Positions 1 to 64,000 of a stretch of 64,000 nt of DNA are shown piece after piece. Source of the stretch: an uncultured Fibrobacter sp. (GTDB taxonomy: Bacteria; Fibrobacterota; Fibrobacteria; Fibrobacterales; Fibrobacteraceae); contig NZ_CAMVDO010000001.1 of assembly GCF_947166265.1 (NCBI RefSeq), positions 248,001 through 312,000 of the forward strand. Direction: 5' to 3'. The translations under genes and the position numbers were made by a program. Position 1 is the stretch's first letter; each line of letters opens with the position of its first letter. The notes under the pieces are model-generated. The model was not told where the DNA came from. It was given only the letters and a program-made list of their open reading frames with translations, and did not search any database.

Positions 1-638
1 TGCCACTGAAAGCCCAGCCCCTTCGAAGTCGGGAAAATCCAGTCAAAATCAGAAAAGCCCTGTTTTACGCCGCAATCGTGCTGATTGCTCGGCTCCGTCC
101 GGGCCAATTCCCTTACATAGCGAATCATCACACTCTTAGGAAACGCAAAAACATCGTTATATTCCAAAGGACGCGACTCCCCCTTCAAAAAAACATACGT
201 CGGGAAATTGCGCCAACCGTGGGCGGCCACCAATTCATAACCCGTAGACTCGACCATATATATCACCGTACTCTTTGTCTGGGACTTATAGACAATCCAG
301 GTCGAGTCATAACCATTCCCCAGCAAAGAGGCGTCATCAACGTCGAAATCGGCTTTCAGGCGTTCGTCATCCTTGGCGGCGCACTCCAGGCAGATCCTTG
401 CCGGATTTTCGCCTTTTCGAATTCGACCGTTACAGGACACCACGGAATCCATCCAGTCGCGAATCGGTTCCACGACAGAAGCCGCACCGCCCACAGGATA
501 ATCAATAGCCAAGTACGTCAAATGATGATTGCAGCTAGCCCCCGCAGTCCACCGTTTCACGGCAACAGAATCGCTAAATTCGCCGGCACAAGCAGACGTC
601 ACCCACAGAAGGAACAGAATAAAAGAAAAGTTTTTCAC
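1..638 (-). CDS. Secreted protein, partial (C-terminus outside window)
   Basis: Partial gene read from a GTG at 638, five bases after a GAGG Shine-Dalgarno; no stop is reached before the window edge, so about 212 residues are visible. It starts with a hydrophobic signal segment (MKNFSFILFLLWVTSACAG). Cleavage could be by signal peptidase I after ACA, or at a weak lipobox ending in Cys16. The mature part is mixed alpha/beta with an SCNHHLTYLAIDYP segment and a CNGRIRKGENPARICLEC segment holding paired cysteines. The order of segments resembles RsiV-like DUF3298 periplasmic proteins, but this is only an impression. No upstream partner is visible; the next element on this strand is a decayed HAD fragment. 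Confidence 0.7.
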   Translation of the reverse strand, partial: MKNFSFILFLLWVTSACAGEFSDSVAVKRWTAGASCNHHLTYLAIDYPVGGAASVVEPIRDWMDSVVSCNGRIRKGENPARICLECAAKDDERLKADFDVDDASLLGNGYDSTWIVYKSQTKSTVIYMVESTGYELVAAHGWRNFPTYVFLKGESRPLEYNDVFAFPKSVMIRYVRELARTEPSNQHDCGVKQGFSDFDWIFPTSKGLGFQW

Positions 639-698
639 GATAGCCTCTCTTCTATTATCACATCCAAGGCTACTTTTGTAAAAAAGAAACGTAAAAAA

Positions 699-1010
699 TC
701 ACAGATACCAATCGGGACGAACGCCGAGAACGTCTTCATCCGCCTCCAGTTCATCCGCCGGCACATTGCGCCCCACCACCAGGGCTGAATCAAACTCGGC
801 CACACGAGCCCCCAACACATCCGTACCCAAGGTGTCGCCCACCATCAGCACACGGGAACCTTCTGGCAGACTCCGCTTGACTTTTTCCCAAATCGCTGGG
901 AACGGTTTGCCTAAATAAAACGTCTCGCAGCCCGCGCCCCCGTTCGCGCTGCATACGGAATCGCGACGAAGCCTTTCGCTGAGCGCCCCCGGCTTCTGCA
1001 GAAGTAACAA
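699..1010 (-). pseudogene. Truncated C-terminal copy of the HAD hydrolase at 3996-4826
   Basis: About 100 codons match the C-terminus of the intact HAD gene downstream. Bases 701-795 are identical to 3998-4092. It keeps the GKPFPAIW and VGDTLGTDVLGAR motifs (HAD motifs III and IV) but lacks the N-terminal nucleophile motif and cap, so it cannot be an active phosphatase. Relative to the intact copy there is also an exact 29-codon in-frame deletion, removing the segment between two PGA/SGA codons that share GGTGC. Homology stops near position 1002 at CTGCAGAAG. The nearest possible start is a TTG at 1010 without a Shine-Dalgarno. It is best read as a duplication remnant. Confidence 0.85.
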
Positions 1011-1041
1011 ACCGGTCTTGAAAGACCGGTTTTACTTTTTT
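1009..1041 (+). terminator. Hairpin with T-tract, plus orientation
   Basis: A perfect 10-bp stem (AAACCGGTCT, loop TGAA, AGACCGGTTT) at 1009-1032 is followed by TACTTTTTT. The T-tract lies on the plus-strand side, yet every recognisable gene around it runs on the minus strand. It therefore looks like debris brought in by the rearrangement that created the HAD fragment, or a terminator of a lost plus-strand gene. Confidence 0.5.
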
Positions 1042-1049
1042 AAAGACTC

Positions 1050-1082
1050 ATTTAACAAAATGTATTATACAAAATGTTAAAT
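1050..1082. promoter_or_regulatory. Nested 33-bp palindrome (operator- or dif-like)
   Basis: The outer arms are ATTTAACA (1050-1057) and TGTTAAAT (1075-1082). The inner arms TGTAT and ATACA flank a single central T at 1066, so both palindromes share one centre. The right arm ends in ATGTTAAAT, which equals the last nine bases of the XerD half-site of enterobacterial dif, but the 11-bp centre is longer than the usual 6-8. It could be a repressor operator or a recombination site. Confidence 0.5.
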
Positions 1083-1085
1083 AGT

Positions 1086-1120
1086 ATTATACCATTTGGT
1101 ATAATACCAAATGGTATAAT
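1086..1120. promoter_or_regulatory. 35-bp perfect inverted repeat of two stacked 14-bp palindromes
   Basis: Two 16-bp arms are perfect reverse complements separated by TAA. Each arm also contains its own palindrome: ATACCA-TT-TGGTAT and ATACCA-AA-TGGTAT. Two adjacent dyads of the same half-site are typical of a repressor operator, for example an autoregulated small operon. The element starts 3 bp after the preceding 33-bp palindrome. It lies downstream, in reading direction, of the broken two-gene remnant at 1147-1464, so its proper target gene seems to be missing. Confidence 0.55.
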
Positions 1121-1146
1121 CGCGTTCAAAATTCTATCTTAATAGG

Positions 1147-1197
1147 TTAATTACCTTTATAAAAAGCTTCTGCAGCAATAGATTCTACATCAACCAT
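1147..1197 (-). pseudogene. Truncated second gene of a small operon (16 codons)
   Basis: An excellent start site (GGAGG, six bases, ATG at 1197) opens an ORF of only 16 codons (MVDVESIAAEAFYKGN). The start overlaps the stop of the preceding small gene, as in translationally coupled pairs. Such a strong initiation site in front of so short a product suggests the 3' part of the gene has been lost; a genuine micro-protein cannot be excluded. The family is not recognised. Confidence 0.45.
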
Positions 1198-1464
1198 ATT
1201 TCACCTCCACCTTTTTTATGGGTGCAAGAAAATTTTCTGCATCAATATACAAATCCTTTAGCACAGGAATCAAATCAATATATTCTTCTATGAGTTCTGA
1301 ACTATGGCTGTATTTTGTCATAACAACGATATAACCATTATCCCAAGTTTCAACGCGCTCGTATCGTTCTAGGGAATACGGACCGATTATTCTTATGTTT
1401 CCGCTCCATAGGAAAACAAAATGTACCGGCTATCGTTTGACAAATATGCAGTTTCATTTTTCAT
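1190..1464 (-). pseudogene. Small conserved-looking protein gene broken by a frameshift
   Basis: An ATG at 1464 opens MKNETAYLSNDSRYILFSYG and then hits a stop. A shifted frame continues without stop through NIRIIGPYSLERY and ETWDNGYIVVMTKYSH to a TGA at 1192-1190. Adding one G near 1406, in TATGGAGC, would join the two into one product of about 90 residues, so a single-base deletion is the simplest explanation. The next gene overlaps its end. I do not recognise the family. A sequencing error at this site is possible. Confidence 0.5.
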
Positions 1465-1491
1465 ATTTCAAGTCAAAATTGAATTTTTCAG

Positions 1492-3033
1492 CTAGTCCAT
1501 GATGCAACGAACGGGATACCCGTAGCCCTTATCGTAGTTGTTCAGGTACGCACTGTCGCCCTTGTAGTTCAGGCCCATGTAGTACGCGTAGTAGCTATTG
1601 CTCTCTGTAGAACTCCAGAAGTACGCGTCGAGGCCCTCGCTGAGGTAATTCCCATTGTTGTCCCTGCCGCCAGCAGGCAGCGCCGAGAACACGTAGGCGT
1701 CCGTTCCGTTGCCGATACTGATCCAGCCATTTGTTGATTTGAGCTTCACGCCTGCAGTACCAATACCGCCCACTGCAGTAAACAGAGTTTCGAATTCCTC
1801 TTTTGACGGGAGATGCCAGCCGGAGGGGCAGGCCGTCGTTGCCGCAGCCCAGGTGTATAGGCGACCATAAGTAGCACAGTGGGCGGGGTCGTCATTGTAG
1901 CACAAGCTGTTCTCTGCTTCGTAGTTCAGGTTCTGCGCCATCCAGATTTGCGAACCGACAACAACTGTCCTATAGGTTTGACTATCGCGGGCGTCCGTCA
2001 TACTCCCTTCGGTAGGTTCAAGGACCTTACTAGATGATGATTCTACTTTTTCCGAACTGCTGGACACACTTGTCTCGCTAGAACTCGACTGTACTGTGAC
2101 ACTAGAAGAACTAGGTGTAGCACCTGATGACGACAGGTTTTGCTCATAGTCCTTGAGGCAACGAACGGAAAACCCGTCGAACTTATTTTTGCTGTACAGG
2201 TTCGCACTGTCGTTTTCGTAGTCCAGGTACATGTCGTACGCGTCGTTGCTACCGTGCTCTGTAGAACTCCAGAAGTTCGCGACGTTGCCCTCGTAGTAGT
2301 AATACCCATTGTTGTTCCTGAAGCCAGCAGGCAGCGCCGAGAACACGTAGGCGTCCGTTCCGTTGCCGCTACTGTTCCAGCCATTTGTTGATTTGAGCTT
2401 CTCGCCTGCAGTACCAATACCGCCCACTGCAGTAAACAGAGTTTCGAATTCCTCTTTTGACGGGAGATGCCAGCCGGAGGGGCAGGCCGTCGTTGCCGCA
2501 GCCCAGGTGTATAGGCGACCATAAGTAGCACAGTGGGCGGGGTCGTCATTGTAGCACAAGCTGTTCTCTGCTTCGTAGTTCAGGTTCTGCGCCATCCAGA
2601 TTTGCGAACCGATAACAACTGTCCTATAGGTTTGACCATCGCGGGCGTCCGTCATACTCCCTTCGGCAGGCTCAGGGACCTTACTAGACGATGATTCTGC
2701 TTTTTCCGAACTGCTGGACACACTTGTCTCGCTAGAACTTGACTGCACTGTGACACTAGAAGAACTAAGTGTAGCACCTGATGACGACAGGGTTTCTTCG
2801 GCAGGCTCAGAAAACTCACGAGAGGCTTTCCACTCTTCAAAATCATCTTCCATTTTGGCAGCATAGTCGGTGCATGCGGAAAGGAATGCAGTGAGCAACA
2901 TGCAAATAGAGATCCTTCGACTACGCTTGATTCTATCGCCTTCGGCTCCAGAATGACAAGCTTCGCTCAGGATGACATTTTCTCTTTCGTCTGTAGCCCC
3001 GAAGGGGCGTTCTTTCGTCTTTCGTCTAATCAT
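1492..3033 (-). CDS. Lipoprotein with two tandem FISUMP domains
   Basis: Surface lipoprotein of 513 residues. The start ATG at 3033 follows a strong AGGAGG. Residues 1-44 are encoded by dispersed repeat sequence. A short signal segment from Met45 (MLLTAFLSAC) ends in a lipobox with Cys54. Ser-rich linkers (about 82-126 and 297-344) precede two FISUMP domains (127-295 and 345-513), each with MTDARD, WMAQNLNYE, CPSGWHLPSKEEF, SALPAG, FWSSTE and a final VRC. The domains are a recent 654-bp (218-codon) tandem duplication, with long identical DNA runs. FISUMP domains are abundant in Fibrobacter and of unproven function, perhaps surface adhesion or binding. The linkers contain KVPEPAEGS, a translated copy of a dispersed repeat. 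Confidence 0.9.
   Translation of the reverse strand: MIRRKTKERPFGATDERENVILSEACHSGAEGDRIKRSRRISICMLLTAFLSACTDYAAKMEDDFEEWKASREFSEPAEETLSSSGATLSSSSVTVQSSSSETSVSSSSEKAESSSSKVPEPAEGSMTDARDGQTYRTVVIGSQIWMAQNLNYEAENSLCYNDDPAHCATYGRLYTWAAATTACPSGWHLPSKEEFETLFTAVGGIGTAGEKLKSTNGWNSSGNGTDAYVFSALPAGFRNNNGYYYYEGNVANFWSSTEHGSNDAYDMYLDYENDSANLYSKNKFDGFSVRCLKDYEQNLSSSGATPSSSSVTVQSSSSETSVSSSSEKVESSSSKVLEPTEGSMTDARDSQTYRTVVVGSQIWMAQNLNYEAENSLCYNDDPAHCATYGRLYTWAAATTACPSGWHLPSKEEFETLFTAVGGIGTAGVKLKSTNGWISIGNGTDAYVFSALPAGGRDNNGNYLSEGLDAYFWSSTESNSYYAYYMGLNYKGDSAYLNNYDKGYGYPVRCIMD
2659..2683 (-). repeat. Dispersed 25-bp repeat inside coding sequence
   Basis: The core CCTTCGGCAGGCTCAGGGAC with flanks (25 bp in all) is identical to an intergenic copy at 21342-21366. 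Here it is read on the minus strand as the linker peptide KVPEPAEGS. A diverged copy at 2005-2029 gives KVLEPTEGS, and a partial copy at 3449-3465 gives KVPEP in the next gene. Confidence 0.8.
2983..3020 (-). repeat. Dispersed GACGAAAG/GGCTACAGACG repeat, copy 1
   Basis: Read on the minus strand, AGACGAAAGAACGCC, a GC-rich hairpin (CCCCTTCGGGG) and GGCTACAGACGAAAGA. A second copy with a different hairpin lies at 5850-5894. This copy lies inside the first codons of the FISUMP gene and encodes RRKTKERPFGATDER. Confidence 0.7.
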
Positions 3034-3042
3034 TCTCCCCTC

Positions 3043-3966
3043 CTAGAACACTATGCTCAAACCAACACCAATCGCACCAACAATAGCGATACCTATTCCA
3101 ACAGCACGAGTCTTCTGGTAATCCTTCGCATCTTGATGATAGTCTCGATATTCATCTTCAGTCGTCCAGGTCTTTTCAGAAGCCTCCTTCGCCTTTTTAT
3201 TGCCCATCACAATCGCCGTAATACCGACCGCAGTCACGACCGCGCTAATGCTAAGCGGAATCCAATGAATACCGCCCTTCTTCGCGGGTTCGTCATTTAC
3301 ATTCGCAGGAACACTTTCGCCCACGCGGCTCGCATCCTTGCCGTCGAGTTCATCATAAGCGACAGCGGCTTCAGTGCGAACTGAATCGGCTGAGTTCAGA
3401 ATGACAGTAGACGTGTCTGCATCAGGCACTTCGGCTGGGCCGTCAATCGGCTCAGGGACCTTAGAAGCTTCGGGTACATACACCGGCTCGTTCATCTCCT
3501 TCACTTCGCGGAAAAATTCCGCCGACTTGCTCTCGATAAGCACAAGCAGTTCTTCGACATCGGCACCACGACCGTTAAAACTCGCAATCAGTTTGTTGCC
3601 CGCCGTCTCATAAAGTTCCGCCGAAAGGGTAAGCTTTGAGCCAAAACGCCCCACACGCGCCTGGCAAACGTAATCAGCAGAAATGTTCCGCCCCGTTTCA
3701 GCAAGGCAGGACCCTTCACAATCTTCAATCGCCTTACCCGGCGGAAGCATCGCACTGATGTTTTCGCGAGTCATTATTGTAAAGCCATCCCTGGCAGGGA
3801 GTTCCTTCACGGCCTGTTCGCGCAAAACGTTCGTCAAATACTGGCGATCCAACAGCGACAAACTATCCTTCGTGTCGCCATCGGCCATTGTTTCAAGAAC
3901 GGCCACATGGGTCGCGAAAGCATTGACGGACAATAACAAAAGAACAAATATAAAGACCCTTCTCAT
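3043..3966 (-). CDS. Secreted TolB/CsgG-like protein with C-terminal membrane hairpin
   Basis: 307 residues from the ATG at 3966, chosen because MRRVFIFVLLLLSVNAFA is a clean signal peptide; an upstream in-frame start would put 14 unlikely residues before it. The N-terminal domain (about 20-150) has the pattern of periplasmic TolB-N/CsgG-like domains: HVAVLE, a cysteine pair in CEGSC, ADYVCQARVGRFG, and LSAELYETAGNKLIASF. A linker rich in Pro, Glu and Asp follows. It includes a partial dispersed repeat read as KVPEP. Two hydrophobic segments near the C-terminus (IPLSISAVVTAVGITAIVMG and AVGIGIAIVGAIGVGLSIVF) are separated by a charged loop. It probably acts in the envelope; the precise role is unknown. 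Confidence 0.75.
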   Translation of the reverse strand: MRRVFIFVLLLLSVNAFATHVAVLETMADGDTKDSLSLLDRQYLTNVLREQAVKELPARDGFTIMTRENISAMLPPGKAIEDCEGSCLAETGRNISADYVCQARVGRFGSKLTLSAELYETAGNKLIASFNGRGADVEELLVLIESKSAEFFREVKEMNEPVYVPEASKVPEPIDGPAEVPDADTSTVILNSADSVRTEAAVAYDELDGKDASRVGESVPANVNDEPAKKGGIHWIPLSISAVVTAVGITAIVMGNKKAKEASEKTWTTEDEYRDYHQDAKDYQKTRAVGIGIAIVGAIGVGLSIVF

Positions 3967-3995
3967 AGGCAAAAATATAAAATATTCACCAACAG

Positions 3996-4826
3996 TTACA
4001 GATACCAATCGGGACGAACGCCGAGAACGTCTTCATCCGCCTCCAGTTCATCCGCCGGCACATTGCGCCCCACCACCAGGGCTGAATCAAACCCGGCCAC
4101 ACGAGCACCCAGCACATCCGTGCCCAAGGTGTCGCCCACCACCAGCACACGGGACTCCGGTGCAAGTGTCGATTTCACCTTATTCCAAATCGCGGGGAAC
4201 GGTTTTCCCAGATAAAAAGTTTCGCAGCCCGCCATTCCGTTCGCCTCGCAAATTGAATCGCGCCGCAAGCGTTCAGAAAGCGCACCCGATACAGGTTCGC
4301 GCACAGTCACGCCATCGTTATCCGGAATCTTCGGTGCCCACGCATCGGAATTCAGCACCAGGAGCGTAGCACCAGGCTTCTGCAGAATCTTGGCCGCCTG
4401 AGCATAGCTTTCGGGAGTATCCTTCGCCGACGAAATCGCGACAATCGGTTCGGCCGGTTCAGCATCAAGCGCTACCGCCGTAATTCCGCAACGTTCAAGC
4501 ACATGCTTGCCCGTTTCGCGACCGATGTAATACGCCTCGCGCACCGCCTTGCCACGGCCACGCAATTCAGCGCACAAATCCTTGAGCAAGCTCCCCGAAG
4601 AAATCGTCTCGGCCTCGCTAAACGCGAAGCCTCGTTTGCCCGCATCTGCCGCAAGCACCGAATCCACATCGGAAGCCGCATTCGTAATCAGGCGCATCTG
4701 CTTACCCGCCGCGCGCAACATTGCATACCAATCCAGCGCACCCTCGTAAACAAAGCTCCCGCGGTTATAGAGCGTACCGTAACCGTCAAAACAGAATGCA
4801 TCGTAACGGGCAAGCAAATCTTCCAT
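3996..4826 (-). CDS. HAD-superfamily hydrolase (class IIA-like)
   Basis: 276 residues from the ATG at 4826. The order of motifs is that of HAD phosphatases: motif I FDGYGTLYN near the start, motif II LITNA, a cap in the middle, Lys in GKPFPAIW, and motif IV VGDTLGTDVLGAR. The overall layout fits class IIA (NagD-like sugar or nucleotide phosphatases). Motif I is DGYGT, so the usual second Asp is a Tyr, as in haloacid dehalogenases and some atypical members; activity should not be assumed. The ORF stays open upstream to 5039 through three 21-bp repeats, but no Shine-Dalgarno supports either start. The 3' third is duplicated at 699-1010. Confidence 0.8.
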   Translation of the reverse strand: MEDLLARYDAFCFDGYGTLYNRGSFVYEGALDWYAMLRAAGKQMRLITNAASDVDSVLAADAGKRGFAFSEAETISSGSLLKDLCAELRGRGKAVREAYYIGRETGKHVLERCGITAVALDAEPAEPIVAISSAKDTPESYAQAAKILQKPGATLLVLNSDAWAPKIPDNDGVTVREPVSGALSERLRRDSICEANGMAGCETFYLGKPFPAIWNKVKSTLAPESRVLVVGDTLGTDVLGARVAGFDSALVVGRNVPADELEADEDVLGVRPDWYL

Positions 4827-4868
4827 GCGGGTGTAACGCGATTCCCGCTTCGCGAATTTCTCTGACAG

Positions 4869-4942
4869 ATCCCCGCCTTCGCGGGGATGACAAGATGGAG
4901 CGCGGGGATGACAAGATGGAGCGCGGGGATGACAAGATGAGG
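4869..4942. repeat. Palindromic repeat followed by three 21-bp tandem units
   Basis: A REP-like palindrome (ATCCCCGC-CTTC-GCGGGGAT, 4869-4888) runs into three tandem units beginning CGCGGGGATGACAAGATG at 4880, 4901 and 4922. The unit of 21 bp is seven codons, so the upstream extension of the HAD reading frame stays open through it (SCHPRAP repeated). The same palindrome family occurs at 29891-29914. Confidence 0.8.
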
Positions 4943-5039
4943 CTCGGGAGGAGCATAACATTGACGGCGAAGCGCCCACCCCCTGCAATTCAATAATCTG
5001 CTTATACCGCAGATAAATTTCTGTTTCTAGACGTTCCAT

Positions 5040-5202
5040 ACATCATCGGGGTTTTAGGGGTTCAACCCCTAGGGGAAAGGGTAGCGAAAGACTCGGTGAA
5101 AGCCTAACCGCTAAGCGAACATTCGTCGGCCAAAGGCCGAGGCCATGTGAGTGTGCGGTTTAGGCTAAGCCGAGGCTTAAGCGAGGGGGAGGGCTCTCCC
5201 CT
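5040..5202. repeat. Intergenic repeat-like GC-rich hairpin region
   Basis: No gene is seen here. The stretch contains AGGGGTTCAACCCCT within a larger GGGG..CCCC palindrome, then a GGCCAAAGGCC hairpin and a GGGAGGGCTCTCCC hairpin. A related string (GGGGGAAGTCTCCCCCTCGC) occurs at 9623-9642, so this may be a dispersed intergenic repeat family. Confidence 0.4.
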
Positions 5203-5847
5203 TTAACATCTACTATTCAAAATCCCGTAGTCGCGGCCTTCCACCGGAATCACGAGCTGCAGTTTCGAAAGCACATCGATATGCTTGTCGAATTCGGCCT
5301 TGAAATCTTCGCCGAGTTCCTCTTCGTCGTCATGATTCAAGTTATAGGCAATGTAGCTGCCATCCGGGAAGATCGAGATGCAGCAGTCCCACGTAATATC
5401 GCCTTCCTGTTCTTCCTCGTCGTCATCGCGGTCCTTGCTTTCAAGCATCAGCATCGGACGCGGGGCAGGAATCGCTTCGGCATGGCCGTTTTCAAAAATG
5501 AAGTAGTTGCGGCTCACCAGTTCATGTTCCAGAGCCATCGTCGAGGGCGTGCGTTCGAACTCGTTGCGGAGCCTGCGGATATTTCCCAGGTCGTCTTCGT
5601 ACGGATCCTGAAAATCCTGCGGTAGCACCACCTGGTAGTAGTCGAATTCCTTGCCGCTCTTGGCGTAGGTTTCCTGCCATTCCTGCGGCGGTTCCGGACG
5701 AAGCGTCAAGAAGTCCTCGAAGGCGTCCAGGATTTCGAACAGCCTGGAATCCCAGGGTTCCTTTTTCTGGTTCTGCACCAGTTCCATGAAATTCTTCAGG
5801 CGTTCTTCGCCCGACACTTCTTTCAACTCTTCATTTTCTTCAATCAT
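5203..5847 (-). CDS. Hypothetical acidic cytoplasmic protein
   Basis: 214 residues with no signal peptide or membrane segment. The protein is strongly acidic, with an Asp/Glu run in the middle (DRDDDEEEQEGD) and a second acidic run (NHDDEEELGED). The C-terminal half has a beta-like pattern (DITWDCCISIFPDGSYIAYNL). It starts at an ATG preceded by purine-rich DNA supplied by a dispersed repeat (5850-5894). It follows the aspartoacylase gene on the same strand with a 51-bp gap and may be co-transcribed. The family is not recognised. Confidence 0.75.
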   Translation of the reverse strand: MIEENEELKEVSGEERLKNFMELVQNQKKEPWDSRLFEILDAFEDFLTLRPEPPQEWQETYAKSGKEFDYYQVVLPQDFQDPYEDDLGNIRRLRNEFERTPSTMALEHELVSRNYFIFENGHAEAIPAPRPMLMLESKDRDDDEEEQEGDITWDCCISIFPDGSYIAYNLNHDDEEELGEDFKAEFDKHIDVLSKLQLVIPVEGRDYGILNSRC

Positions 5848-5849
5848 TT

Positions 5850-5894
5850 TCTTTCGTCTCTCGTCTGTAGCCGCGCAGCGGCGTTCTTTCGTCT
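5850..5894 (-). repeat. Dispersed GACGAAAG/GGCTACAGACG repeat, copy 2
   Basis: Same flanks as the copy at 2983-3020 (AGACGAAAGAACGCC and GGCTACAGACGA), but the central hairpin is GCTGCGCGGC-like instead of CCCCTTCGGGG. It fills almost the whole gap between two minus-strand genes and supplies the ribosome-binding region of the downstream one. Confidence 0.7.
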
Positions 5895-5898
5895 AACG

Positions 5899-6795
5899 CT
5901 ACCATTCCTCGACGCTTTTTACCGTAAGGCTCATCGCAATGTCCTTCTCGTAATAAGCCGGTTCGCTAATAAAAATCGGGTACACCGGGCTCTCGCCTTC
6001 GTACAGAATATCCTTGCCATCAAAAGTGCGGAACAACTTGTCGCCACTCTTGAGTTCGCGGTAATCCTTACCCAGCAATTCCGGGTGGATCATCGCCTGA
6101 ATCGCGCCACCGCCCTGCGGCTTCGGGTAGCCCAAATCCTTGAACTGCGTGTAAACATCCACCTTAATTGGCGCCCTTTTCTGCAATTCGCCGCGGTTCC
6201 ATTCTTCGGCAAGCTCCAGATAGCGCTTCACCAGGCGTTCCGTTTCCTCAAAAATCGCGGCATCCAGCGTTCCGTGCTGTTGCGGTCCAATCTCGATACA
6301 CACATCCGCCTTCGCCACCGTTCCAAAGTAGGGCGAAGCAGAGCGTTCTTCGGGCTGGTAATAAATCCACGCATCGTCAAATTCCTGCGTCAGCACCGCC
6401 GAGGCACGCATCGTAAACGGGTCACGCGCCGAAAGAATCAGGCAATTGCCCATATTCGAGCCTGTATTGTGCACGTCCAGCAGCAAGTCCGTCTTGGTGG
6501 AGGCCCCCTTCGGGCCATAAAGCGCATCCAATTCCTTCGCACGGCGGAACTCGTACTGCTGCGGAGTCTCCGTCACATCCAGGCAAGTCTGCGAAAAAGC
6601 GCGGTTCAAGTCGAAATCTCGATACCGACGGTTCAAGCGCACCGCCTCGGGGTTCGAAAGCACCAAATCGACCTCGGCGCTACAAAGCGAACTGTAACAT
6701 TCGGGGTGTTCCATCCATTTCTGGACCAAGCGCACGCCCGTCCGTTCGTTACCATGGGTTCCCCCGGCAACGACAATGGTATTAATCAAACTCAT
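5899..6795 (-). CDS. Aspartoacylase / succinylglutamate desuccinylase family zinc hydrolase
   Basis: 298 residues, close to the family norm. Enzymes of this family hydrolyse N-acetyl-aspartate (or related N-acyl amino acids) using one zinc. The zinc ligands are visible: His14 and Glu17 in GGTHGNERTG, and His109 in LLLDVHNTG. DLNRAF (62-67) carries the substrate-binding Asn-Arg pair and IEIGPQ contains Glu168, the expected general base. The C-terminal beta domain ends with YPIFISEPAYYEKDIAMSLT. The architecture fits aspartoacylase better than bacterial AstE; the substrate is inferred. It probably shares a transcript with the acidic protein downstream. Confidence 0.88.
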   Translation of the reverse strand: MSLINTIVVAGGTHGNERTGVRLVQKWMEHPECYSSLCSAEVDLVLSNPEAVRLNRRYRDFDLNRAFSQTCLDVTETPQQYEFRRAKELDALYGPKGASTKTDLLLDVHNTGSNMGNCLILSARDPFTMRASAVLTQEFDDAWIYYQPEERSASPYFGTVAKADVCIEIGPQQHGTLDAAIFEETERLVKRYLELAEEWNRGELQKRAPIKVDVYTQFKDLGYPKPQGGGAIQAMIHPELLGKDYRELKSGDKLFRTFDGKDILYEGESPVYPIFISEPAYYEKDIAMSLTVKSVEEW

Positions 6796-6891
6796 ACCCC
6801 TAATATAGCAAAACAGAGCTACGCCAAAAATTTATCTTTGCAAAAGAAATTATCCGATACGGCATCCTCCAAAATGAAGAAGGATTTTTCC

Positions 6892-8655
6892 ATGAAAAAA
6901 TCAGCCCTACAAAAGCTTACAACCGTAAGTATCCCCCTGTTTTTGTCCGCATTCCTTTTGGGGGCCTGTTCCAACGACGGTCGCACCACCGATAGCGAGA
7001 AATTTTCTAAAAACAACAATCCGAAAACATTTGTCGCAAACAAAGAGTGCAACGTAAGCGGCAAAAGCGATATCGTCGTGCTGTTTACGAACGACGTCCA
7101 CTGCGGCATAGACGAAAACATTGGCTACGCAAGTCTTGCGGCATACAGGGATTCCATCAAGAACCTCACCGAAAACGTGATCCTTGCCGATGCAGGGGAC
7201 ATCATCCAAGGAAACTACTGGGGAGCCCTTTCGAAAGGCGGATTCTTAATCCAGCTGATGAACGAAGTCGGCTATGACGTGGCAACTTTTGGAAATCACG
7301 AGTTCGACTACGGCATGAATCGCCTGGCGGAACTTCTGGATTCTTCGAAGACCGCTTTTATCGTCGCCAATTTTGCCTATACGGGCACAGGAAAAAATCT
7401 TTTCGAACAAGTGAAGCCCTACAAAATCATCGAGGTTTCGGTCGATGGCAATACCATCAAAATAGGCTTTGTTGGCGCGATAACACCCGACACCTACACC
7501 ACTTCGAATCCCAAGTCATTCATAGAAGACGGCAAGAAAGTTTACGATTTATACGGAGGCAAAGACAACCAGCGCTTAGTCGAAGTCATCCAGAAAAACG
7601 TGGATCAAGTAAAAAGGGACGGCGCCGATTTCGTCATACTGCTCGCGCACTTGGGTATAGCCAATGGTTCGAAACCTTTCAGGTCCATCGACGTGATTCA
7701 CGGACTCACGGGCGTCGACGTCGTTCTAGACGGACATTCGCACAGCGTCATTCCGCAAGATACCGTTTGGGATGCCCAAGAAAAAGTGGTCTTACTCGCA
7801 TCTACCGGCACAAAGCTTGCAAACATCGGCCAAATGGTCGTTTCTAAAAACGGAGCAGTTTGCACCAAACTGATAAACGATTACTCCAAAAAGAATTCCA
7901 AAGTTTCTGCCAGTATCGAAAAGTTGAACAAGGAATTCGAAGACATTTTAAACAAAGTAGTCGCCCAAAGCCCGGCAACCATTCTGGCATCCGACTCAAA
8001 TTCCGTCAGCCTTGCACGCGTCACAGAAAATGGAATCGGCAACTTGATGACAGATGCCTTCAGAAAACGCATGAAGTCGGATATCGCCATTGTCAATGGC
8101 GGAAACGTGCGAGCGAACATTCCAAAGGGAAATGTCACTTATAGGAACCTCCTGGAAATCTCCCCCTTTGAAAACATGATTGTAATGGCACGCATCAAGG
8201 GAGCAATCCTCCTCGATGCACTGGAACATGCCTACCGTATGGTAAAATCCGATGTGAATGGCAACCAGGTAATTTCAAAAGAACTGGAAACAGGAAGTTT
8301 CCTGCAAACGTCCGGCCTCAAGATCGTTGTAGACGGATCCACAGAAACAAGCATAGAACGAGATTCAGCAGGCAATTTCAAGAGTGTCTCCGGAAAGCGC
8401 AAGGTCGTCGATGTACAAGTTGAAAAAAACGGAAAGTACATTCCGCTCGACACCGCAGCGGAATATCTCGTGGCATCCGTAGATTACCTCCTTCAAAACG
8501 CTGGAGATGGATATTCCATGTTTAGCGACAGCAACATCGTTGACGACGCAGGGCTTACGCTTGTGGAAATTGTCGCGGATTACCTGCAAGGCGAACTAAA
8601 GGGAAAAATACCCGAACGCTACACCAAGCCCGAAGGGCGCCTAACTGTGAAGTGA
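6892..8655 (+). CDS. 5'-nucleotidase-family lipoprotein
   Basis: 587 residues from the ATG at 6892, which has AGGA about eight bases upstream; an ATG at 6874 lacks a ribosome site. The lipobox LLGAC gives lipidated Cys26. The metallophosphatase domain shows all usual motifs: TNDVH (Asp68, His70), ADAGD (Asp103), GNHEFDYG (Asn135, His136), LAHLG and GHSHS. The C-terminal 5'-nucleotidase domain has VNGGNVRANIPKG, SPFENMIV and NAGDGYSMF. It probably dephosphorylates nucleotides at the cell surface or in the periplasm for phosphate or nucleoside salvage. It is a stand-alone plus-strand gene facing the KilA-N gene. Confidence 0.92.
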   Translation: MKKSALQKLTTVSIPLFLSAFLLGACSNDGRTTDSEKFSKNNNPKTFVANKECNVSGKSDIVVLFTNDVHCGIDENIGYASLAAYRDSIKNLTENVILADAGDIIQGNYWGALSKGGFLIQLMNEVGYDVATFGNHEFDYGMNRLAELLDSSKTAFIVANFAYTGTGKNLFEQVKPYKIIEVSVDGNTIKIGFVGAITPDTYTTSNPKSFIEDGKKVYDLYGGKDNQRLVEVIQKNVDQVKRDGADFVILLAHLGIANGSKPFRSIDVIHGLTGVDVVLDGHSHSVIPQDTVWDAQEKVVLLASTGTKLANIGQMVVSKNGAVCTKLINDYSKKNSKVSASIEKLNKEFEDILNKVVAQSPATILASDSNSVSLARVTENGIGNLMTDAFRKRMKSDIAIVNGGNVRANIPKGNVTYRNLLEISPFENMIVMARIKGAILLDALEHAYRMVKSDVNGNQVISKELETGSFLQTSGLKIVVDGSTETSIERDSAGNFKSVSGKRKVVDVQVEKNGKYIPLDTAAEYLVASVDYLLQNAGDGYSMFSDSNIVDDAGLTLVEIVADYLQGELKGKIPERYTKPEGRLTVK

Positions 8656-8688
8656 TTTAGCAGTTCTTTGTTAAGGGCAACGCCTTTC

Positions 8689-9498
8689 TTATTTCAGCAG
8701 CTTGTTCTCTCCGATGGATTCCAGCACGGTCATCTGAGAAATCGCAATTTGGTTCAATTTTAGCAACCGTTCTGGCTGCGGCAAGCCTTCTTTGATCAGT
8801 ATAGAATTCAGTGACTCCATATTCGAAAGGCAAATCAGCTGGTTTACCGTTGCATAGTCGCGAACATTGCCCTGCAAATCGGCGTGTGCATCACGCCATT
8901 CCTTAGCGGTAAACCCGAATAAAGCAACATTCAAAACATCGGCTTCATTAGCATAAACCATATTCATCTGTTGTTTTGTAAGTGTTGCCGGAATCAAATT
9001 CTGCTTGATGGCATCCGTATGGATGTGATAGTTGATTTTAGAAAGTTCCCGTCGCACGGACCAACCGATTTTCGCTTGCTCAGCTTCTTTGAGTCGCTGG
9101 TATTCGCGAATGAGGTAATACTTAAATTTGGGGCTTAGCCAAGAACCAAATTCAAATGCGATATCCCTATGGGCGTATGTTCCACCATAACGACCTGCAC
9201 TCGATATAAGTCCGATTGCATTTGTCCGTTCAATCCATTGCTTGGCGGAAAGGACATAACCATTGCTACCGGCATTGAATCTAATGTTACTGAATTCCGT
9301 AACATTAAAATCGGGGTTATTAACCTGCTCCCATATTCCCAGGAATTCGATCGCATAGCGTGTACTAAGCCAATGTGAAATGACTAGACCCGTTGATTCT
9401 GCGTTCTTGTGTTTTGCCATGTCTGTCAGGCTGATATAATCGTCTTGGTTCCTTTGCATAAAGGAAATACTGTTATTGTCAAAGACAATCTTCTTCAT
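8689..9498 (-). CDS. KilA-N domain protein
   Basis: 269 residues from the ATG at 9498, directly behind AGGGAGGTGACG; the 23 extra in-frame codons upstream have no support. Residues about 18-135 form a KilA-N domain (DYISLTDMAKHKN, ISHWLSTRYAIEFLGIWE, YVLSAKQWIERTNAIGL, GGTYAHRDIAFEFGSWLSP). It is a DNA-binding fold common in phages, mobile elements and bacterial accessory regions. A helical C-terminal region follows, resembling the part of such proteins that ends in NQLICLSNMES. It may be a phage-derived regulator or domesticated gene; no other phage gene is seen nearby. A GAAC-N4-GTTC palindrome sits in its promoter. Confidence 0.85.
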   Translation of the reverse strand: MKKIVFDNNSISFMQRNQDDYISLTDMAKHKNAESTGLVISHWLSTRYAIEFLGIWEQVNNPDFNVTEFSNIRFNAGSNGYVLSAKQWIERTNAIGLISSAGRYGGTYAHRDIAFEFGSWLSPKFKYYLIREYQRLKEAEQAKIGWSVRRELSKINYHIHTDAIKQNLIPATLTKQQMNMVYANEADVLNVALFGFTAKEWRDAHADLQGNVRDYATVNQLICLSNMESLNSILIKEGLPQPERLLKLNQIAISQMTVLESIGENKLLK

Positions 9499-9829
9499 CG
9501 TCACCTCCCTGCGGACAAGCGTAAAACCGCAGTGTTTGAAATTTTGAGCACTAGAACATTTGTTCACTAATAAATATAATATCCAAAAGGGAGGATGTCA
9601 AGTGTTTTCTAAATTTTTTTGAAGGGGGAAGTCTCCCCCTCGCTCGCACTTCGTTGCTCTCTACCCCTTCTAACGGGTGCTCAAACGCCACACCCGTAAC
9701 GCCCAGCTTGCACCACCTACTTAAATTATCATTTCCGCAAAGGCAGGAATCACCTTTTCAAACCCAGCAAAAAAAGCAAGTATCCCTTTTTTAAAAATTT
9801 TAAGCTATATTCCTATCAAGAGGTCTACT
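9499..9829. other. 331-bp intergenic region with promoters and repeat debris
   Basis: No gene is visible. It holds the presumed minus-strand promoter and operator of the KilA-N gene (about 9550-9590), a GC-rich hairpin string (9623-9642) related to the one at 5180-5200, and a decayed copy of the palindromic repeat (9730-9750). An AT-rich stretch before 9830 includes a TATATT box upstream of the GLUG lipoprotein. Confidence 0.5.
9554..9565. promoter_or_regulatory. GAACATTTGTTC palindrome upstream of the KilA-N gene
   Basis: A perfect 12-bp dyad (GAACA-TT-TGTTC) lies 56 bp upstream of the KilA-N start, just downstream of an AT-rich minus-strand promoter-like run. It matches the GAAC-N4-GTTC form of LexA boxes in Gram-positive bacteria. 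The LexA box I recall for Fibrobacter has a different core (TGCNC-N4-GTGCA), so it may bind another repressor, possibly the KilA-N protein itself. Confidence 0.45.
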
Positions 9830-11371
9830 ATGAGTTTTACGAAATATATCGTGGTATTTGGTTGCACGGCTCTTTTGGGAGCCTGTTCTAGCACAGTTTC
9901 TTCAGAAGAAGACTTCATCCCCGAAGAAATCATATCCAACAAAAAACTCAGTTCCAGCAGCACATCCAAAAAAGACAAATCCAGCAGTTCTGCAGAAGAT
10001 TCCGAAGAAGAATGCCTTGGCGATTCTGGCAAGCCTTGGGATGGTACAACAGCAAAAGCATTTGCTTGCGGAAGCGGAACAAAGCTCAGTCCTTATATCA
10101 TTTTAACAGCTGAACAACTTGCATACCTTTCTTTTGTTGTCGGGTCAAACGACAAGGAATACAAAGGCAAATACTATAAGCTCGGTGCAGATATAATCTT
10201 GAACGATGGTAAGATTATCGATGAAAAGGGTGCACTCGTTGCGGACTCCACTAAACTCCACAAATGGACTCCTATCGGCAATTCAAGCGTCGCCTTTACC
10301 GGAACCTTCGATGGCGACGGCCACACCGTCAGTGGAATGTTCATCAACACGACAAGTTCACATAACGGTTTGTTCGGAAACAGCAGCGGAACAATTCAAA
10401 ATTTGACTCTAAACAACGCTTGGATTTACGGAGGTAAATATACTGGAGGTGTTATCGGCTACAATGTCGGCGTCCTGAAAACACTCACAAATAGAGCAAG
10501 TGTTTCTAGCGCAACCGGACCTGTTGGAGGAGTTGCAGGATCATCAGACGATTCCTACGGTAACATAAATACAGTAGACAGCTTATATAATTTCGGAGTA
10601 ATCAAGGGAAAAACTGACGTTGGAGGGGTTCTAGGACACATCAATAGAATCAGATTAACACACGCAGAAAACAACGGAATTGTTGAAGGTGAAAAATATA
10701 CCGGGGGAATCTGGGGCGGAGCCTATTCAACAACAATTGATGCTACTCATTTAGTTAATTACGGAAACATCATTGGAAAAACTAATACTGGAGGAATTGC
10801 AGGATATTGCGGCCATCACGGCATAGGATCAACGTTTTCTGGAAAATGCGGGAAGCTATCAAACGCTAAAAACGAAGGTATTGTAGAAGGCTCCTCTTTT
10901 GTTGGAGGAATTGCAGGATCTTTCGGAGGGCAATCTAATTTCATTAGCAATACAGCACCGATTACAGGAATAAATTACGTCGGTGGTTTATTTGGAAATG
11001 CTGATTTTTCAACAAATACATCTCTTTACAACACAGGCAATATTTCAGGATCTCAGAATGTCGGCGGAATCATGGGATATAACCAAGAAGGCGTCACCAG
11101 CGCAGCCTATAGCACAGGCAAAGTCGACGGAGATTCTTTAGTCGGCTTGATGATTGGCTACAACTACAACACCACCATGGCAGACTACTATTACCTTAAA
11201 CAAGGCAAACAAGAGCCATTCGGCCTTAACAACGGTGGAGGAGTCGCTACACCCAAAACCTCCAAAGAAATGAAATCCTCAGACTTTGCAGAACTCCTCG
11301 GCGAAGATTTCGTTTACGACAGCGGCTTGAACAGCGGCTTTCCCATTTTAAGTTGGGAACAAGAAGAATAG
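9830..11371 (+). CDS. Surface lipoprotein with GLUG repeats
   Basis: 513 residues with AAGAGG before the ATG. A signal peptide with lipobox LLGAC gives Cys19, followed by an acidic and Ser-rich linker (SSSSTSKKDKSSSS). From about residue 80 the pattern begins with ILTAEQLAYLS and TGTFDGDGHTVSGMFI, then many GLUG-type units of about 20-25 residues with VGGVAG, TGGIWGGAY, VGGIAGSFGG, VGGLFGN and VGGIMGYN, ending in FAELLGEDFVYD and GFPILSW. GLUG repeats form right-handed beta-solenoids in surface adhesins and carbohydrate-associated proteins. The DNA is AT-richer than the core genes further right. The likely role is surface binding; the ligand is unknown. Confidence 0.88.
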   Translation: MSFTKYIVVFGCTALLGACSSTVSSEEDFIPEEIISNKKLSSSSTSKKDKSSSSAEDSEEECLGDSGKPWDGTTAKAFACGSGTKLSPYIILTAEQLAYLSFVVGSNDKEYKGKYYKLGADIILNDGKIIDEKGALVADSTKLHKWTPIGNSSVAFTGTFDGDGHTVSGMFINTTSSHNGLFGNSSGTIQNLTLNNAWIYGGKYTGGVIGYNVGVLKTLTNRASVSSATGPVGGVAGSSDDSYGNINTVDSLYNFGVIKGKTDVGGVLGHINRIRLTHAENNGIVEGEKYTGGIWGGAYSTTIDATHLVNYGNIIGKTNTGGIAGYCGHHGIGSTFSGKCGKLSNAKNEGIVEGSSFVGGIAGSFGGQSNFISNTAPITGINYVGGLFGNADFSTNTSLYNTGNISGSQNVGGIMGYNQEGVTSAAYSTGKVDGDSLVGLMIGYNYNTTMADYYYLKQGKQEPFGLNNGGGVATPKTSKEMKSSDFAELLGEDFVYDSGLNSGFPILSWEQEE

Positions 11372-11484
11372 TCCACAATGTTTTCCCCGACCTGGTCAGG
11401 CGGACAGCACTTAGCCCTTTAGCGCTTAGTGCGCATGGCCACCAAGGTGGGGATTTCCTTTTCAACTAAAACACAAACTTGAAT

Positions 11485-12069
11485 ATGAAACTTCCTATCA
11501 TCATATTATTCTTTATTGTTAGCGCAACGTTCGGCTACGATTTGCAATATCACCCTTTTTTATTGCAGGTCAAGGACAAACATGGTGTAACCCTAGCCAA
11601 GACCCTTGACAAAGTGTATGGCGATAAAATTTCTGTAAAAAACAAGCGGTGCTATTATTTTGAATTAACCCGCGATGCCGATATTGAATACGAAATCGAT
11701 AAATGCCGTATTGATTATACTCAAAAGAATATCTATTCCCAAGCCGACCGACTAAACGGTATAGAAATCAAAGGAACTCTTTGGATTGAAGGCAACTCCT
11801 TCCGTACACGTAAAGTCGGCCGCGAATGGAGCGAATGGAAATCTACTGAGCTTTTTCCAGCTTTACAATGGTATGGCAGAACAGGTTTTGAATTTCGAAA
11901 GCAAAATGGCGAATTTGAATTCACACCCACTCGAGGTGTACAGAACATTCGTGGTTCATATAATTACGTAAGTAAAAACCGTGCCAAAGCAATACAAAAC
12001 GGCGATGCACCCGGCATCGTCATCAAAGAAAGTGGTTCCGGCAAAATTGTAATTCAGGAAAGCAAATAG
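11485..12069 (+). CDS. Secreted hypothetical protein
   Basis: 194 residues from the ATG at 11485. MKLPIIILFFIVSATFG is a signal peptide, with cleavage likely before YDLQYHP. The mature protein is basic and beta-like, with Trp/Arg-rich segments (RKVGREWSEWKS, GRTGFEFRKQNGEFEF) and a C-terminal tail (IVIKESGSGKIVIQESK). No family is recognised. It ends 3 bp before the start of the NERD protein, so the two are very probably translated from one mRNA and may act together in the envelope. Confidence 0.75.
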   Translation: MKLPIIILFFIVSATFGYDLQYHPFLLQVKDKHGVTLAKTLDKVYGDKISVKNKRCYYFELTRDADIEYEIDKCRIDYTQKNIYSQADRLNGIEIKGTLWIEGNSFRTRKVGREWSEWKSTELFPALQWYGRTGFEFRKQNGEFEFTPTRGVQNIRGSYNYVSKNRAKAIQNGDAPGIVIKESGSGKIVIQESK

Positions 12070-12072
12070 ATT

Positions 12073-13137
12073 TTGGGAACAATCTTCGGCATAGCACTTA
12101 TTATCGCTTTTATTTTTGCAGCGATTGACGGAGCAACAAAGCCCCGTCGCAGAAGGAGACGTCGTTCAAGAAGAAACGACGATAACAACAGCTGTGTTGG
12201 ATGCCTAACCGTCATGGCAATTCTCATTTGTCTTTGGCTTGGTTCCATCGCTGTCAACTTCATCAAAGCACACAGCACCGCTTTTATTGTCGGTGGTATC
12301 GTTCTAGTATTAATTATCGTAGTAGCAGCAATCGTTTTCAACGCAACCCAAACTGAAGAATTTCCTGAAGATGTTGAACCGACATACCCTAAAATATCAG
12401 AGCCCCCAAAATTCACTCATAAAGCGCAAAGTTTCTCTAGCAGTTCTTCAAAACAAGAACCCTCCCCATTTACCAAAGAACAATTAAGCGTTCATCCAGC
12501 AACTTATGAAGATGTTGTCGGTACCATTCCCACCGCGGCAGAAATGGTTGGTAAGTTGGGAGAGGATGCCGTAAGTAGAGCCGTATGGGCTGCATGTCAA
12601 TTTGACAAGCGACATTATAAAATTTTAAGAAATGTCTATGTTCCAACAATTGACGGATATTCAGAAATTGATGTTCTGCTTTTGCATGAAACAGGCATCT
12701 ATGTTTTTGAAAGCAAGAATTTATCAGGATCTGTCTACGGCGATGAAAAACACCCTCAATGGCAACGCTACAAGACTAATGGAGAAAAAAGCCCTATACC
12801 TAATCCTATCTTACAAAACAAACGACATATAGACTGTTTATGTGTCTTTTTAAATCAAAATAAATACCAGTTCCGCGCATTCAGCATGATTGTTTTTGGA
12901 AACAAATCAAAATTAAAATATATCCCAGAAAACAAATCACTTACGAGCATTCACGAAATTTGCAACTTAGAAATAGAATTGCTCAAGAAAATGCAAGCCG
13001 AACAAATTTTTTATAGTGTAGAAACAATTGATGAATGGTGCAAAAAATTATTGCCATGTACAATGCTTTCTGAAGAAGAAAAGCAGGCACACAAAGACCG
13101 CATTACTAAAAAATTCAAACAAAACCTTCGGCACTAG
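12073..13137 (+). CDS. Membrane-anchored NERD-domain protein
   Basis: 354 residues from a TTG at 12073, three bases after the previous stop; AGGAA lies about 12 bases upstream. There are three hydrophobic segments (about 4-18, 44-64, 69-89) with a highly basic loop (PRRRRRRRSRR) between the first two, then a Ser-rich linker and a cytoplasmic NERD domain (about 158-300). Nuclease-related catalytic positions are present: Glu164 in GKLGEDA, Asp200 in SEIDVLL, and Glu213/Lys215 in VFESKN. NERD is a PD-(D/E)XK-like fold found in DNA-processing and some defence proteins. Whether this one cuts DNA is unknown. The membrane location with the active domain inside would suit interception of incoming DNA, which is speculation. 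Confidence 0.82.
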   Translation: MGTIFGIALIIAFIFAAIDGATKPRRRRRRRSRRNDDNNSCVGCLTVMAILICLWLGSIAVNFIKAHSTAFIVGGIVLVLIIVVAAIVFNATQTEEFPEDVEPTYPKISEPPKFTHKAQSFSSSSSKQEPSPFTKEQLSVHPATYEDVVGTIPTAAEMVGKLGEDAVSRAVWAACQFDKRHYKILRNVYVPTIDGYSEIDVLLLHETGIYVFESKNLSGSVYGDEKHPQWQRYKTNGEKSPIPNPILQNKRHIDCLCVFLNQNKYQFRAFSMIVFGNKSKLKYIPENKSLTSIHEICNLEIELLKKMQAEQIFYSVETIDEWCKKLLPCTMLSEEEKQAHKDRITKKFKQNLRH

Positions 13138-13150
13138 AACAATCCCGCAA

Positions 13151-13173
13151 TTTGACAGACTCTGTCTGTCAAA
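13151..13173. terminator. Hairpin between convergent genes
   Basis: A perfect 10-bp stem TTTGACAGAC-TCT-GTCTGTCAAA is followed on the plus strand by TCTCGGATTTTC. It lies between the NERD gene and the oppositely oriented ATPase gene and probably ends the NERD transcript, although the T-tract is poor. Confidence 0.6.
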
Positions 13174-13217
13174 TCTCGGATTTTCTGTTTTGAAAATTAG
13201 GGTTATGGGGGCTTCAA

Positions 13218-14495
13218 CTACACCGTATAAAGAGGCCTGTTTTCCATCCATTCCTGATCGCGGAATTTCTGCATACTAAAACGAATGCCCTTAAGTCCGG
13301 GATTCTTCTGCACAAAGAAACGCAGGCTCTTCGCCTGGACGTTTTCTTCCGCCTTGACCTCGATAGGATAAATCTTTTCCTCATCCTGAACAACAAAATC
13401 AAGTTCCCCACTGGAGTTTTCTGCCGACCAGTAGAAAATCTGCATATTGCGTTTTGCCTTCAGTTGCTGAAAGACAAACTGTTCGGTGAGCGCCCCCTTG
13501 AACTCCTCAAAAATCTGCGAGCCGTTCAAGATGATATCGACATCCACATTAGCCATGGCACAAAGCAACCCGACATCTGTTATGAACACCTTGAATGCCG
13601 CAAAATCCTCGTAGGCGACCAATGGCAAGGACGGTTTCTTGACGCGGTGAACCTTCGAAATTAAACCAGAATCTTTTAACCATTCCAGGGCGACCTCAAA
13701 AGTCTTCGCGCGCGCACCTTCCTTCAACATACCGTAAATAAACTTTTTGTTTTCCTTGGAAAGCTGAGCCGGAATGGAATTCCACACCATGCGTATTCGC
13801 GGAACTTCGGAATTGGGAACGTGCTTAGAAAAATCGCTGTCGTAGGAATTCAGGATATTCTTCTGGATTCTGCGGACAGCCGACAAATCCCTGTCGTTTG
13901 CAAAACTCTGGACAGCCTCGGGCATCCCCCCCACGACATAATACAATTTCAACAAGTCAATCAACTTGTCCGAAAAGACATCTATGGTTCCATAATCCCC
14001 GCTATTCAGAAGTTCCACGTAGTTCGTGTTATCCGTCGCTTCTAAGAACTCATGGAAGTTCATAGGCAAAATTTCCAGAAAGTCAACCTTGCCCACAGGG
14101 AACGACACACCCTCGTGAACGGATAATCCCAGTAAAGAGCCCGCTGCAATCACCGGATACTGAGGAGCCTTCTCGTAGAAATACTTCAAACTGGTGAGAG
14201 CCCGAGGTGCGGCCTGAATTTCATCAAAGAGAATCAGGGTGTTCTCGTCAATAGACTTTTTGGTAGCTGTCCGCAAGGCAAAAAGAATACGGTCTATGTC
14301 AAAATCCGTATCGAAAATGGCTCCGAGCCGAGAGTCATCCTCGAAGTTCACATAAACAAAGTTCTTGAACGCCTGTTTAGCAAACTCCAGCATAAGCCAG
14401 GTCTTACCAACCTGCCTTGCCCCCTTCAGAATCAACGGTTTACGGTTCGGGGAATCCTTCCATTGATAAAAATCCTTGAGTGCATACCTTCTCAT
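13218..14495 (-). CDS. AAA ATPase with DUF4143 (archaeal-type ATPase family)
   Basis: 425 residues from the ATG at 14495. Walker A is GARQVGKT (25-32), Walker B LILFDE (87-92), with AAGSLLGLS as sensor region and FPVGKVDFLEILPMNFHEFL typical of this family. The C-terminal DUF4143 region shows the restriction-endonuclease-like signature FYWSAENSSGELDFVVQ and IYPIEVKAEE. These ATPases occur in many paralogous copies in anaerobes; their role is not known, with DNA-related or antitoxin-like functions proposed. It is a lone gene with its own palindromic promoter at 14505-14523. Confidence 0.88.
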   Translation of the reverse strand: MRRYALKDFYQWKDSPNRKPLILKGARQVGKTWLMLEFAKQAFKNFVYVNFEDDSRLGAIFDTDFDIDRILFALRTATKKSIDENTLILFDEIQAAPRALTSLKYFYEKAPQYPVIAAGSLLGLSVHEGVSFPVGKVDFLEILPMNFHEFLEATDNTNYVELLNSGDYGTIDVFSDKLIDLLKLYYVVGGMPEAVQSFANDRDLSAVRRIQKNILNSYDSDFSKHVPNSEVPRIRMVWNSIPAQLSKENKKFIYGMLKEGARAKTFEVALEWLKDSGLISKVHRVKKPSLPLVAYEDFAAFKVFITDVGLLCAMANVDVDIILNGSQIFEEFKGALTEQFVFQQLKAKRNMQIFYWSAENSSGELDFVVQDEEKIYPIEVKAEENVQAKSLRFFVQKNPGLKGIRFSMQKFRDQEWMENRPLYTV

Positions 14496-14504
14496 AGCAA
14501 CAAA

Positions 14505-14523
14505 TATAACATAAAATGTTATA
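14505..14523. promoter_or_regulatory. 19-bp palindrome at the ATPase promoter
   Basis: TATAACAT-AAA-ATGTTATA is perfect with 8-bp arms and lies 9 bp upstream of the ATPase start codon, where it would overlap a -10 box or the start of transcription. It is a good candidate for a repressor operator. The half-site resembles the TGTTAAAT arms of the 1050-1082 element, but only loosely. Confidence 0.45.
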
Positions 14524-14763
14524 GAGTACAAAAACTACGACTAAAAAATGTCAGAAACAACAAAAAGTAAGACCAAAAAGCGTATAAACATCCATTTTTC
14601 AAGCACATTTAGGAAGTGCATAGCTAAAGGCAAAAAGAAAAATAGCCCTACATCCCCCTCATATTCCCATTTCCTAGCCTCAGTTTCCGCCCCATTTTTC
14701 TATCTTTACGCCCGTATTTTATTGTACAGTAAAAACAAGGGATTTATCCCACAGGAAAACACT

Positions 14764-16338
14764 ATGAAAAAGATCAAGTTCCAGGATACCTCGTTCCGCG
14801 ATGGTTTCCAGTCTATTTTCGGTGCTCGTGTCTTCGCCAAGGACTTTATGCCCGCAGTCGAAGCAGCCGTCAAGGCCGGCATCACCCACTTTGAAGCTGG
14901 TGGCGGCGCCCGTTTCCAGGCCCTGTACCAGAACTGCGGCGAAGACGCATTCGACATGATGGACGAATTCCGCCGCGTTGTAGGCCCGAACATCCGCCTG
15001 CAGACCCTCGCCCGCGGTATCAACGTGGTGGCCCTCGCTCCGCAGCCGCGCGACATGATCAAGCTCCATGCCGACATGTTCAAGAAGCACGGCATGACCC
15101 GCATCCGTAACTTCGACGCCCTCAACGACGTGAACAACCTCATCTACTCCGGCAAGTGCATCACCGACGCCGGTCTGGAACACGAAGTCGTCGTGACCAT
15201 GATGGAACTTCCTCCGGGATGCGACCTCAACGCCGCCCACAACCCGGAATTCTACGAACGCATCCTCCGCAACATTTTGGACGCCGGTGTTCCGTTCGCC
15301 TCCGTCTGCTTCAAGGACGCTTCCGGTACCACGAACCCGACCAAGGTTTACGAAACGTTCAAGCGCGCTCGTAAGCTCCTCGGTGACAAGGTCGAACTCC
15401 GCATCCACAGCCATGACACCTGCGGTACCGGTGTGGCCCAGTACAAGGCCGCTATCGAAGGTGGCGCTGATGGCGTCGACCTCGGCCGCAAGCCGCTTTC
15501 TGGCGGTACGGCTCAGCCCGACCTCTTCTCCATGTTCCACGCCCTCAAGGGTACGGAATACAAGCTCGCCCTCGGTGAAGACAGCATCGTCGACGATCAC
15601 ATTCCGGAACTCATGGAAGCAAACAACGTCGCCGTTGAATGCCTCAAGGACTACAACTTCCCGCCTGAAGCACGTCAGATTACGACCGACGTGATCTTCA
15701 GCCCCATGCCGGGTGGCGCTCTTACCGCCAACACCCTCATGATGCGTGAAACCAAGACCTTCCACCTGTTCCCGAAGGTTATCGAGAACATGAGTGAATG
15801 CGTCCGCCGCGGTGGCTTTGCTTCTTCCGTGACGCCGGTTTCTCAGTTCTACTTCCAGCAGGCTTACATGAACACCCTGAACCAGGCTGCCGGTCGCGGT
15901 ACTTGGTTCAAGATGACCGAAGGCTACGGCAAGATGCTCCTCGGCTACCAGGGCAAGACTCCTTGCGAACCGGATCCGGAACTCGTGAAGATCGCTGCCG
16001 ACCAGTTCAACATGAAGCCGTTCAAGGAAGCCTATCCGGGCGTCCAGTGCGCAGAAGAAATCCTCGAACCGGGCATTCCGAAGGCCAAGGCCCTCCTCGA
16101 AGAAAATGGTCTGCCGGTTACCGACGAAACCATCTTCATCACGGGCTGCCTCCAGACGAAGGCTGGCAACAAGGGTATCGAATTCCTCAAGGGCAACCGC
16201 CACATTGGCGTTCCCAAGAAGGACCCGAACGCTGCTCCGGCAGTGGACACCAAGAACATGAAGGCCGGTGCCGCAAGCACTTACCGTATCGCTCTTGGCA
16301 ACCAGAGCTGGGACGTGCAGGTTCAGACCCTCAAGTAA
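14764..16338 (+). CDS. Oxaloacetate decarboxylase alpha / pyruvate carboxylase subunit B-type carboxyltransferase
   Basis: 524 residues from the ATG at 14764 behind AGGAAAACACT. Carboxyltransferase domains of this family interconvert pyruvate and oxaloacetate with biotin as carboxyl carrier. The TIM barrel shows FQDTSFRDGFQS (RDG in place of the usual RDAHQS), the carbamylated lysine Lys184 in CFKDASG, metal ligands His215 and His217 in HSHDTCG, and SGGTAQPD and MPGGAL. The C-terminal conserved region follows, but the protein ends without an MKM biotinyl domain, so a separate biotin carrier is needed. Neither a carrier nor a membrane beta subunit is nearby. High codon bias suggests strong expression, which fits the pyruvate-oxaloacetate-succinate fermentation of Fibrobacter. 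Confidence 0.88.
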   Translation: MKKIKFQDTSFRDGFQSIFGARVFAKDFMPAVEAAVKAGITHFEAGGGARFQALYQNCGEDAFDMMDEFRRVVGPNIRLQTLARGINVVALAPQPRDMIKLHADMFKKHGMTRIRNFDALNDVNNLIYSGKCITDAGLEHEVVVTMMELPPGCDLNAAHNPEFYERILRNILDAGVPFASVCFKDASGTTNPTKVYETFKRARKLLGDKVELRIHSHDTCGTGVAQYKAAIEGGADGVDLGRKPLSGGTAQPDLFSMFHALKGTEYKLALGEDSIVDDHIPELMEANNVAVECLKDYNFPPEARQITTDVIFSPMPGGALTANTLMMRETKTFHLFPKVIENMSECVRRGGFASSVTPVSQFYFQQAYMNTLNQAAGRGTWFKMTEGYGKMLLGYQGKTPCEPDPELVKIAADQFNMKPFKEAYPGVQCAEEILEPGIPKAKALLEENGLPVTDETIFITGCLQTKAGNKGIEFLKGNRHIGVPKKDPNAAPAVDTKNMKAGAASTYRIALGNQSWDVQVQTLK

Positions 16339-16345
16339 TTGCGAC

Positions 16346-16412
16346 TGTCGCGGCTTTGCCGCGACATGCTTTTACAGCAAAAAGGACTGCGTTAAAGCGC
16401 AGCCCTTTTTAT
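16346..16412 (+). terminator. Two consecutive hairpins with T-tract
   Basis: TGTCGCGG-CTTTG-CCGCGACA at 16346-16366 is followed by a second stem, AAAAAGG-CTGCG paired with CGCAG-CCTTTTT (16379-16410, one mismatch). The second has a clear T-run and ends the carboxyltransferase transcript. Transcription from the minus-strand gene on the other side may end here too. Confidence 0.8.
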
Positions 16413-16437
16413 TTTATTCTAATCAGCGAAGACTTTG

Positions 16438-17265
16438 TTAGAAGTCGAAACGCTTACCCGCGTACAAGGTCATTTCGATCAGGTCGTTGTAACCCATACC
16501 GACAAAGATTCCCGTCATCGGATGCGTGTACGTAAACTTGAGCGAGGTCGTCCAATCTTCTATGGAACTCTTGTGCAAGATATCGTATTCCATGACGACG
16601 TTGCCCCAGTGACCGGCAGGCCCAAAGCGGAAACCGAGCCAGTACGCCATGACAAAACCGGTTCCCGACTTGCCGTCGACATCGTCAACTACCAGAGCCT
16701 CATCGAGTTCATCACGCTTGTCGTCGTAATCCGAACTTCCCTGGAACATCTGAAGTCCACCGGCCACACCGAGAATCAGAAAAGCGGGATTGAAGTCAAC
16801 GCCAGCAAGGACGCGTTCCTGGAAATTCATGAACGAGTATTCGCTCTTGCCATCCTTGGTTTCAAGCCATTCGCGGTAGCTCCTTGCGCCACCCAGCCAA
16901 TATTCCGTATCATCATCGCGGTACTGTTTGGAGCAGTCATAGTCAGCGTCGCAACCGAACTTGAGCGAGCCGCCGAAACCGCCGAATCCAACATTCACAA
17001 AAAAGGGCGAACGGCCGACACGATAAGTAAAGTCAAGGCTTCCGCCATAGGCACTCAAATCCTTAACATTGTACTTGTCATCCGTAGCACCGTAAAAACC
17101 GGTTGCCGCCACCGTCATCGACGAAGAATCCTGTTTATCAGCCTTATGCTGCAACGGAGCAGGCATCAAGGTCGCTCCCATAGAACGCGCAGAGGGTTCA
17201 AAGCATCCCATTAGCGAAAACGAAAGTCCAATCGTTATCGCGACACCGAATAATTTTTTCAACAT
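16438..17265 (-). CDS. Lipoprotein, predicted outer-membrane beta-barrel-like
   Basis: 275 residues from the ATG at 17265 behind TAGGAGAAATT. The signal peptide MLKKLFGVAITIGLSFSLMG leads to a lipobox Cys21. The rest alternates aromatic and small residues in amphipathic strands (MTVAATGFYGA, GGSLDFTYRVG, FFVNVGFGGFGGSLKFG, GFVMAYWLGFRFGPAGHWGNVVMEYD, TTSLKFTYTHPMTGIFVGMGY) and ends MTLYAGKRFDF, with a terminal Phe as is usual for outer-membrane barrels. Lipidated and barrel-like at once is unusual. The substrate is unknown. It lies downstream of the esterase-like gene, separated by a terminator. Confidence 0.7.
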   Translation of the reverse strand: MLKKLFGVAITIGLSFSLMGCFEPSARSMGATLMPAPLQHKADKQDSSSMTVAATGFYGATDDKYNVKDLSAYGGSLDFTYRVGRSPFFVNVGFGGFGGSLKFGCDADYDCSKQYRDDDTEYWLGGARSYREWLETKDGKSEYSFMNFQERVLAGVDFNPAFLILGVAGGLQMFQGSSDYDDKRDELDEALVVDDVDGKSGTGFVMAYWLGFRFGPAGHWGNVVMEYDILHKSSIEDWTTSLKFTYTHPMTGIFVGMGYNDLIEMTLYAGKRFDF

Positions 17266-17282
17266 AATTTCTCCTATAAAAA

Positions 17283-17315
17283 GGCACCGGATTTTCAACA
17301 AAAAACTCCGGCGCC
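17283..17315 (-). terminator. Terminator after the esterase-like gene
   Basis: Read on the minus strand: GGCGCCGGA, a 15-base loop, TCCGGTGCC, then TTTTTAT. It lies between the stop at 17332 and the ribosome-binding site of the next minus-strand gene, so that gene may depend on read-through. Confidence 0.7.
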
Positions 17316-17331
17316 CTTTTGTAAATTTAGC

Positions 17332-19851
17332 TTAATGTAGCGAAATTGACTTGACGATACACGTCTCACCGGCCGACTTGCTGTGGAAAGCAAGCCTGTA
17401 TGCGGCAAACTTGTTTTCCGGAGTCCAGGAAACGTCCACTATTTTGGAGAGCGGAATATCCTTGCTTTCAAAGTTTCCAGACGCCTTGCCCTTTTTAAGC
17501 GAATAATTACTTTCCGCAAACGAATCAAAGTATATCGCCGTGTTCTGGCAGGTTCCCGGCCAATAGACCACCTTCAGGGCCGTATAGCCGTTCAGGCTCT
17601 TCATGCCGCCAAAATCAAAATGCATTCCCTGGCTAACCGACTTGAAACTGGCCTTGAATCCATTTCCAAGCGCATCCGAATACGTTGAAATTTTCGTATT
17701 CGCGCTCCAGGGGTACATCTCGTAATTCTGGTTCGGGTAAATTTTCTTCGAGACTTTTTCCTTAGGCAGCTTTTCTTTCACCAGAGTACGTACAAGCCTC
17801 GGATCCTTGACCGAAACCATCGCTCCGTCCGAATTCAACGCCAGACGGAACCAACGGTACGAAGAAAGGTCTTCCTTGTGGGCAGGGAGCTGCCAGCGCG
17901 CCACGAACTTAGTCCCGTCCAGCGGAATATCAATTTCATGCAGCTGCACCTGACCGCTTCCATTCTTGTTCTTGGAAAGCAGGAGTTCCGCCTTCAGCCA
18001 TTTTCCCTTGGCCTTATCCACCCGGATATCCACCTCGAACGAGCTATTGTCCGGAATATCTCCGCCATCGTCATACAGAGCCACCTTGTGCCAGCCCGCA
18101 GGAACGTCAAAACTATACCAGTTATCGCTATCGGGTTTCTTGTCTGTATAGTCATACTTGCTGTAGGCAAGGTAGTTCTTTCGCATATTCGTACTTTTCT
18201 TTAGGATAAGCGGAATCTTGGACTGGTCCATGCAATTGGCCCCTGCCGTAAACGAGCCCGCAAGATTTTCGTTGCGGAAAGCCTTGCTCTTGGAGTCATA
18301 ATCACGGTTTGCAAGTTCGCACAGAATGCGCCACATATCCACGCGGAAACCGTTGACAATAGAGGAATCGCCCTTTGACGTTTTCTTTGCGGGCAATTCG
18401 ATGTGACGCCCGCTAATGGATTCATTATAACGCGGATGAGTCGGGTCCACGGCATACACCGCATTGGCCGAGCTTCTGGTACCGGGTTTTGTAAAGGGGA
18501 AACTCTTGGACGTCTGCGAAAATGCGCAATCCGTCCTCATCGAAAGTTCCCCATCGCACAGCAGATCCATCGCACTTCCCGTCGGAATAAAGGTGCTGTT
18601 TTTTTGAATCAGGGTGTCCTTGTTCCAGCCTGTCGACAAAGAAAAATGCGCACCAAGAATCTTAATTTTCATATTCTTCGGCATCGCCTCCATAAATCCC
18701 GCACGCAGGCTATTGTACAGGGTTTCTGCAAAGGGATACGTACTGCCCTGAATAAAGTCGAACTTTGCAGCCCCCTTCTTTTCACTTTTTGAATCGCGGT
18801 CTAATCTTTCATAAACGCTATTCAAGGCAAGTTTCTTTTCCGAACTTGTCGGCGAATACATTTCACTCACGGCTTGTCCCATAAGGACACCCGCCTTCTT
18901 TGCACTCCGTTTCAGTGTGAAATAGGTATTGGAGTGTTTAGGGGACTTACCCTTCAACTGCCCCTGCGCCACAAGAACCGAAGGAAAGCCCTTATATGCA
19001 GCGGCTTCACGGTATTCGCCAAATAGGAACCTTTTGTCGGACGTGTTTACAAAGCGATCCGTCGTGCAATTCGAAAGGGCATCACAAGCAGATTTCGAAT
19101 CGTACAGCAGCAGTTCGCTTGCACCGGGGCCATCGATCAAGTCCTTGAAAGCCTCCGCCGCAGAAGATCCTCCCGGGCCCGCCCAGAAATCAATCGTATA
19201 GTACAGGGAAAGCGGTAAAATGGCCCCCTGATGCGGAGAATCTAACGAAGCATACAAACGGATAGGCGCATCCTTTTTCGTGTTTCGTTTTTTGTCATAG
19301 AGGTATGCCCCGTAGCGGCCAAGGATTCCGCCCTGGCTAATGCCCATCACAACCATACCGTCTTCGAGCTTATTCACAAAGCCTATACTGGTGTTGGAAT
19401 TCAGGAATTTCAGCAACTTGGCAAACAGCTGGGCATTCTGCTTCAACGGCTTCACCACCGTTTCTGCAAACTGGACAAGTACGGGAGTGTACCCTAGTTC
19501 CACCAGGACATCCATAATTCCCAGGCGGTTCGCCTCGTCTTCCAAATCAGAGAGTGTCCGTTTCCCTTCGGGACTCAAGTAGATTCCGTCCAAGATAAAG
19601 AAAGGCCTAGTCAGCGCCTTTCCCGACTTTACGAACTTATCGGCAACCGGATCCACCACACGTATTCGGACATTGTCCTTATAACGTTTCAACTTACAGG
19701 CGTACCCTTCCGCATCCACTTTATTCTTACTCGTAGATGTATACCCCAGACAAAGTTCACCAAGGGCGTCTTTCTGGAAAAAGTAATCGTACTTTCCCGC
19801 AAAAGACAACGCGGCAATCGCCAAGACCAAAAGAATAAACCTTCTCATCAT
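17332..19851 (-). CDS. Secreted alpha/beta-hydrolase-like protein (esterase/lipase-like)
   Basis: 839 residues. A signal peptide (MMRRFILLVLAIAALSFA) is followed by an alpha/beta-hydrolase region. The nucleophile elbow is GISQGG with Ser172, preceded by VLVELGYTPVLVQF. LYASLDSPHQGA (199-210) is a common segment in lipases after the elbow. The C-terminal half (about 560-839) looks like two beta-sandwich modules (WYSFDVPAGWHKVALYDDGG, LSSYRWFRLALNSDGA) of the sort that bind carbohydrate. It probably acts on polymers or lipids outside the cell. Its start codon overlaps the stop of the upstream gene (TAATG), with GGAGG inside that gene's end. Confidence 0.75.
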   Translation of the reverse strand: MMRRFILLVLAIAALSFAGKYDYFFQKDALGELCLGYTSTSKNKVDAEGYACKLKRYKDNVRIRVVDPVADKFVKSGKALTRPFFILDGIYLSPEGKRTLSDLEDEANRLGIMDVLVELGYTPVLVQFAETVVKPLKQNAQLFAKLLKFLNSNTSIGFVNKLEDGMVVMGISQGGILGRYGAYLYDKKRNTKKDAPIRLYASLDSPHQGAILPLSLYYTIDFWAGPGGSSAAEAFKDLIDGPGASELLLYDSKSACDALSNCTTDRFVNTSDKRFLFGEYREAAAYKGFPSVLVAQGQLKGKSPKHSNTYFTLKRSAKKAGVLMGQAVSEMYSPTSSEKKLALNSVYERLDRDSKSEKKGAAKFDFIQGSTYPFAETLYNSLRAGFMEAMPKNMKIKILGAHFSLSTGWNKDTLIQKNSTFIPTGSAMDLLCDGELSMRTDCAFSQTSKSFPFTKPGTRSSANAVYAVDPTHPRYNESISGRHIELPAKKTSKGDSSIVNGFRVDMWRILCELANRDYDSKSKAFRNENLAGSFTAGANCMDQSKIPLILKKSTNMRKNYLAYSKYDYTDKKPDSDNWYSFDVPAGWHKVALYDDGGDIPDNSSFEVDIRVDKAKGKWLKAELLLSKNKNGSGQVQLHEIDIPLDGTKFVARWQLPAHKEDLSSYRWFRLALNSDGAMVSVKDPRLVRTLVKEKLPKEKVSKKIYPNQNYEMYPWSANTKISTYSDALGNGFKASFKSVSQGMHFDFGGMKSLNGYTALKVVYWPGTCQNTAIYFDSFAESNYSLKKGKASGNFESKDIPLSKIVDVSWTPENKFAAYRLAFHSKSAGETCIVKSISLH

Positions 19852-21104
19852 TACCTTACCTCCACGAAAAGATTCTGGTTTACGACAAGTCCCCCTTCCG
19901 TCAGACGCACCGGAATTCGCTGGACACCCGCCGATTCAAAAACAATTTCCAGCGAGGAATTCGCCTTCAGCACCGTCCATCTGTTGCCGGTATAAATTTC
20001 CACCTTAGGCAATTTCTTTCGGTTGGTACTGACAAAGTAGGGGTCATAGTACAAAGTGAACGAGGCGCCCTTCACCCAAGAAGACGGGAGGCCCACAATC
20101 AGAACACGCGTATTGAGCAGTTCCTTTTTGCTGAAAGAAGTATCCACCTTGGCCCTATAGGCATAATCCACGTTTCCAAGGAGCAAGGGCATCGCGCGAT
20201 TATCCGTGCTAGCAGCAAACGTAGACGCTTCGTAAAACAGGGCTTTCGGATTTGCGATAACGCTATCGCGTAGCCTTGCGCGCTCCACATAGTACATGCA
20301 GCGGAACCACCCGTCCATGGATTCCTGTGCCGAAAGTTCCGTCGATTCCACATAGGCCGAAATCTGCTCGAATTCTTCCAGATTCAAGACAAAGTCCATC
20401 TGCGTTGAATCCTTCATTTTGGCGCGGACAGAATCCCCGTAGGCAGCAGTCGTTTTCGGGAACGTTTCCGTAGCGAATTTTCCATTGCGCTTTGCCTTCA
20501 TGGGGTCAACGCTTTCGAATGGGTAATCCAGTTCTTCTGCAAAGACATCCTGGAGATTTTCACCGGCCAGGGTACAGCTCAACGAGATGTCGTCTACAAG
20601 CAAGGTCGTATGCTGATGTGCCGGGACGTCGAAAAGTCCTACGCCCACATTTTGCACAACCACCTTTTTTGTGCCCACGAGTTCAGAAACAGGTGCCGAA
20701 AGCGAATACGTCTTGTTCGCCTCAAGATCATAGAACTTGACGGCACTCGTACCGAAATCACCGACAAGCCAAACTCCCATACGGGCTTTCTCTGACACGC
20801 GAGCCTTCAGCGAAACGTTTCCGCCCTGGACGGTCGCAGGCAAACCAGAAAGCGACAAAGCGCCCGTCCAGTCCCCCGCCCTTTCCTTTTCTCCAGACAA
20901 GCGAATGTAGGGCGGGGTCAGCGCCTCCATTTCGCCCCAATTGGCGCTCCATTCCGGCGCTTCCGGAAACGTCATTTCTGCGGTTTCCATTTTTCCGGCT
21001 TCGCCATCTTTATACAGCGAGACTTCTTGACACACTTGCGCAAAACTCGAAAGAGACAATACGGTCCCAATCAAGGCTGCGCACCTTGACATCCTATTTT
21101 TCAT
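19851..21104 (-). CDS. Secreted hypothetical protein coupled to the esterase-like gene
   Basis: 417 residues with GGAGG four bases before the ATG. A signal peptide (RCAALIGTVLSLSSFA) precedes a beta-rich N-terminal domain with the look of a jelly roll (ALSLSGLPATVQGGNVSLKARV, MGVWLVGDFGTSAVKFYDLE, TLLVDDISLSC). The C-terminal half contains EQISAYVESTELSAQESMDGWFR-type segments with many Trp and Tyr residues and ends in LVVNQNLFVEVR. No family is recognised. One-base overlap with the next gene implies coupled translation, so the two secreted products probably work as a pair. Confidence 0.78.
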   Translation of the reverse strand: MKNRMSRCAALIGTVLSLSSFAQVCQEVSLYKDGEAGKMETAEMTFPEAPEWSANWGEMEALTPPYIRLSGEKERAGDWTGALSLSGLPATVQGGNVSLKARVSEKARMGVWLVGDFGTSAVKFYDLEANKTYSLSAPVSELVGTKKVVVQNVGVGLFDVPAHQHTTLLVDDISLSCTLAGENLQDVFAEELDYPFESVDPMKAKRNGKFATETFPKTTAAYGDSVRAKMKDSTQMDFVLNLEEFEQISAYVESTELSAQESMDGWFRCMYYVERARLRDSVIANPKALFYEASTFAASTDNRAMPLLLGNVDYAYRAKVDTSFSKKELLNTRVLIVGLPSSWVKGASFTLYYDPYFVSTNRKKLPKVEIYTGNRWTVLKANSSLEIVFESAGVQRIPVRLTEGGLVVNQNLFVEVR

Positions 21105-21201
21105 AGGACCTCCATTTATTTAAGATGTAATCAATGCATATCGGCACTCACCGGTATGCGAATCTATCAAGCCATATATCAATAGAGTTCAAAACAAAAA
21201 A

Positions 21202-21230
21202 AGATACACCCTTGGCATTCAGGTGTATCT
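21202..21230 (-). terminator. Terminator of the histidine-kinase gene
   Basis: The stem AGATACACC...GGTGTATCT (9 bp) is followed, on the minus strand, by TTTTTTTG. It is correctly oriented for the gene ending at 21385. Confidence 0.75.
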
Positions 21231-21341
21231 ATAAATTATTTTGCTCCGCTCGGAATTATAGTTAAAGAAAAATTCCTTGTAAAGAGGTTCGGCTAAAATT
21301 TTTGAAAAAATTTTCCTTCCTTGTTTACGTCACCACTCCGG

Positions 21342-21366
21342 CCCTTCGGCAGGCTCAGGGACCTTA
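21342..21366. repeat. Dispersed 25-bp repeat, intergenic copy
   Basis: Identical over 25 bp to 2659-2683, where the same DNA is coding. Here it lies in the untranslated region after the histidine-kinase gene, between stop codon and terminator. Confidence 0.8.
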
Positions 21367-21384
21367 CACCTCATTTTTAATTTT

Positions 21385-22626
21385 TCATTTTTCCAGTTTT
21401 ACCATCAGTTCGCTTATATATACTCCGTCTTCGATTTTCGTCGTGTAGGTATAGCGGTCCTTATACATCAACTCCAATCTCTTTCGGAACGTCGCAAGCC
21501 CAAGGCCACTCGAATTGGATTTACTCTTCCGCGGGAAATTGCTGTTTTCGGCGCGGAAATAAAGTTCATCATTCTTCTGTTCGATCAAGATATGCGCAAA
21601 GCTCTTACCGTCCGGATTCACGCAATGCTTCATCGCGTTTTCCATCAAGGGCATCATCACGAGCGGCACCACCTTCGTCTGCGGATTTTCCAGACGGACA
21701 TCAAATTTCAAGTCAAAATTTTCATCGAGTCTCAGCTTTTCCAAGTCCGCATACTTTCCAAGAATTTCGACATCCTCTTTCACCGAAATGTACTGGTCCG
21801 CCGTCTGGTAGAGCATCATGCGAAGCAACTGCGAAAGTTCCGTCATGCTCTTTTCGGCAAGATCCGGGTCCAGGCGAATCAGGCTTGTGATGTTGTTCAA
21901 GGTATTGAACAAAAAGTGCGGACTCAGTTGCTGTTTCAAGAAGGTGAGTTCATACGCCATCTCGGTACGACGCTTTTCACGCAATATAAATTCTCTAATC
22001 AGCGAACGCCACACAAAGACGATCGCAATGCATATGAGGCAGCCGAGCGCCAAGATAATAAAGAACGTTATCGGGGTCCAAATCGAAAAATGTTCGCGGA
22101 CATTTCTAAAGCAGTAGGTCGCAAAGAAATCCACCAAAGATTCGTTCGGGTTGCGTAGCATTAAAAATACGGCGAACTCTCTGCAGGTAAGCGAAATGGC
22201 AAGGAGAACGGAATTGCAAGCAAAATACGAAAAATACTTCTTTCGGAAAAAGAACTTCGGAACAAGCAGGCGCAGATTCACAAAGAAGATAATCATGGTC
22301 GCAAGAAGCGGCACATAATAGCCAATCATGTTCCAGATGTCAAAGTCGTTTGACAAGGGTGCGGTCGGGTCCAGAATCAAGATAAGCGGGAACAGCAGCA
22401 CAAAAAGCCACGCCAAAAACGCCACGGCATATGTCGGGACCGGGTAATACTTGATGCTTTCGTCCTTGAGGAGCGCCACCAATTCGCGTTCACCACGGTC
22501 AAACTGGGCTTCTTGCAGTTCGGCGAGCCAGTTTCTCTGGTTTCTGAAAAACCTTTTTATGGATTCCAGCACGGATTCCCCGCATTTTTCCGCCTGAACC
22601 GATACATTTTTTTCGTCTTTTGTCAT
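21385..22626 (-). CDS. LytS/YehU-type sensor histidine kinase
   Basis: 413 residues. Four hydrophobic helices (about 66-85, 103-122, 133-157, 184-207) form the membrane sensor. The cytoplasmic His_kinase domain has its phosphorylated His237 in FLKQQLSPHFLFNTLNNI. ATP-binding motifs follow: MMPLMENAMKHC (N-box) and SSGLGLATFRKRLEL (G-box). Family members pair with LytTR-type response regulators, but none is adjacent, so this is an orphan kinase here. It is divergent from the sigma-factor gene. Its input signal cannot be told from sequence. Confidence 0.9.
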   Translation of the reverse strand: MTKDEKNVSVQAEKCGESVLESIKRFFRNQRNWLAELQEAQFDRGERELVALLKDESIKYYPVPTYAVAFLAWLFVLLFPLILILDPTAPLSNDFDIWNMIGYYVPLLATMIIFFVNLRLLVPKFFFRKKYFSYFACNSVLLAISLTCREFAVFLMLRNPNESLVDFFATYCFRNVREHFSIWTPITFFIILALGCLICIAIVFVWRSLIREFILREKRRTEMAYELTFLKQQLSPHFLFNTLNNITSLIRLDPDLAEKSMTELSQLLRMMLYQTADQYISVKEDVEILGKYADLEKLRLDENFDLKFDVRLENPQTKVVPLVMMPLMENAMKHCVNPDGKSFAHILIEQKNDELYFRAENSNFPRKSKSNSSGLGLATFRKRLELMYKDRYTYTTKIEDGVYISELMVKLEK

Positions 22627-22827
22627 GATTTGGTCTCTTTGAACGTAAAAATAGCCCTTATTTGGGCAAATTTCAGCCCTTTATGACAAAAACGTGACAA
22701 AAGTGCCTTTTTCTTTGACGAAATTCATAAAATACTTTTGCAAACTAAAGAGTAATCTATGACACTTCAAAATCAAAATGGAGGTAGATTTACAAACGTA
22801 AACAAAACAACAAGCAACGAGGTAAAT

Positions 22828-23682
22828 ATGACAAAGAATATGCACGTTCGTGATGACAGGGATGTTTATTTCCAGTATCTGAACGATATTTCTAAATATC
22901 CGCTGCTTACCAAGGAACAAGAAAAAGTCCTTCTGCAGAAAGTGCGTGAAGGCAGCCGCGAAGCCATGGATCTGCTCGTCAAGAGCAACCTCCGCTTTGT
23001 GGTGAATATCGCAAACCTTTACAAGGGTCAGGGCCTCGACGTGAACGAGCTCATCAACGAAGGCAACATGGGCCTCATCGAAGCCGCACGCCGCTTTGAC
23101 CAGAACCAGAAAATCAAGTTTATCAGCTATGCCGTATGGTGGGTTCGCCAGAACATCACCCGCGCTATCGCCGAACGCGGTCGCCTGGTTCGCATCAGCG
23201 CCGAAAAGGAACTCGTGCTCCGCCGCTTTGCCAAGAAGGGCGGCCAGATGCACCAGGTCGTAGGCGGAGGCCTTATGCTTGACCCGAAAAGCCTCGAAGG
23301 CGTTTCCAAGTACAAAGCCGACGATATCGAGAAAATCCTGATGATGGGCAACAAGTCCACCTCCCTCGATACCCCCGTAAACGAAGACGGCGACATGACG
23401 CTTGGCGACACCATTGCTGCGGCGGAATTCCGCACCGACGAACTCGCCGAACAGCACAACCGCAACAAGCTTTTTGACAAGGCGATGAACAACAGCCTCT
23501 CCGAACAGGAAAAGGAAATCATCCAGCTCTATTTCGGCTTCAAGATGGATTCCGACCTGAACCTGAAGGAAATCGCCCCGATGGTAGGCCTCTCCAAGGA
23601 ACGCACCCGCCAGCTCAAGGATTCTGCGCTCGAAAAGCTCAGAAACGAACAGCTCGCCCGCGTTTTGAATGACGCCGCCTAG
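22828..23682 (+). CDS. RpoD/SigA-family RNA polymerase sigma factor
   Basis: 284 residues from the ATG at 22828, preceded by CGAGGTAAAT; an in-frame ATG at 22759 would add 23 residues and is less likely. Region 1.2 (VYFQYLNDISKYPLLTKEQE), region 2 (LRFVVNIANLYKGQGLDVNELINEGNMGL and KFISYAVWWVRQNITRAI), region 3 (RLVRISAEKELVLRRF) and the region 4 helix-turn-helix (LKEIAPMVGLSKERTRQLKDSALEKLR) are in order. Region 1.1 is absent. Short sigma-70 proteins of this kind serve as the primary sigma factor in Bacteroidetes and relatives, so it may be the housekeeping factor, but a group-2 paralogue cannot be excluded. Confidence 0.88.
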   Translation: MTKNMHVRDDRDVYFQYLNDISKYPLLTKEQEKVLLQKVREGSREAMDLLVKSNLRFVVNIANLYKGQGLDVNELINEGNMGLIEAARRFDQNQKIKFISYAVWWVRQNITRAIAERGRLVRISAEKELVLRRFAKKGGQMHQVVGGGLMLDPKSLEGVSKYKADDIEKILMMGNKSTSLDTPVNEDGDMTLGDTIAAAEFRTDELAEQHNRNKLFDKAMNNSLSEQEKEIIQLYFGFKMDSDLNLKEIAPMVGLSKERTRQLKDSALEKLRNEQLARVLNDAA

Positions 23683-23714
23683 TTTTGACTTTTTTTCTCT
23701 CTCTCCTTATATTA

Positions 23715-23740
23715 AAAACCGGCCTTTGGGCCGGTTTTTT
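23715..23740 (+). terminator. Terminator after the sigma-factor gene
   Basis: AAAACCGGCC-TTTG-GGCCGGTTTT with a following T-run is a textbook intrinsic terminator 33 bp after the stop codon. Confidence 0.9.
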
Positions 23741-23786
23741 CCGTTTTTAGGCATTCACCGAATAAATGAAATTGTATTTTTAAGCC

Positions 23787-25565
23787 ATGAATTTCAACAT
23801 GCTGAACTTTCGCACTCTTTTTGTAGCAGGACTTTCGGCCCTGTGCCTTACGACAAGCCCTTTTGCGGCTAAAGACAAGAAGGACGCTCCGGGCGACTTC
23901 TACAACGAAGTCTCGCGCCTGAACAAGGTGCTTTCCGAAGTCAACCGCAAGTACGTGGAAGACGTGGACCCGACCGAGCTCACCGATGCAGCCCTGAACG
24001 GCATCCGCAACATCCTGGACCCGCACACAGCGGTTTTCTCCCCCAAGGACTACGAAAGCCTGAAAGTCTCGATGGAAGGAAAGTTCGGCGGCGTAGGCAT
24101 TACTATTAGCCTCCGCGACAACATTCTGACCGTGATTTCGCCCTTGTCCGGCACTCCGGCATTCCGCCTCGGCATCCGCGCAGGCGACCGCATCCGCAAA
24201 ATCGATGGCAAGGACACCAAGGGACTCACCCTCGACGAAGCGGTGAACAAGCTCCGCGGTAAAATCGGCACCGACGTGACCGTCTCCATTGAACGCGAAG
24301 GGGTTCCCGACCTGATGGACTTCACCATCACCCGCGCCGAAATCATCGTGCACGCCGTGCCCTATTACGGCATGGTTTCCAAGGATATCGGCTACATCAA
24401 GCTCGCCACCTTTAGCGACAAGACCACGAGCGACGTGGAAAACGCACTCCGGAGCCTGCAGAAGCAGGGCATGAAGAAGATTATCCTCGACATGCGCTAC
24501 AACCCGGGTGGACTCCTGAACCAGGCCATTGAAATCAGCGAACTGTTCCTGAAGCAGGGGAACGTCATCGTGAGTACGCGCGGCCGCACCCAAAAAACCG
24601 AAAGCCACGCCCGTAAGAACGGCATCGTGAAGCCTGACGTGCCGATGGTCGTCCTTTTGAACCAGGGTTCCGCCAGCGCCGCCGAAATTGTTTCGGGCGC
24701 CCTCCAGGACTGGGACCGTGCCTTGATTATCGGTAAGACCTCCTTCGGTAAGGGCTCCGTGCAGACGATTTTCCCGCTCGATAACCAAGGAAACGCCCTC
24801 AAGCTCACCACGGCCTTCTACTACCTGCCCTTCGGACGTTGCATCAACAAGCCCGAAAACGGCATCAAGGGCCTTAAGCTTTTGGAAGAAGAATACGCCG
24901 ACGAAGACGGTGCAGAAAAGGCCGACTCCACAAAGAAGGACACCGCCAAGGTGGATACCTTCTACACCAACAACGGACGCATGATGTTCGGCGGTGGCGG
25001 AATCACCCCCGACGTCGAAGTGGAACTCGCCCCGATGCCTTGGGTGGTGCAGGTTCAGGAACGCATGGCGATGTACTTCAAGTTCGCCGTCAAGATTCGC
25101 CCCGACCTCGAAAAGGCGGGCGTCAAGATGGACGCCAACTGGGAAGTCCCCGACAGCCTGTTTACGCAGTTCCGCGACTTCTGCATGAAGGACACGAACT
25201 TTACCAAGGTGAAAAGCAACGCGCTCGTCGGAGTGGACCAGCTTGAAAAGAGCATTATCCGCGAACAGAACTACATGGGCGACAGTGCAAAGACCGTGAG
25301 CGATTCCACGCTTGCCCAGCGCATCGCCGACATGCGCTCTGCACTCGAAAACAACCGCAACGCCCAGTTCGAAGAAAACAAGCAGTATATCAAGGACGGC
25401 ATCAAGCGCGAACTCTTGACCGCATTTATCAACGACTCCGTCAGCACCGCGTTCTCCTTGAAGCAGGACAAGCAGCTGAACGAGGCTATCAAGTACCTGA
25501 GCGACATGAACCTCTATAAGAAGGCGATCAGCGCTCCGGCGAAAAAGCCCTCCAAGAAGAAGTAG
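23787..25565 (+). CDS. Carboxy-terminal processing protease (S41 family)
   Basis: 592 residues. The signal peptide ends around PFAAKD. A PDZ domain (about 90-180; KFGGVGITISLRD, GTPAFRLGIRAGDRI) is followed by the S41 protease core with LDMRYNPGGLLNQAIEIS, the serine motif NQGSASAAEIVSG (Ser295 and Ser297) and the catalytic lysine in GKTSFGKGSVQT. A C-terminal extension of about 180 residues follows (charged, helical, ending KKPSKKK). Such proteases trim or degrade periplasmic proteins from the C-terminus. It is the first gene of a co-directional run to gyrB; the next gene starts 8 bp after its stop. The symbol ctpA would be reasonable. Confidence 0.92.
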   Translation: MNFNMLNFRTLFVAGLSALCLTTSPFAAKDKKDAPGDFYNEVSRLNKVLSEVNRKYVEDVDPTELTDAALNGIRNILDPHTAVFSPKDYESLKVSMEGKFGGVGITISLRDNILTVISPLSGTPAFRLGIRAGDRIRKIDGKDTKGLTLDEAVNKLRGKIGTDVTVSIEREGVPDLMDFTITRAEIIVHAVPYYGMVSKDIGYIKLATFSDKTTSDVENALRSLQKQGMKKIILDMRYNPGGLLNQAIEISELFLKQGNVIVSTRGRTQKTESHARKNGIVKPDVPMVVLLNQGSASAAEIVSGALQDWDRALIIGKTSFGKGSVQTIFPLDNQGNALKLTTAFYYLPFGRCINKPENGIKGLKLLEEEYADEDGAEKADSTKKDTAKVDTFYTNNGRMMFGGGGITPDVEVELAPMPWVVQVQERMAMYFKFAVKIRPDLEKAGVKMDANWEVPDSLFTQFRDFCMKDTNFTKVKSNALVGVDQLEKSIIREQNYMGDSAKTVSDSTLAQRIADMRSALENNRNAQFEENKQYIKDGIKRELLTAFINDSVSTAFSLKQDKQLNEAIKYLSDMNLYKKAISAPAKKPSKKK

Positions 25566-25573
25566 GACTTTCC

Positions 25574-26359
25574 TTGATTAACTTGATGAACAGAATTGCA
25601 GAAAGTCTGGGTAAGTTTATCCGGAAGTTTCTGCGTACGGTGGTGAACTATTTCAGGTTCGTATGGATGCTTTTCAAGAGCATTCCGGGTGCGTTCAGCA
25701 ACTTTCACACCACCGTCGAACAGATGCAGCACGTGGGCCTCACGAGTATCCCCGTGGTGGTGGCAGCGTCCCTAGCGACCGGCGCCATCATGGCATGGCA
25801 GCTGGCGTACCAGTTTGCAGACATCATTCCGCTCATGTTTGTGGGCATGGCAGTCGGCAAGTCGGTGATGGTGGAGCTCTGCCCGATCCTTACCGCGATG
25901 GTGCTTGCGGGCCGCATCGGGGCCTCCATGTGTTCGGAACTTGGCACCATGGCCGTGACCGAGCAGCTCGATGCATACAAAGTATTAGGTTTAAGTCCCT
26001 ATAAATTTTTGCTCGCGCCGCGCCTGATTGCAACGGTCATCATGCTCCCGACGCTTACGATTATCAGCATCTTTATCGGCATCGTGGGCGGCTACGAAGT
26101 GGCGCACCTGTACAAGGACGTATCTTTCTCCGTTTTCTTTTACGGTGTACGCATGTTCTACCGCGACTGGGACTTGGTCGTGGGCCTAATCAAGGCGACC
26201 CTCTACGGTTACTTTATTGCAAGCTACGCCTGTTTCTTTGGCTTTACCACGCACAGTGGCGCCGAAGGCGTCGGCAAGAACACCAAGGCCACCGTTGTCG
26301 CCGGCATGACAAGCATCCTTATCGGCGGATTCGTTCTTTCCAAATTGTTGCTGCTGTAA
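25574..26359 (+). CDS. mlaE: MlaE-family phospholipid ABC permease
   Basis: 261 residues from a TTG at 25574 with AGGA six bases upstream; an ATG at 25586 lacks such a site. MlaE permeases form the membrane core of the Mla retrograde (or anterograde) phospholipid transporter between the membranes. The characteristic segments are LTSIPVVVAASLATGAIMA, LCPILTAMVLAGRIGASMCSELGTMAVTEQLDAYKVLG and LAPRLIATVIMLPTL. The usual partners MlaF (ATPase) and MlaD are not adjacent. A MlaC-like gene lies about 20 kb away (46257-46835). The start is nearly contiguous with the protease gene, implying co-transcription. Confidence 0.9.
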   Translation: MINLMNRIAESLGKFIRKFLRTVVNYFRFVWMLFKSIPGAFSNFHTTVEQMQHVGLTSIPVVVAASLATGAIMAWQLAYQFADIIPLMFVGMAVGKSVMVELCPILTAMVLAGRIGASMCSELGTMAVTEQLDAYKVLGLSPYKFLLAPRLIATVIMLPTLTIISIFIGIVGGYEVAHLYKDVSFSVFFYGVRMFYRDWDLVVGLIKATLYGYFIASYACFFGFTTHSGAEGVGKNTKATVVAGMTSILIGGFVLSKLLLL

Positions 26360-26396
26360 TTCCTAATTCTGAATCTGAATTCCGAATTAAAAAACT

Positions 26397-26711
26397 ATGT
26401 TCAATCGCAGAAAAAAGCCTGTTTGCGGCAAGGATCCAGAAGACATCAGCGTTCTTTTGCAGATGGTCCTGGACAAGGCGCACATCACCGACGAAATGGC
26501 CCTGGAAAAGCTTTCCGAAGGGTTTGAAAACATCGTGGGAGCGCTCATAAAACCGCATGTTCAAATCGTTAAATTCGAGCGCAATATTTTGACGCTAAAG
26601 TGCGACAGTTCCGCGTGGAAACAGGAACTTTTCTTGCAGAAAAAAGCTATTATTGACAAGTGTAATTTATTGCTCGGAAAGCCCTCCGTCAAGAATATCC
26701 TTTTTGTCTAA
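26397..26711 (+). CDS. DUF721 (DciA-like) protein
   Basis: 104 residues, small and basic at the N-terminus (MFNRRKKPVCGK). The core ISVLLQMVLDKAHITDEM and VQIVKFERNILTLKCDSSAWKQELFLQKKAIIDKCN matches the DUF721 family, which includes DciA, the replicative-helicase operator of many bacteria lacking DnaC. Its position directly before gyrB is a frequent arrangement for this family and supports the call. A role in helicase handling at replication initiation is inferred from family. Confidence 0.8.
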   Translation: MFNRRKKPVCGKDPEDISVLLQMVLDKAHITDEMALEKLSEGFENIVGALIKPHVQIVKFERNILTLKCDSSAWKQELFLQKKAIIDKCNLLLGKPSVKNILFV

Positions 26712-26767
26712 AAAAGGCAGCGCGGCACGGTTCCGGCACATAGTTTTAGAAGAAGAAAACAAGGTAA

Positions 26768-29717
<2,950 letters not shown>

Positions 29718-29776
29718 CCGGCAGAAACAGGCACTTGACAACGTAGGCGCTTAATTCTATATTTCGCCTCAAACCT

Positions 29777-29849
29777 GGGGATATAGCTCAGTTGGTAGAG
29801 CGACAGGTTCGCAATCTGTAGGTCATGGGTTCGACTCCCACTATCTCCA
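29777..29849 (+). tRNA. tRNA-Ala (anticodon CGC)
   Basis: 73 bases forming a full cloverleaf. The acceptor GGGGATA pairs with TATCTCC and includes the G3:U70 wobble that identifies alanine tRNAs; the discriminator is A and CCA is not encoded. The D arm is GCTCAGTTGGTAGAGC, the anticodon stem ACAGG/TCTGT with loop TTCGCAA, and the T loop TTCGACT. It lies 59 bp behind the polyprenyl synthase gene with no terminator between, so it may be processed from the gyrB-operon transcript. Confidence 0.93.
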
Positions 29850-29850
29850 T

Positions 29851-29883
29851 AAAAAAGACTAGAACAACGTTCTAGTCTTTTTT
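29851..29883 (+). terminator. Strong terminator after tRNA-Ala
   Basis: A 15-bp perfect stem AAAAAAGACTAGAAC-AAC-GTTCTAGTCTTTTTT starting 2 bp after the tRNA. It is symmetric and can act in both directions. Confidence 0.9.
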
Positions 29884-29890
29884 AAATAAA

Positions 29891-29914
29891 GATTCCCGCC
29901 TACGCGGGAATGAC
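29891..29914. repeat. REP-like palindrome
   Basis: GATTCCCGCC-TA-CGCGGGAATGAC belongs to the same family as the element at 4869-4892 (ATCCCCGCCTTCGCGGGGAT). It sits between two convergent transcription units, a common location for such repeats. Confidence 0.7.
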
Positions 29915-29940
29915 ATGCAAGGTTATACAGCGAAAGATGT

Positions 29941-30411
29941 CTAATGGTTGCCGCGATTCCAGTCGGACGGAGGTGGCTCACCCCCAAAAGGACGTCCCCC
30001 CGGCTGTTCCCATTTCGGGTTCTTGGAATTGTTGTTGTCGAAACGGTTTTCAGAACGGTTGAAAAACGGACGCTGGTCGCGCGGTTGATTTTTCGGGAAA
30101 TTGTTATCGAACCGGGGCATTTCTTCCCGATTATTTTGGTTTTCCTTTGCGAATTCCTGACGGAAGTTTTTCTTTTCCGCAGCAGAACTGTTGCGCAAAT
30201 CCTTCAAGATTTGTTCCCTGGCCTCACGACGCTCAGCACGCAGCCGCTGCCAGTCCGCGTTTTCCCGCGCGTCCAGATTTGGCTTTTCCCGCGAAATTTC
30301 GCTTTTTTCGGCAGGCGTCGGAACCGAAGATTCCGGACGTTCCGAAGACGGAGCGGCATAAACCAACGCCGCAGCCAACATCAAAGTCGATATGAGAACA
30401 GTCTTTTTCAT
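29941..30411 (-). CDS. Small secreted charged protein
   Basis: 156 residues from the ATG at 30411 (MKKTVLISTLMLAAALVYA signal peptide). The mature part is low-complexity: a Glu/Pro-rich start, a helical Arg/Glu segment (LRAERREAREQILKDLRN), then an Asn/Arg/Pro/Phe-rich tail (PRFDNNFPKNQPRDQ, NRFDNNNSKNPKWEQPGG). No cysteines or domains are seen in the mature part. It follows the sigma-54 activator gene on the same strand with a 45-bp gap and could be its last operon member. Function is unknown. Confidence 0.65.
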   Translation of the reverse strand: MKKTVLISTLMLAAALVYAAPSSERPESSVPTPAEKSEISREKPNLDARENADWQRLRAERREAREQILKDLRNSSAAEKKNFRQEFAKENQNNREEMPRFDNNFPKNQPRDQRPFFNRSENRFDNNNSKNPKWEQPGGRPFGGEPPPSDWNRGNH

Positions 30412-30456
30412 ACACAACCTATTGCAAATTCCGTGCCAAACATTCAATCGTGTGGC

Positions 30457-31911
30457 CTACTTTTTGAAATCCTCTTTTTTCATTCCGAGCCTTTCCATGA
30501 TTTCGCGCAAAACCTTGCGGTCAATCCCCAGAATGGTCGCAGCAAGCGTCAAGTTCGCATTGCTATCCCTCAAGGCACGGCCAATGACATCGCGCTCCAC
30601 AATTTCGCGGGCTTCCTTGAGCGTACGGGGCGATTCCTTCGCCTGCGTCTGCACATCGCCGAGCCCCAAATCGTTCGGCTGCACCACTCCATGAACAGCC
30701 TGCACCAAGGCCTTCTGCACCTTGTTTTCAAGTTCACGCACGTTCCCCGGCCAATGATAACCGAGCATCGCCTTTTCTGCATTACGACTCAGGCGGAACT
30801 TTCCGCGGCCATATTCCGCGCCATAGCGTTCTAGGAATTCTTCGGCCAACAGAATCACGTCCTGTCCGCGTTCCCTCAAGGCGGGCATTACCACAGGCAT
30901 CACCTGAATGCGGAAATACAGGTCTTCCCTGAAACGTTTCGCCTTCACCGCTTCTTCCAAATCCACATGCGTTGCACTGATCACGCGCACGTTCACCGGA
31001 ATTTCGCGATTGTCGCCCACGCGCGTAATGTGCTTTTCCTGCAACACGCGCAAAAGTTTCACCTGCATATTCATAGGCAGTTCACCAATTTCGTCGAGGA
31101 ATATGGTTCCGCCGTCGGCCTCTTCAAAGAACCCCTTACGAGTTTCGATCGCCCCCGTAAACGACCCCTTGGCATGCCCGAACAAAAGAGATTCCATCAG
31201 GTGTTCAGGGATAGCGCCGCAATTGACGGGAACAAACGGCTTGTCGGCCCTGGGACTATGCCTGTGGATATACTTCGCAATGACTTCCTTACCCGTACCC
31301 GTCTCGCCACGGATAATCACCGGCATCGGAAGTCCGGCAAGCTTATCGGCAAGCTTGACAAGGTCCGTCATGACCTTGCTCGAATACACGATACCGTCCT
31401 TGCGGACAACGTTACGGAATGTTTCGAGCGATTCCTTGTCGCGAATACGGTCGTACGCCGCAAATGCAAACTTTTCGCAGACCGTCACGAAAGAATCAAA
31501 AAGGGCGCTGTCATCTTCGGTAAAAGGCTCCTTACGGGCAGCACGCTGCAAATAAAGGTAACCCGACTCACTATCCGGCGTACGGAACGGAGAAACCATA
31601 ATACTCGTGAGCTGGTTCTGTACAATCGACTTGGACAAATCCGCCGAATCGTCGTCTAGCTGGTTCCACACCACGGCACGCTTTTCGGCCTTGGCCTGCT
31701 TGACCGCCGAAATGGAAATCGACACCTGCTCCGGGGCACTCAAATGGAGCGGACTTTCGCCGCCGATATCCAGGACGGCCGCATCGGCATGAAGAACGTT
31801 TTTAGCGACTTCGAGAATCTTTACGAATAGGGACTCCGGTTGCACCTCGTCAAGCAGAATCTTCACGACATCGAGCATCTTTTCGGTGGCAAGCATTGTT
31901 TCCGACTTCAT
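30457..31911 (-). CDS. Sigma-54-dependent activator with GAF-like domain
   Basis: 484 residues. The N-terminal GAF-like sensor (about 10-165) carries no phospho-acceptor receiver domain. The AAA+ domain has Walker A GETGTGKE (202-209), GSFTGA (249-254) in place of the canonical GAFTGA that contacts sigma-54, Walker B TIFLDE (269-274), and FREDLYFRI. A Fis-type helix-turn-helix ends the protein (NANLTLAATILGIDRKVLREIMERLG). A GSFTGA loop occurs in some working activators, so activity is likely. The kinase-like gene lies 25 bp upstream in the same operon and could signal to it. Confidence 0.92.
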   Translation of the reverse strand: MKSETMLATEKMLDVVKILLDEVQPESLFVKILEVAKNVLHADAAVLDIGGESPLHLSAPEQVSISISAVKQAKAEKRAVVWNQLDDDSADLSKSIVQNQLTSIMVSPFRTPDSESGYLYLQRAARKEPFTEDDSALFDSFVTVCEKFAFAAYDRIRDKESLETFRNVVRKDGIVYSSKVMTDLVKLADKLAGLPMPVIIRGETGTGKEVIAKYIHRHSPRADKPFVPVNCGAIPEHLMESLLFGHAKGSFTGAIETRKGFFEEADGGTIFLDEIGELPMNMQVKLLRVLQEKHITRVGDNREIPVNVRVISATHVDLEEAVKAKRFREDLYFRIQVMPVVMPALRERGQDVILLAEEFLERYGAEYGRGKFRLSRNAEKAMLGYHWPGNVRELENKVQKALVQAVHGVVQPNDLGLGDVQTQAKESPRTLKEAREIVERDVIGRALRDSNANLTLAATILGIDRKVLREIMERLGMKKEDFKK

Positions 31912-31936
31912 GGTTTCCTCGTTTTTTCAGCAGTCG

Positions 31937-33109
31937 CTAGGGCAGGTCATTCTCTGCAGGTGTGGGCAAATCCCCGAGTTCGTTCAACGGGATCGATTCC
32001 AAAACGGGCTGAACCTGTTCAGGGCGTTCCGGGGCAGTTTCCAGGCTTCTCGATTTTTCGAGCAGCAGGTTTCCCGTCGCGTCGATGTCGGGACTTTCGT
32101 TCCGCACAAGGGCCAGCAGAGCACATATAACTAATATAAGTCCAAAAAGGCCTAAAACGACAAATTTGAGTCCACTTTTTTTAGATCGCAGGGCCGCTTT
32201 TTTGTAGGGTAACGGTACTTTTTCACCATCCGAGACATTGCGCGGGAATTTTCGCCCCATTTTTTCGCTATACACACTTTCGGCATACTTCTGGACAGCC
32301 GTCGAAAGCGACACCGCCCCCATACCGAGCGAGGCGAGCGCAATCTCCAAAAGTTCATCCAGTTCGTCGAAATCTTCCGCGCGGGAATCGGGAGCAACGC
32401 GCAACAAGGACTTCCACAAAGGTTCCAGGGCAGAAAGCTCCTGCGCACTGCATAAGCCGATTCCATAAAGAATTTCTGTCACATCGACCTGATCGATAGA
32501 TGCACTTTTTGCAGCCATATCGTCGTAGCCAGAAGTTTCCAGGAGGTCACGCCCCGAAACCCAACGGAACAGCAACATTCCCAGGCTAAACAGGTCGCTT
32601 TTTGTGTTAGCGCCCTTTCCCTGAAAGCGTTCCGGAGCGGCAAACGCCAATGCGCCAGGCCCCACGATTCCGCAATCAATCAGCACCGTATGCAGATCCT
32701 TTCCCGTGCGGCAAAGTATCACGTTCGAAGGGTTCAAGTCGCCATGATGAATACCATTCTTTTCAAGGGCATTCAAAGTCTGCGCGATTTCGCGGAGAAG
32801 CCCCAAGGCTACAGGAACAGGCATTGGCAAAACCGTAGCCGAGTCCACGCCCTGAATAAAGTCATAAACAAGATAGGGAATGTTTTCGCGGGAACCCGAT
32901 TCACGGATGCGGTAAAGCCCCTGCAGGTTCAAGCGTTCCAGTTTTTCGACAACAGTCTTATCGTAACAGACGTCCTTTCCGTACCATTTTAGGACAAATT
33001 CACTACCTGCAGCAGCAATTCCGTACACGTCGGCTTCGCCACCGCGGTGCAACAGGCTGCAACCGGCAACCTGGTCTAAGATACTGACTTTCGGAGCTGA
33101 TCCATTCAT
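31937..33109 (-). CDS. Membrane Ser/Thr protein-kinase-like protein
   Basis: 390 residues. The kinase fold covers about 10-270: glycine loop HRGGEADVYG, Lys41 in FVLKWYG, catalytic loop HHGDLNPSNVIL (His122, Asp124, Asn129), and IDCGI with metal Asp145 in place of DFG. A FAAPERF segment and KSDLFSLGMLLF follow the activation segment. The HRD arginine is Gly, as in RIO/ABC1-like and several bacterial kinases, so activity is plausible but unproven. One transmembrane helix (about 317-340) leads to a short Pro/Glu-rich extracytoplasmic tail. It lies 13 bp after the TPR lipoprotein gene and 25 bp before the sigma-54 activator gene. Confidence 0.85.
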   Translation of the reverse strand: MNGSAPKVSILDQVAGCSLLHRGGEADVYGIAAAGSEFVLKWYGKDVCYDKTVVEKLERLNLQGLYRIRESGSRENIPYLVYDFIQGVDSATVLPMPVPVALGLLREIAQTLNALEKNGIHHGDLNPSNVILCRTGKDLHTVLIDCGIVGPGALAFAAPERFQGKGANTKSDLFSLGMLLFRWVSGRDLLETSGYDDMAAKSASIDQVDVTEILYGIGLCSAQELSALEPLWKSLLRVAPDSRAEDFDELDELLEIALASLGMGAVSLSTAVQKYAESVYSEKMGRKFPRNVSDGEKVPLPYKKAALRSKKSGLKFVVLGLFGLILVICALLALVRNESPDIDATGNLLLEKSRSLETAPERPEQVQPVLESIPLNELGDLPTPAENDLP

Positions 33110-33122
33110 CCGATAACCGCGC

Positions 33123-33827
33123 CTACAACCGCCCCGACAAGACCATCGACTTCAGGGAATCTTCCGCCACAGAAGTCCAATAACGCAGCGACTGGTTCTG
33201 GGGAGAATGCTGCAAGCCCGCAGACCAGGTATCCCAAGCCGATTCCACATCGCCCTCGTTCCAATAAATATTTCCCAGGTTAATGTAGGCCGAGGCAAAC
33301 TGCGGCTTACGTGTCAGCACCAGGATAAAGATATTCTTTGCAAGTTCTACGTTTTCCGCATTGCCGCTATTGGAAAGTATCAGCGCCTTTAGGTTGTAGC
33401 TAAAGTAGTTCGCGCTATCCAGCTGAATAGACTTGTCCAGCAGGGGAATCACGTTCGCTTCGGCGTTTTGCGCCATCGTCGCACGCGCCAAGTAAAAAAG
33501 GCACGTCGAATAATTGGCATCGATACGGCCACTGCTATCGATATTCGAAAGAATCCTGAATTCCCTCGAAGCCCTTTCCCAATGTTCAAAAGTCGGAATC
33601 CGCAAATGTTCCGCCTCTTCTGCCTCGGCATAATAAGACAAGGCAAGGCCGTAGCGGGCATCCCGATTGGCGGGTTCAGCATCGAGCACCTTCGAAAAAT
33701 TCCGAATCGCACGGTCGTAATCGCCAATACGCAAGGCATCATTTCCGCGTCGGACATCGTTTTCGACGCAGGACACCAGCAAAAAAGCGATTAAAGGCGC
33801 CAATATGTAACAAACTCGCCTAAGCAT
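33123..33827 (-). CDS. TPR-repeat lipoprotein
   Basis: 234 residues. The signal peptide ends in lipobox LLVSC with Cys20. Helical repeats of TPR type follow (RRGNDALRIGDYDRAIRNFSKVLDAEP; NVIPLLDKSIQLDSANYFSYNLKALIL; ASAYINLGNIYWNEGDVESAWDTW). It would sit on the outer or inner membrane facing the periplasm. Because it opens an operon with a membrane kinase and a sigma-54 activator, it may be the sensory or scaffold part of that pathway. An ordinary assembly role, like BamD or NlpI, is the alternative. Confidence 0.85.
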   Translation of the reverse strand: MLRRVCYILAPLIAFLLVSCVENDVRRGNDALRIGDYDRAIRNFSKVLDAEPANRDARYGLALSYYAEAEEAEHLRIPTFEHWERASREFRILSNIDSSGRIDANYSTCLFYLARATMAQNAEANVIPLLDKSIQLDSANYFSYNLKALILSNSGNAENVELAKNIFILVLTRKPQFASAYINLGNIYWNEGDVESAWDTWSAGLQHSPQNQSLRYWTSVAEDSLKSMVLSGRL

Positions 33828-33842
33828 GTTTTAAATATATAT

Positions 33843-33867
33843 AAAAAACCCCGGCGGAGCCGGGGTC
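33843..33867 (-). terminator. Terminator after the DUF3332 gene
   Basis: Read on the minus strand: ACCCCGGC-TCC-GCCGGGGT followed by TTTTTTAT. It ends the transcript of the gene at 33892-34329 and insulates the kinase operon. Confidence 0.88.
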
Positions 33868-33891
33868 CCTGAAATTCAACCAAGTAAAAGA

Positions 33892-34329
33892 TTACTTTTC
33901 GATTTCGTACTGAGCAACGACGTTGCCTTCGTTGTCGAGAGCGCGGACAACGTTTTCGTCGCGCTGGAGAGTGAGGTTGGCCTTTTCACCCTTGGCAGTG
34001 GTCACTTCGACGGACATGGAACCATCGGCGTTCTTCACGGCGGCGATGGAGTTGCCCTGGGCATCCTTTTCGAAGTAGCTGTCGCCAGAAGCGAGCGGGT
34101 TAGAACCGGTCCAGAATTCAACGGTGTTCAGCACGAGGCCGTCCACGAGGAACAAGCAGATGCCGTACACCGGCAGCCAGAACAGGAAGAAGTGAACAAT
34201 GGAGTTGATCCACTTGTCACCCAGGGTGCCGTTCCAGTCGTGAAGCTTGTTGAAGCAAGCGTTCTTGCCATAGCAGCCGGAAAGAACGATCATGCCGGCG
34301 CAGAGAAGGGTTACAATACCTTTTTTCAT
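33892..34329 (-). CDS. DUF3332-family lipoprotein
   Basis: 145 residues with lipobox VLSGC (Cys19). KNACFNKLHDWNG, a hydrophobic segment WINSIVHFFLFWLPVYGICLF and VEFWTGSNPL are the recognisable DUF3332 features. The C-terminal half is a small beta domain (ADGSMSVEVTTAKGEKANLTLQRDENV). CAAGGAGT precedes the ATG. Codon use is strongly biased, suggesting high expression. The role of DUF3332 is unknown. It is monocistronic: its own AT-rich promoter region upstream, a strong terminator downstream. Confidence 0.85.
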   Translation of the reverse strand: MKKGIVTLLCAGMIVLSGCYGKNACFNKLHDWNGTLGDKWINSIVHFFLFWLPVYGICLFLVDGLVLNTVEFWTGSNPLASGDSYFEKDAQGNSIAAVKNADGSMSVEVTTAKGEKANLTLQRDENVVRALDNEGNVVAQYEIEK

Positions 34330-34651
34330 TTTTACTCCTTGAGGTTAGATATTGTCTTATTTAGACGAGATAAATATAATTAAAAAAACAGAATTGAACT
34401 TTTTCTGAAAAATTTATTTTATCTAAAGGATTTTTACCCCGTAAAGGCCCTTTTCCGCTCAATTTTGAACCTTTTTTAGATTGTCGAGCCTAGAATTTTT
34501 TCTTTTTTTGAAAAAAAAATCGCCCAAAAGTATTCTTTTTTTTACATTTTACTTTTTTTGTATTATATTAAGGTGAAAAATATCACACATTGAAAGTTTT
34601 TTTTATTTTAGGATTAAGACTTATTGATATCTCGATATCATGGAGTGACAA
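34330..34651. other. 322-bp AT-rich intergenic region between divergent genes
   Basis: No gene is visible. It contains long A and T runs (around 34375-34450 and 34495-34560), AT-rich promoter-like sequence for the leftward DUF3332 gene, and for the rightward gene TATTATATTAAGG (34561-34573), a dyad at 34625-34640 and the GGAGTGACAA ribosome site. Confidence 0.55.
34625..34640. promoter_or_regulatory. TGATATC-TC-GATATCA dyad before the solute-binding protein gene
   Basis: A perfect 7-bp inverted repeat ends 2 bp before the GGAG ribosome site of the gene at 34652. It may be an operator or an mRNA hairpin controlling access to the ribosome site. No neighbouring regulator with a matching site was found. 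Confidence 0.4.
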
Positions 34652-36175
34652 ATGGGTAATAGATTTGATATGATGAAACTGACTGTCGTTGCTTCTTTGC
34701 TTGCGGCCGCAACTGCCTTCGCAGCCCCCAAGCCGCTAACCGTATGGATTATGCCCAACGGAGCCTCGCCCCAGGAGACTCTCGAGAAAAGACTTGACCT
34801 GTACACCCAAAAGACCGGTATTCCCACCAAGGTCCAGGTTCTGGACTGGGGTGAAGCATGGAACCGAATTACATTAGCCCTATCCGGTCAACAGGAAGCC
34901 CCCGATGTTCTGCAATTAGGAACAACCTGGATTCCCTATTTTGCTTCGCGCAACGAAATCAAGCCCCTGAATGAATTTTTAGGAAGCATCCAACCCGACC
35001 GGTTCGTCCCGGTCAGCTGGAACACGACGCATATCGACGAAGATACCGTCATCTATTCCATTCCTTGGTTCATCGACATTCGCGCCATTCTTGCGAACCA
35101 GAGACAGCTCAAGGAACATGGCATCACCAAGGAATCCGTGAGCACCTACGAGGGCTTTAGGGAAGCCATTCGCAAGGTTAATGCCAAGGACGAAGTTCTC
35201 GAAGACGGCGCCCATGTTCGCGGATATGCATTCCCGGGCAAGAACGACTGGAATATTCCCCACAACTTCGCCCCCTGGATCTGGAGCAACGGCGGATCGT
35301 TCATCAAGAAGGACGAGAACGGCAAGTGGAGCGCAAACATCCTTTCCAAGGAAACACTCACCGGTATTGCAAGCTACCTGCATTTCGTGATGGACTCGTT
35401 GGTTTCAACAGACGCCCTGCAAAACAACACAGCCCAGATTGCGCAACAGTTCAATAACGGCGAACTCGCCTTTATCGTGAGCACCTCCGAAATCGTGATG
35501 CAGACCCGCATCCACGGTAGCCAGGGAGGCCTTTCCAACGCCCGTATCGGAAGCGATAGCGTTACCGTCATACCGATTCCGAGGGGTAAGACCGGCAGTG
35601 TCAGTTTCATCGGCGGTTCGAACCTGGCTATCCCAGCAAAGAACAATCGAGCCGAAGCCGTCAAGCTTTTGCAGTTCCTCGTGAACGATGAAAACCTCGA
35701 CGCCTACACCAAGCAAATCGGCATGTTGCCCCCCTCCAAGAACGTATTGCAGGACTGGGCAAAAGACGAAAACTATAACGTACTCGTCAACGCCCTCGAA
35801 ACAGGCCGCGCCTACGTAGCCATTCCCGAATGGGGCGAAATAGAGCAGTTACTGGGAGCCATGTTCAGCACCGTGTGGGAACAGATGGAAATTCCCTCTC
35901 TCTATTCCGAAGAAAAGCTGTACGAGATTTTCCAGAACTTCACCGTCGAAATCGACAAGAAGTTGAACTACCCCTCAGCAAACATCATGACCCTCGCCGA
36001 ATTCAAGGAAATTTGGAGTGCGGTCAACGCGACTTCCGAAAAGAAGCCTGAAGTCGCCACCACGGATTCCACGGAAAGCGCCGCCGAAAGCAACATGCAA
36101 AAGGCTCCGTTCGTTTTCGTGACAGTCCTTATCCTCGGGTTCCTGTTCGCGTTCTTCCGCAAGAGAAAAAAGTAA
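34652..36175 (+). CDS. Solute-binding protein (ABC family 1) with C-terminal membrane anchor
   Basis: 507 residues. A signal peptide (cleavage after ATAFA, residue 24) leads into a family-1 extracellular sugar-binding fold: LTVWIMPNGASPQETLEKRLDLY, PDVLQLGTTWIPYFASRNEIKPLNEFL, YSIPWFIDIRAILANQ, FIGGSNLAIPAKNNRAEAVKLLQFL. A Thr/Glu/Ser-rich linker (about 460-484) precedes a transmembrane helix and basic end (FVFVTVLILGFLFAFFRKRKK). Normal binding proteins lack such an anchor. No ABC permease or ATPase is adjacent. The next gene, 20 bp on, is a Cache-type diguanylate cyclase. This suggests ligand sensing rather than uptake. Confidence 0.85.
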   Translation: MGNRFDMMKLTVVASLLAAATAFAAPKPLTVWIMPNGASPQETLEKRLDLYTQKTGIPTKVQVLDWGEAWNRITLALSGQQEAPDVLQLGTTWIPYFASRNEIKPLNEFLGSIQPDRFVPVSWNTTHIDEDTVIYSIPWFIDIRAILANQRQLKEHGITKESVSTYEGFREAIRKVNAKDEVLEDGAHVRGYAFPGKNDWNIPHNFAPWIWSNGGSFIKKDENGKWSANILSKETLTGIASYLHFVMDSLVSTDALQNNTAQIAQQFNNGELAFIVSTSEIVMQTRIHGSQGGLSNARIGSDSVTVIPIPRGKTGSVSFIGGSNLAIPAKNNRAEAVKLLQFLVNDENLDAYTKQIGMLPPSKNVLQDWAKDENYNVLVNALETGRAYVAIPEWGEIEQLLGAMFSTVWEQMEIPSLYSEEKLYEIFQNFTVEIDKKLNYPSANIMTLAEFKEIWSAVNATSEKKPEVATTDSTESAAESNMQKAPFVFVTVLILGFLFAFFRKRKK

Positions 36176-36195
36176 CGCATTAAGGTTGGGTGAGT

Positions 36196-37968
36196 ATGCC
36201 AGCGGTCGCGCTTACAGATTTCTCGCGAAGCATCGTATTCAAGGTACTTCTCGTATTGATAATCGCCATGACGCTTGTCGTCACGGGGAGTATCTTTATT
36301 TTCAACAACAGGCAAGCCGACCTGTTGGTTGAATGGAGTTACAACAACAACGAAGCGCTGATCAACCAGATTGCCACCATGTCGACCAACGAGATGAAGC
36401 AATTTGGTGACCGACTCTCCCTGCTCGCCAAGACTTCCGAAATCCAGAGCATGGACCCGACCACCGCCGCCAGTTACATCAAGAGCTTCAACATCTCGTC
36501 GCTCTTCATTTCCGGCGAAGCCATTACTTTGTACGACAAAGACAACAATTTTGTCTGCGACAATTCCATGGTCGGGCTCCCAACCGAATCGCCCTACCCC
36601 ATTGATTTTTCTCGCATCACGCCTCACCGTCCGTACATAACGCCATGGTTCAGGGATTCCAAGGACGCCCCGCCCAAAAGGATTTTCGGCATCAACATTT
36701 CCAACCGCGCCGTAGGTGACGGAAGCCTCATTGCGAATTTCTCGCTCCGCAGACTCTGGACAAATTTCCCGGATTACAAAATCGGCAAGAGCGGTTTCCT
36801 GGTCGCGGTAAACGGCAAGGGAGACATCCTTTACCACCCGGATCTCAAGAAGTGGCTTACCGACACACACAATATCACCGAGCTCGGCTTCAAGAAAATG
36901 GACCCGCGCACCTACAAGGTCGAAAAGGCGAAGTTTGAAGTTCTGGAAGACAATGCGTCGTACCTGATTAACTACCGCTACGATTCCAACTACGACTTCG
37001 GACTGATCGCCTGCCAGCCCAAGAGTGAAATCGACGAGCTGATTTCTTCGGCGACACAGGCCAGTATCGCCATCCTCATCATCTCGATCCTGATTATCCT
37101 TATTATTGCCGGATGGATGTTCTATATGCTGGGCGTTCCCCTGAACAAGCTGATCCAGCACATCAAGTTGATCACCGATGGCAACCTCGACATCAACGAA
37201 TTCAGTGTCGGCTCCCGTAATGACGAAATCGGTCAGCTGGGTAACGCATTCAACACGATGCACAACACGATCAAGCGGCAGATCGGCGAACTCAACGCCC
37301 ACAGGGACATGCTGGAACAGGAAGTTCGCGAACGCACCAAGGATCTGGAACTGGCTAACCAGAAGCTCGATCTGATTTCGAAGACCGACGAACTGACGGG
37401 ACTGCCCAACCGCCGCGACATGAACGAGACCATCGCAAACGAGGTCGGACGTGTTCAGCGTACGCACAAGCCGTTCTGTTTCATATTTATCGATATCGAC
37501 CATTTCAAGAACATCAACGACACCTACGGACATGCCTGCGGTGACCTTATCCTGAAATCTGTCGCCCAAACCGTTCGCACCCTGTTGCGCAAGTACGACG
37601 TTTTCGCACGCTACGGCGGCGAAGAATTCCTGACGCTGCTTCCTGAAACTGACCTCGAAGGAGCGGCTGTCGTTGCCGAACGTTTCCGCAAGAAGATTGA
37701 GCAAATGACCGTTCATTATGCGGACTTCACCATCAAGGTGACGATTACCCTGGGCGTATCGCGCTACGACGAACGCCTTGGTGCAGACCGAAGCATCCAG
37801 ATGGCGGACAAGGCGCTTTACCGAGGCAAGGAAAGCGGACGTAACCAGGTGATCGTATGGGAACCGGAATGGGTTACCGAAGCCGACTATGAAGCGGCAG
37901 CAATCGAGCTTGCGGCACAGAAGAAAAACGCCGAAAGCAATGCCGAAAAATTGAACGAAGAAAAATAG
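36196..37968 (+). CDS. Membrane diguanylate cyclase (Cache-HAMP-GGDEF)
   Basis: 590 residues from the ATG at 36196; a GTG six bases earlier is possible. An N-terminal transmembrane helix, a periplasmic double-Cache sensor (about 40-285; PYITPWFRDSK, GKSGFLVAVNGKGDILYHP), a second helix (AILIISILIILIIAGWMFY), a HAMP region, a coiled coil and a GGDEF domain (about 400-555) follow in order. The signature is GGEEF (474-478), an active form; the metal-binding FIDIDHFKNINDTYGH is complete. It should make cyclic di-GMP. No RxxD inhibitory site is evident just before GGEEF. It is coupled with the anchored solute-binding protein, a probable ligand-sensing partner. Confidence 0.92.
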   Translation: MPAVALTDFSRSIVFKVLLVLIIAMTLVVTGSIFIFNNRQADLLVEWSYNNNEALINQIATMSTNEMKQFGDRLSLLAKTSEIQSMDPTTAASYIKSFNISSLFISGEAITLYDKDNNFVCDNSMVGLPTESPYPIDFSRITPHRPYITPWFRDSKDAPPKRIFGINISNRAVGDGSLIANFSLRRLWTNFPDYKIGKSGFLVAVNGKGDILYHPDLKKWLTDTHNITELGFKKMDPRTYKVEKAKFEVLEDNASYLINYRYDSNYDFGLIACQPKSEIDELISSATQASIAILIISILIILIIAGWMFYMLGVPLNKLIQHIKLITDGNLDINEFSVGSRNDEIGQLGNAFNTMHNTIKRQIGELNAHRDMLEQEVRERTKDLELANQKLDLISKTDELTGLPNRRDMNETIANEVGRVQRTHKPFCFIFIDIDHFKNINDTYGHACGDLILKSVAQTVRTLLRKYDVFARYGGEEFLTLLPETDLEGAAVVAERFRKKIEQMTVHYADFTIKVTITLGVSRYDERLGADRSIQMADKALYRGKESGRNQVIVWEPEWVTEADYEAAAIELAAQKKNAESNAEKLNEEK

Positions 37969-38002
37969 CGAAAGCAACACACGAGGTTATATTCAAAAAA
38001 GG

Positions 38003-38036
38003 AACCCACCCGCCTATGAACTAGCGGGTGGGTTTC
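38003..38036 (+). terminator. Terminator after the diguanylate cyclase gene
   Basis: An 11-bp stem AACCCACCCGC / GCGGGTGGGTT with a 10-base loop. The T-tract is short (TTTCGTT). Confidence 0.65.
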
Positions 38037-38045
38037 GTTATACAA

Positions 38046-38077
38046 AAAACACCGGAAGATTTACTTCCGGTGTTTTT
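38046..38077 (-). terminator. Terminator of tRNA-Pro (bidirectional)
   Basis: The stem ACACCGGAAG / CTTCCGGTGT has A- and T-tracts on both sides. On the minus strand it lies 3 bp after the tRNA and is followed by TTTTTTG. Confidence 0.85.
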
Positions 38078-38080
38078 ATA

Positions 38081-38154
38081 TCGGGATGACTGAATTCGAA
38101 TCAGCGACCTCTTGAACCCCATTCAAGCGCTCTACCAGGCTGAGCTACATCCCG
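38081..38154 (-). tRNA. tRNA-Pro (anticodon GGG)
   Basis: 74 bases on the minus strand. The acceptor CGGGATG pairs with CATCCCG over seven pairs, with discriminator A. The D arm is GCTCAGCCTGGTAGAGC, the anticodon stem CTTGA/TCAAG with loop ATGGGGT, and the T arm contains TTCGAAT. The C1-G72 pair is usual for bacterial proline tRNAs. CCA is not encoded. Confidence 0.93.
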
Positions 38155-38227
38155 TTGGTTCTGGTGGGTCAAAATTAGATAAAAAAAGGCTTTTTTGCAA
38201 GGCTAAAGCCCCAAAAAAGCCAAAATT

Positions 38228-38950
38228 TTACTTCCAGTAGCCGACAATCAGGATTTCGGGAGTTGCCTTGGGATACTTCTTGCTCTTGAACGAGACAATC
38301 TTGCGGATACTTTTCTGCTTGAGTTCCCAGCCCTCGCGAGCAAGTCCCTTTGTCGAAATCGTAATTTTCAGTCCCGGCACCTTTCCGCCTTCCTTGATCT
38401 TGTCGAGCTTATCGACATTGAGCATCACGGGCTTGGTCTTGATGCTGAACTGCTTTGCAGATTCAGGATCCAGCGTTAAATCCGGACGGGATTTCTTGTC
38501 GGTTTCCCAGACATAGAAAGACCATTCACGAGATTCCCCCTTGCCGTAATAGCCTGCATCAAACAGCTTTTCTCCGAAAAAGAACGGAGCCTTGACAATG
38601 CCATCCATCGAAGTGGTATAGGGCTTACCCGTAGTATCGACTAGAACGACAACCGGATTGATCTGACCTTCCATATTCGAGAAATCAAAGTCGAATTCGA
38701 TCGTAACCGTTCCGTTGGCAGGAATCTTGGGCGGATACTTGAAATTAGACATTCCCACCCCCTGTCCCATTACCGTTTCCAGGACTATTTCCTTGCCCGA
38801 AATGTTCGCTCCCTTAAGAACGATATGCTTAGTATCGCCCTGGTCCACATAACCGATCGGATAAGTTTCAGGAACAAAACGGATTGCATCGTCGGCAAGG
38901 GCGCCAACGCACATCAAGGAAGAGGCCAACAGGATAGTTTTCAATTTCAT
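38228..38950 (-). CDS. Periplasmic protein with DUF1573-like Ig domain
   Basis: 240 residues from the ATG at 38950; signal peptide MKLKTILLASSLMCVGALA. The first half (FVPETYPIGYVDQGDTKHIVLKG, ANGTVTIEFDFD, NPVVVLVDTTGKPYT) resembles DUF1573 or ASPM-SPD-2-Hydin-like Ig folds, and the second half is a basic beta domain (KQSIRKIVSFKSKKYPKATPEILIVGYWK). It probably binds something in the periplasm. It follows a small gene on the same strand by 17 bp. Confidence 0.7.
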   Translation of the reverse strand: MKLKTILLASSLMCVGALADDAIRFVPETYPIGYVDQGDTKHIVLKGANISGKEIVLETVMGQGVGMSNFKYPPKIPANGTVTIEFDFDFSNMEGQINPVVVLVDTTGKPYTTSMDGIVKAPFFFGEKLFDAGYYGKGESREWSFYVWETDKKSRPDLTLDPESAKQFSIKTKPVMLNVDKLDKIKEGGKVPGLKITISTKGLAREGWELKQKSIRKIVSFKSKKYPKATPEILIVGYWK

Positions 38951-38967
38951 GCCACAAATATACAAAA

Positions 38968-39219
38968 TCAGGAACCCAAGGTACAGCCCAGGGCACTCAG
39001 CACGTAATTTTCGCTTTCCCCGTTACGGTAGAAGGGCAACAGGATTTCGTCGTCGACCAGGGAATCGTCAAAACCGTTCAGCTGGAGCTGTTCGTCGATA
39101 CGGCGCTTGAACATCGAAAAGCCACTGTTCCAGGGTTTCGATTCCACATTTTCATAACCAGCTTCAGAGAAAACGTCAAGCTTGTAGTCCTTGCGCGTGT
39201 ACCTATTATTTTTAGTCAT
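38968..39219 (-). CDS. Small hypothetical protein
   Basis: 83 residues with AAGGA five bases before the ATG. It is charged and soluble, with no membrane segment (VFSEAGYENVESKPWNSGF, FKRRIDEQLQLNGFDDSLVDDEILLPFYR). No family is recognised. It precedes the DUF1573-like gene and may be co-transcribed with it. Confidence 0.65.
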   Translation of the reverse strand: MTKNNRYTRKDYKLDVFSEAGYENVESKPWNSGFSMFKRRIDEQLQLNGFDDSLVDDEILLPFYRNGESENYVLSALGCTLGS

Positions 39220-39455
39220 ATCAGTCCTTTTTTTAAGGCACCGACAACCTAGAAAACCAGTGCCTTTCTGTGCATATAATATAGAATTAAGCAGATGTCA
39301 TATTATGACATTTTCAACATTTGAAAGACAGGGAGGGAACGGGATATCGATTTTTTACTCTACCAAAGCTAATGGAGAATAGCACCCGTAACGGATAAAT
39401 TTCTGAATAGGGACTAGCGCATTTGTTATATTATGGGCAGCACATTTTACAAGCC

Positions 39456-40361
39456 ATGACCCGTATCGTAAAAAAAGATGACAGTTCCGAAGTCCGCCGC
39501 ATCACGTGGGTTGGACTCGGATGGAACATTGTTTTGTCGGTCGGCAAGTTTTTCGCAGGCTATTTCGGAGGGTCACAGGCCCTTATCGCCGACGCCATCC
39601 ATAGCGCATCGGATTTTATCACCGACATCGCGATTATCGTGGGGTCCAGATTCTGGAATTCCCCGCCCGATGCAGAGCACCCCTATGGGCATCGTCGTTT
39701 CGAGACGCTGATTTCGGTCGGAATCGGACTTGCCGTGTGCGCCGTAGGCTTTGGACTCGGCTATAACGCCGTCATCGCCCTCAAGGACGGAGTCCAGTCA
39801 AAACCCGAATGGATTGCCGCCATCATGGCAGCCGTTTCTATCGTTGTGAAAGAGGCGCTTTTCCGTTACACGCGAAACAAGGGGCGCGCCATCCGAAGCG
39901 AAGCGGTCGAGGCAAACGCCTGGCATCACCGAAGCGACGCCTACAGTTCCATCCCGGTACTGGTCGCAGTCCTTTTCGGAATCCTTTTCCCGGACCTCTG
40001 GTTTGCTGATTCCGTCGGCGCCATCATTGTGTCGGTATTCATTATTCATTCGGGATTTGAAATCGCATGGCCGGGAATTCACCGCGTCGCCGACGAAGGC
40101 GCCAGCGAAGAAGTGTCGCAGAGGCTGAAAAGCATCGCTCTCGCCTGTCCGAACGTAATTAGCATCCACGGGTTCCGTTCACGCTACGTGGGCTCCGATC
40201 TGCACGTAGACCTGCACGTGGTTGTTCCCGCCGAGATGACGCTCCTTGCAGCACATGACCTAGCCGAAGAAGTCGAACGCCAGCTCATTGAATCGGGCGA
40301 GAACGTAGTCGATGCGCTCGTACACATCGACCCCTACGACGAAAGAAAAGCGAACAAGTAG
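39456..40361 (+). CDS. Cation diffusion facilitator (metal efflux)
   Basis: 301 residues from the ATG at 39456; an earlier TTG at 39423 would read through a likely promoter (TTGTTATATTATG). Six transmembrane helices are predictable. Metal site A is formed by DAIHSASD (Asp46, His49, Asp53) and NAWHHRSDAYSS; DAEHPYGHRRFET is the family hallmark after helix II. The cytoplasmic C-terminal domain is VISIHGFRSRYVGSDLHVDLHVVV. Members export zinc, iron, manganese or cobalt with proton antiport; the metal is not certain. No Shine-Dalgarno is evident. Confidence 0.92.
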   Translation: MTRIVKKDDSSEVRRITWVGLGWNIVLSVGKFFAGYFGGSQALIADAIHSASDFITDIAIIVGSRFWNSPPDAEHPYGHRRFETLISVGIGLAVCAVGFGLGYNAVIALKDGVQSKPEWIAAIMAAVSIVVKEALFRYTRNKGRAIRSEAVEANAWHHRSDAYSSIPVLVAVLFGILFPDLWFADSVGAIIVSVFIIHSGFEIAWPGIHRVADEGASEEVSQRLKSIALACPNVISIHGFRSRYVGSDLHVDLHVVVPAEMTLLAAHDLAEEVERQLIESGENVVDALVHIDPYDERKANK

Positions 40362-40369
40362 AAAGACCT

Positions 40370-42754
40370 CTACATGACTTTGGGGCGGCCGGTCTGCATT
40401 TTCATTAGCGTATCGACAATTTTATCCCAGTGTTCTAGCGCCACCTTGCCAATAGCCGGGTCGTACATGACACCGAGATTTTTCTCGATTTCCTTGCGGC
40501 AGTAGTCGAGCGACATCGCATCGCGGTAGACGCGCTTACTCGTCATGGCATCGATCGAATCCGCAATGGCAATGATGCGGGCACCGATAGGAATTTCTTC
40601 GCCCTTGAGCCCCTCGGGGTACCCGCGACCGTCAAAACGTTCATGGTGATGCAGCACGATCTGCACCAATTCGTGCGTATAGTTCGACTGCATCAGGATC
40701 TTTGCACCAATGATCGGATGCTGCTTGATAATCGAGAATTCGTCATCGGTCAGCTTACCCGGTTTTCCGAGCACATTGTCGCTGATGCCCATCTTGCCGA
40801 TATCATGCAGGTGTGCCGCATGCGTAATCAACGATACCGAGGCCTCAGAAAGGCCAAGGAAACGCGAGAGCAGTTCCGTATACGCCTTGACGCGTTCGGA
40901 ATGGTGTGCCGTATAGGAATCCTTCGCTTCTTCCACCGAAATCAGGCAGGTAATCAGATCCTTCAGGTTCTGGTTCTCGTTGTTTTCGGTCGGTTTGTGA
41001 TAGCGCACCTTGTCGCGGTACATGTTCAAGTCCGCTTCCATTTTCCAGTCGCTAATGGACTTGCGGATACCCGAGTCACTGCGAAGCCTACTTTCACCGA
41101 CGGCAATCGACAAATGGTAAAGGGCGTCCTTGTTGTATTCCTCGATATTCCTTTGCAGGCTGGAATACAGCAGGAACAGGGAATCCAAAGGCGCCTTCGT
41201 CACTACGGCAAATTCGTCACCGCCGATTCTAAAGCAATTCCCGTGAAGTCCATAAGCTTTCTTGATGGATTTTCCAGCTGCGATAATCAGGGCGTCACCC
41301 GCCTGATGCCCGAAGGTATCGTTTGCGTACTTGAGCCCGTTTAGATCCATCAAGACCATCGTCCAGTTCCCGGCATCGGAGTCTTCCATGGCAATACTTT
41401 TGAGCAGTTCGTCAAAGGCAAGCCTATTTTCAAGCCCCGTCAGAGCATCCGTCGTCGCGACATCTTGCAGATGTTCGTTCATCACGCGGAGCTTGCTGTT
41501 AATTTGTTCAAGCTCGAACGAAGTTTCGCGAATGAAGGTCGCCATACGGGCCGCAAGCGGAAGCCTAGTCGTCATTTCGGAGCGGATATCTTCTGTTTTT
41601 TCAGGAGTTTTCTCGACTGCGGCACCTTCACGCATCGAAGCGATGACAAGCGTAATGTTATGCTGGTTCAAGTGTCCCTTTTCGCGCAGGAATTCCCCAT
41701 GCGAAAAGAAGCCCGTACTCGAAGCAAGCCCCTTGAACGGAGTGATTTCGTAAGTCGGTTCGCGCTGCGACCAGAACGCCTTTCGCGCCGCACACGAGAA
41801 AATGTGTTGCACCTCGGGCCCAAACTGCCTACATTTTTCACTTTCTTCCCTGATGCGGTCCACGATCAATCCCGGCTCACCATACGAAAGCCTGATAATG
41901 GAACCTTCATCGATATCGGAAGACATCGTGAGTGAACCGTCGGGATTACTCGAGCCCGGTGCGCGGACGATAGAGACACCATTATGCTCGTACAGCATCG
42001 GGAACTCAAGCGCATTGTAGAAGAAATTCTGGTCGTTCTTGATATTCAGATACTTGTTATAAACTTCGTAGGCGGGAATTCCTCCCAGCTCGTAAAGGAT
42101 GTTCCCTTCGGAACGGGTTACGTGGAAATTACGGCCGATCGGTTTCCATCCGCTAATCTTGCGGGAATCGACATAAAATTCGGGACCGCCAAAGAACAGC
42201 ACCAAAAGGCCAGATCTTGTATAGCCGCCTTCTGACGAGAAAATGCAAGAATTCGGGCTCGTAATATCGGGAGAACAGACGATGCCACCGAATACTTGGA
42301 TATCGGATGCAAGGTCATCGAGCCCTTCGCAAAGGGACGTTGTCGAGAACGGGGAGATACAATGGTAAATTTCGACAGCCTTGACCCATGGATTTTCCTT
42401 GGTCACATTGACAATATGCCGTGCGATTCCACCGACAGATTCCCGATTATAATCATATTGGCGAACCGTGAACTTGCTCGTCGGCTTTTCGAAAATAACG
42501 GCAGATACAGAAATATCCGTAGAGACTTCACAATCAACGATATTGCCACTGGTAGAATTGCCCACCCAGGGCACATCGGGAAAGAACCTTTCCAGGCAGT
42601 CCCAAACCGGCTTCAGCTTTTCGGGTTCCAGAATCGCCGAATGAATCTGGAAATACATTGTCGGGGAACCATGTTCCTTATACCATTTGCTGAACAGGGC
42701 GATTTCTGTTTCAAACGAAACAACGTCTTTGTAGTTAAAGATTTTGTTTTTCAT
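40370..42754 (-). CDS. FIST-GGDEF-HD-GYP protein (bifunctional cyclic di-GMP enzyme candidate)
   Basis: 794 residues from the ATG at 42754; an ATG 13 codons earlier overlaps promoter-like DNA. Order: FIST_N and FIST_C sensory domains (about 20-375; VPWVGNSTSGNIV, VFGGIVCSPD, SCAARKAFW), a short helix, GGDEF (about 420-570; DLNGLKYANDTFGHQAGD, active-site GGDEF near residue 508), and HD-GYP (about 600-780; HDIGK near 651, HHHERFDGRGYPEG near 710). FIST domains are thought to bind small ligands such as amino acids. Both a cyclic di-GMP synthase and a phosphodiesterase with intact motifs are fused, without membrane anchor. Confidence 0.92.
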   Translation of the reverse strand: MKNKIFNYKDVVSFETEIALFSKWYKEHGSPTMYFQIHSAILEPEKLKPVWDCLERFFPDVPWVGNSTSGNIVDCEVSTDISVSAVIFEKPTSKFTVRQYDYNRESVGGIARHIVNVTKENPWVKAVEIYHCISPFSTTSLCEGLDDLASDIQVFGGIVCSPDITSPNSCIFSSEGGYTRSGLLVLFFGGPEFYVDSRKISGWKPIGRNFHVTRSEGNILYELGGIPAYEVYNKYLNIKNDQNFFYNALEFPMLYEHNGVSIVRAPGSSNPDGSLTMSSDIDEGSIIRLSYGEPGLIVDRIREESEKCRQFGPEVQHIFSCAARKAFWSQREPTYEITPFKGLASSTGFFSHGEFLREKGHLNQHNITLVIASMREGAAVEKTPEKTEDIRSEMTTRLPLAARMATFIRETSFELEQINSKLRVMNEHLQDVATTDALTGLENRLAFDELLKSIAMEDSDAGNWTMVLMDLNGLKYANDTFGHQAGDALIIAAGKSIKKAYGLHGNCFRIGGDEFAVVTKAPLDSLFLLYSSLQRNIEEYNKDALYHLSIAVGESRLRSDSGIRKSISDWKMEADLNMYRDKVRYHKPTENNENQNLKDLITCLISVEEAKDSYTAHHSERVKAYTELLSRFLGLSEASVSLITHAAHLHDIGKMGISDNVLGKPGKLTDDEFSIIKQHPIIGAKILMQSNYTHELVQIVLHHHERFDGRGYPEGLKGEEIPIGARIIAIADSIDAMTSKRVYRDAMSLDYCRKEIEKNLGVMYDPAIGKVALEHWDKIVDTLMKMQTGRPKVM

Positions 42755-42887
42755 TCTACCATATCCCGATATTTGAGAATAACTTACATCCAATATAAAT
42801 TATATAAATGGAAATTTACAATTTCGAACAAAAATTGCTTAAAAATTTTATTCCAAGTTGGAATATTCTAATGTTCGGGAAATTACA

Positions 42888-43985
42888 CTATCGGCCGGCA
42901 AATTGGTCACCGAACTTGAGTTCGGTTTCCTTGGCACCGTTCAGATTGACAAGTCGATCCGGAGAAAACAGCATGTCGCGAGCAGGCCCTTCCTTGAGTG
43001 CTTGCAGGCGCTCGAAAAACTCTTCTGCAGTCTGTGCCGTAAGGAGCAACTGACGAATATGCAGGTCCGGGTCATCAAAGCCTTTGCAGAGGCGAGCGGA
43101 CAGTTGCTTGAGGCGGCCGAGCGCCCCCATTTCAGTGGAGCCGTCCTCGAGTTTAAACTTGTAGTAAAGCGGGAACACGTCGAGCGCCTCGACAGCTGTC
43201 ATCTGACGTTCCGGGCACCCTTCCCAGGCATCGGCAATTTGTCCGAAAATCCACGGGTTATGCATGGCACCGCGGCCAATGGACACGCCCGACACTCCGT
43301 AGGTTTCAAGACGCTCTCGGGCGGTCGCGACGCTATTCACGTCGCCATTCCCGATCACGGGAATCTTGGCCGCGGCAGCAACTTTGCCGATCCAGTCCCA
43401 GTTGGCAAGGCCGTTGTACCCCTGCAGCCTGGTGCGGCCATGCACCGTAAGCATCTCGACGCCCTCTCCCTCGGCAATTTTGAGCGTTTCCATCACGTTG
43501 ATGCTAGAATCGTCCCAGCCGATGCGGCACTTGAGGGTAAGCGGAATGTCTACGCACGAAGAATCGAGCGCCGCCCGGACGTCATGCAGGATTTCTTGCA
43601 AGCGCGGCAGGTCGCGCAATAGTCCCGAGCCGCTCCCCTTCCCCGCGACCTTGGGAGCGGGGCACCCCGCATTCACCTCGATGAACTCCGGGTGAAGGGC
43701 CTCGGCAATTTTTTTAGCGGCAGCGGCCATCCTGTCCGGAAAGCGGCCAAAGATTTGGACGCCGAAGGGGCGTTCTTCGGGGAAGAACTTTAACTGCTTA
43801 TGTCCTTCCAGGCAAAAAACGGCATCCCCGTCGGTCGGAACGAATTCCGACACCAAAAGCCCCATACGGTTTCCCGACAAAACACGGCAGAGTCTGCGGA
43901 AAGGGGCATCCGTCACCCCGTCCATGGGACTGAGGATTGTATTCGGAAAAACGTCCAAATTTCTGAGCCTAAAACTTTTCAACAT
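42888..43985 (-). CDS. tRNA-dihydrouridine synthase
   Basis: 365 residues from the ATG at 43985; a GTG three codons upstream is possible. An FMN-dependent enzyme that reduces uridines in tRNA. SPMDGVTDAPFRRL, the catalytic Cys108 in EVNAGCPAPKV, TVHGRTRLQGY, and IPVIGNGDVNS with VSIGRGAMHNPWIFGQ (FMN phosphate site) are all present, and the C-terminal helical domain is of usual length. The DusA/B/C subtype is not certain; the DusB-like form is likely for a bacterium with a single enzyme. The gene is monocistronic and divergent from the HU/IHF gene. Confidence 0.92.
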   Translation of the reverse strand: MLKSFRLRNLDVFPNTILSPMDGVTDAPFRRLCRVLSGNRMGLLVSEFVPTDGDAVFCLEGHKQLKFFPEERPFGVQIFGRFPDRMAAAAKKIAEALHPEFIEVNAGCPAPKVAGKGSGSGLLRDLPRLQEILHDVRAALDSSCVDIPLTLKCRIGWDDSSINVMETLKIAEGEGVEMLTVHGRTRLQGYNGLANWDWIGKVAAAAKIPVIGNGDVNSVATARERLETYGVSGVSIGRGAMHNPWIFGQIADAWEGCPERQMTAVEALDVFPLYYKFKLEDGSTEMGALGRLKQLSARLCKGFDDPDLHIRQLLLTAQTAEEFFERLQALKEGPARDMLFSPDRLVNLNGAKETELKFGDQFAGR

Positions 43986-44090
43986 TTTAACCACAATTAT
44001 TCACAAATAGTCCGCAATCAGCACCCGAAAAAAATATTTAATTTCGAAGTGAACGATACGCTAACTCGTTGATAAACCTATATTTAAGCC

Positions 44091-44477
44091 GTGGCAAATA
44101 TAACTAAACAAGCACTGATTCAAGAAATCGCCAAGTCCACCGGATTTGTGCGTAACGACATCAAGACTGTCATCGAACAGTTTCTCGACCTTTTGGGCGA
44201 AAAGCTGATCGAAGGCAACACCATCGAAATCCGAGGCTTCGGCACATTCAGCTGCAAGCCGCGTAAGGCACGTCCGGCCCGCAACCCGCGCACCGGTGAA
44301 ACCGTCCTTATCGAAGAACGCATGGTCCCCTCGTTCAAGTTCAGCAACGACATCAAGGACAAGATCAACAGCCTCGAAGCGCTTGTCGAAGGTGCCAATG
44401 CGAAACTGGAATCCGAAGGCCGCGACGTAATGCTTACCGTCAAGACGGAAGAAGACGAACCCGAAGAATCCGTCTAA
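44091..44477 (+). CDS. HU/IHF-family DNA-binding protein
   Basis: 128 residues from a GTG at 44091. The HU/IHF fold covers residues 1-92: ITKQALIQEIAKSTGF, IEIRGFGTFSCKPRKARPARNPRTGE with the DNA-intercalating NPRTGE loop. An acidic tail of about 35 residues is an addition to the usual 90. It bends DNA and organises the nucleoid. IHF-alpha-like and HU-like assignments cannot be separated. It ends in a strong terminator and is monocistronic. Confidence 0.92.
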   Translation: MANITKQALIQEIAKSTGFVRNDIKTVIEQFLDLLGEKLIEGNTIEIRGFGTFSCKPRKARPARNPRTGETVLIEERMVPSFKFSNDIKDKINSLEALVEGANAKLESEGRDVMLTVKTEEDEPEESV

Positions 44478-44501
44478 GTCTTAGAGTTGTAAAGTTTATA
44501 A

Positions 44502-44531
44502 TGCCCCGACCTTGTCGGGGCACTTTTTTTT
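44502..44531 (+). terminator. Terminator after the HU/IHF gene
   Basis: TGCCCCGAC-CTT-GTCGGGGCA followed by CTTTTTTTT; a textbook intrinsic terminator. Confidence 0.92.
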
Positions 44532-44551
44532 GAAGGGAAAAGATCCCCGCC

Positions 44552-45256
44552 TTACGTCAGCGAGGCAATTTCTTCTTCGGTCAGGTAGCGCCACCCGCCC
44601 TTGCCAAGCGACGAATCCAGCACCACCGGGCCGATGGCTTCGCGCTTCAGGGTTTCCACGTGATTCCCCACCGCGGCAAACATGCGGCGAACCTGGTGGT
44701 ACAGTCCTTCCCCGATCGAGATTAAGACGGAGTCACCGTCGACCTCGAGGGCCCGTGCAAGCACTGGCCTGCGTTCGTCCTTGAGCATCACGCCGCGAAG
44801 GAGTTCCGCCTTCTGTTCCTCGGTAAACGGGCGCGCAAGCGTCACACGGTACTGCTTGAGGTAGCCTTTCTTGGGGCTTTCCACCTTGTGAATAAAATCG
44901 CCCTGGTTCGAGAAAAGCAACAGCCCCGAAGAATCCGCATCGAGGCGCCCTACCGTCTGGATTCCCATCGCGGTAAAGCGATCGGGCAACAGTTCAAACA
45001 CCGACTGGTGGTCGCGGGCATTGTGGCTACATTCCACGTCGAGCGGCTTGTCCATCATGACGTAGAGCTTTTCTATCGTCGGGACTTCTTCGCCATTCAC
45101 CGTAATCGATTCCGGGCGTTCCTTGAATTCAAGAAACGGATCGTCAAGAACCTTGCCATCCAGTTCCACCATGCCCATACGCACCAGGGCACGAGCCTCC
45201 TTGCGCGAACCAAAGCCGATAGAGGCCAGCAACCTATCCAAAGTCAAAGCAGGCAT
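44552..45256 (-). CDS. RsuA/RluB/E/F-family pseudouridine synthase
   Basis: 234 residues: an N-terminal S4 RNA-binding domain (RLLASIGFGSRKEARALVRMGMVELDG), then the synthase domain with catalytic Asp106 in GRLDADSSGLLLF and the C-terminal GLYHQVRRMFAAVGNHVETLKR. It isomerises a uridine in rRNA. RsuA (16S) versus RluB/E/F (23S) cannot be decided. Its ATG overlaps the upstream stop (TGATG), so it is coupled to the DUF2953-like gene at the end of a long operon. Confidence 0.9.
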   Translation of the reverse strand: MPALTLDRLLASIGFGSRKEARALVRMGMVELDGKVLDDPFLEFKERPESITVNGEEVPTIEKLYVMMDKPLDVECSHNARDHQSVFELLPDRFTAMGIQTVGRLDADSSGLLLFSNQGDFIHKVESPKKGYLKQYRVTLARPFTEEQKAELLRGVMLKDERRPVLARALEVDGDSVLISIGEGLYHQVRRMFAAVGNHVETLKREAIGPVVLDSSLGKGGWRYLTEEEIASLT

Positions 45257-46251
45257 CAGTCATCCTCCGACATCATTTTCATAATCTTGTTGCGGATAAA
45301 TCCAAGTTCCGGAAGCTCACCCGTCTTCAGGATATGGGCACGACGGCGCCAGAACGTATACGCCATCACACCGCCGTAAAAGAGCGTCGTCAAGAAAAGC
45401 CCCAAAACTCGGCACAGGTTCACCGAGAACCGAACACGCCCTTCCGTGCGCGGTTCATGGTCGTAGGTCCAATCCATCCGAAAATCCCAATCGCCAATGT
45501 AGGGGTAACTCTTGAGAAAACCGTTCAAGGCTGCGGCGTAGCCCATGTGCTGGTATTCCATGCGGATGCCTTCTACAAAGCAACCGACAAAGCGCACCCG
45601 GAACAAGCGGAAGAGTGCTGACATCTCATGACGCACAGCCCACCAGGCACGGGTATCGAATTCGGGAGTCAGGAGAAGCGTCCAGAATTCCTTGTCCGAG
45701 AGCGAGCGCTTTTTTGTTTCCTCGTCATCCGGAACATCCGTCTTTTTTTCAGGTTCTTCTGCAGCAACCGGCTCCCTGGATTCAGGCATCGTTTCAGGTT
45801 CCTTCTTTTCGGGAACTTCCGATTCGACTTCCGAATCCACCTTCGGGGCGGTTTCCGTTTTGTCTACAGTTTCCTCCGACCGTTCTTTTTCCTGCTCCAC
45901 TTTCGGAGCGGGTAGTTCGGTTTCCGACGTTTCTTCGGGCTCGGCTTGTTTAGGAGCATCCGCCTTTTCTACAGAAACGGGGACCTTCGCCACCTCTTCT
46001 AGAGCATCCACTTTTTCAGAAGGAGCGTTCTCTTTTTCGGAGGGAACATCCTCTTTTTCAGAAGGGGTTTCCGCCTTTTCAGAGGGAACTTCCTTGCCAA
46101 ACTTTTTCTTGTAAGTGTAGAGAGTTTTCTTGAAAAAAAGGAGATGGACGCACACTCCGTCCAGCCCCGCAGAAAAATCAATCCAAAAAACAAACGGGAA
46201 AAACAGGGCGACAAGCGCCAAAGCACAAAGAACGCCCAGAACCCAGATCAA
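45256..46251 (-). CDS. DUF2953-like membrane protein with long acidic linker
   Basis: 331 residues from a TTG at 46251. An N-terminal transmembrane helix (VLGVLCALALVALFFPFVFWI) is followed by a 110-residue low-complexity region rich in Glu, Lys and Pro with degenerate PSEK repeats (five in about 40 residues). The C-terminal domain (EFDTRAWWAVRHEMSALFRLFRVRFVGCFVEG, then YPYIGDWDFRMDWTYDHEPRTEGRVRFSVNLCRVL) and a second helix (GLFLTTLFYGGVMAYTFW) recall DUF2953. It lies five bases behind the MlaC gene. Function is unknown; the linker could span part of the periplasm. Confidence 0.7.
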   Translation of the reverse strand: MIWVLGVLCALALVALFFPFVFWIDFSAGLDGVCVHLLFFKKTLYTYKKKFGKEVPSEKAETPSEKEDVPSEKENAPSEKVDALEEVAKVPVSVEKADAPKQAEPEETSETELPAPKVEQEKERSEETVDKTETAPKVDSEVESEVPEKKEPETMPESREPVAAEEPEKKTDVPDDEETKKRSLSDKEFWTLLLTPEFDTRAWWAVRHEMSALFRLFRVRFVGCFVEGIRMEYQHMGYAAALNGFLKSYPYIGDWDFRMDWTYDHEPRTEGRVRFSVNLCRVLGLFLTTLFYGGVMAYTFWRRRAHILKTGELPELGFIRNKIMKMMSEDD

Positions 46252-46256
46252 AACGA

Positions 46257-46835
46257 CTAATTCTCCGTTTCGTCAGCCTTCTTGCTGATAATGTCGATCA
46301 GTTCGGCAAAGCTCTTGTTCTTGAGAATCTGGCTGAACTGGTCCTTGTAATTGCGAGCCGTAGAAAGGTCGTCGATCACCAGGTCCCAAGCCTTCCACTT
46401 ACCGTCAACAAGGCTCATCTTGTATTCCAGAACCGATTCCTTCCCCTTGTTCCACAGGTGGGCGACAACGCGGGCTTCGGAATCCCCTTTCATCTTGGCG
46501 TTTTCGTAAATCGTAGAATCGGCACGGTAAAGTTCCAAACGCTTAGCGCTAGAGTTTCGGACCATGCGCTGGAATTCGGCAACGAACTTTTCCAGGGAAG
46601 CTTCGTCCTGCGCCTTCCAGTCACTTGCCGAAAGCGACTTCTTGGCAAGCAATGCAAAATCGAAGGAATCGTTGAGCAGGTTTTTCACGCGCTCCGTTTC
46701 CTTGGCGTTTCGGCTAGACTTTTTCAAAAGCGTCTGCAGTTCCGCATCCTTTTTCTTGATAGCGGCCACGGGATCTTCGGCAGCAAAGGCGACCAAGGAC
46801 GCGCAGGCAATAGCGATTAAAACTTTCTTGAACAT
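46257..46835 (-). CDS. MlaC/Ttg2D-family phospholipid-binding periplasmic protein
   Basis: 192 residues with AAGGAG before the ATG and a signal peptide ending FAA. The family order is visible: DPVAAIKKKDAELQTLLKK, FDFALLAKKSLSASDWK, LEKFVAEFQRMVRNSSAKRLE, and WKAWDLVIDDLSTARNYKDQFSQILKNKSFAELI. MlaC ferries phospholipids between the outer- and inner-membrane Mla complexes. Here it is beside a TolC-type protein instead of mlaDEF; the MlaE permease lies about 20 kb away. Confidence 0.85.
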   Translation of the reverse strand: MFKKVLIAIACASLVAFAAEDPVAAIKKKDAELQTLLKKSSRNAKETERVKNLLNDSFDFALLAKKSLSASDWKAQDEASLEKFVAEFQRMVRNSSAKRLELYRADSTIYENAKMKGDSEARVVAHLWNKGKESVLEYKMSLVDGKWKAWDLVIDDLSTARNYKDQFSQILKNKSFAELIDIISKKADETEN

Positions 46836-46851
46836 TTTGTCTCCTTTTAAC

Positions 46852-48213
46852 TCACTGATTCATATAAATCGTATGGAAGTCCTTGAGCGACATCCCCATT
46901 TTGGCGATCAGTTGAGCAAATTCCACGTTGTAGGCACAGACTGCAAAATAGTAATCTTTCAGCATCGTCACATTCTGCGTATAGGCGGATACCAGCTCGC
47001 CCGTCTTGGACTTGTCCAGATCGTACTGCATGGCAGCCCCCTTCAGAATCGATTCCGAGGCACGCAGGCTTTCCGTCAGGGCATCTAGCTTTTCCTTGGC
47101 GGCAACCACCTGATAGTACTGTTCTTCGGCACGCGCCATCAGACCATCCGAAGCATACGACTCTTTCAACTGCAGGGCCCTATAGTCGATTCGGCTTGCG
47201 CGGAAACCCTCCCAGTTTTTCCAGAAATTCAGGTTGTAACGCACCCCGATTCCAATGACACCATCAAGTTTGTTCACGGCATCTTCGGCAAAGGCGTTTT
47301 TCTGCAACACGCTACGGTTTCCCGCCCAGCTTTTCACGTATTCGACTTCACCCATGATAAAGAATTCGGGCGCAAGCTTTGCCTCGGCAAGATCCATTTG
47401 TAGGCGACGGGCGCGAAGTCCTGCAGAAAGCTGACGCAATTCCGGGTGGTATTTCAGGGTCAGTTCACGCACTTCATCCAGCATCGGCAAAGGTTCCTTT
47501 CGCGGAAGCAGGACGGAATCCGATGCTACAAAGGAGTCATCTTCGTCCAAATTGAGCGAAAAACGAATCGCAAGCACCACGCGACGCATTCCCAGATTCG
47601 CCTCGGCAACGCCTTCCTTGACGGTATGCATCTTGGCCTTGAGATTCAGCAGGTCCATTTGCGAGACATTCGGATCATCGTCGTCCAAAGCCTCTTCGAG
47701 CTTTTCGTAGGCTTCGTCCACCTTGGATTTAGCATCGTCTGCAATGCGGATCATTTCTTTGGCCAGCAGGTAGTTGTAGTAATAGGTCTGCAGTTCCACG
47801 TCTTTCTTGTGGACCTGATTTTCGATATCGAACGACTTCTGCTGAACATCGGCTTCGAGAGCCATTTTACCGGCGCGGTACTGCCCTAGGTTTAAAGGCT
47901 GGATAAATTTCGCCTGCACCCCCCAGTACGGCCCCATCTTGGAAAAGTCATAGACATCGACCGTGTCACCATCCTGAAGTTCTTCCTTTAAGCCAGGCGC
48001 AGGACCAACCATCATCGTCACGTTAAAGGTCGGGAGAATGGCTTCGGCCTTGAGTCTCGCAATCTGGTTTTTCTTGGCCTCGGTTCCGTGCTGCAGTTCC
48101 TTTACCTGCGGATCTTTGGCAAGGCCTTCTTCTACAAATCGCATCAGGTCGTACCGGATTTCACCGGCAAGCGAAAGCGATGCGCAGATTAGAATGAAAA
48201 GCACTCGGAACAT
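46852..48213 (-). CDS. TolC-family outer-membrane channel protein
   Basis: 453 residues with a signal peptide (MFRVLFILICASLSLAG). Two long helical hairpin repeats of the OEP type: VEEGLAKDPQVKELQHGTEAKKNQIARLKAEAILPTF and VRELTLKYHPELRQLSAGLRARRLQMDLAEAKLAPEF, each followed by beta-strand segments (YWGVQAKFIQPLNLGQ; IGIGVRYNLNFWKNW). TolC proteins form the exit duct of efflux and type I secretion systems. No fusion protein or pump is adjacent. The MlaC gene follows by 16 bp, suggesting an alternative lipid-trafficking function. Confidence 0.88.
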   Translation of the reverse strand: MFRVLFILICASLSLAGEIRYDLMRFVEEGLAKDPQVKELQHGTEAKKNQIARLKAEAILPTFNVTMMVGPAPGLKEELQDGDTVDVYDFSKMGPYWGVQAKFIQPLNLGQYRAGKMALEADVQQKSFDIENQVHKKDVELQTYYYNYLLAKEMIRIADDAKSKVDEAYEKLEEALDDDDPNVSQMDLLNLKAKMHTVKEGVAEANLGMRRVVLAIRFSLNLDEDDSFVASDSVLLPRKEPLPMLDEVRELTLKYHPELRQLSAGLRARRLQMDLAEAKLAPEFFIMGEVEYVKSWAGNRSVLQKNAFAEDAVNKLDGVIGIGVRYNLNFWKNWEGFRASRIDYRALQLKESYASDGLMARAEEQYYQVVAAKEKLDALTESLRASESILKGAAMQYDLDKSKTGELVSAYTQNVTMLKDYYFAVCAYNVEFAQLIAKMGMSLKDFHTIYMNQ

Positions 48214-48264
48214 GCGCTATAATTTAGTAAAATAGTTTTAGATGCGGTAAACACCCATCGCCCG

Positions 48265-48966
48265 TTATTGACCGCTTGTCTCTAAAAAGTCGATACGAGT
48301 CAAGTTTCTGTACTTGGCGACAACATGTTCGTAATAGCGCGTCGGAAGCGGTTTCCCAGATTCTAGCATACGGTCTACCGCCGAATGTCCTAAGTTGTAT
48401 GCAATCAGGGCGTCTTTCCAGTTGCCGTATTTCGAAATGAGGCGGATCAGGTACGCCGTACCCACCGTCACGTTAATTTCCGGCTTGAGCAGGTCTTCTT
48501 CAGTTTCGATACTCAGCCCAAAATGCGCCCCCATTTTCTTTGCCGTTTCAAGCTTAATTTGCATAAGCCCAAGCGCCCCCGAATACGCCCCCGACTGTTT
48601 ACGTCCACGCGCCTTGGGGTTTCCGTGGCTTTCCTGTGCCACCACCGACAAAATCAGGAGAGGATCGGTCGCATAGGATCTCGATATTTGCCATATTTGC
48701 TCCGTGAGCATTTCGCGCTGTTCTTCGGTCAAGCGATTCTTGGAAAGGTAGGCAAGCGCCTTGTCGATTTTGACGTAGTCCACCGTCCACTTGCCCCACT
48801 TGTTCAGTTGTTCCAAATCACCGCGCAAGGCCGTTTCCTGAAAAGCGAGGTCACGAAGTTCCGCCTGGCGGGCAAACCAATACGACACAAAGAGCCCAAG
48901 CGCCCCGAAACAAAAAACGAGGGCAACCGCAAACGAAATCGTCGAGATGTGGAAATTACTTTTCAC
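48265..48966 (-). CDS. Membrane-anchored lytic transglycosylase (SLT family)
   Basis: 233 residues from a GTG at 48966 lying inside the end of the previous gene. One N-terminal transmembrane helix (about 8-30) precedes a helical linker. The SLT domain (about 95-225) has catalytic Glu112 in VVAQESHGNP, GALGLMQI and ALIAYNLGHSAVDRML. It cleaves peptidoglycan between MurNAc and GlcNAc in the periplasm. Overlap of 11 bp with the STAS-like gene implies coupled translation. Confidence 0.9.
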   Translation of the reverse strand: MKSNFHISTISFAVALVFCFGALGLFVSYWFARQAELRDLAFQETALRGDLEQLNKWGKWTVDYVKIDKALAYLSKNRLTEEQREMLTEQIWQISRSYATDPLLILSVVAQESHGNPKARGRKQSGAYSGALGLMQIKLETAKKMGAHFGLSIETEEDLLKPEINVTVGTAYLIRLISKYGNWKDALIAYNLGHSAVDRMLESGKPLPTRYYEHVVAKYRNLTRIDFLETSGQ

Positions 48967-49645
48967 GCCTGGTATTCTCTAGGTATTCCAGATACCCGAC
49001 CCAATCCTGAATCAGCCCAAAAGAACTGAGCATCGTCGTGTCTTGAACGACACCTAACTTGCGGAGCGGACCGATCGAGGATTCCAGTTTATCGATTTCC
49101 TTGATATAGCGGTCTTTCTGGTTCTGAAGTGCAATAATCTGCGCCTGCTTATCGGAAAGTTCTCGCCCCTGCGTCGATATGATTATCAACAACGTAACTA
49201 CCCAGCCCAGAATCAACGATAAGAAAGCCACCGCCACGCCGGAACTGACCGTAATACCGGAGCGGAGTCCATAATGCAGGCCAATCTGTTGCAGCTGTTT
49301 CTTGGTTCCCGATTTCTTGTAGGCGTTACGATTTTCGTACACCTCGAAAATGTTAAGGTATTTGGAGAAATAGTCCTCGAGTTCTTCCGAATCAAATATT
49401 AGAATCAGCGTAGACTTTTGCGACTTGACGCGGCTCAGGAGTTCCAGGAAAACATCCAGGTAGCGGTCGCTTGAAAAGTGTGCGTTCTGAAGATTCAAAA
49501 AGAAAAAGCAGCCTGGGCCATCGACAAGCATATCGAGTTTTTCACGCACCGCCGAAAGCTGGGCCACGCCGAGCGAACCCGACAAGGTCAGTTCCACGTC
49601 GTTTCCGCGCGATTCCACCTGGATGTCAATCAGATCGGATTTCAT
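48956..49645 (-). CDS. STAS-like domain protein with transmembrane helix and coiled coil
   Basis: 229 residues. The N-terminal 105 residues have the STAS pattern of anti-sigma-factor antagonists (VELTLSGSLGVAQLSAVREKL, CFFFLNLQNAHFSSDRYLDVFLELL, STLILIFDSEELEDYFSKY); the usual phosphorylated Ser motif DSSG reads SSDR. A transmembrane helix (about 131-158) and a coiled coil (KQAQIIALQNQKDRYIKEIDKLESS) follow. It is an unusual fusion. The ribosome site (AAGAGG) is made of the last codons of the GH57-like gene, and its 3' end overlaps the transglycosylase gene. Confidence 0.78.
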   Translation of the reverse strand: MKSDLIDIQVESRGNDVELTLSGSLGVAQLSAVREKLDMLVDGPGCFFFLNLQNAHFSSDRYLDVFLELLSRVKSQKSTLILIFDSEELEDYFSKYLNIFEVYENRNAYKKSGTKKQLQQIGLHYGLRSGITVSSGVAVAFLSLILGWVVTLLIIISTQGRELSDKQAQIIALQNQKDRYIKEIDKLESSIGPLRKLGVVQDTTMLSSFGLIQDWVGYLEYLENTRREK

Positions 49646-49648
49646 GCG

Positions 49649-51505
49649 TCACCTCTTGGAAATATGGACCGTCAGCTGGATGTCCGTTGAAACGCCCTCG
49701 GAAAGCGACATTTTCCAGAACGGGAAAATGCGGATTCCCTGCAAGGCTTCGGGTGCGGCGAGCGCGGATGCCCCGAATATCGGGGAGACCAGGAGCGAAG
49801 CCCTGGTCTTGAAATCAAGGCAGACGCGACATTCCGTGACACAATCCTTGATTTCAATCCGCGCGGCATCGGGGAATATCAGCGGATCAGAGAAGTTAAA
49901 CTTGAGCGGAGCGCCGTCAACAACAATGTCCTTTCCCGTGGTACCGCAAGCGAGCAGTCCCGTTTCAAGGAGCGTTCCGAAAAATCCCTTGCGAGTTTCA
50001 GAGGACTCGCTAAAAATCCTGTACGTGAGGCCAAATTCAGAACCCGCCGCCGAAAGTTCGAAAGTCTTTTCAACAAGAAGGCGGCCTTCTCCAGATTTTT
50101 CCTGGGGATCCACCTGAAGCAGCTGGATATCCGTACCGGCATCGTGACGACGAATCTGGTAATCAAACGGATTGAGCAATACGCCTTCGCGGTCCGAAAG
50201 CAACTGGTCCAGCTTGGGAGCGGCAAGTTCCACGTTCGGAAGCACAAAGTCCAGGAATCCGACCGCAGGGTCGCCATCGTCGCGCCACGAGCTCAACAGA
50301 TTATTTTCGGAGTCCTTCGCATTCAAGATGTGGAGGATTCCTCCCATAAAGTAATCCAGCAGGAATGAATACGAATGATTTTCCGCCCAGATAAACTTGC
50401 GACCTTCGAGCATGAAGTCCGCGATATCCAGGCGGATGCCGTCAAACGACGCAAGCTCGGTCAGGCGATTGGCCGCCTGAAGCAAGAAACGAGAACCCCA
50501 CCAGCGCACCATGGGAGTACGCATGCCTTCGCTGTCCTGCATATCGCGGTAATAGATTGGCGACATCGCCGGCATGAGCATCTGGTAAATTTCAAGCTGT
50601 TCATGCCCCTTCAAGGAATCTTTCGCACGGTGGAAAAGCGACAGAAGCGTCTTGTGCAGCAGATTGACTTCGGGCCTTCGAATGAGCAGTTCGCGGCAGG
50701 TTTTCGCCGTAGCGGGGAGTCCAATTTTTCTCCCTGCCGAAAGCAGGAAACTGAGGCGGCCTTCCGAACTCTGCTCACTCACAACGCTTGCGACCGTCCG
50801 CGTTTCAAGTTCGTTCGTTTCGACAAAATCGATCAATCGTTCAAAAAAGGGAATGATGTCTCCGGGCTGCGGCGGAATATCCAATCCGACAACGGCTGTC
50901 TTTCCGCTGCGGCAATACGGTTCCGCAATTTCTTGCCACCTAAAATCATCGTTAGAAATGGCCTTGGACAATTTTTCCGACACGGGAACGACCCTCAAGA
51001 AGGCACCCTTGTCTTCGACGGAATACCATCCCGAAACCGACGTGGTACGGCCCAAGGCATCCTGAAGCGAAGCTTCCTGCACCAGGGCGTATTCAAAACG
51101 GTATTCCTCCAAAAGGTCGGTCATTTCCATTTCCCAGACCATCGAGGAATTGAAATATCCCGTCGGTTCGACATCGAACATTTTCCACAGAAGCCTTTCA
51201 TGCTGCTTGAGTTGCATCGACTGCAGCTCTTCGGGGAAAAGCGGAAGCATCGGATCGTAATAGCCGCCCCCCAGAAGTTCAAGTTTTCCCTTTTCGATTG
51301 CCTTGCGCATTTTTTCGATTGCCTGCGACCGCGCCACCTTGCCCACCGCTTCGAGCGTCGGGCCATCCATAAACAAGGAAAAGCGCACCTTGCCCGAATC
51401 CAGCATCTTGACGACACCCGACAACAGATTTTCGGCAACGGCAGAAAGCTTGGCGTATGCCGTCGACGGCGGCAACTGCAAAACAAAAGACAGGGACGGT
51501 TTCAT
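49649..51505 (-). CDS. GH57-like glycoside hydrolase / glucanotransferase homologue
   Basis: 618 residues from the ATG at 51505; the ORF stays open upstream without a plausible start. Features of GH57 4-alpha-glucanotransferases: LELLGGGYYDPMLPL, GYFNSSMVWEMEM with Glu125 at the nucleophile position, a helical DUF1925-like part and a beta-sandwich DUF1926-like C-terminus (FLLDYFMGGILHILNAKD, LVEKTFELSAAGSEFGLTYRIF). The general acid/base region, usually DGEKFG, reads LDIPPQPGD, so it may have altered activity. No signal peptide is seen, so it is cytoplasmic. Glycogen metabolism is the likely context, since Fibrobacter stores glycogen. Confidence 0.8.
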   Translation of the reverse strand: MKPSLSFVLQLPPSTAYAKLSAVAENLLSGVVKMLDSGKVRFSLFMDGPTLEAVGKVARSQAIEKMRKAIEKGKLELLGGGYYDPMLPLFPEELQSMQLKQHERLLWKMFDVEPTGYFNSSMVWEMEMTDLLEEYRFEYALVQEASLQDALGRTTSVSGWYSVEDKGAFLRVVPVSEKLSKAISNDDFRWQEIAEPYCRSGKTAVVGLDIPPQPGDIIPFFERLIDFVETNELETRTVASVVSEQSSEGRLSFLLSAGRKIGLPATAKTCRELLIRRPEVNLLHKTLLSLFHRAKDSLKGHEQLEIYQMLMPAMSPIYYRDMQDSEGMRTPMVRWWGSRFLLQAANRLTELASFDGIRLDIADFMLEGRKFIWAENHSYSFLLDYFMGGILHILNAKDSENNLLSSWRDDGDPAVGFLDFVLPNVELAAPKLDQLLSDREGVLLNPFDYQIRRHDAGTDIQLLQVDPQEKSGEGRLLVEKTFELSAAGSEFGLTYRIFSESSETRKGFFGTLLETGLLACGTTGKDIVVDGAPLKFNFSDPLIFPDAARIEIKDCVTECRVCLDFKTRASLLVSPIFGASALAAPEALQGIRIFPFWKMSLSEGVSTDIQLTVHISKR

Positions 51506-51534
51506 AGAGGAAAGAATAGTAAATTCGGAAAACT

Positions 51535-52608
51535 TTAAGATTTTTTCGGCGGGAATACGTCTTTCTGGGCGGTCACATGGGGCAAGAACCTTTTCATGAG
51601 CGGGATAAGGCCAAGATAAAGAAGCATTGTCCCCCCGAACACGACGGCAAGCGAAACGGAACGGGGCCAATGCACATGACTTTCTCGCAAGATCCTGATG
51701 ATAATCCACTGGATCCAGCCATGCGTCACAAGGATCATAATGGAATAGCGGCCAAAATAGGAAACGAGCGGCACCTTACCGATGGCCTTCGACAAGAAAA
51801 GCACTCCAAGCGTGCCGAGAATTCCACTCAAGTAAACCTGCCATACGGGAATCCAGTAACGGTTGCTCACGTAGCTCACCGATTCGGGCGGAGCCTTGAG
51901 CGACAGTGCGGCGACGATTCCAAAACAAACTAACGCTACCGGGATATTCCAGCGGTCATACCGGGAAGGTGCCAGGATTTGGGTGTAGCGGAAAGCCGCA
52001 TGCCCCGCACAGAAATATGGAACCGTAGCAAGCGACGACGCCAGGAACAAGGGCAACTTTATTCCGTAACGCCCCAGCAAAAATCCAACCATTCCTAGGA
52101 ATATCGAAAGCACCACTAAAGACGCGGTCGCGTAACGCGGGAATTTTTTCGCCACGACCTTTTTCGAGACCAGGTACAAAGCATAAAACAGGAGGTTCGC
52201 CCAGAACAGGCTCAACAGGAACCATATCGGAATGTTCGGGAACGACTGTTTCCACACAAACGAAAACCACACCCCTGCACCGGGACTTGCCCGCAAATGA
52301 AAATAATGCAATACGAACGGGAATATGCACGAAAGCGTCACAAAGAAAAACGCAAACGGTATCAAGAGCTTATTGACCTTGCGCAAGCAAAAGTCAAAGA
52401 AACCGGCGTATTCCTTAAAAAAAAGACCCGACAGGAAAAAATACAGCGGCATCCGAAAAGACGACACGGCCTCTTTAAGCGGATACGTTTCGAGCCCCCA
52501 GGTACTTGCCACATGGTGCCAGACCACAAACATAATGCAAAAGCCCTTGGCCAAATCGACAAAGGCGAATCGCGGCTTTGCAGCAGATGTCAGCACGGGA
52601 GAATCCAT
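51535..52608 (-). CDS. Membrane acyltransferase (acyltransferase-3 family)
   Basis: 357 residues with about ten transmembrane helices. FAFVDLAKGFCIMFVVWHH and SFRMPLYFFLSGLFFK are the hallmark N-terminal segments of acyltransferase-3 enzymes (OafA/WecH-like) that move acetyl or succinyl groups onto extracytoplasmic sugars. Basic residues in the loop KVNKLLIPF are also typical. It lies 38 bp after the alpha/beta-hydrolase gene and close to the polysaccharide genes, suggesting that it decorates an exported glycan. Confidence 0.9.
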   Translation of the reverse strand: MDSPVLTSAAKPRFAFVDLAKGFCIMFVVWHHVASTWGLETYPLKEAVSSFRMPLYFFLSGLFFKEYAGFFDFCLRKVNKLLIPFAFFFVTLSCIFPFVLHYFHLRASPGAGVWFSFVWKQSFPNIPIWFLLSLFWANLLFYALYLVSKKVVAKKFPRYATASLVVLSIFLGMVGFLLGRYGIKLPLFLASSLATVPYFCAGHAAFRYTQILAPSRYDRWNIPVALVCFGIVAALSLKAPPESVSYVSNRYWIPVWQVYLSGILGTLGVLFLSKAIGKVPLVSYFGRYSIMILVTHGWIQWIIIRILRESHVHWPRSVSLAVVFGGTMLLYLGLIPLMKRFLPHVTAQKDVFPPKKS

Positions 52609-52646
52609 ACCGTCTTAAAAACCTTCCTGACGTAATCGAGCGGCTT

Positions 52647-53456
52647 TTATCTTTCCAGAAAATCAAAGATGCGTTTCTTGTAGTCGCTCAATTCATCGAA
52701 TACGGCGTGTCCACAATCTTCGTATATGTAAGATTCGCAAGGAACCCCTTCGGCCTTTAACTTGTCCGCAAGCTTTACGGATGCCTCGCACGTTGTGACA
52801 CGGTCTTTACCCGCCCCGAGAACAAGCGTCGGACACTTGATTTTTCCAAGGTCGTCGTAGGTGTTCACGAAATCGCAGGCATGCGCGAATATGGCGAAAT
52901 TGTCCATTTCGGCATCCGTGACGACCTCGTACATAGCCATCAGCGCACGACGGTAACGTGCCGCGAATTTTTCGGAAAAGCAGTTGTCTATAAACGATTC
53001 GACCAGTTCGCTCGCCTTGTGGGCCTCGGCGAGGCGCGCCCAGTTACCGATCGTTTCCAGCTGCAGGGGTTCCGCACACGAAGTCGACGAGCCGAGAACA
53101 AGCTTTCTTACAACCTGCGGATAACGAATCGCGATGTACTGAGCAATCATCCCCCCTTGCGACACGCCGAAGATATCGGCTTTTTCGATTCCGATTACCT
53201 TGAGAGCTGCCACCTGGTCGTCTGCCATCTGTTCGAGCGAATAACCTTTCTCAGCCCCTTTTTTACGATCGAAAAAATAGAGCGTATAGTCATTCAGAAA
53301 AACCTTATAGGGAACGCTGAAGGAATTCGCATAATTCAAGGGATCCTTGATGGAAATTCCGGGGATAATCACCAGCGGCTTTTCGCCAGAACCAATCTTG
53401 GCGTAATCCATTTCGAAAGAGTCCGTACGGACAGTATGTACAAGAGAATCGCTCAT
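52647..53456 (-). CDS. Alpha/beta hydrolase
   Basis: 269 residues from the ATG at 53456; the ORF reads upstream into a repetitive CTAGTAACT sequence that is probably non-coding. The catalytic triad is visible: Ser99 in FGVSQGG, Asp218 in GAGKDRVT and His250 in EDCGHAVFDE. An oxyanion loop PGISIKD follows the first strand. There is no signal peptide, so it is cytoplasmic. The family covers esterases, peptidases and C-C hydrolases; the substrate cannot be predicted. The gap of 143 bp to manC includes a short repeat. Confidence 0.88.
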   Translation of the reverse strand: MSDSLVHTVRTDSFEMDYAKIGSGEKPLVIIPGISIKDPLNYANSFSVPYKVFLNDYTLYFFDRKKGAEKGYSLEQMADDQVAALKVIGIEKADIFGVSQGGMIAQYIAIRYPQVVRKLVLGSSTSCAEPLQLETIGNWARLAEAHKASELVESFIDNCFSEKFAARYRRALMAMYEVVTDAEMDNFAIFAHACDFVNTYDDLGKIKCPTLVLGAGKDRVTTCEASVKLADKLKAEGVPCESYIYEDCGHAVFDELSDYKKRIFDFLER

Positions 53457-53467
53457 AGCTGAAATAT

Positions 53468-53498
53468 AGTTACTAGTTACTAGCTGATAGTTACTAGA
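53468..53498. repeat. Short CTAGTAACT-type repeat
   Basis: TTACTAGTTACTAG with GATAGTTACTAG forms overlapping direct and inverted copies of TTACTAG. A further ACTAGTAAC occurs at 53567-53575 in the same intergenic gap. The self-complementary unit CTAG is otherwise rare in coding DNA here. Confidence 0.55.
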
Positions 53499-53599
53499 CA
53501 AAAAAAGCGACACGCTAAAAACAATAAAAACTGGCCAAAAAATTTTCAGCCAGCTTTCAATAGAACTAGTAACTTGGAACAGTCCCGAAGGGACGTCCG

Positions 53600-54976
53600 T
53601 TAGTTTCTATGGAAGTCATCCTCGACGCGGATGATGTCGTCTTCACCCGTGTACTCACCCACCTGGACTTCGACGATGACGAGCGGGAGCTTGCCTTCGT
53701 TCTGCAGGCGGTGAACTTCGCCTACCGGGATGTAGGTCGATTCGTTCGGACGCACATAGAACACGTTCTTGCCGACAGTCACCGTTGCTGTACCGCTTAC
53801 GACCACCCAGTGTTCCGAGCGGTGCAGGTGCTTCTGCAAAGAGAGGCGCTTGCCCGGTTTCACCACGATACGCTTCATCTTGTAGCGTTCGGTGGATTCG
53901 AGCACGGAATAGGTTCCCCACGGGCGGCTTACCGTCTGCGGGACATTGATCAGGTCAGAACCACGTTGCTTGAGTTCTTCGACGACTTTCTTGACCTTCT
54001 GGCTACTCGAAAGCGGGGCGACGAGAAGCGCATCCGGAGTATCCACAATCAGCATCTTGTCGAGGTCGATTGTCGCGATAGCACGCTGCGAACCCATCAC
54101 CAGGGAATTCTTGGAATCCACCGCAATATGTCGCGGGTTCACGTTGTTGCCGTTTTCGTCGTGCGGATATTCACCGTAGAGGCTGTCGAAACTACCCAGA
54201 TCGCTCCAGCCGATGTCGCTTGGGACCACCTTCACCTTGGAAGATTTTTCCATCACGGCGTAGTCGATTGAGTTCGACGGGATAGCCATCATATCGTCGC
54301 GGGTAATGCGGATAGGATCGCCGTCTTCCACCGGGGCATTTGCAAGCGCCTTCTGGGCAGCCGCAAGCATTTCCGGGGAATACTTGCCGAGTTCAGCGAG
54401 GAACGTTTTCGCCTTGAAGCAGAAGATACCACTATTCCAGTAGAAGTTACCGGAGAGCAGGTACTTTTCGGCGGTGGCACGGTCCGGCTTTTCGACAAAG
54501 CGCTTGACGTCTTCACCGGAGGCCTCAATGTAGCCATAACCGGTCTCGGGGCTCGTCGGCGTAATGCCAAACGTCACCAGGTTCCCCGCTTCGGCGAGTT
54601 CCTGCGCACGGAGCAGCACCTTCTTGTATTCATCCTTCTTACGAATCACGTGGTCCGAGGGGGACACGAGAACAATCGTTTCGGGATTCAGGGTAAGGCA
54701 AGCAAGAGCAATCGCGGGAGCGGTGTTACGGCCCACGGGTTCCAGCAGGAACTTGCTGTTCGTCATGCCTTCCATTTCGAGCTGATCCTTCGCGAGGAAG
54801 AACTGGTCGGCGTTAGAAACAATAAACTGAGATTCGCAGACTGCGGAGTTGGTAACCACCGTCTTTCTAAACAGGGACTGTCCGTCAAAAAGCGGAGCGA
54901 ACTGCTTGGGCATCAAGGAGCGGCTCACGGGCCAAAGTCTAGTGCCGCTTCCACCACAGAGAATCAGATTAACCAT
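53600..54976 (-). CDS. manC: Mannose-1-phosphate guanylyltransferase / mannose-6-phosphate isomerase
   Basis: 458 residues, type II bifunctional length. The nucleotidyltransferase domain starts with CGGSGTRLWPVSR and contains FVEKPDRATAEKYL and NSGIFCFKA. The C-terminal cupin isomerase domain has RPWGTYSVLE, VKPGKRLSLQKHLHRSEHWVVVSGTA and ESTYIPVGEVHRLQNEG with its metal-binding His residues. It makes GDP-mannose for polysaccharide synthesis. It lies 16 bp after wza in the same direction; the gene name algA or cpsB is also used for this family. Confidence 0.93.
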   Translation of the reverse strand: MVNLILCGGSGTRLWPVSRSLMPKQFAPLFDGQSLFRKTVVTNSAVCESQFIVSNADQFFLAKDQLEMEGMTNSKFLLEPVGRNTAPAIALACLTLNPETIVLVSPSDHVIRKKDEYKKVLLRAQELAEAGNLVTFGITPTSPETGYGYIEASGEDVKRFVEKPDRATAEKYLLSGNFYWNSGIFCFKAKTFLAELGKYSPEMLAAAQKALANAPVEDGDPIRITRDDMMAIPSNSIDYAVMEKSSKVKVVPSDIGWSDLGSFDSLYGEYPHDENGNNVNPRHIAVDSKNSLVMGSQRAIATIDLDKMLIVDTPDALLVAPLSSSQKVKKVVEELKQRGSDLINVPQTVSRPWGTYSVLESTERYKMKRIVVKPGKRLSLQKHLHRSEHWVVVSGTATVTVGKNVFYVRPNESTYIPVGEVHRLQNEGKLPLVIVEVQVGEYTGEDDIIRVEDDFHRN

Positions 54977-54992
54977 ACGCTACCACGCCTTA

Positions 54993-56135
54993 CTATTTCT
55001 TATCATCCGAGAAGTAGTCGTCCTTGGCTACGTGAATATGGTGGGCTGTCAGAGCACCATAGTAGACCGTCTGGACAGACGGGAGGATCAAGCTGATCAT
55101 ACGGTTCCATGTAGCAAGATCAGAGGCATCCACATAGACCACGTCGCGAGAACTCAGCTTGAAGCGGTCTGCCATGGCAAGAGCCATCGCATTCTTGGAA
55201 TTCAGCTGGAACACGTCGATCTGCTTTTCTGAGGTATTACGGATAACATAAACTCCGCGGGAGGTGGCGTTCACCGCCTGCAGACCGCCGGCAGCGGCGA
55301 GCGCTTCAGCCAAGGTCAGGTTCCCGTTATAGATATTGACAATGCCGGACTTGGCGACTTCACCCATCACGTAGACCTTCTGGTCTTTCTGCGTTTCAGT
55401 AAGCGAAGGCACGAAGATCTGGTCGTTGGGCTGCACCACGAGGCGTTCAAGGGGAAGATTCGACTTGAAGGCGTCCAGGTAATTGATATTGTAGATCTTT
55501 TCGCCACGACGAAGCTGCATGGCAGATGCATCAGCCACGTTAGAGAAACCGCCTACATTGGCGATAGCATCGGGGAGGGTCATCGGGTTTTCATTAAAGG
55601 AGATAAAGCCCGGCTTTGCAACAGCGCCCGCTACGAAAGCCTTCCGGCTATTATATCCGGTCACGCGGACATCCACCTGAGGATCGTTCAAGATCTTGTC
55701 AGAGAGACGCTTCGTGATTTCGGCACGGAGTTCCTGCGCCGTAAGACCGGCCGCCTGAAGTTCACCTGCATACGGGTAGAACAGCTTACCGTCGGTCGTC
55801 ACCTTCTGGCCTGCCGGCTGGTACTGACCCATAGGAGATGTCAGTTCCGGGTGTTCCCACACCACCACCTGAACCATGTCCAGAGGTCCGATGCGGTATT
55901 CAAGAGCAGGGAGAGAATCCACCAACAGGTCCTTCAAGTCGCCCTGACTATCGGAACCATCCGCGCTGGCAACGGCATTTTCCATTTCACCAGCATCAAT
56001 ATTGTGAACGAACACCTTCATGCCATTGTATTCGGCAGCATCGTCAGGCAGGCTCATTCGCATTTGCGGTCCAAGAGCGCAACCACTCAAAACGGCAGCA
56101 GCACCGGCGCAAAGACCCAAAACAACTTTCTTCAT
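54993..56135 (-). CDS. wza: Polysaccharide export outer-membrane lipoprotein (Wza-type)
   Basis: 380 residues with lipobox LSGC (Cys19). The PES domain (LEYRIGPLDMVQVVVWEHPELTS, LFYPYAGELQAAGLTAQELRAEITKRL) and two SLBB-type repeats (KAFVAGAVAKPGFISF..., KVYVMGEVAKSGIVNI...) follow, and the C-terminal amphipathic region (LATWNRMISLILPSVQTVYYG) would form the outer-membrane helix. It is an octameric export channel for capsule or exopolysaccharide. The partner kinase Wzc is not in the window; the phosphatase Wzb is directly upstream. Confidence 0.92.
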   Translation of the reverse strand: MKKVVLGLCAGAAAVLSGCALGPQMRMSLPDDAAEYNGMKVFVHNIDAGEMENAVASADGSDSQGDLKDLLVDSLPALEYRIGPLDMVQVVVWEHPELTSPMGQYQPAGQKVTTDGKLFYPYAGELQAAGLTAQELRAEITKRLSDKILNDPQVDVRVTGYNSRKAFVAGAVAKPGFISFNENPMTLPDAIANVGGFSNVADASAMQLRRGEKIYNINYLDAFKSNLPLERLVVQPNDQIFVPSLTETQKDQKVYVMGEVAKSGIVNIYNGNLTLAEALAAAGGLQAVNATSRGVYVIRNTSEKQIDVFQLNSKNAMALAMADRFKLSSRDVVYVDASDLATWNRMISLILPSVQTVYYGALTAHHIHVAKDDYFSDDKK

Positions 56136-56155
56136 AAATTAACCCTTTGGACCAG

Positions 56156-56602
56156 TTACGCCTGGCCTTCGCTTTCTTTGATTTTTTGTACCCAGTACGG
56201 GGTCAGTTTAGAGATAAAATTCCATGCCAAGACAAAGGCGTTTTCTGGACGGCGGTACGGGTCGGGAACATCGACACGTTGCGGTTCACCGTAACGGAAC
56301 ACCTTGCCTTCGAGCCAAGGATAGCGGTGCAGCAGATCCATCTTGTGACCGTTTTCCATCACCAAAATAAGGTCTGCCCACTTGAGAATATCCAAATTGA
56401 TTTGGCGTGCGCGATGCGCACTCATATCGATACCGTGCTCCAGCGCAATCTTTTGGCTGAGTTCATGGGCCGGATGGTCGACCAGCGCTCCGAGGCCAGC
56501 ACTCATCACTTCAAATTCGGGACCCAGTTCTTTCTTGAGGCAGTATTCGCCCGTAGGACTGCGGCAAATGTTGCCAGTACATACAACTAAAATGTGTTTC
56601 AT
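56156..56602 (-). CDS. wzb: Low-molecular-weight protein-tyrosine phosphatase (Wzb-type)
   Basis: 148 residues. The active-site loop is CTGNICRS with nucleophile Cys8 and Arg14, and the general acid is Asp114 in DPYRRP. It would dephosphorylate a tyrosine kinase (Wzc/BY-kinase) to control export. The place between rfbC and wza supports the role, although the cognate kinase is not visible here. LMW phosphatases also act in arsenate reduction, but the DPY motif and context favour the capsule role. Confidence 0.93.
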   Translation of the reverse strand: MKHILVVCTGNICRSPTGEYCLKKELGPEFEVMSAGLGALVDHPAHELSQKIALEHGIDMSAHRARQINLDILKWADLILVMENGHKMDLLHRYPWLEGKVFRYGEPQRVDVPDPYRRPENAFVLAWNFISKLTPYWVQKIKESEGQA

Positions 56603-56635
56603 TAGTACTTAAAATAGAAAAAAATTATCTAGAAC

Positions 56636-57199
56636 TTAGAGTTCAAAGGCAAAGCCCAAGTCCTTGAGCGCCGGATTCTTGGTATCCTTTTCAGAAAGCA
56701 GCGGCTCAAAACCATTGCCCACCGGCCACTCGATACCGATTTCGGGGTCATTCCACATCAGGCCACCTTCGTCCTTCGGGTCGTAGAGGCGAGTGCACTT
56801 GTACACAAACGTCGCCGTTTCGCTAAGCACCACGAACCCGTGAGCGAATCCTTCGGGAATGTAGAACTGCTTCTTGTTTTCAGCAGAAAGCACGACACCT
56901 TCCCACTTGCCAAACGTCGGACTCCCCTTGCGAAGGTCAACGGCTACGTCAAAGACTTCACCCTCGATGACGCGGACAAGCTTTCCCTGCGGGTTCTTCT
57001 TCTGGAAATGAAGTCCGCGAAGAACGCCCTTCTTACTGCGGGATTCATTGTCCTGCACAAAGACCATGTCGAGGCCTGCGGCATCGAATTCCGCCTTGTT
57101 GTAGGTTTCCATAAAGTAGCCGCGATGGTCGCCATAGACCGTCGGCTCGACGATTGTTACACCTTCGATAGAGGTTTTGATGAAATTGAATTTAGACAT
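56636..57199 (-). CDS. rfbC: dTDP-4-dehydrorhamnose 3,5-epimerase
   Basis: 187 residues. A cupin enzyme with FVQDNESRSKKGVLRGLHFQ including catalytic His64, GEVFDVAVDLRKGSPTFGKW, and IPEGFAHGFVVLSETATFVYKCT with the second active-site region. It converts dTDP-4-keto-6-deoxyglucose to the L-lyxo form on the way to rhamnose. rfbB is upstream; rfbA and rfbD are not in the window. Confidence 0.94.
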   Translation of the reverse strand: MSKFNFIKTSIEGVTIVEPTVYGDHRGYFMETYNKAEFDAAGLDMVFVQDNESRSKKGVLRGLHFQKKNPQGKLVRVIEGEVFDVAVDLRKGSPTFGKWEGVVLSAENKKQFYIPEGFAHGFVVLSETATFVYKCTRLYDPKDEGGLMWNDPEIGIEWPVGNGFEPLLSEKDTKNPALKDLGFAFEL

Positions 57200-57352
57200 A
57201 AAAAATCTCCGATTTTTCAGCTATGAGCAATGAGGTCGGTCGCATAGCTCCCTCTGAGGTATGAGTTTTTATAATCGCGCCACAGGCGCCATACTTTAGC
57301 TCAAAGCGACAAACGTCGCGACCTCAAAGGGCAAAGCCCGACCTCACACCTC
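57200..57352. repeat. Intergenic repeat-like sequence between rfbB and rfbC
   Basis: No gene. It carries GAGGTCGG, GAGGTATGAG, TCGCGACCTCAAAGGGC and CCCGACCTCACACCTC in inverted pairs, plus a GGGCAAAGCCC hairpin. It resembles a dispersed intergenic repeat inserted into the operon. Confidence 0.45.
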
Positions 57353-58486
57353 TTACCTATTCTTATACATCGTTTCGTAATACTTTTCGTAGTCGCCGCT
57401 GGTGATGTTGTCGAGCCATTCCTGGTTGTCGAGGTACCAGCGCACCGTCTTTTCGATGCCTTCCTCGAACTGCAGCGACGGTTCCCAGCCGAGTTCCTTC
57501 TGGAGCTTGGTGGAGTCGATGGCGTAGCGGGCGTCGTGGCCCAGGCGGTCCGTCACGTAGGTGATGAGGTTCAAGTCTTCGCCCTCGGCACGGCCAAGGA
57601 GCTTATCGACGGTCTTGATGACGACCTTGATAATGTCGATGTTCTTCCATTCGTTGAAGCCGCCGATGTTGTAGGTTTCGGCAATCTTTCCGTTGTGGAA
57701 AATCACGTCGATGGCGCGGGCGTGGTCTTCGACAAAGAGCCAGTCGCGGACGTTTTCACCCTTGCCGTAAACCGGGAGCGGCTTCTTGTGGCGGATGTTG
57801 TTGATGAAAAGCGGAATCAGCTTTTCGGGGAACTGGTACGGACCGTAATTGTTGGAGCAGTTCGTGACAATCGTCGGCATGCCGTAGGTGTCGTGGAAGG
57901 CGCGAACGAAGTGGTCGGAGCCGGCCTTCGATGCGGAATACGGGCTGTGCGGCGTGTACTTGGTGGTTTCGTAGAAGAAATCGTCACCGTAGGCCAAGTG
58001 ATGTTCCGAGCTGGAGGCCGTCGTCGTGAACGGAGGCGTGATGCCTTCCGGGTGGTTCATCTTGAGGGCACCGTAGACTTCATCGGTCGAAATGTGGTAG
58101 AAGCGCTTGCCTTCGTACTTTTCAGGGAGGCTTTCCCAGTAGAGCTTCGCGGCCTGCAAAAGCGTGAGCGTGCCCATCACGTTCGTCTTCGCAAAGGTGA
58201 ACGGGTCCTTGATGGAGCGGTCTACGTGGCTTTCGGCAGCGAGATGGATGATGCCGTCGACTTTTTCGTCTTGCATGAGTTTGTAGAAGGCGTCAAAGTC
58301 GCAAATATCCATCTTCACGAACTTGTAGTTCGGCTTATTTTCAATATCCTTGAGATTAGCGAGGTTACCCGCGTAGGTAAGCTTATCGAGGTTGATAATC
58401 TTGTATTCCGGGTACTTGTTCACAAAAAGGCGCACCACGTGGCTTCCGATAAAACCCGCACCGCCGGTAATCACGATATTCTTCAT
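57353..58486 (-). CDS. rfbB: dTDP-glucose 4,6-dehydratase
   Basis: 377 residues from the ATG at 58486, behind GGAGAAAAGT. An extended SDR enzyme with NAD motif TGGAGFIGSH, STDEVYG, and the YSASKAGSD segment holding the catalytic Tyr-Lys. NCSNNYGPYQFPEKLIPLFI and GKGENVRDWLFVEDHARAI are diagnostic for RfbB/RmlB. It forms dTDP-4-keto-6-deoxyglucose, precursor of rhamnose and other deoxysugars. It is followed by rfbC after a 153-bp repeat-containing gap. Confidence 0.95.
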   Translation of the reverse strand: MKNIVITGGAGFIGSHVVRLFVNKYPEYKIINLDKLTYAGNLANLKDIENKPNYKFVKMDICDFDAFYKLMQDEKVDGIIHLAAESHVDRSIKDPFTFAKTNVMGTLTLLQAAKLYWESLPEKYEGKRFYHISTDEVYGALKMNHPEGITPPFTTTASSSEHHLAYGDDFFYETTKYTPHSPYSASKAGSDHFVRAFHDTYGMPTIVTNCSNNYGPYQFPEKLIPLFINNIRHKKPLPVYGKGENVRDWLFVEDHARAIDVIFHNGKIAETYNIGGFNEWKNIDIIKVVIKTVDKLLGRAEGEDLNLITYVTDRLGHDARYAIDSTKLQKELGWEPSLQFEEGIEKTVRWYLDNQEWLDNITSGDYEKYYETMYKNR

Positions 58487-58526
58487 ACTTTTCTCCAATA
58501 GGATTCGCTGCGACAATATAAAAAAA

Positions 58527-59429
58527 CTATTCGCCCAAAATAAGTTTTAAGTAAAGTTCTTTTAGCAAATCGCCCCACAAATACATAAATGGTGCAGCAA
58601 AAGCCAAAAATGGACCAAAAGGAATCTGTCCGGCACCTTCATCTTCCTCGTTTTCCGCGGAATCGTCTTTATTCTGCGAAGCCTTGCCTTGAGCTGCCTT
58701 TTTAGCGGCGCGGCGTTCGGCAATCTTTGCATACGGCACCATGACGACAATTCCAAGGATAGAGGCCACCACCAGGACTTCCACGGCGCGGGTAAGCCCC
58801 ATCAGGGCGCCAAAGCCCGCCAGGAGCTTGACATCTCCAAAACCCATCGCGGGCTTATTGAGAAGCTTTGTCGCAACAAAACCGAGCAGATAAAGCCCGC
58901 CCCCCGCAACCAGGGCACCCACGATACTCTGGACAGGCGTGATGCCGCCCGGAATAAACGAGATTACAAGACCTGCGACAATGCCGCCCACCGAAATGGA
59001 ATCGGGAATTAGTTTATACTTAAAGTCAACGGCGCTCACCGGATAAATGCCCAGCAGGAGCCAGAACAGGGCAAGCGCATCGGCCCACACGCTCCAGTCC
59101 GTGACAGGAGACCAGAAATCCGTCGTAAAGCCCGTCGCCGCATAGAGGGCAAGCGCCCCCAGAAGCCCGCACAGGGATTCACCGATAGGATATATGATAC
59201 TGATGGGCTGTTTGCAGCAGGCGCTCCTGCCCCGCAAGATGAGCCAGCCCACAATCGGCAAGTTGTAGTAGAGCGGAATGTGCTTTTTGCAAAGTGGACA
59301 GTGCGAAGGCGGATTCACCAGAGAAATTCCTCGCGGCATACGGTAGACAATCACGTTGTAAAAGCTGCCTACGCAGGCGCCCAGCACAAAAAATACGGCA
59401 AGACTGTACCAAAGGGGTATTTCTTCCAT
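58527..59429 (-). CDS. Prepilin peptidase (A24 family, PilD-type)
   Basis: 300 residues from the ATG at 59429 behind GGAG. VGSFYNVIVYRMPRG and CPLCKKHIP (Cys44, Cys47) form the N-terminal methyltransferase-like domain; the second cysteine pair is altered to ACC. The protease aspartates are in DFKYKLIPD and GFGDVKLLAGFGA. About seven membrane helices are predictable. A cytoplasmic loop rich in Lys, Ala and Glu sits between the last helices. It would process type IV pilins or type II secretion pseudopilins; no pilin gene is adjacent. Confidence 0.92.
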   Translation of the reverse strand: MEEIPLWYSLAVFFVLGACVGSFYNVIVYRMPRGISLVNPPSHCPLCKKHIPLYYNLPIVGWLILRGRSACCKQPISIIYPIGESLCGLLGALALYAATGFTTDFWSPVTDWSVWADALALFWLLLGIYPVSAVDFKYKLIPDSISVGGIVAGLVISFIPGGITPVQSIVGALVAGGGLYLLGFVATKLLNKPAMGFGDVKLLAGFGALMGLTRAVEVLVVASILGIVVMVPYAKIAERRAAKKAAQGKASQNKDDSAENEEDEGAGQIPFGPFLAFAAPFMYLWGDLLKELYLKLILGE

Positions 59430-59529
59430 AAAACAGACTCCATCGGTGTTCTTTATCACACACGCTTTTCGATTAAAAAAGATAGATTTTAAGAGGAATT
59501 ATTGTACTACAGTTATTTAAGGATGTGCT

Positions 59530-62500
59530 ATGCGTGTACCCCATTTTTTATTGTTGTCCCTCGGTCTTTGTACCCTAATGGCCCTTTTCGGATGTTCAAG
59601 GGAATCTTCGGTCAAGGAAAACGTGAACCTGAAGAACAACCACTCCCGCGTATTCGTGTTTAATACGCCTATCGAGGACCCGCAGGCATTTGCCGACTCG
59701 ATCGCAAATACCGTACCGATCGAAAGCGACACCATCCCGGACACGCTTATTGTCACCGTGAACGATACGGTCTACCTGATAGGTCTTTTGCCCTACCACG
59801 TGGACAAGATTTACGGTTTCCAGTGGACATTCACCAAGGCTGACGGCAAGGACACCATTATTACAGGCGACCACGCCAAGCCCGAGTCCTGGGCTTACGC
59901 AAACCCCGGCCTATACGAGCCCAAGTTCGTCGCCTTTGACGGCAACAACGCTACAGACACCGCCGGAACGGCGACACGTAAGGCATGGGTCCTGGTTATC
60001 GATACAAAGCCCAAACTCTGGGTTCCCAAGGACACCCTGTGGACACGCCATGACGGCGACATCACCTTCCCGATTCTTGCAAGTGATTCCTTCGGCACAA
60101 TCAAAAGCGTCATGATCGATTTGGACGGAAGCGGCAAGGACGCCCCGAAAGTCACAAAGTACGAGACCTTCGAAGACAACGATTCGCTCTACCTGACCGT
60201 AAAGAACGACCCCTCCAAGATGGATTCGCTCGGAAACCAGACCGTTTACGTGATTGTCACCGATGACGACGACAACGAGACCCTGGACAGCGTCCACCTG
60301 CATTTCAACAGGGTACCGAGGCTAAAGGTTATCTACCCGTACGACGGAGCACGTCACAACATCAATGACCGTTTTTATTTCTACTACGAAGGCGAAGACG
60401 ACGACAATCCGCAGAACCTTCAGTATTTCATCTACGCACAGGTTTCCAGAAACGGACAACCTCCGCAGAAGGCTTTTACCGAAGGCGACCTGATTGCAAG
60501 TGAATTCACGTCGAACATTTTTGAACCCAGGGACAAGAGCGGCAATAACGTCATCACCCTGATAAACGACCCGAACAAGCAGCTGACGGGACGCATCTAC
60601 TGGGATATGTATGTGACCGACGGTTACGACATCACCCGCCTCGCAAGAATTTCGAGCGACAATAACAAGAGCCGCCCCTGGAATTTCTACATCGGCGACC
60701 TGAGTTCTTCGCAGGGAACATTCACGGGTGTCGCCAAATACCAGGGACGCGACACCCATGCGGGAATCCACGTCGAGTTCAACAACGGCAACAAGACCTT
60801 CGACACCTACACCGACGAAAAGGGTAACTACTCCGTGAAAGTCGATGTCGGAGAATACATGGCCTCGGCATCGCCGGTTTTGCAATACGAGTTCAAAAGT
60901 GCAAAGATCAAGAACAAGCTGTTCATTGAATCGGGCAACACCATCAAAGTCGACGAGATGTTCCTGAAGGACACCGTACCGCCGACGATTATCGTGAAAA
61001 ACATCGACACCCTCAGGAGCCGCGAATACACGCAGACCATTTACGCCCGCGACCTGGGCGCATACCTGGCCTCGGTGAGCGCCTCGATCGACGGGAAATC
61101 GAAAAAGATTTCTTGCAGCAAGAGCGACAACGACGCCATTTTCAACTGCGAACTCGGCCTGTCGAACCTGACCGATGGAGACCATAATTTCACCTACACG
61201 GCAAAAGACGTCGCCGGCAACGTGGAAACGCTCCGGCAAAAGATAACCGTGAGCGCGACAAAGATTTCCTTAAATGTAAACGGGGCACAAAACGAAAGAA
61301 TCGGAAACGATGGCAAGCTGACGTTCTCGGCCCAAATTTCCGGAGCCTACCCCGCGGCCGACTCGATCGAATGGAGCTGGAACACCGAAAAAGGAAACAA
61401 ATCGAAGGTCGCGGCAATCGACCAGGAAGGTTTCGCAAGTTTCACCCTGAATTACGCGGACATTGCAGGCGACCTCCTTACCGACAAGGATTACTTCATG
61501 AAAGCCTCTTACGTAAGAAACGGGGCTAACGTGAGTACCCAAGTGAAGTTCGGCCTATTCGGCGACAAGCCCGCCGTTTACTTTACGGAACCCGGTTTCG
61601 AGGAAACGGTCAGCATGAACGACCCCGTCTACTTCAAGGTTTCTGCAAACCGAGGCGTCAACAGTTCCGATATAACCGTCAGCTGGGAATGCCCGGATAT
61701 CGCAGAAGGCTACAGTTGCCCAGGCAACAACGCCATGGAAGGAAGCCTAGCCTTTAAGAGCGTCGGCATTCACAAGGTCGTCGTCAAGGTGAAAGACGAC
61801 AAGAACGAAACCGCCGAGGACAGCATTTTTGTAAACGTCATTAGCGATGCCCCCTCCATAACGGTTTCCACTGACAGCAAGACCAACGAATACAAGATCA
61901 ATAGCATCGTGGACGTCAAGGTGGATGCAAGCGACAAGTTCGGCACCATCAACAAGATCGTGTGGGGCTGTAGCAACGGAAAAATCTCATTCGACCAGGA
62001 ATATCCGTTCGACACGCCCACAAAGGAAGTGAGCAACCTGGTCCTCAAGAACCAGCTCCCCGGTTCCGAGACGACGAACTACCGTTGCGTATTCAAGGCG
62101 ATAGACGATGACGGCGAAGAAGGGGCGGACACGCTTACCTTTAGCACGTTGCTCGACTTGCCGACAGTCCGCCTCGCCACCAAAAAGGACACGGTCAAGA
62201 TCAATTCCAACCAGCTTCTCAAAGCAATCGCAAGCGACAAGCTCGGCTACATTACCCAGTACGAATACGCCTGTAGCGACAGGCTTGCCGAACTCAAGAA
62301 CCCCGACTGGAATCTGATGGACAACGCGGAAACGTACGCCCGCATGCCCTCTACGGCGGCAAAGGCCTACTACTGCGTGGTCCGGGTGACCGATGACGAC
62401 GGCAACACCGCCAAGGATACCGCTGAATACAAGGTAATCGTCGGACTTCCGACCGTAACCGCCACGGTCAACCACAGCAGGGTCACCATCAGGGATGTCG

Positions 62501-64000
62501 TGGAACTGAACGCGGCCGCACAGGATTCGCTGGGTTCGCTCGTAAAATACGAATGGGGCTGCGGCGCAGCATCGGCAGAAAACATCGGTTTCACCTACAG
62601 TTCACCGACAACGCCGCGCACCTTCATGACCATGCCCGCCACTCCGCAGAACGGTTACCTCTGCATTGTGCGCGTCACGGACGACGACGGAAATACCGCG
62701 AAGGACACCGTATCGATAGACATTATCCTCGCGCCCCCTACCATCGAAGTCGCTAACGACAGCATCACCGTACGCGAAGGCTACAACATCGCCCTAAACG
62801 CAACGGCGCGCGACAACAACAACCTACCCTCTGACCCGGGCGAAATCGCCAAGAAGGAATGGAGCTGCGGAACCTCCGAACAAATTGCAGACAACTGGAA
62901 ATCGGTTAGCTCGTTTGATACCGTGTGGAAAGCTCCCGCCGCCCAGGGAAAATTCTACTGCGTTGCACGGGCAACCGACAACGACGGAAACATCGCAACC
63001 GACACCGTTTATATCAGTTTTTCGACAGAAGTTCCGCTCATCTGGGTCAAGGAAGATTTGATCTACATCAACGTCGGAGACTATTTCGACCTAGACGCCT
63101 CGGTCAATACCGTGTGGCAGGGAATCGACTGGTTCACCTGGGAATGTATAGACAAGAAGACCGGCAAGAGCCTGGAATCGAAAGTCACCAAGTTCGACTA
63201 CGCACGAAACGGCAAGTCCTTTGGAATTAGGAAAGATTCGACATACTCCGAAAAAGAAAAGGATATGTACTGTATCGTATCGGCTCAGGAGACCAGCACC
63301 AAGGTGACCTTCAGCGACACCACCGAAGTCCGCCTGATGCAGCACCACCCCAAGGGTGTCATCTCCGCCGCAGACACCGTCTACCTGTGGAGCGGCGACG
63401 AATCGGTCGACGACGAGGCGCTCTATTTCTACTCGCCGGAATGGAACGGCAAGAAATCCGAAATGGGCGACCTGGGCGTAAAGAACATGCAGGATTACTG
63501 GTGGAACTTCAGCAACGTGGACAAGAACTTCTACCAGGGAAACAGCGACGGTAGCCTCGACACAAGCATTGCCGAATTCAACACCGCGTTTATCCGTAAG
63601 ACCCAGGAAGGTTCCATCACTATTTCGCTGGACTACCGCGATTCCACATCGACCGCACCCACACGCAGTTTCTACAGCAGGCACCGCGCCGAAGAAGTCC
63701 ACCGCACGGTCTATTTCCGCAAGGCCTGGGAAAACCTGGGCAAGGATACGGTTATCGCGGCCTCGACCATGAATACGGCGCCGTCGATTTCGCTTGCAAA
63801 CGGAAAACCCGTCATCGCCTTCCTCGAAAGCGAGAAGCAGGTGAAAGCGATGCGGCTCGATGGAAACGCATGGAAAAGCATCGGATCGGCTAGCACGACG
63901 GACTCCGTGACGCAAATCAGCACCACCGTCCACGGAGGCAACCTGTACATTGCAGCCCTCAGTCGCGACGGCAAGTTGCTTGTATTCAAGTCCGCAGGAA
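59530..64000 (+). CDS. Very large multidomain surface lipoprotein, partial (continues past window)
   Basis: Open from the ATG at 59530 to the window edge without a stop (1490 codons). The lipobox LFGC gives Cys22, so it is surface-anchored. Next come domains rich in Asp and aromatic residues, a Cna-B/carboxypeptidase-like module (about 395-450; TYTDEKGNYSVKVDVGEYMASAS), and a series of Ig/PKD-like modules of about 100 residues. Three consecutive modules begin LPTVRLATKKD, LPTVTATVNHS and PPTIEVANDS, with WSCG/WGCG and CxVRxTDDDGNTA motifs. The last visible part starts a propeller-like repeat (PSISLANGKPVIAFLES). It is probably an adhesion or gliding-type surface protein; its function is not known. 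Confidence 0.88.
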   Translation, partial: MRVPHFLLLSLGLCTLMALFGCSRESSVKENVNLKNNHSRVFVFNTPIEDPQAFADSIANTVPIESDTIPDTLIVTVNDTVYLIGLLPYHVDKIYGFQWTFTKADGKDTIITGDHAKPESWAYANPGLYEPKFVAFDGNNATDTAGTATRKAWVLVIDTKPKLWVPKDTLWTRHDGDITFPILASDSFGTIKSVMIDLDGSGKDAPKVTKYETFEDNDSLYLTVKNDPSKMDSLGNQTVYVIVTDDDDNETLDSVHLHFNRVPRLKVIYPYDGARHNINDRFYFYYEGEDDDNPQNLQYFIYAQVSRNGQPPQKAFTEGDLIASEFTSNIFEPRDKSGNNVITLINDPNKQLTGRIYWDMYVTDGYDITRLARISSDNNKSRPWNFYIGDLSSSQGTFTGVAKYQGRDTHAGIHVEFNNGNKTFDTYTDEKGNYSVKVDVGEYMASASPVLQYEFKSAKIKNKLFIESGNTIKVDEMFLKDTVPPTIIVKNIDTLRSREYTQTIYARDLGAYLASVSASIDGKSKKISCSKSDNDAIFNCELGLSNLTDGDHNFTYTAKDVAGNVETLRQKITVSATKISLNVNGAQNERIGNDGKLTFSAQISGAYPAADSIEWSWNTEKGNKSKVAAIDQEGFASFTLNYADIAGDLLTDKDYFMKASYVRNGANVSTQVKFGLFGDKPAVYFTEPGFEETVSMNDPVYFKVSANRGVNSSDITVSWECPDIAEGYSCPGNNAMEGSLAFKSVGIHKVVVKVKDDKNETAEDSIFVNVISDAPSITVSTDSKTNEYKINSIVDVKVDASDKFGTINKIVWGCSNGKISFDQEYPFDTPTKEVSNLVLKNQLPGSETTNYRCVFKAIDDDGEEGADTLTFSTLLDLPTVRLATKKDTVKINSNQLLKAIASDKLGYITQYEYACSDRLAELKNPDWNLMDNAETYARMPSTAAKAYYCVVRVTDDDGNTAKDTAEYKVIVGLPTVTATVNHSRVTIRDVVELNAAAQDSLGSLVKYEWGCGAASAENIGFTYSSPTTPRTFMTMPATPQNGYLCIVRVTDDDGNTAKDTVSIDIILAPPTIEVANDSITVREGYNIALNATARDNNNLPSDPGEIAKKEWSCGTSEQIADNWKSVSSFDTVWKAPAAQGKFYCVARATDNDGNIATDTVYISFSTEVPLIWVKEDLIYINVGDYFDLDASVNTVWQGIDWFTWECIDKKTGKSLESKVTKFDYARNGKSFGIRKDSTYSEKEKDMYCIVSAQETSTKVTFSDTTEVRLMQHHPKGVISAADTVYLWSGDESVDDEALYFYSPEWNGKKSEMGDLGVKNMQDYWWNFSNVDKNFYQGNSDGSLDTSIAEFNTAFIRKTQEGSITISLDYRDSTSTAPTRSFYSRHRAEEVHRTVYFRKAWENLGKDTVIAASTMNTAPSISLANGKPVIAFLESEKQVKAMRLDGNAWKSIGSASTTDSVTQISTTVHGGNLYIAALSRDGKLLVFKSAG

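Follow-up and report, generated by a model that had tools for sequence, protein, structure and literature searches.

Solute-binding proteins (SBPs) that drive cyclases are established (PMC9602780). In the NspS-MbaA system of Vibrio cholerae and Sinorhizobium meliloti, the SBP gene adjoins the gene for a membrane GGDEF protein, and the occupancy of NspS sets the enzyme activity of MbaA (PMC8967002). The CuaD-CuaS-CuaR system of Ruminiclostridium cellulolyticum has a signalling-dedicated cellobiose SBP, distinct from the importer's own SBP and encoded beside a membrane sensor with a HAMP domain (PMC10384115). The same paper cites XylFII-LytS of Clostridium beijerinckii, in which, as summarised there, an SBP serves as the co-receptor of a membrane sensor in a 2:2 complex. 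The c-di-GMP level of Fibrobacter succinogenes S85 on cellulose exceeded that on glucose about 2.5-fold, and what its cyclases sense was described as unknown (PMC6851124).

The window, i.e., the whole analysed stretch of 64,000 nucleotides from an uncultured Fibrobacter sp., carries an SBP gene followed by the gene of a membrane cyclase. No earlier report of this pair was found in the open-access literature. We consider it rather probable that the two genes form a dedicated beta-gluco-oligosaccharide receptor in which the SBP gates a dCache cyclase, and the initial annotation, which had coupled sensing by the SBP to the cyclase, is supported.

Organisation of the two genes

The SBP gene (34652-36175, + strand, as are all features of the pair given below) encodes a 507 aa protein of the beta-glucoside/cellodextrin class. 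Its first description as a solute-binding protein with a signal peptide agrees with the matches to SBP_bac_8 (1.8e-26) and SBP_bac_1 (6.6e-24), both above the Pfam cut-off, and with an N-terminal signal peptide of 24 aa, MGNRFDMMKLTVVASLLAAATAFA (34652..34723), whose cut between AFA and A was read by eye. No lipobox was present in the SBP proteins of this type (SBP1) in the genus. The solute-binding domain (SBP_bac_1/SBP_bac_8, beta-glucoside/cellodextrin class) was placed at 34730..35971 by structure-database sequence matches and conservation, and a variable linker (35972..36103, delimited by conservation) leads from it to the anchor. Conservation at linker residues 461-484 is the lowest in the protein (0.27), as expected of a putative tether.

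The protein ends with a predicted membrane helix (about residues 485-502) and the basic tail RKRKK (503-507), together covering 36104..36172 in an N-out/C-in orientation. At the level of sequence, this helix is shown to fix the SBP in the inner membrane. The same C-terminal arrangement, a hydrophobic stretch and then a basic tail, described initially for the window alone, was found in 61/61 SBP1 proteins and 16/16 proteins of an anchored paralogue (SBP2), and in none of 13 ABC-type relatives; the anchor is not a chance feature. The ABC-type class was defined by a neighbouring permease in 12 cases and by hand in one (L076), and the anchor was not used as a criterion. The initial annotation had named homologues with the same anchor beside ABC permease genes as evidence that would speak against it; none of the 13 ABC-type proteins is anchored, and no anchored SBP adjoins a permease.

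The cyclase gene ends at 37968 and starts within 36190..36198, either at GTG 36190, which gives the longest frame, or, more likely, at ATG 36196. The distance from the stop codon of the SBP gene is 14 nt with the former start and 20 nt with the latter, so that the spacing of 20 bp noted initially is true if translation begins at ATG 36196. Homologue hydropathy placed the first membrane helix at 36232..36300 (helix 13-78 in the model) and, together with the model, the second at 37054..37131. Between them lies the periplasmic dCache sensor domain (36313..37053, from the fold search), which is the proposed docking surface for the SBP. It is followed by HAMP (37135..37272; PF00672, 2.4e-9) and GGDEF (37381..37848; PF00990, 1.1e-47), the latter with the active-site motif GGEEF (37615..37629), intact as noted initially, and the I-site RKYD of product inhibition (37588..37599), both read from the sequence. 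GGEEF and the RxxD of the I-site were both kept in all 66 related cyclases examined. With the GGDEF domain, the GGEEF motif and the I-site present, the partner is a predicted diguanylate cyclase.

Of the Cache-HAMP-GGDEF architecture proposed initially, HAMP and GGDEF were thus recovered above the cut-off, while Cache was recognised from predicted-fold matches, as the dCache_1 model matched the cyclase below the cut-off (6e-4). A structure model of the sensor built from 19 related sensors had a pLDDT of 80.7, and the top matches of the fold search with it include solved dCache ligand-binding domains (from 5e-9), among them those of Mlp24, Mlp37, PctA, DctB and an Aeromonas diguanylate cyclase (7k5n). 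By predicted fold, the sensor is thus a dCache domain, with a double PAS-like periplasmic fold following a long helix.

A 12-pair inverted repeat 3' of the cyclase (38003..38034) possibly marks the end of a two-gene transcript; the scan calls it a terminator of the opposite strand. Directly downstream of the pair, a tRNA-Pro (GGG) gene lies on the opposite strand (38081-38154, - strand). The gene of a large GGDEF protein, whose C-terminus looks HD-GYP-like by eye, lies at 40370-42793 (- strand) and is a second c-di-GMP gene 2.4 kb from the pair. The genome of the window has 31 GGDEF matches and one PilZ match, which leaves its c-di-GMP receptors largely unaccounted for.

Conservation and genomic context of the pair

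Two separate queries, the SBP and the periplasmic portion of the cyclase, were run against 126 genomes of the class. The cyclase gene was found directly downstream on the same strand at 83 of the 85 SBP1 places, i.e., the SBP gene adjoins a membrane GGDEF gene in the manner of the NspS-MbaA type. The two unpaired places are a contig edge (G040) and an SBP2-type protein (G129). The pair reaches beyond the genus of the window into several other genera within the family. In 91 genomes an anchored SBP, whether SBP1 or SBP2, occurred jointly with the sensor; both were missing from 31, and four genomes were discordant (Fisher p ~7e-25 for joint presence and absence, a value uncorrected for common descent). 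Four genomes of the genus lack both, and three genomes carry an anchored SBP2 with no sensor of this kind detected. Related cyclases that have no adjacent SBP1 were found in 13 genomes, thus such a sensor can persist alone or with a distant partner. The initial annotation had inferred the linkage from one adjacency, had proposed a survey of it and had counted a lack of co-occurrence elsewhere as contrary evidence; the 83 paired places contradict such a lack, and adjacency is no longer the sole basis of the linkage.

Several deviating loci were recorded. In G040, an SBP1-like gene and the sensor both run off contig ends (L101 and L102, on contigs C585 and C229) in an orientation as in the pair, and where GGDEF would be expected this sensor has CheA-like Hpt and HATPase domains. 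At one locus (L108, G031) SBP1 adjoins a cyclase with a strongly diverged sensor (~40% identity), a possible case of partner replacement or fast evolution. At another (L057, 6427-7990, - strand, G028) SBP1 is split into two overlapping frames by an apparent frameshift, an error or decay, and the downstream cyclase is intact. An open frame of 1429 aa containing the SBP in G042 resembled a fusion; this reading was rejected, as the DNA is GC-rich and the frame is apparently overextended.

Among the 70 pair loci typed for context, 55 lie beside a gene for a DUF3332 lipoprotein-like protein, two between aroA and dacB, and 13 have neither landmark, some of them owing to a nearby contig end. The pair persists in at least two genomic neighbourhoods that are unrelated to each other. 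In the window, the DUF3332 gene (33892-34329, - strand) is divergent from the pair, and it is conserved at most pair loci. Five solo cyclases examined form one fully supported clade and adjoin the same DUF3332 gene (the solo cyclases are L103-L107 and those of G078, G079, G083, G101, G103, G110, G113 and G116). The two pairs between aroA and dacB belong to G062 and G128 (L131 and L134). SBP2 (L039 6836-8437, - strand, and L061-L071), which has neither a cyclase nor a permease beside it, sits in the genus between the same two genes (dacB: peptidase S13 and amidase). As the pair in G062 and G128 and SBP2 occupy the same site, this site probably held the ancestral pair, and SBP2 would be the copy left there once the cyclase was lost.

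Likely ligand, proposed partner contact and origin of the putative receptor

The closest solved relatives of the SBP are the beta-glucosides-binding protein of Thermus thermophilus (7c63, 4.9e-64, residues 27-436) and CbpB of C. thermocellum (7x0i, 1.5e-54), and by sequence the whole two-lobed domain is assigned to their cluster. Thirteen cleft positions (N36, W66, W93, W139, D142, R144, W200, H204, N205, W209, W211, S323 and W394) do not vary among the 61 SBP1 proteins, and nearly all are identical in the ABC-type relatives. They include the tryptophans for sugar stacking and the acidic residue typical of the class: W66, W93 and D142 correspond, respectively, to the tryptophans of VLDWG and GTTW and the E of PWFSE, which were altered in Thermus variant structures. 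In SBP2 the cleft is changed (H204Q, N205Q and W209F). CbpB, in which tryptophans stack on the ligand, binds cellobiose to cellopentaose with KD values of 0.56-1.9 uM and laminaribiose with 10.7 uM (PMC9601137). Because both the cleft and the nearest solved relatives match binders of such sugars, SBP1 likely binds beta-gluco-oligosaccharides.

It is rather unlikely that the coupling is real and the ligand is not a cellodextrin, being instead another beta-glucoside, from laminarin or mixed-linkage glucan, or a cell-wall sugar. The class accepts several beta-glucoside linkages, including that of laminaribiose (PMC9601137), and in two genera the pair is flanked by aroA and by the gene of a D-Ala-D-Ala carboxypeptidase/amidase, which might hint at a cell-wall sugar. 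However, the cleft residues are those of cellodextrin and beta-glucoside binders, and the commonest context of the pair contains no cell-wall gene.

The contact between the two proteins was approached by modelling, evolutionary distances and residue conservation. The co-folding of the binding and Cache domains suggested initially was attempted as a read-through fusion of SBP and cyclase at in-frame loci (L090, L092, L094, L095 and L097), and it gave a poor model, with a pTM of 0.41 and the SBP half badly modelled. In the mirror-tree test the SBP distances followed those of Cache (0.88) and GGDEF (0.89) alike, therefore no specific co-evolution signal is seen. Of 26 residues conserved in the paired sensors, six (L74, L76, K96, N123, F138 and W188) are lost in the solo clade, compared with one to three in comparable clades and five to six in two single divergent rows; since the loss resembles that of the single rows, these residues are weak pointers to the docking surface.

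A dual input, in which the Cache domain binds a small ligand of its own and the SBP merely modulates the response, seems unlikely. Such binding is usual for dCache domains, among them the fold-search matches, and one clade of the cyclases lacks an adjacent SBP. Against it, Cache is the fastest-evolving part, the SBP and GGDEF domains diverging about half as fast, a difference that also favours the receptor reading, and the sensor position that we equate by eye with the canonical Asp for amino-acid binding in the pocket varies (N/S/E/T). A role of the SBP as a sugar store bound to the membrane in the periplasm, or as a chaperone for a cellodextrin phosphorylase, with the cyclase merely co-transcribed, appears very unlikely: an SBP2 paralogue with no adjacent cyclase does exist, but the linkage of SBP and cyclase survives relocations across ~80 genomes, and the two are jointly present or absent.

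No importer permease was found beside the pair in any neighbourhood typed, in agreement with the initial statement that no ABC permease or ATPase accompanies it; at two loci an unrelated-looking ATPase match (28-31% identity) lies more than 1.4 kb from the pair. No homologue of the MalF-type (CUT1) permease of the related ABC systems was detected in the ~80 genomes of the genus searched, while 23 genomes of the family, all from other genera, have one. The MalG-type search gave only weak, distant matches within the genus; the genome of the window had none. The protein does not conform to a CUT1 importer subunit, for which a permease is adjacent or present and the SBP is free or lipid-anchored and, like the ABC-type relatives, has no C-terminal helix. 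The nearest relatives of the SBP in sister groups, other genera of the family and among them genus g5, adjoin permeases and an ATPase, and the ABC loci of g5 also hold a GH1 beta-glucosidase-like gene (GH1 being a name assigned from sequence). A fully supported branch of the tree separates the ABC-type from the anchored SBPs. Descent of the SBP from the beta-glucoside/cellodextrin-binding subunit of an ABC importer is shown by sequence and tree together. A permease homologue and the pair are both present in several other genera (G062, G121-G126, G128 and G130), and the simplest history is that the importer SBP was duplicated, an anchor was gained and the importer was later lost in the genus.

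In F. succinogenes S85, the SBP FSU_1047, 31.3% identical to CbpB and up 1.25-fold on cellulose, was interpreted as part of an importer (PMC6851124), and in earlier work it was recorded for a cellulose treatment alone (PMC4619616). Its reported mass of 57.6 kDa, pI of 7.77 and hydropathy of -0.218 fall within SBP1, and the hydropathy lies outside SBP2. Matched by these values and the similarity to CbpB alone, FSU_1047 is probably the SBP1 of S85. The up-regulated cyclases named in the same report (PMC6851124) could not be matched to the pair. It is hardly credible that the SBP continues to supply an importer whose genes lie elsewhere and that its anchor is incidental, as in the published reading of FSU_1047 (PMC6851124) and as the shared or distant ATPases of such transporters would allow (PMC9601137), given the permease searches and the lack of permease neighbours at anchored SBPs.

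The pair of an anchored SBP with no importer and a neighbouring cyclase thus probably informs the cell of cellulose sugars. In the proposed receptor, the SBP would close on beta-gluco-oligosaccharides entering the periplasm during cellulose digestion, as its cleft and relatives suggest, and, once liganded, would dock onto the dCache domain of the neighbouring cyclase. The signal would then pass through the second membrane helix and HAMP to GGDEF, which, judging from its motifs, would make c-di-GMP under I-site feedback. Published measurements in the relative suggest that a cellulose surface would raise c-di-GMP. The anchor would hold the SBP near its receptor and remove the need for an importer. 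The pair is a concrete conserved candidate input for the c-di-GMP rise on cellulose (PMC6851124). If this is true, the published view of an SBP detected on cellulose as part of an importer would need correction.

Comparison with known systems

The pair would work like NspS-MbaA, CuaD-CuaS-CuaR and XylFII-LytS; NspS-MbaA is taken as an analogue, and the pair not as a member of its family. NspS is a periplasmic polyamine-binding protein for which the part of the source used here describes no anchor, while the SBP of the pair is of the beta-glucoside class and membrane-anchored; MbaA also has an EAL phosphodiesterase domain, whereas the Fibrobacter partner has GGDEF only (PMC8967002). CuaD-CuaS-CuaR differs in its lipoprotein SBP, its output through a histidine kinase and a response regulator, and the presence of an importer (PMC10384115). 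XylFII-LytS, as far as it is cited there, has a D-xylose binder of another SBP class and a histidine kinase output (PMC10384115). CbpB and the Thermus protein resemble SBP1 in the sequence of the binding domain and in the cleft residues; unlike it, they are importer subunits, and the matched region stops before the SBP1 anchor.

As a fuller account, tentative and in our view a little short of an even prospect, an importer SBP may have become a full-time receptor by gaining an anchor and coupling to a dCache cyclase, may have been duplicated (SBP2) and may have outlived the importer in Fibrobacter, which would link cellodextrin directly to c-di-GMP in cellulose-attaching bacteria; in one other lineage (G040) the SBP/Cache pair may instead drive a CheA-like kinase. 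The pair would clearly exemplify how the addition of an anchor makes a receptor out of a transport subunit. In comparison with the known systems, what is new is the C-terminal anchor, the pairing of a cyclase with an SBP of the beta-glucoside class and the loss of the importer throughout the genus.
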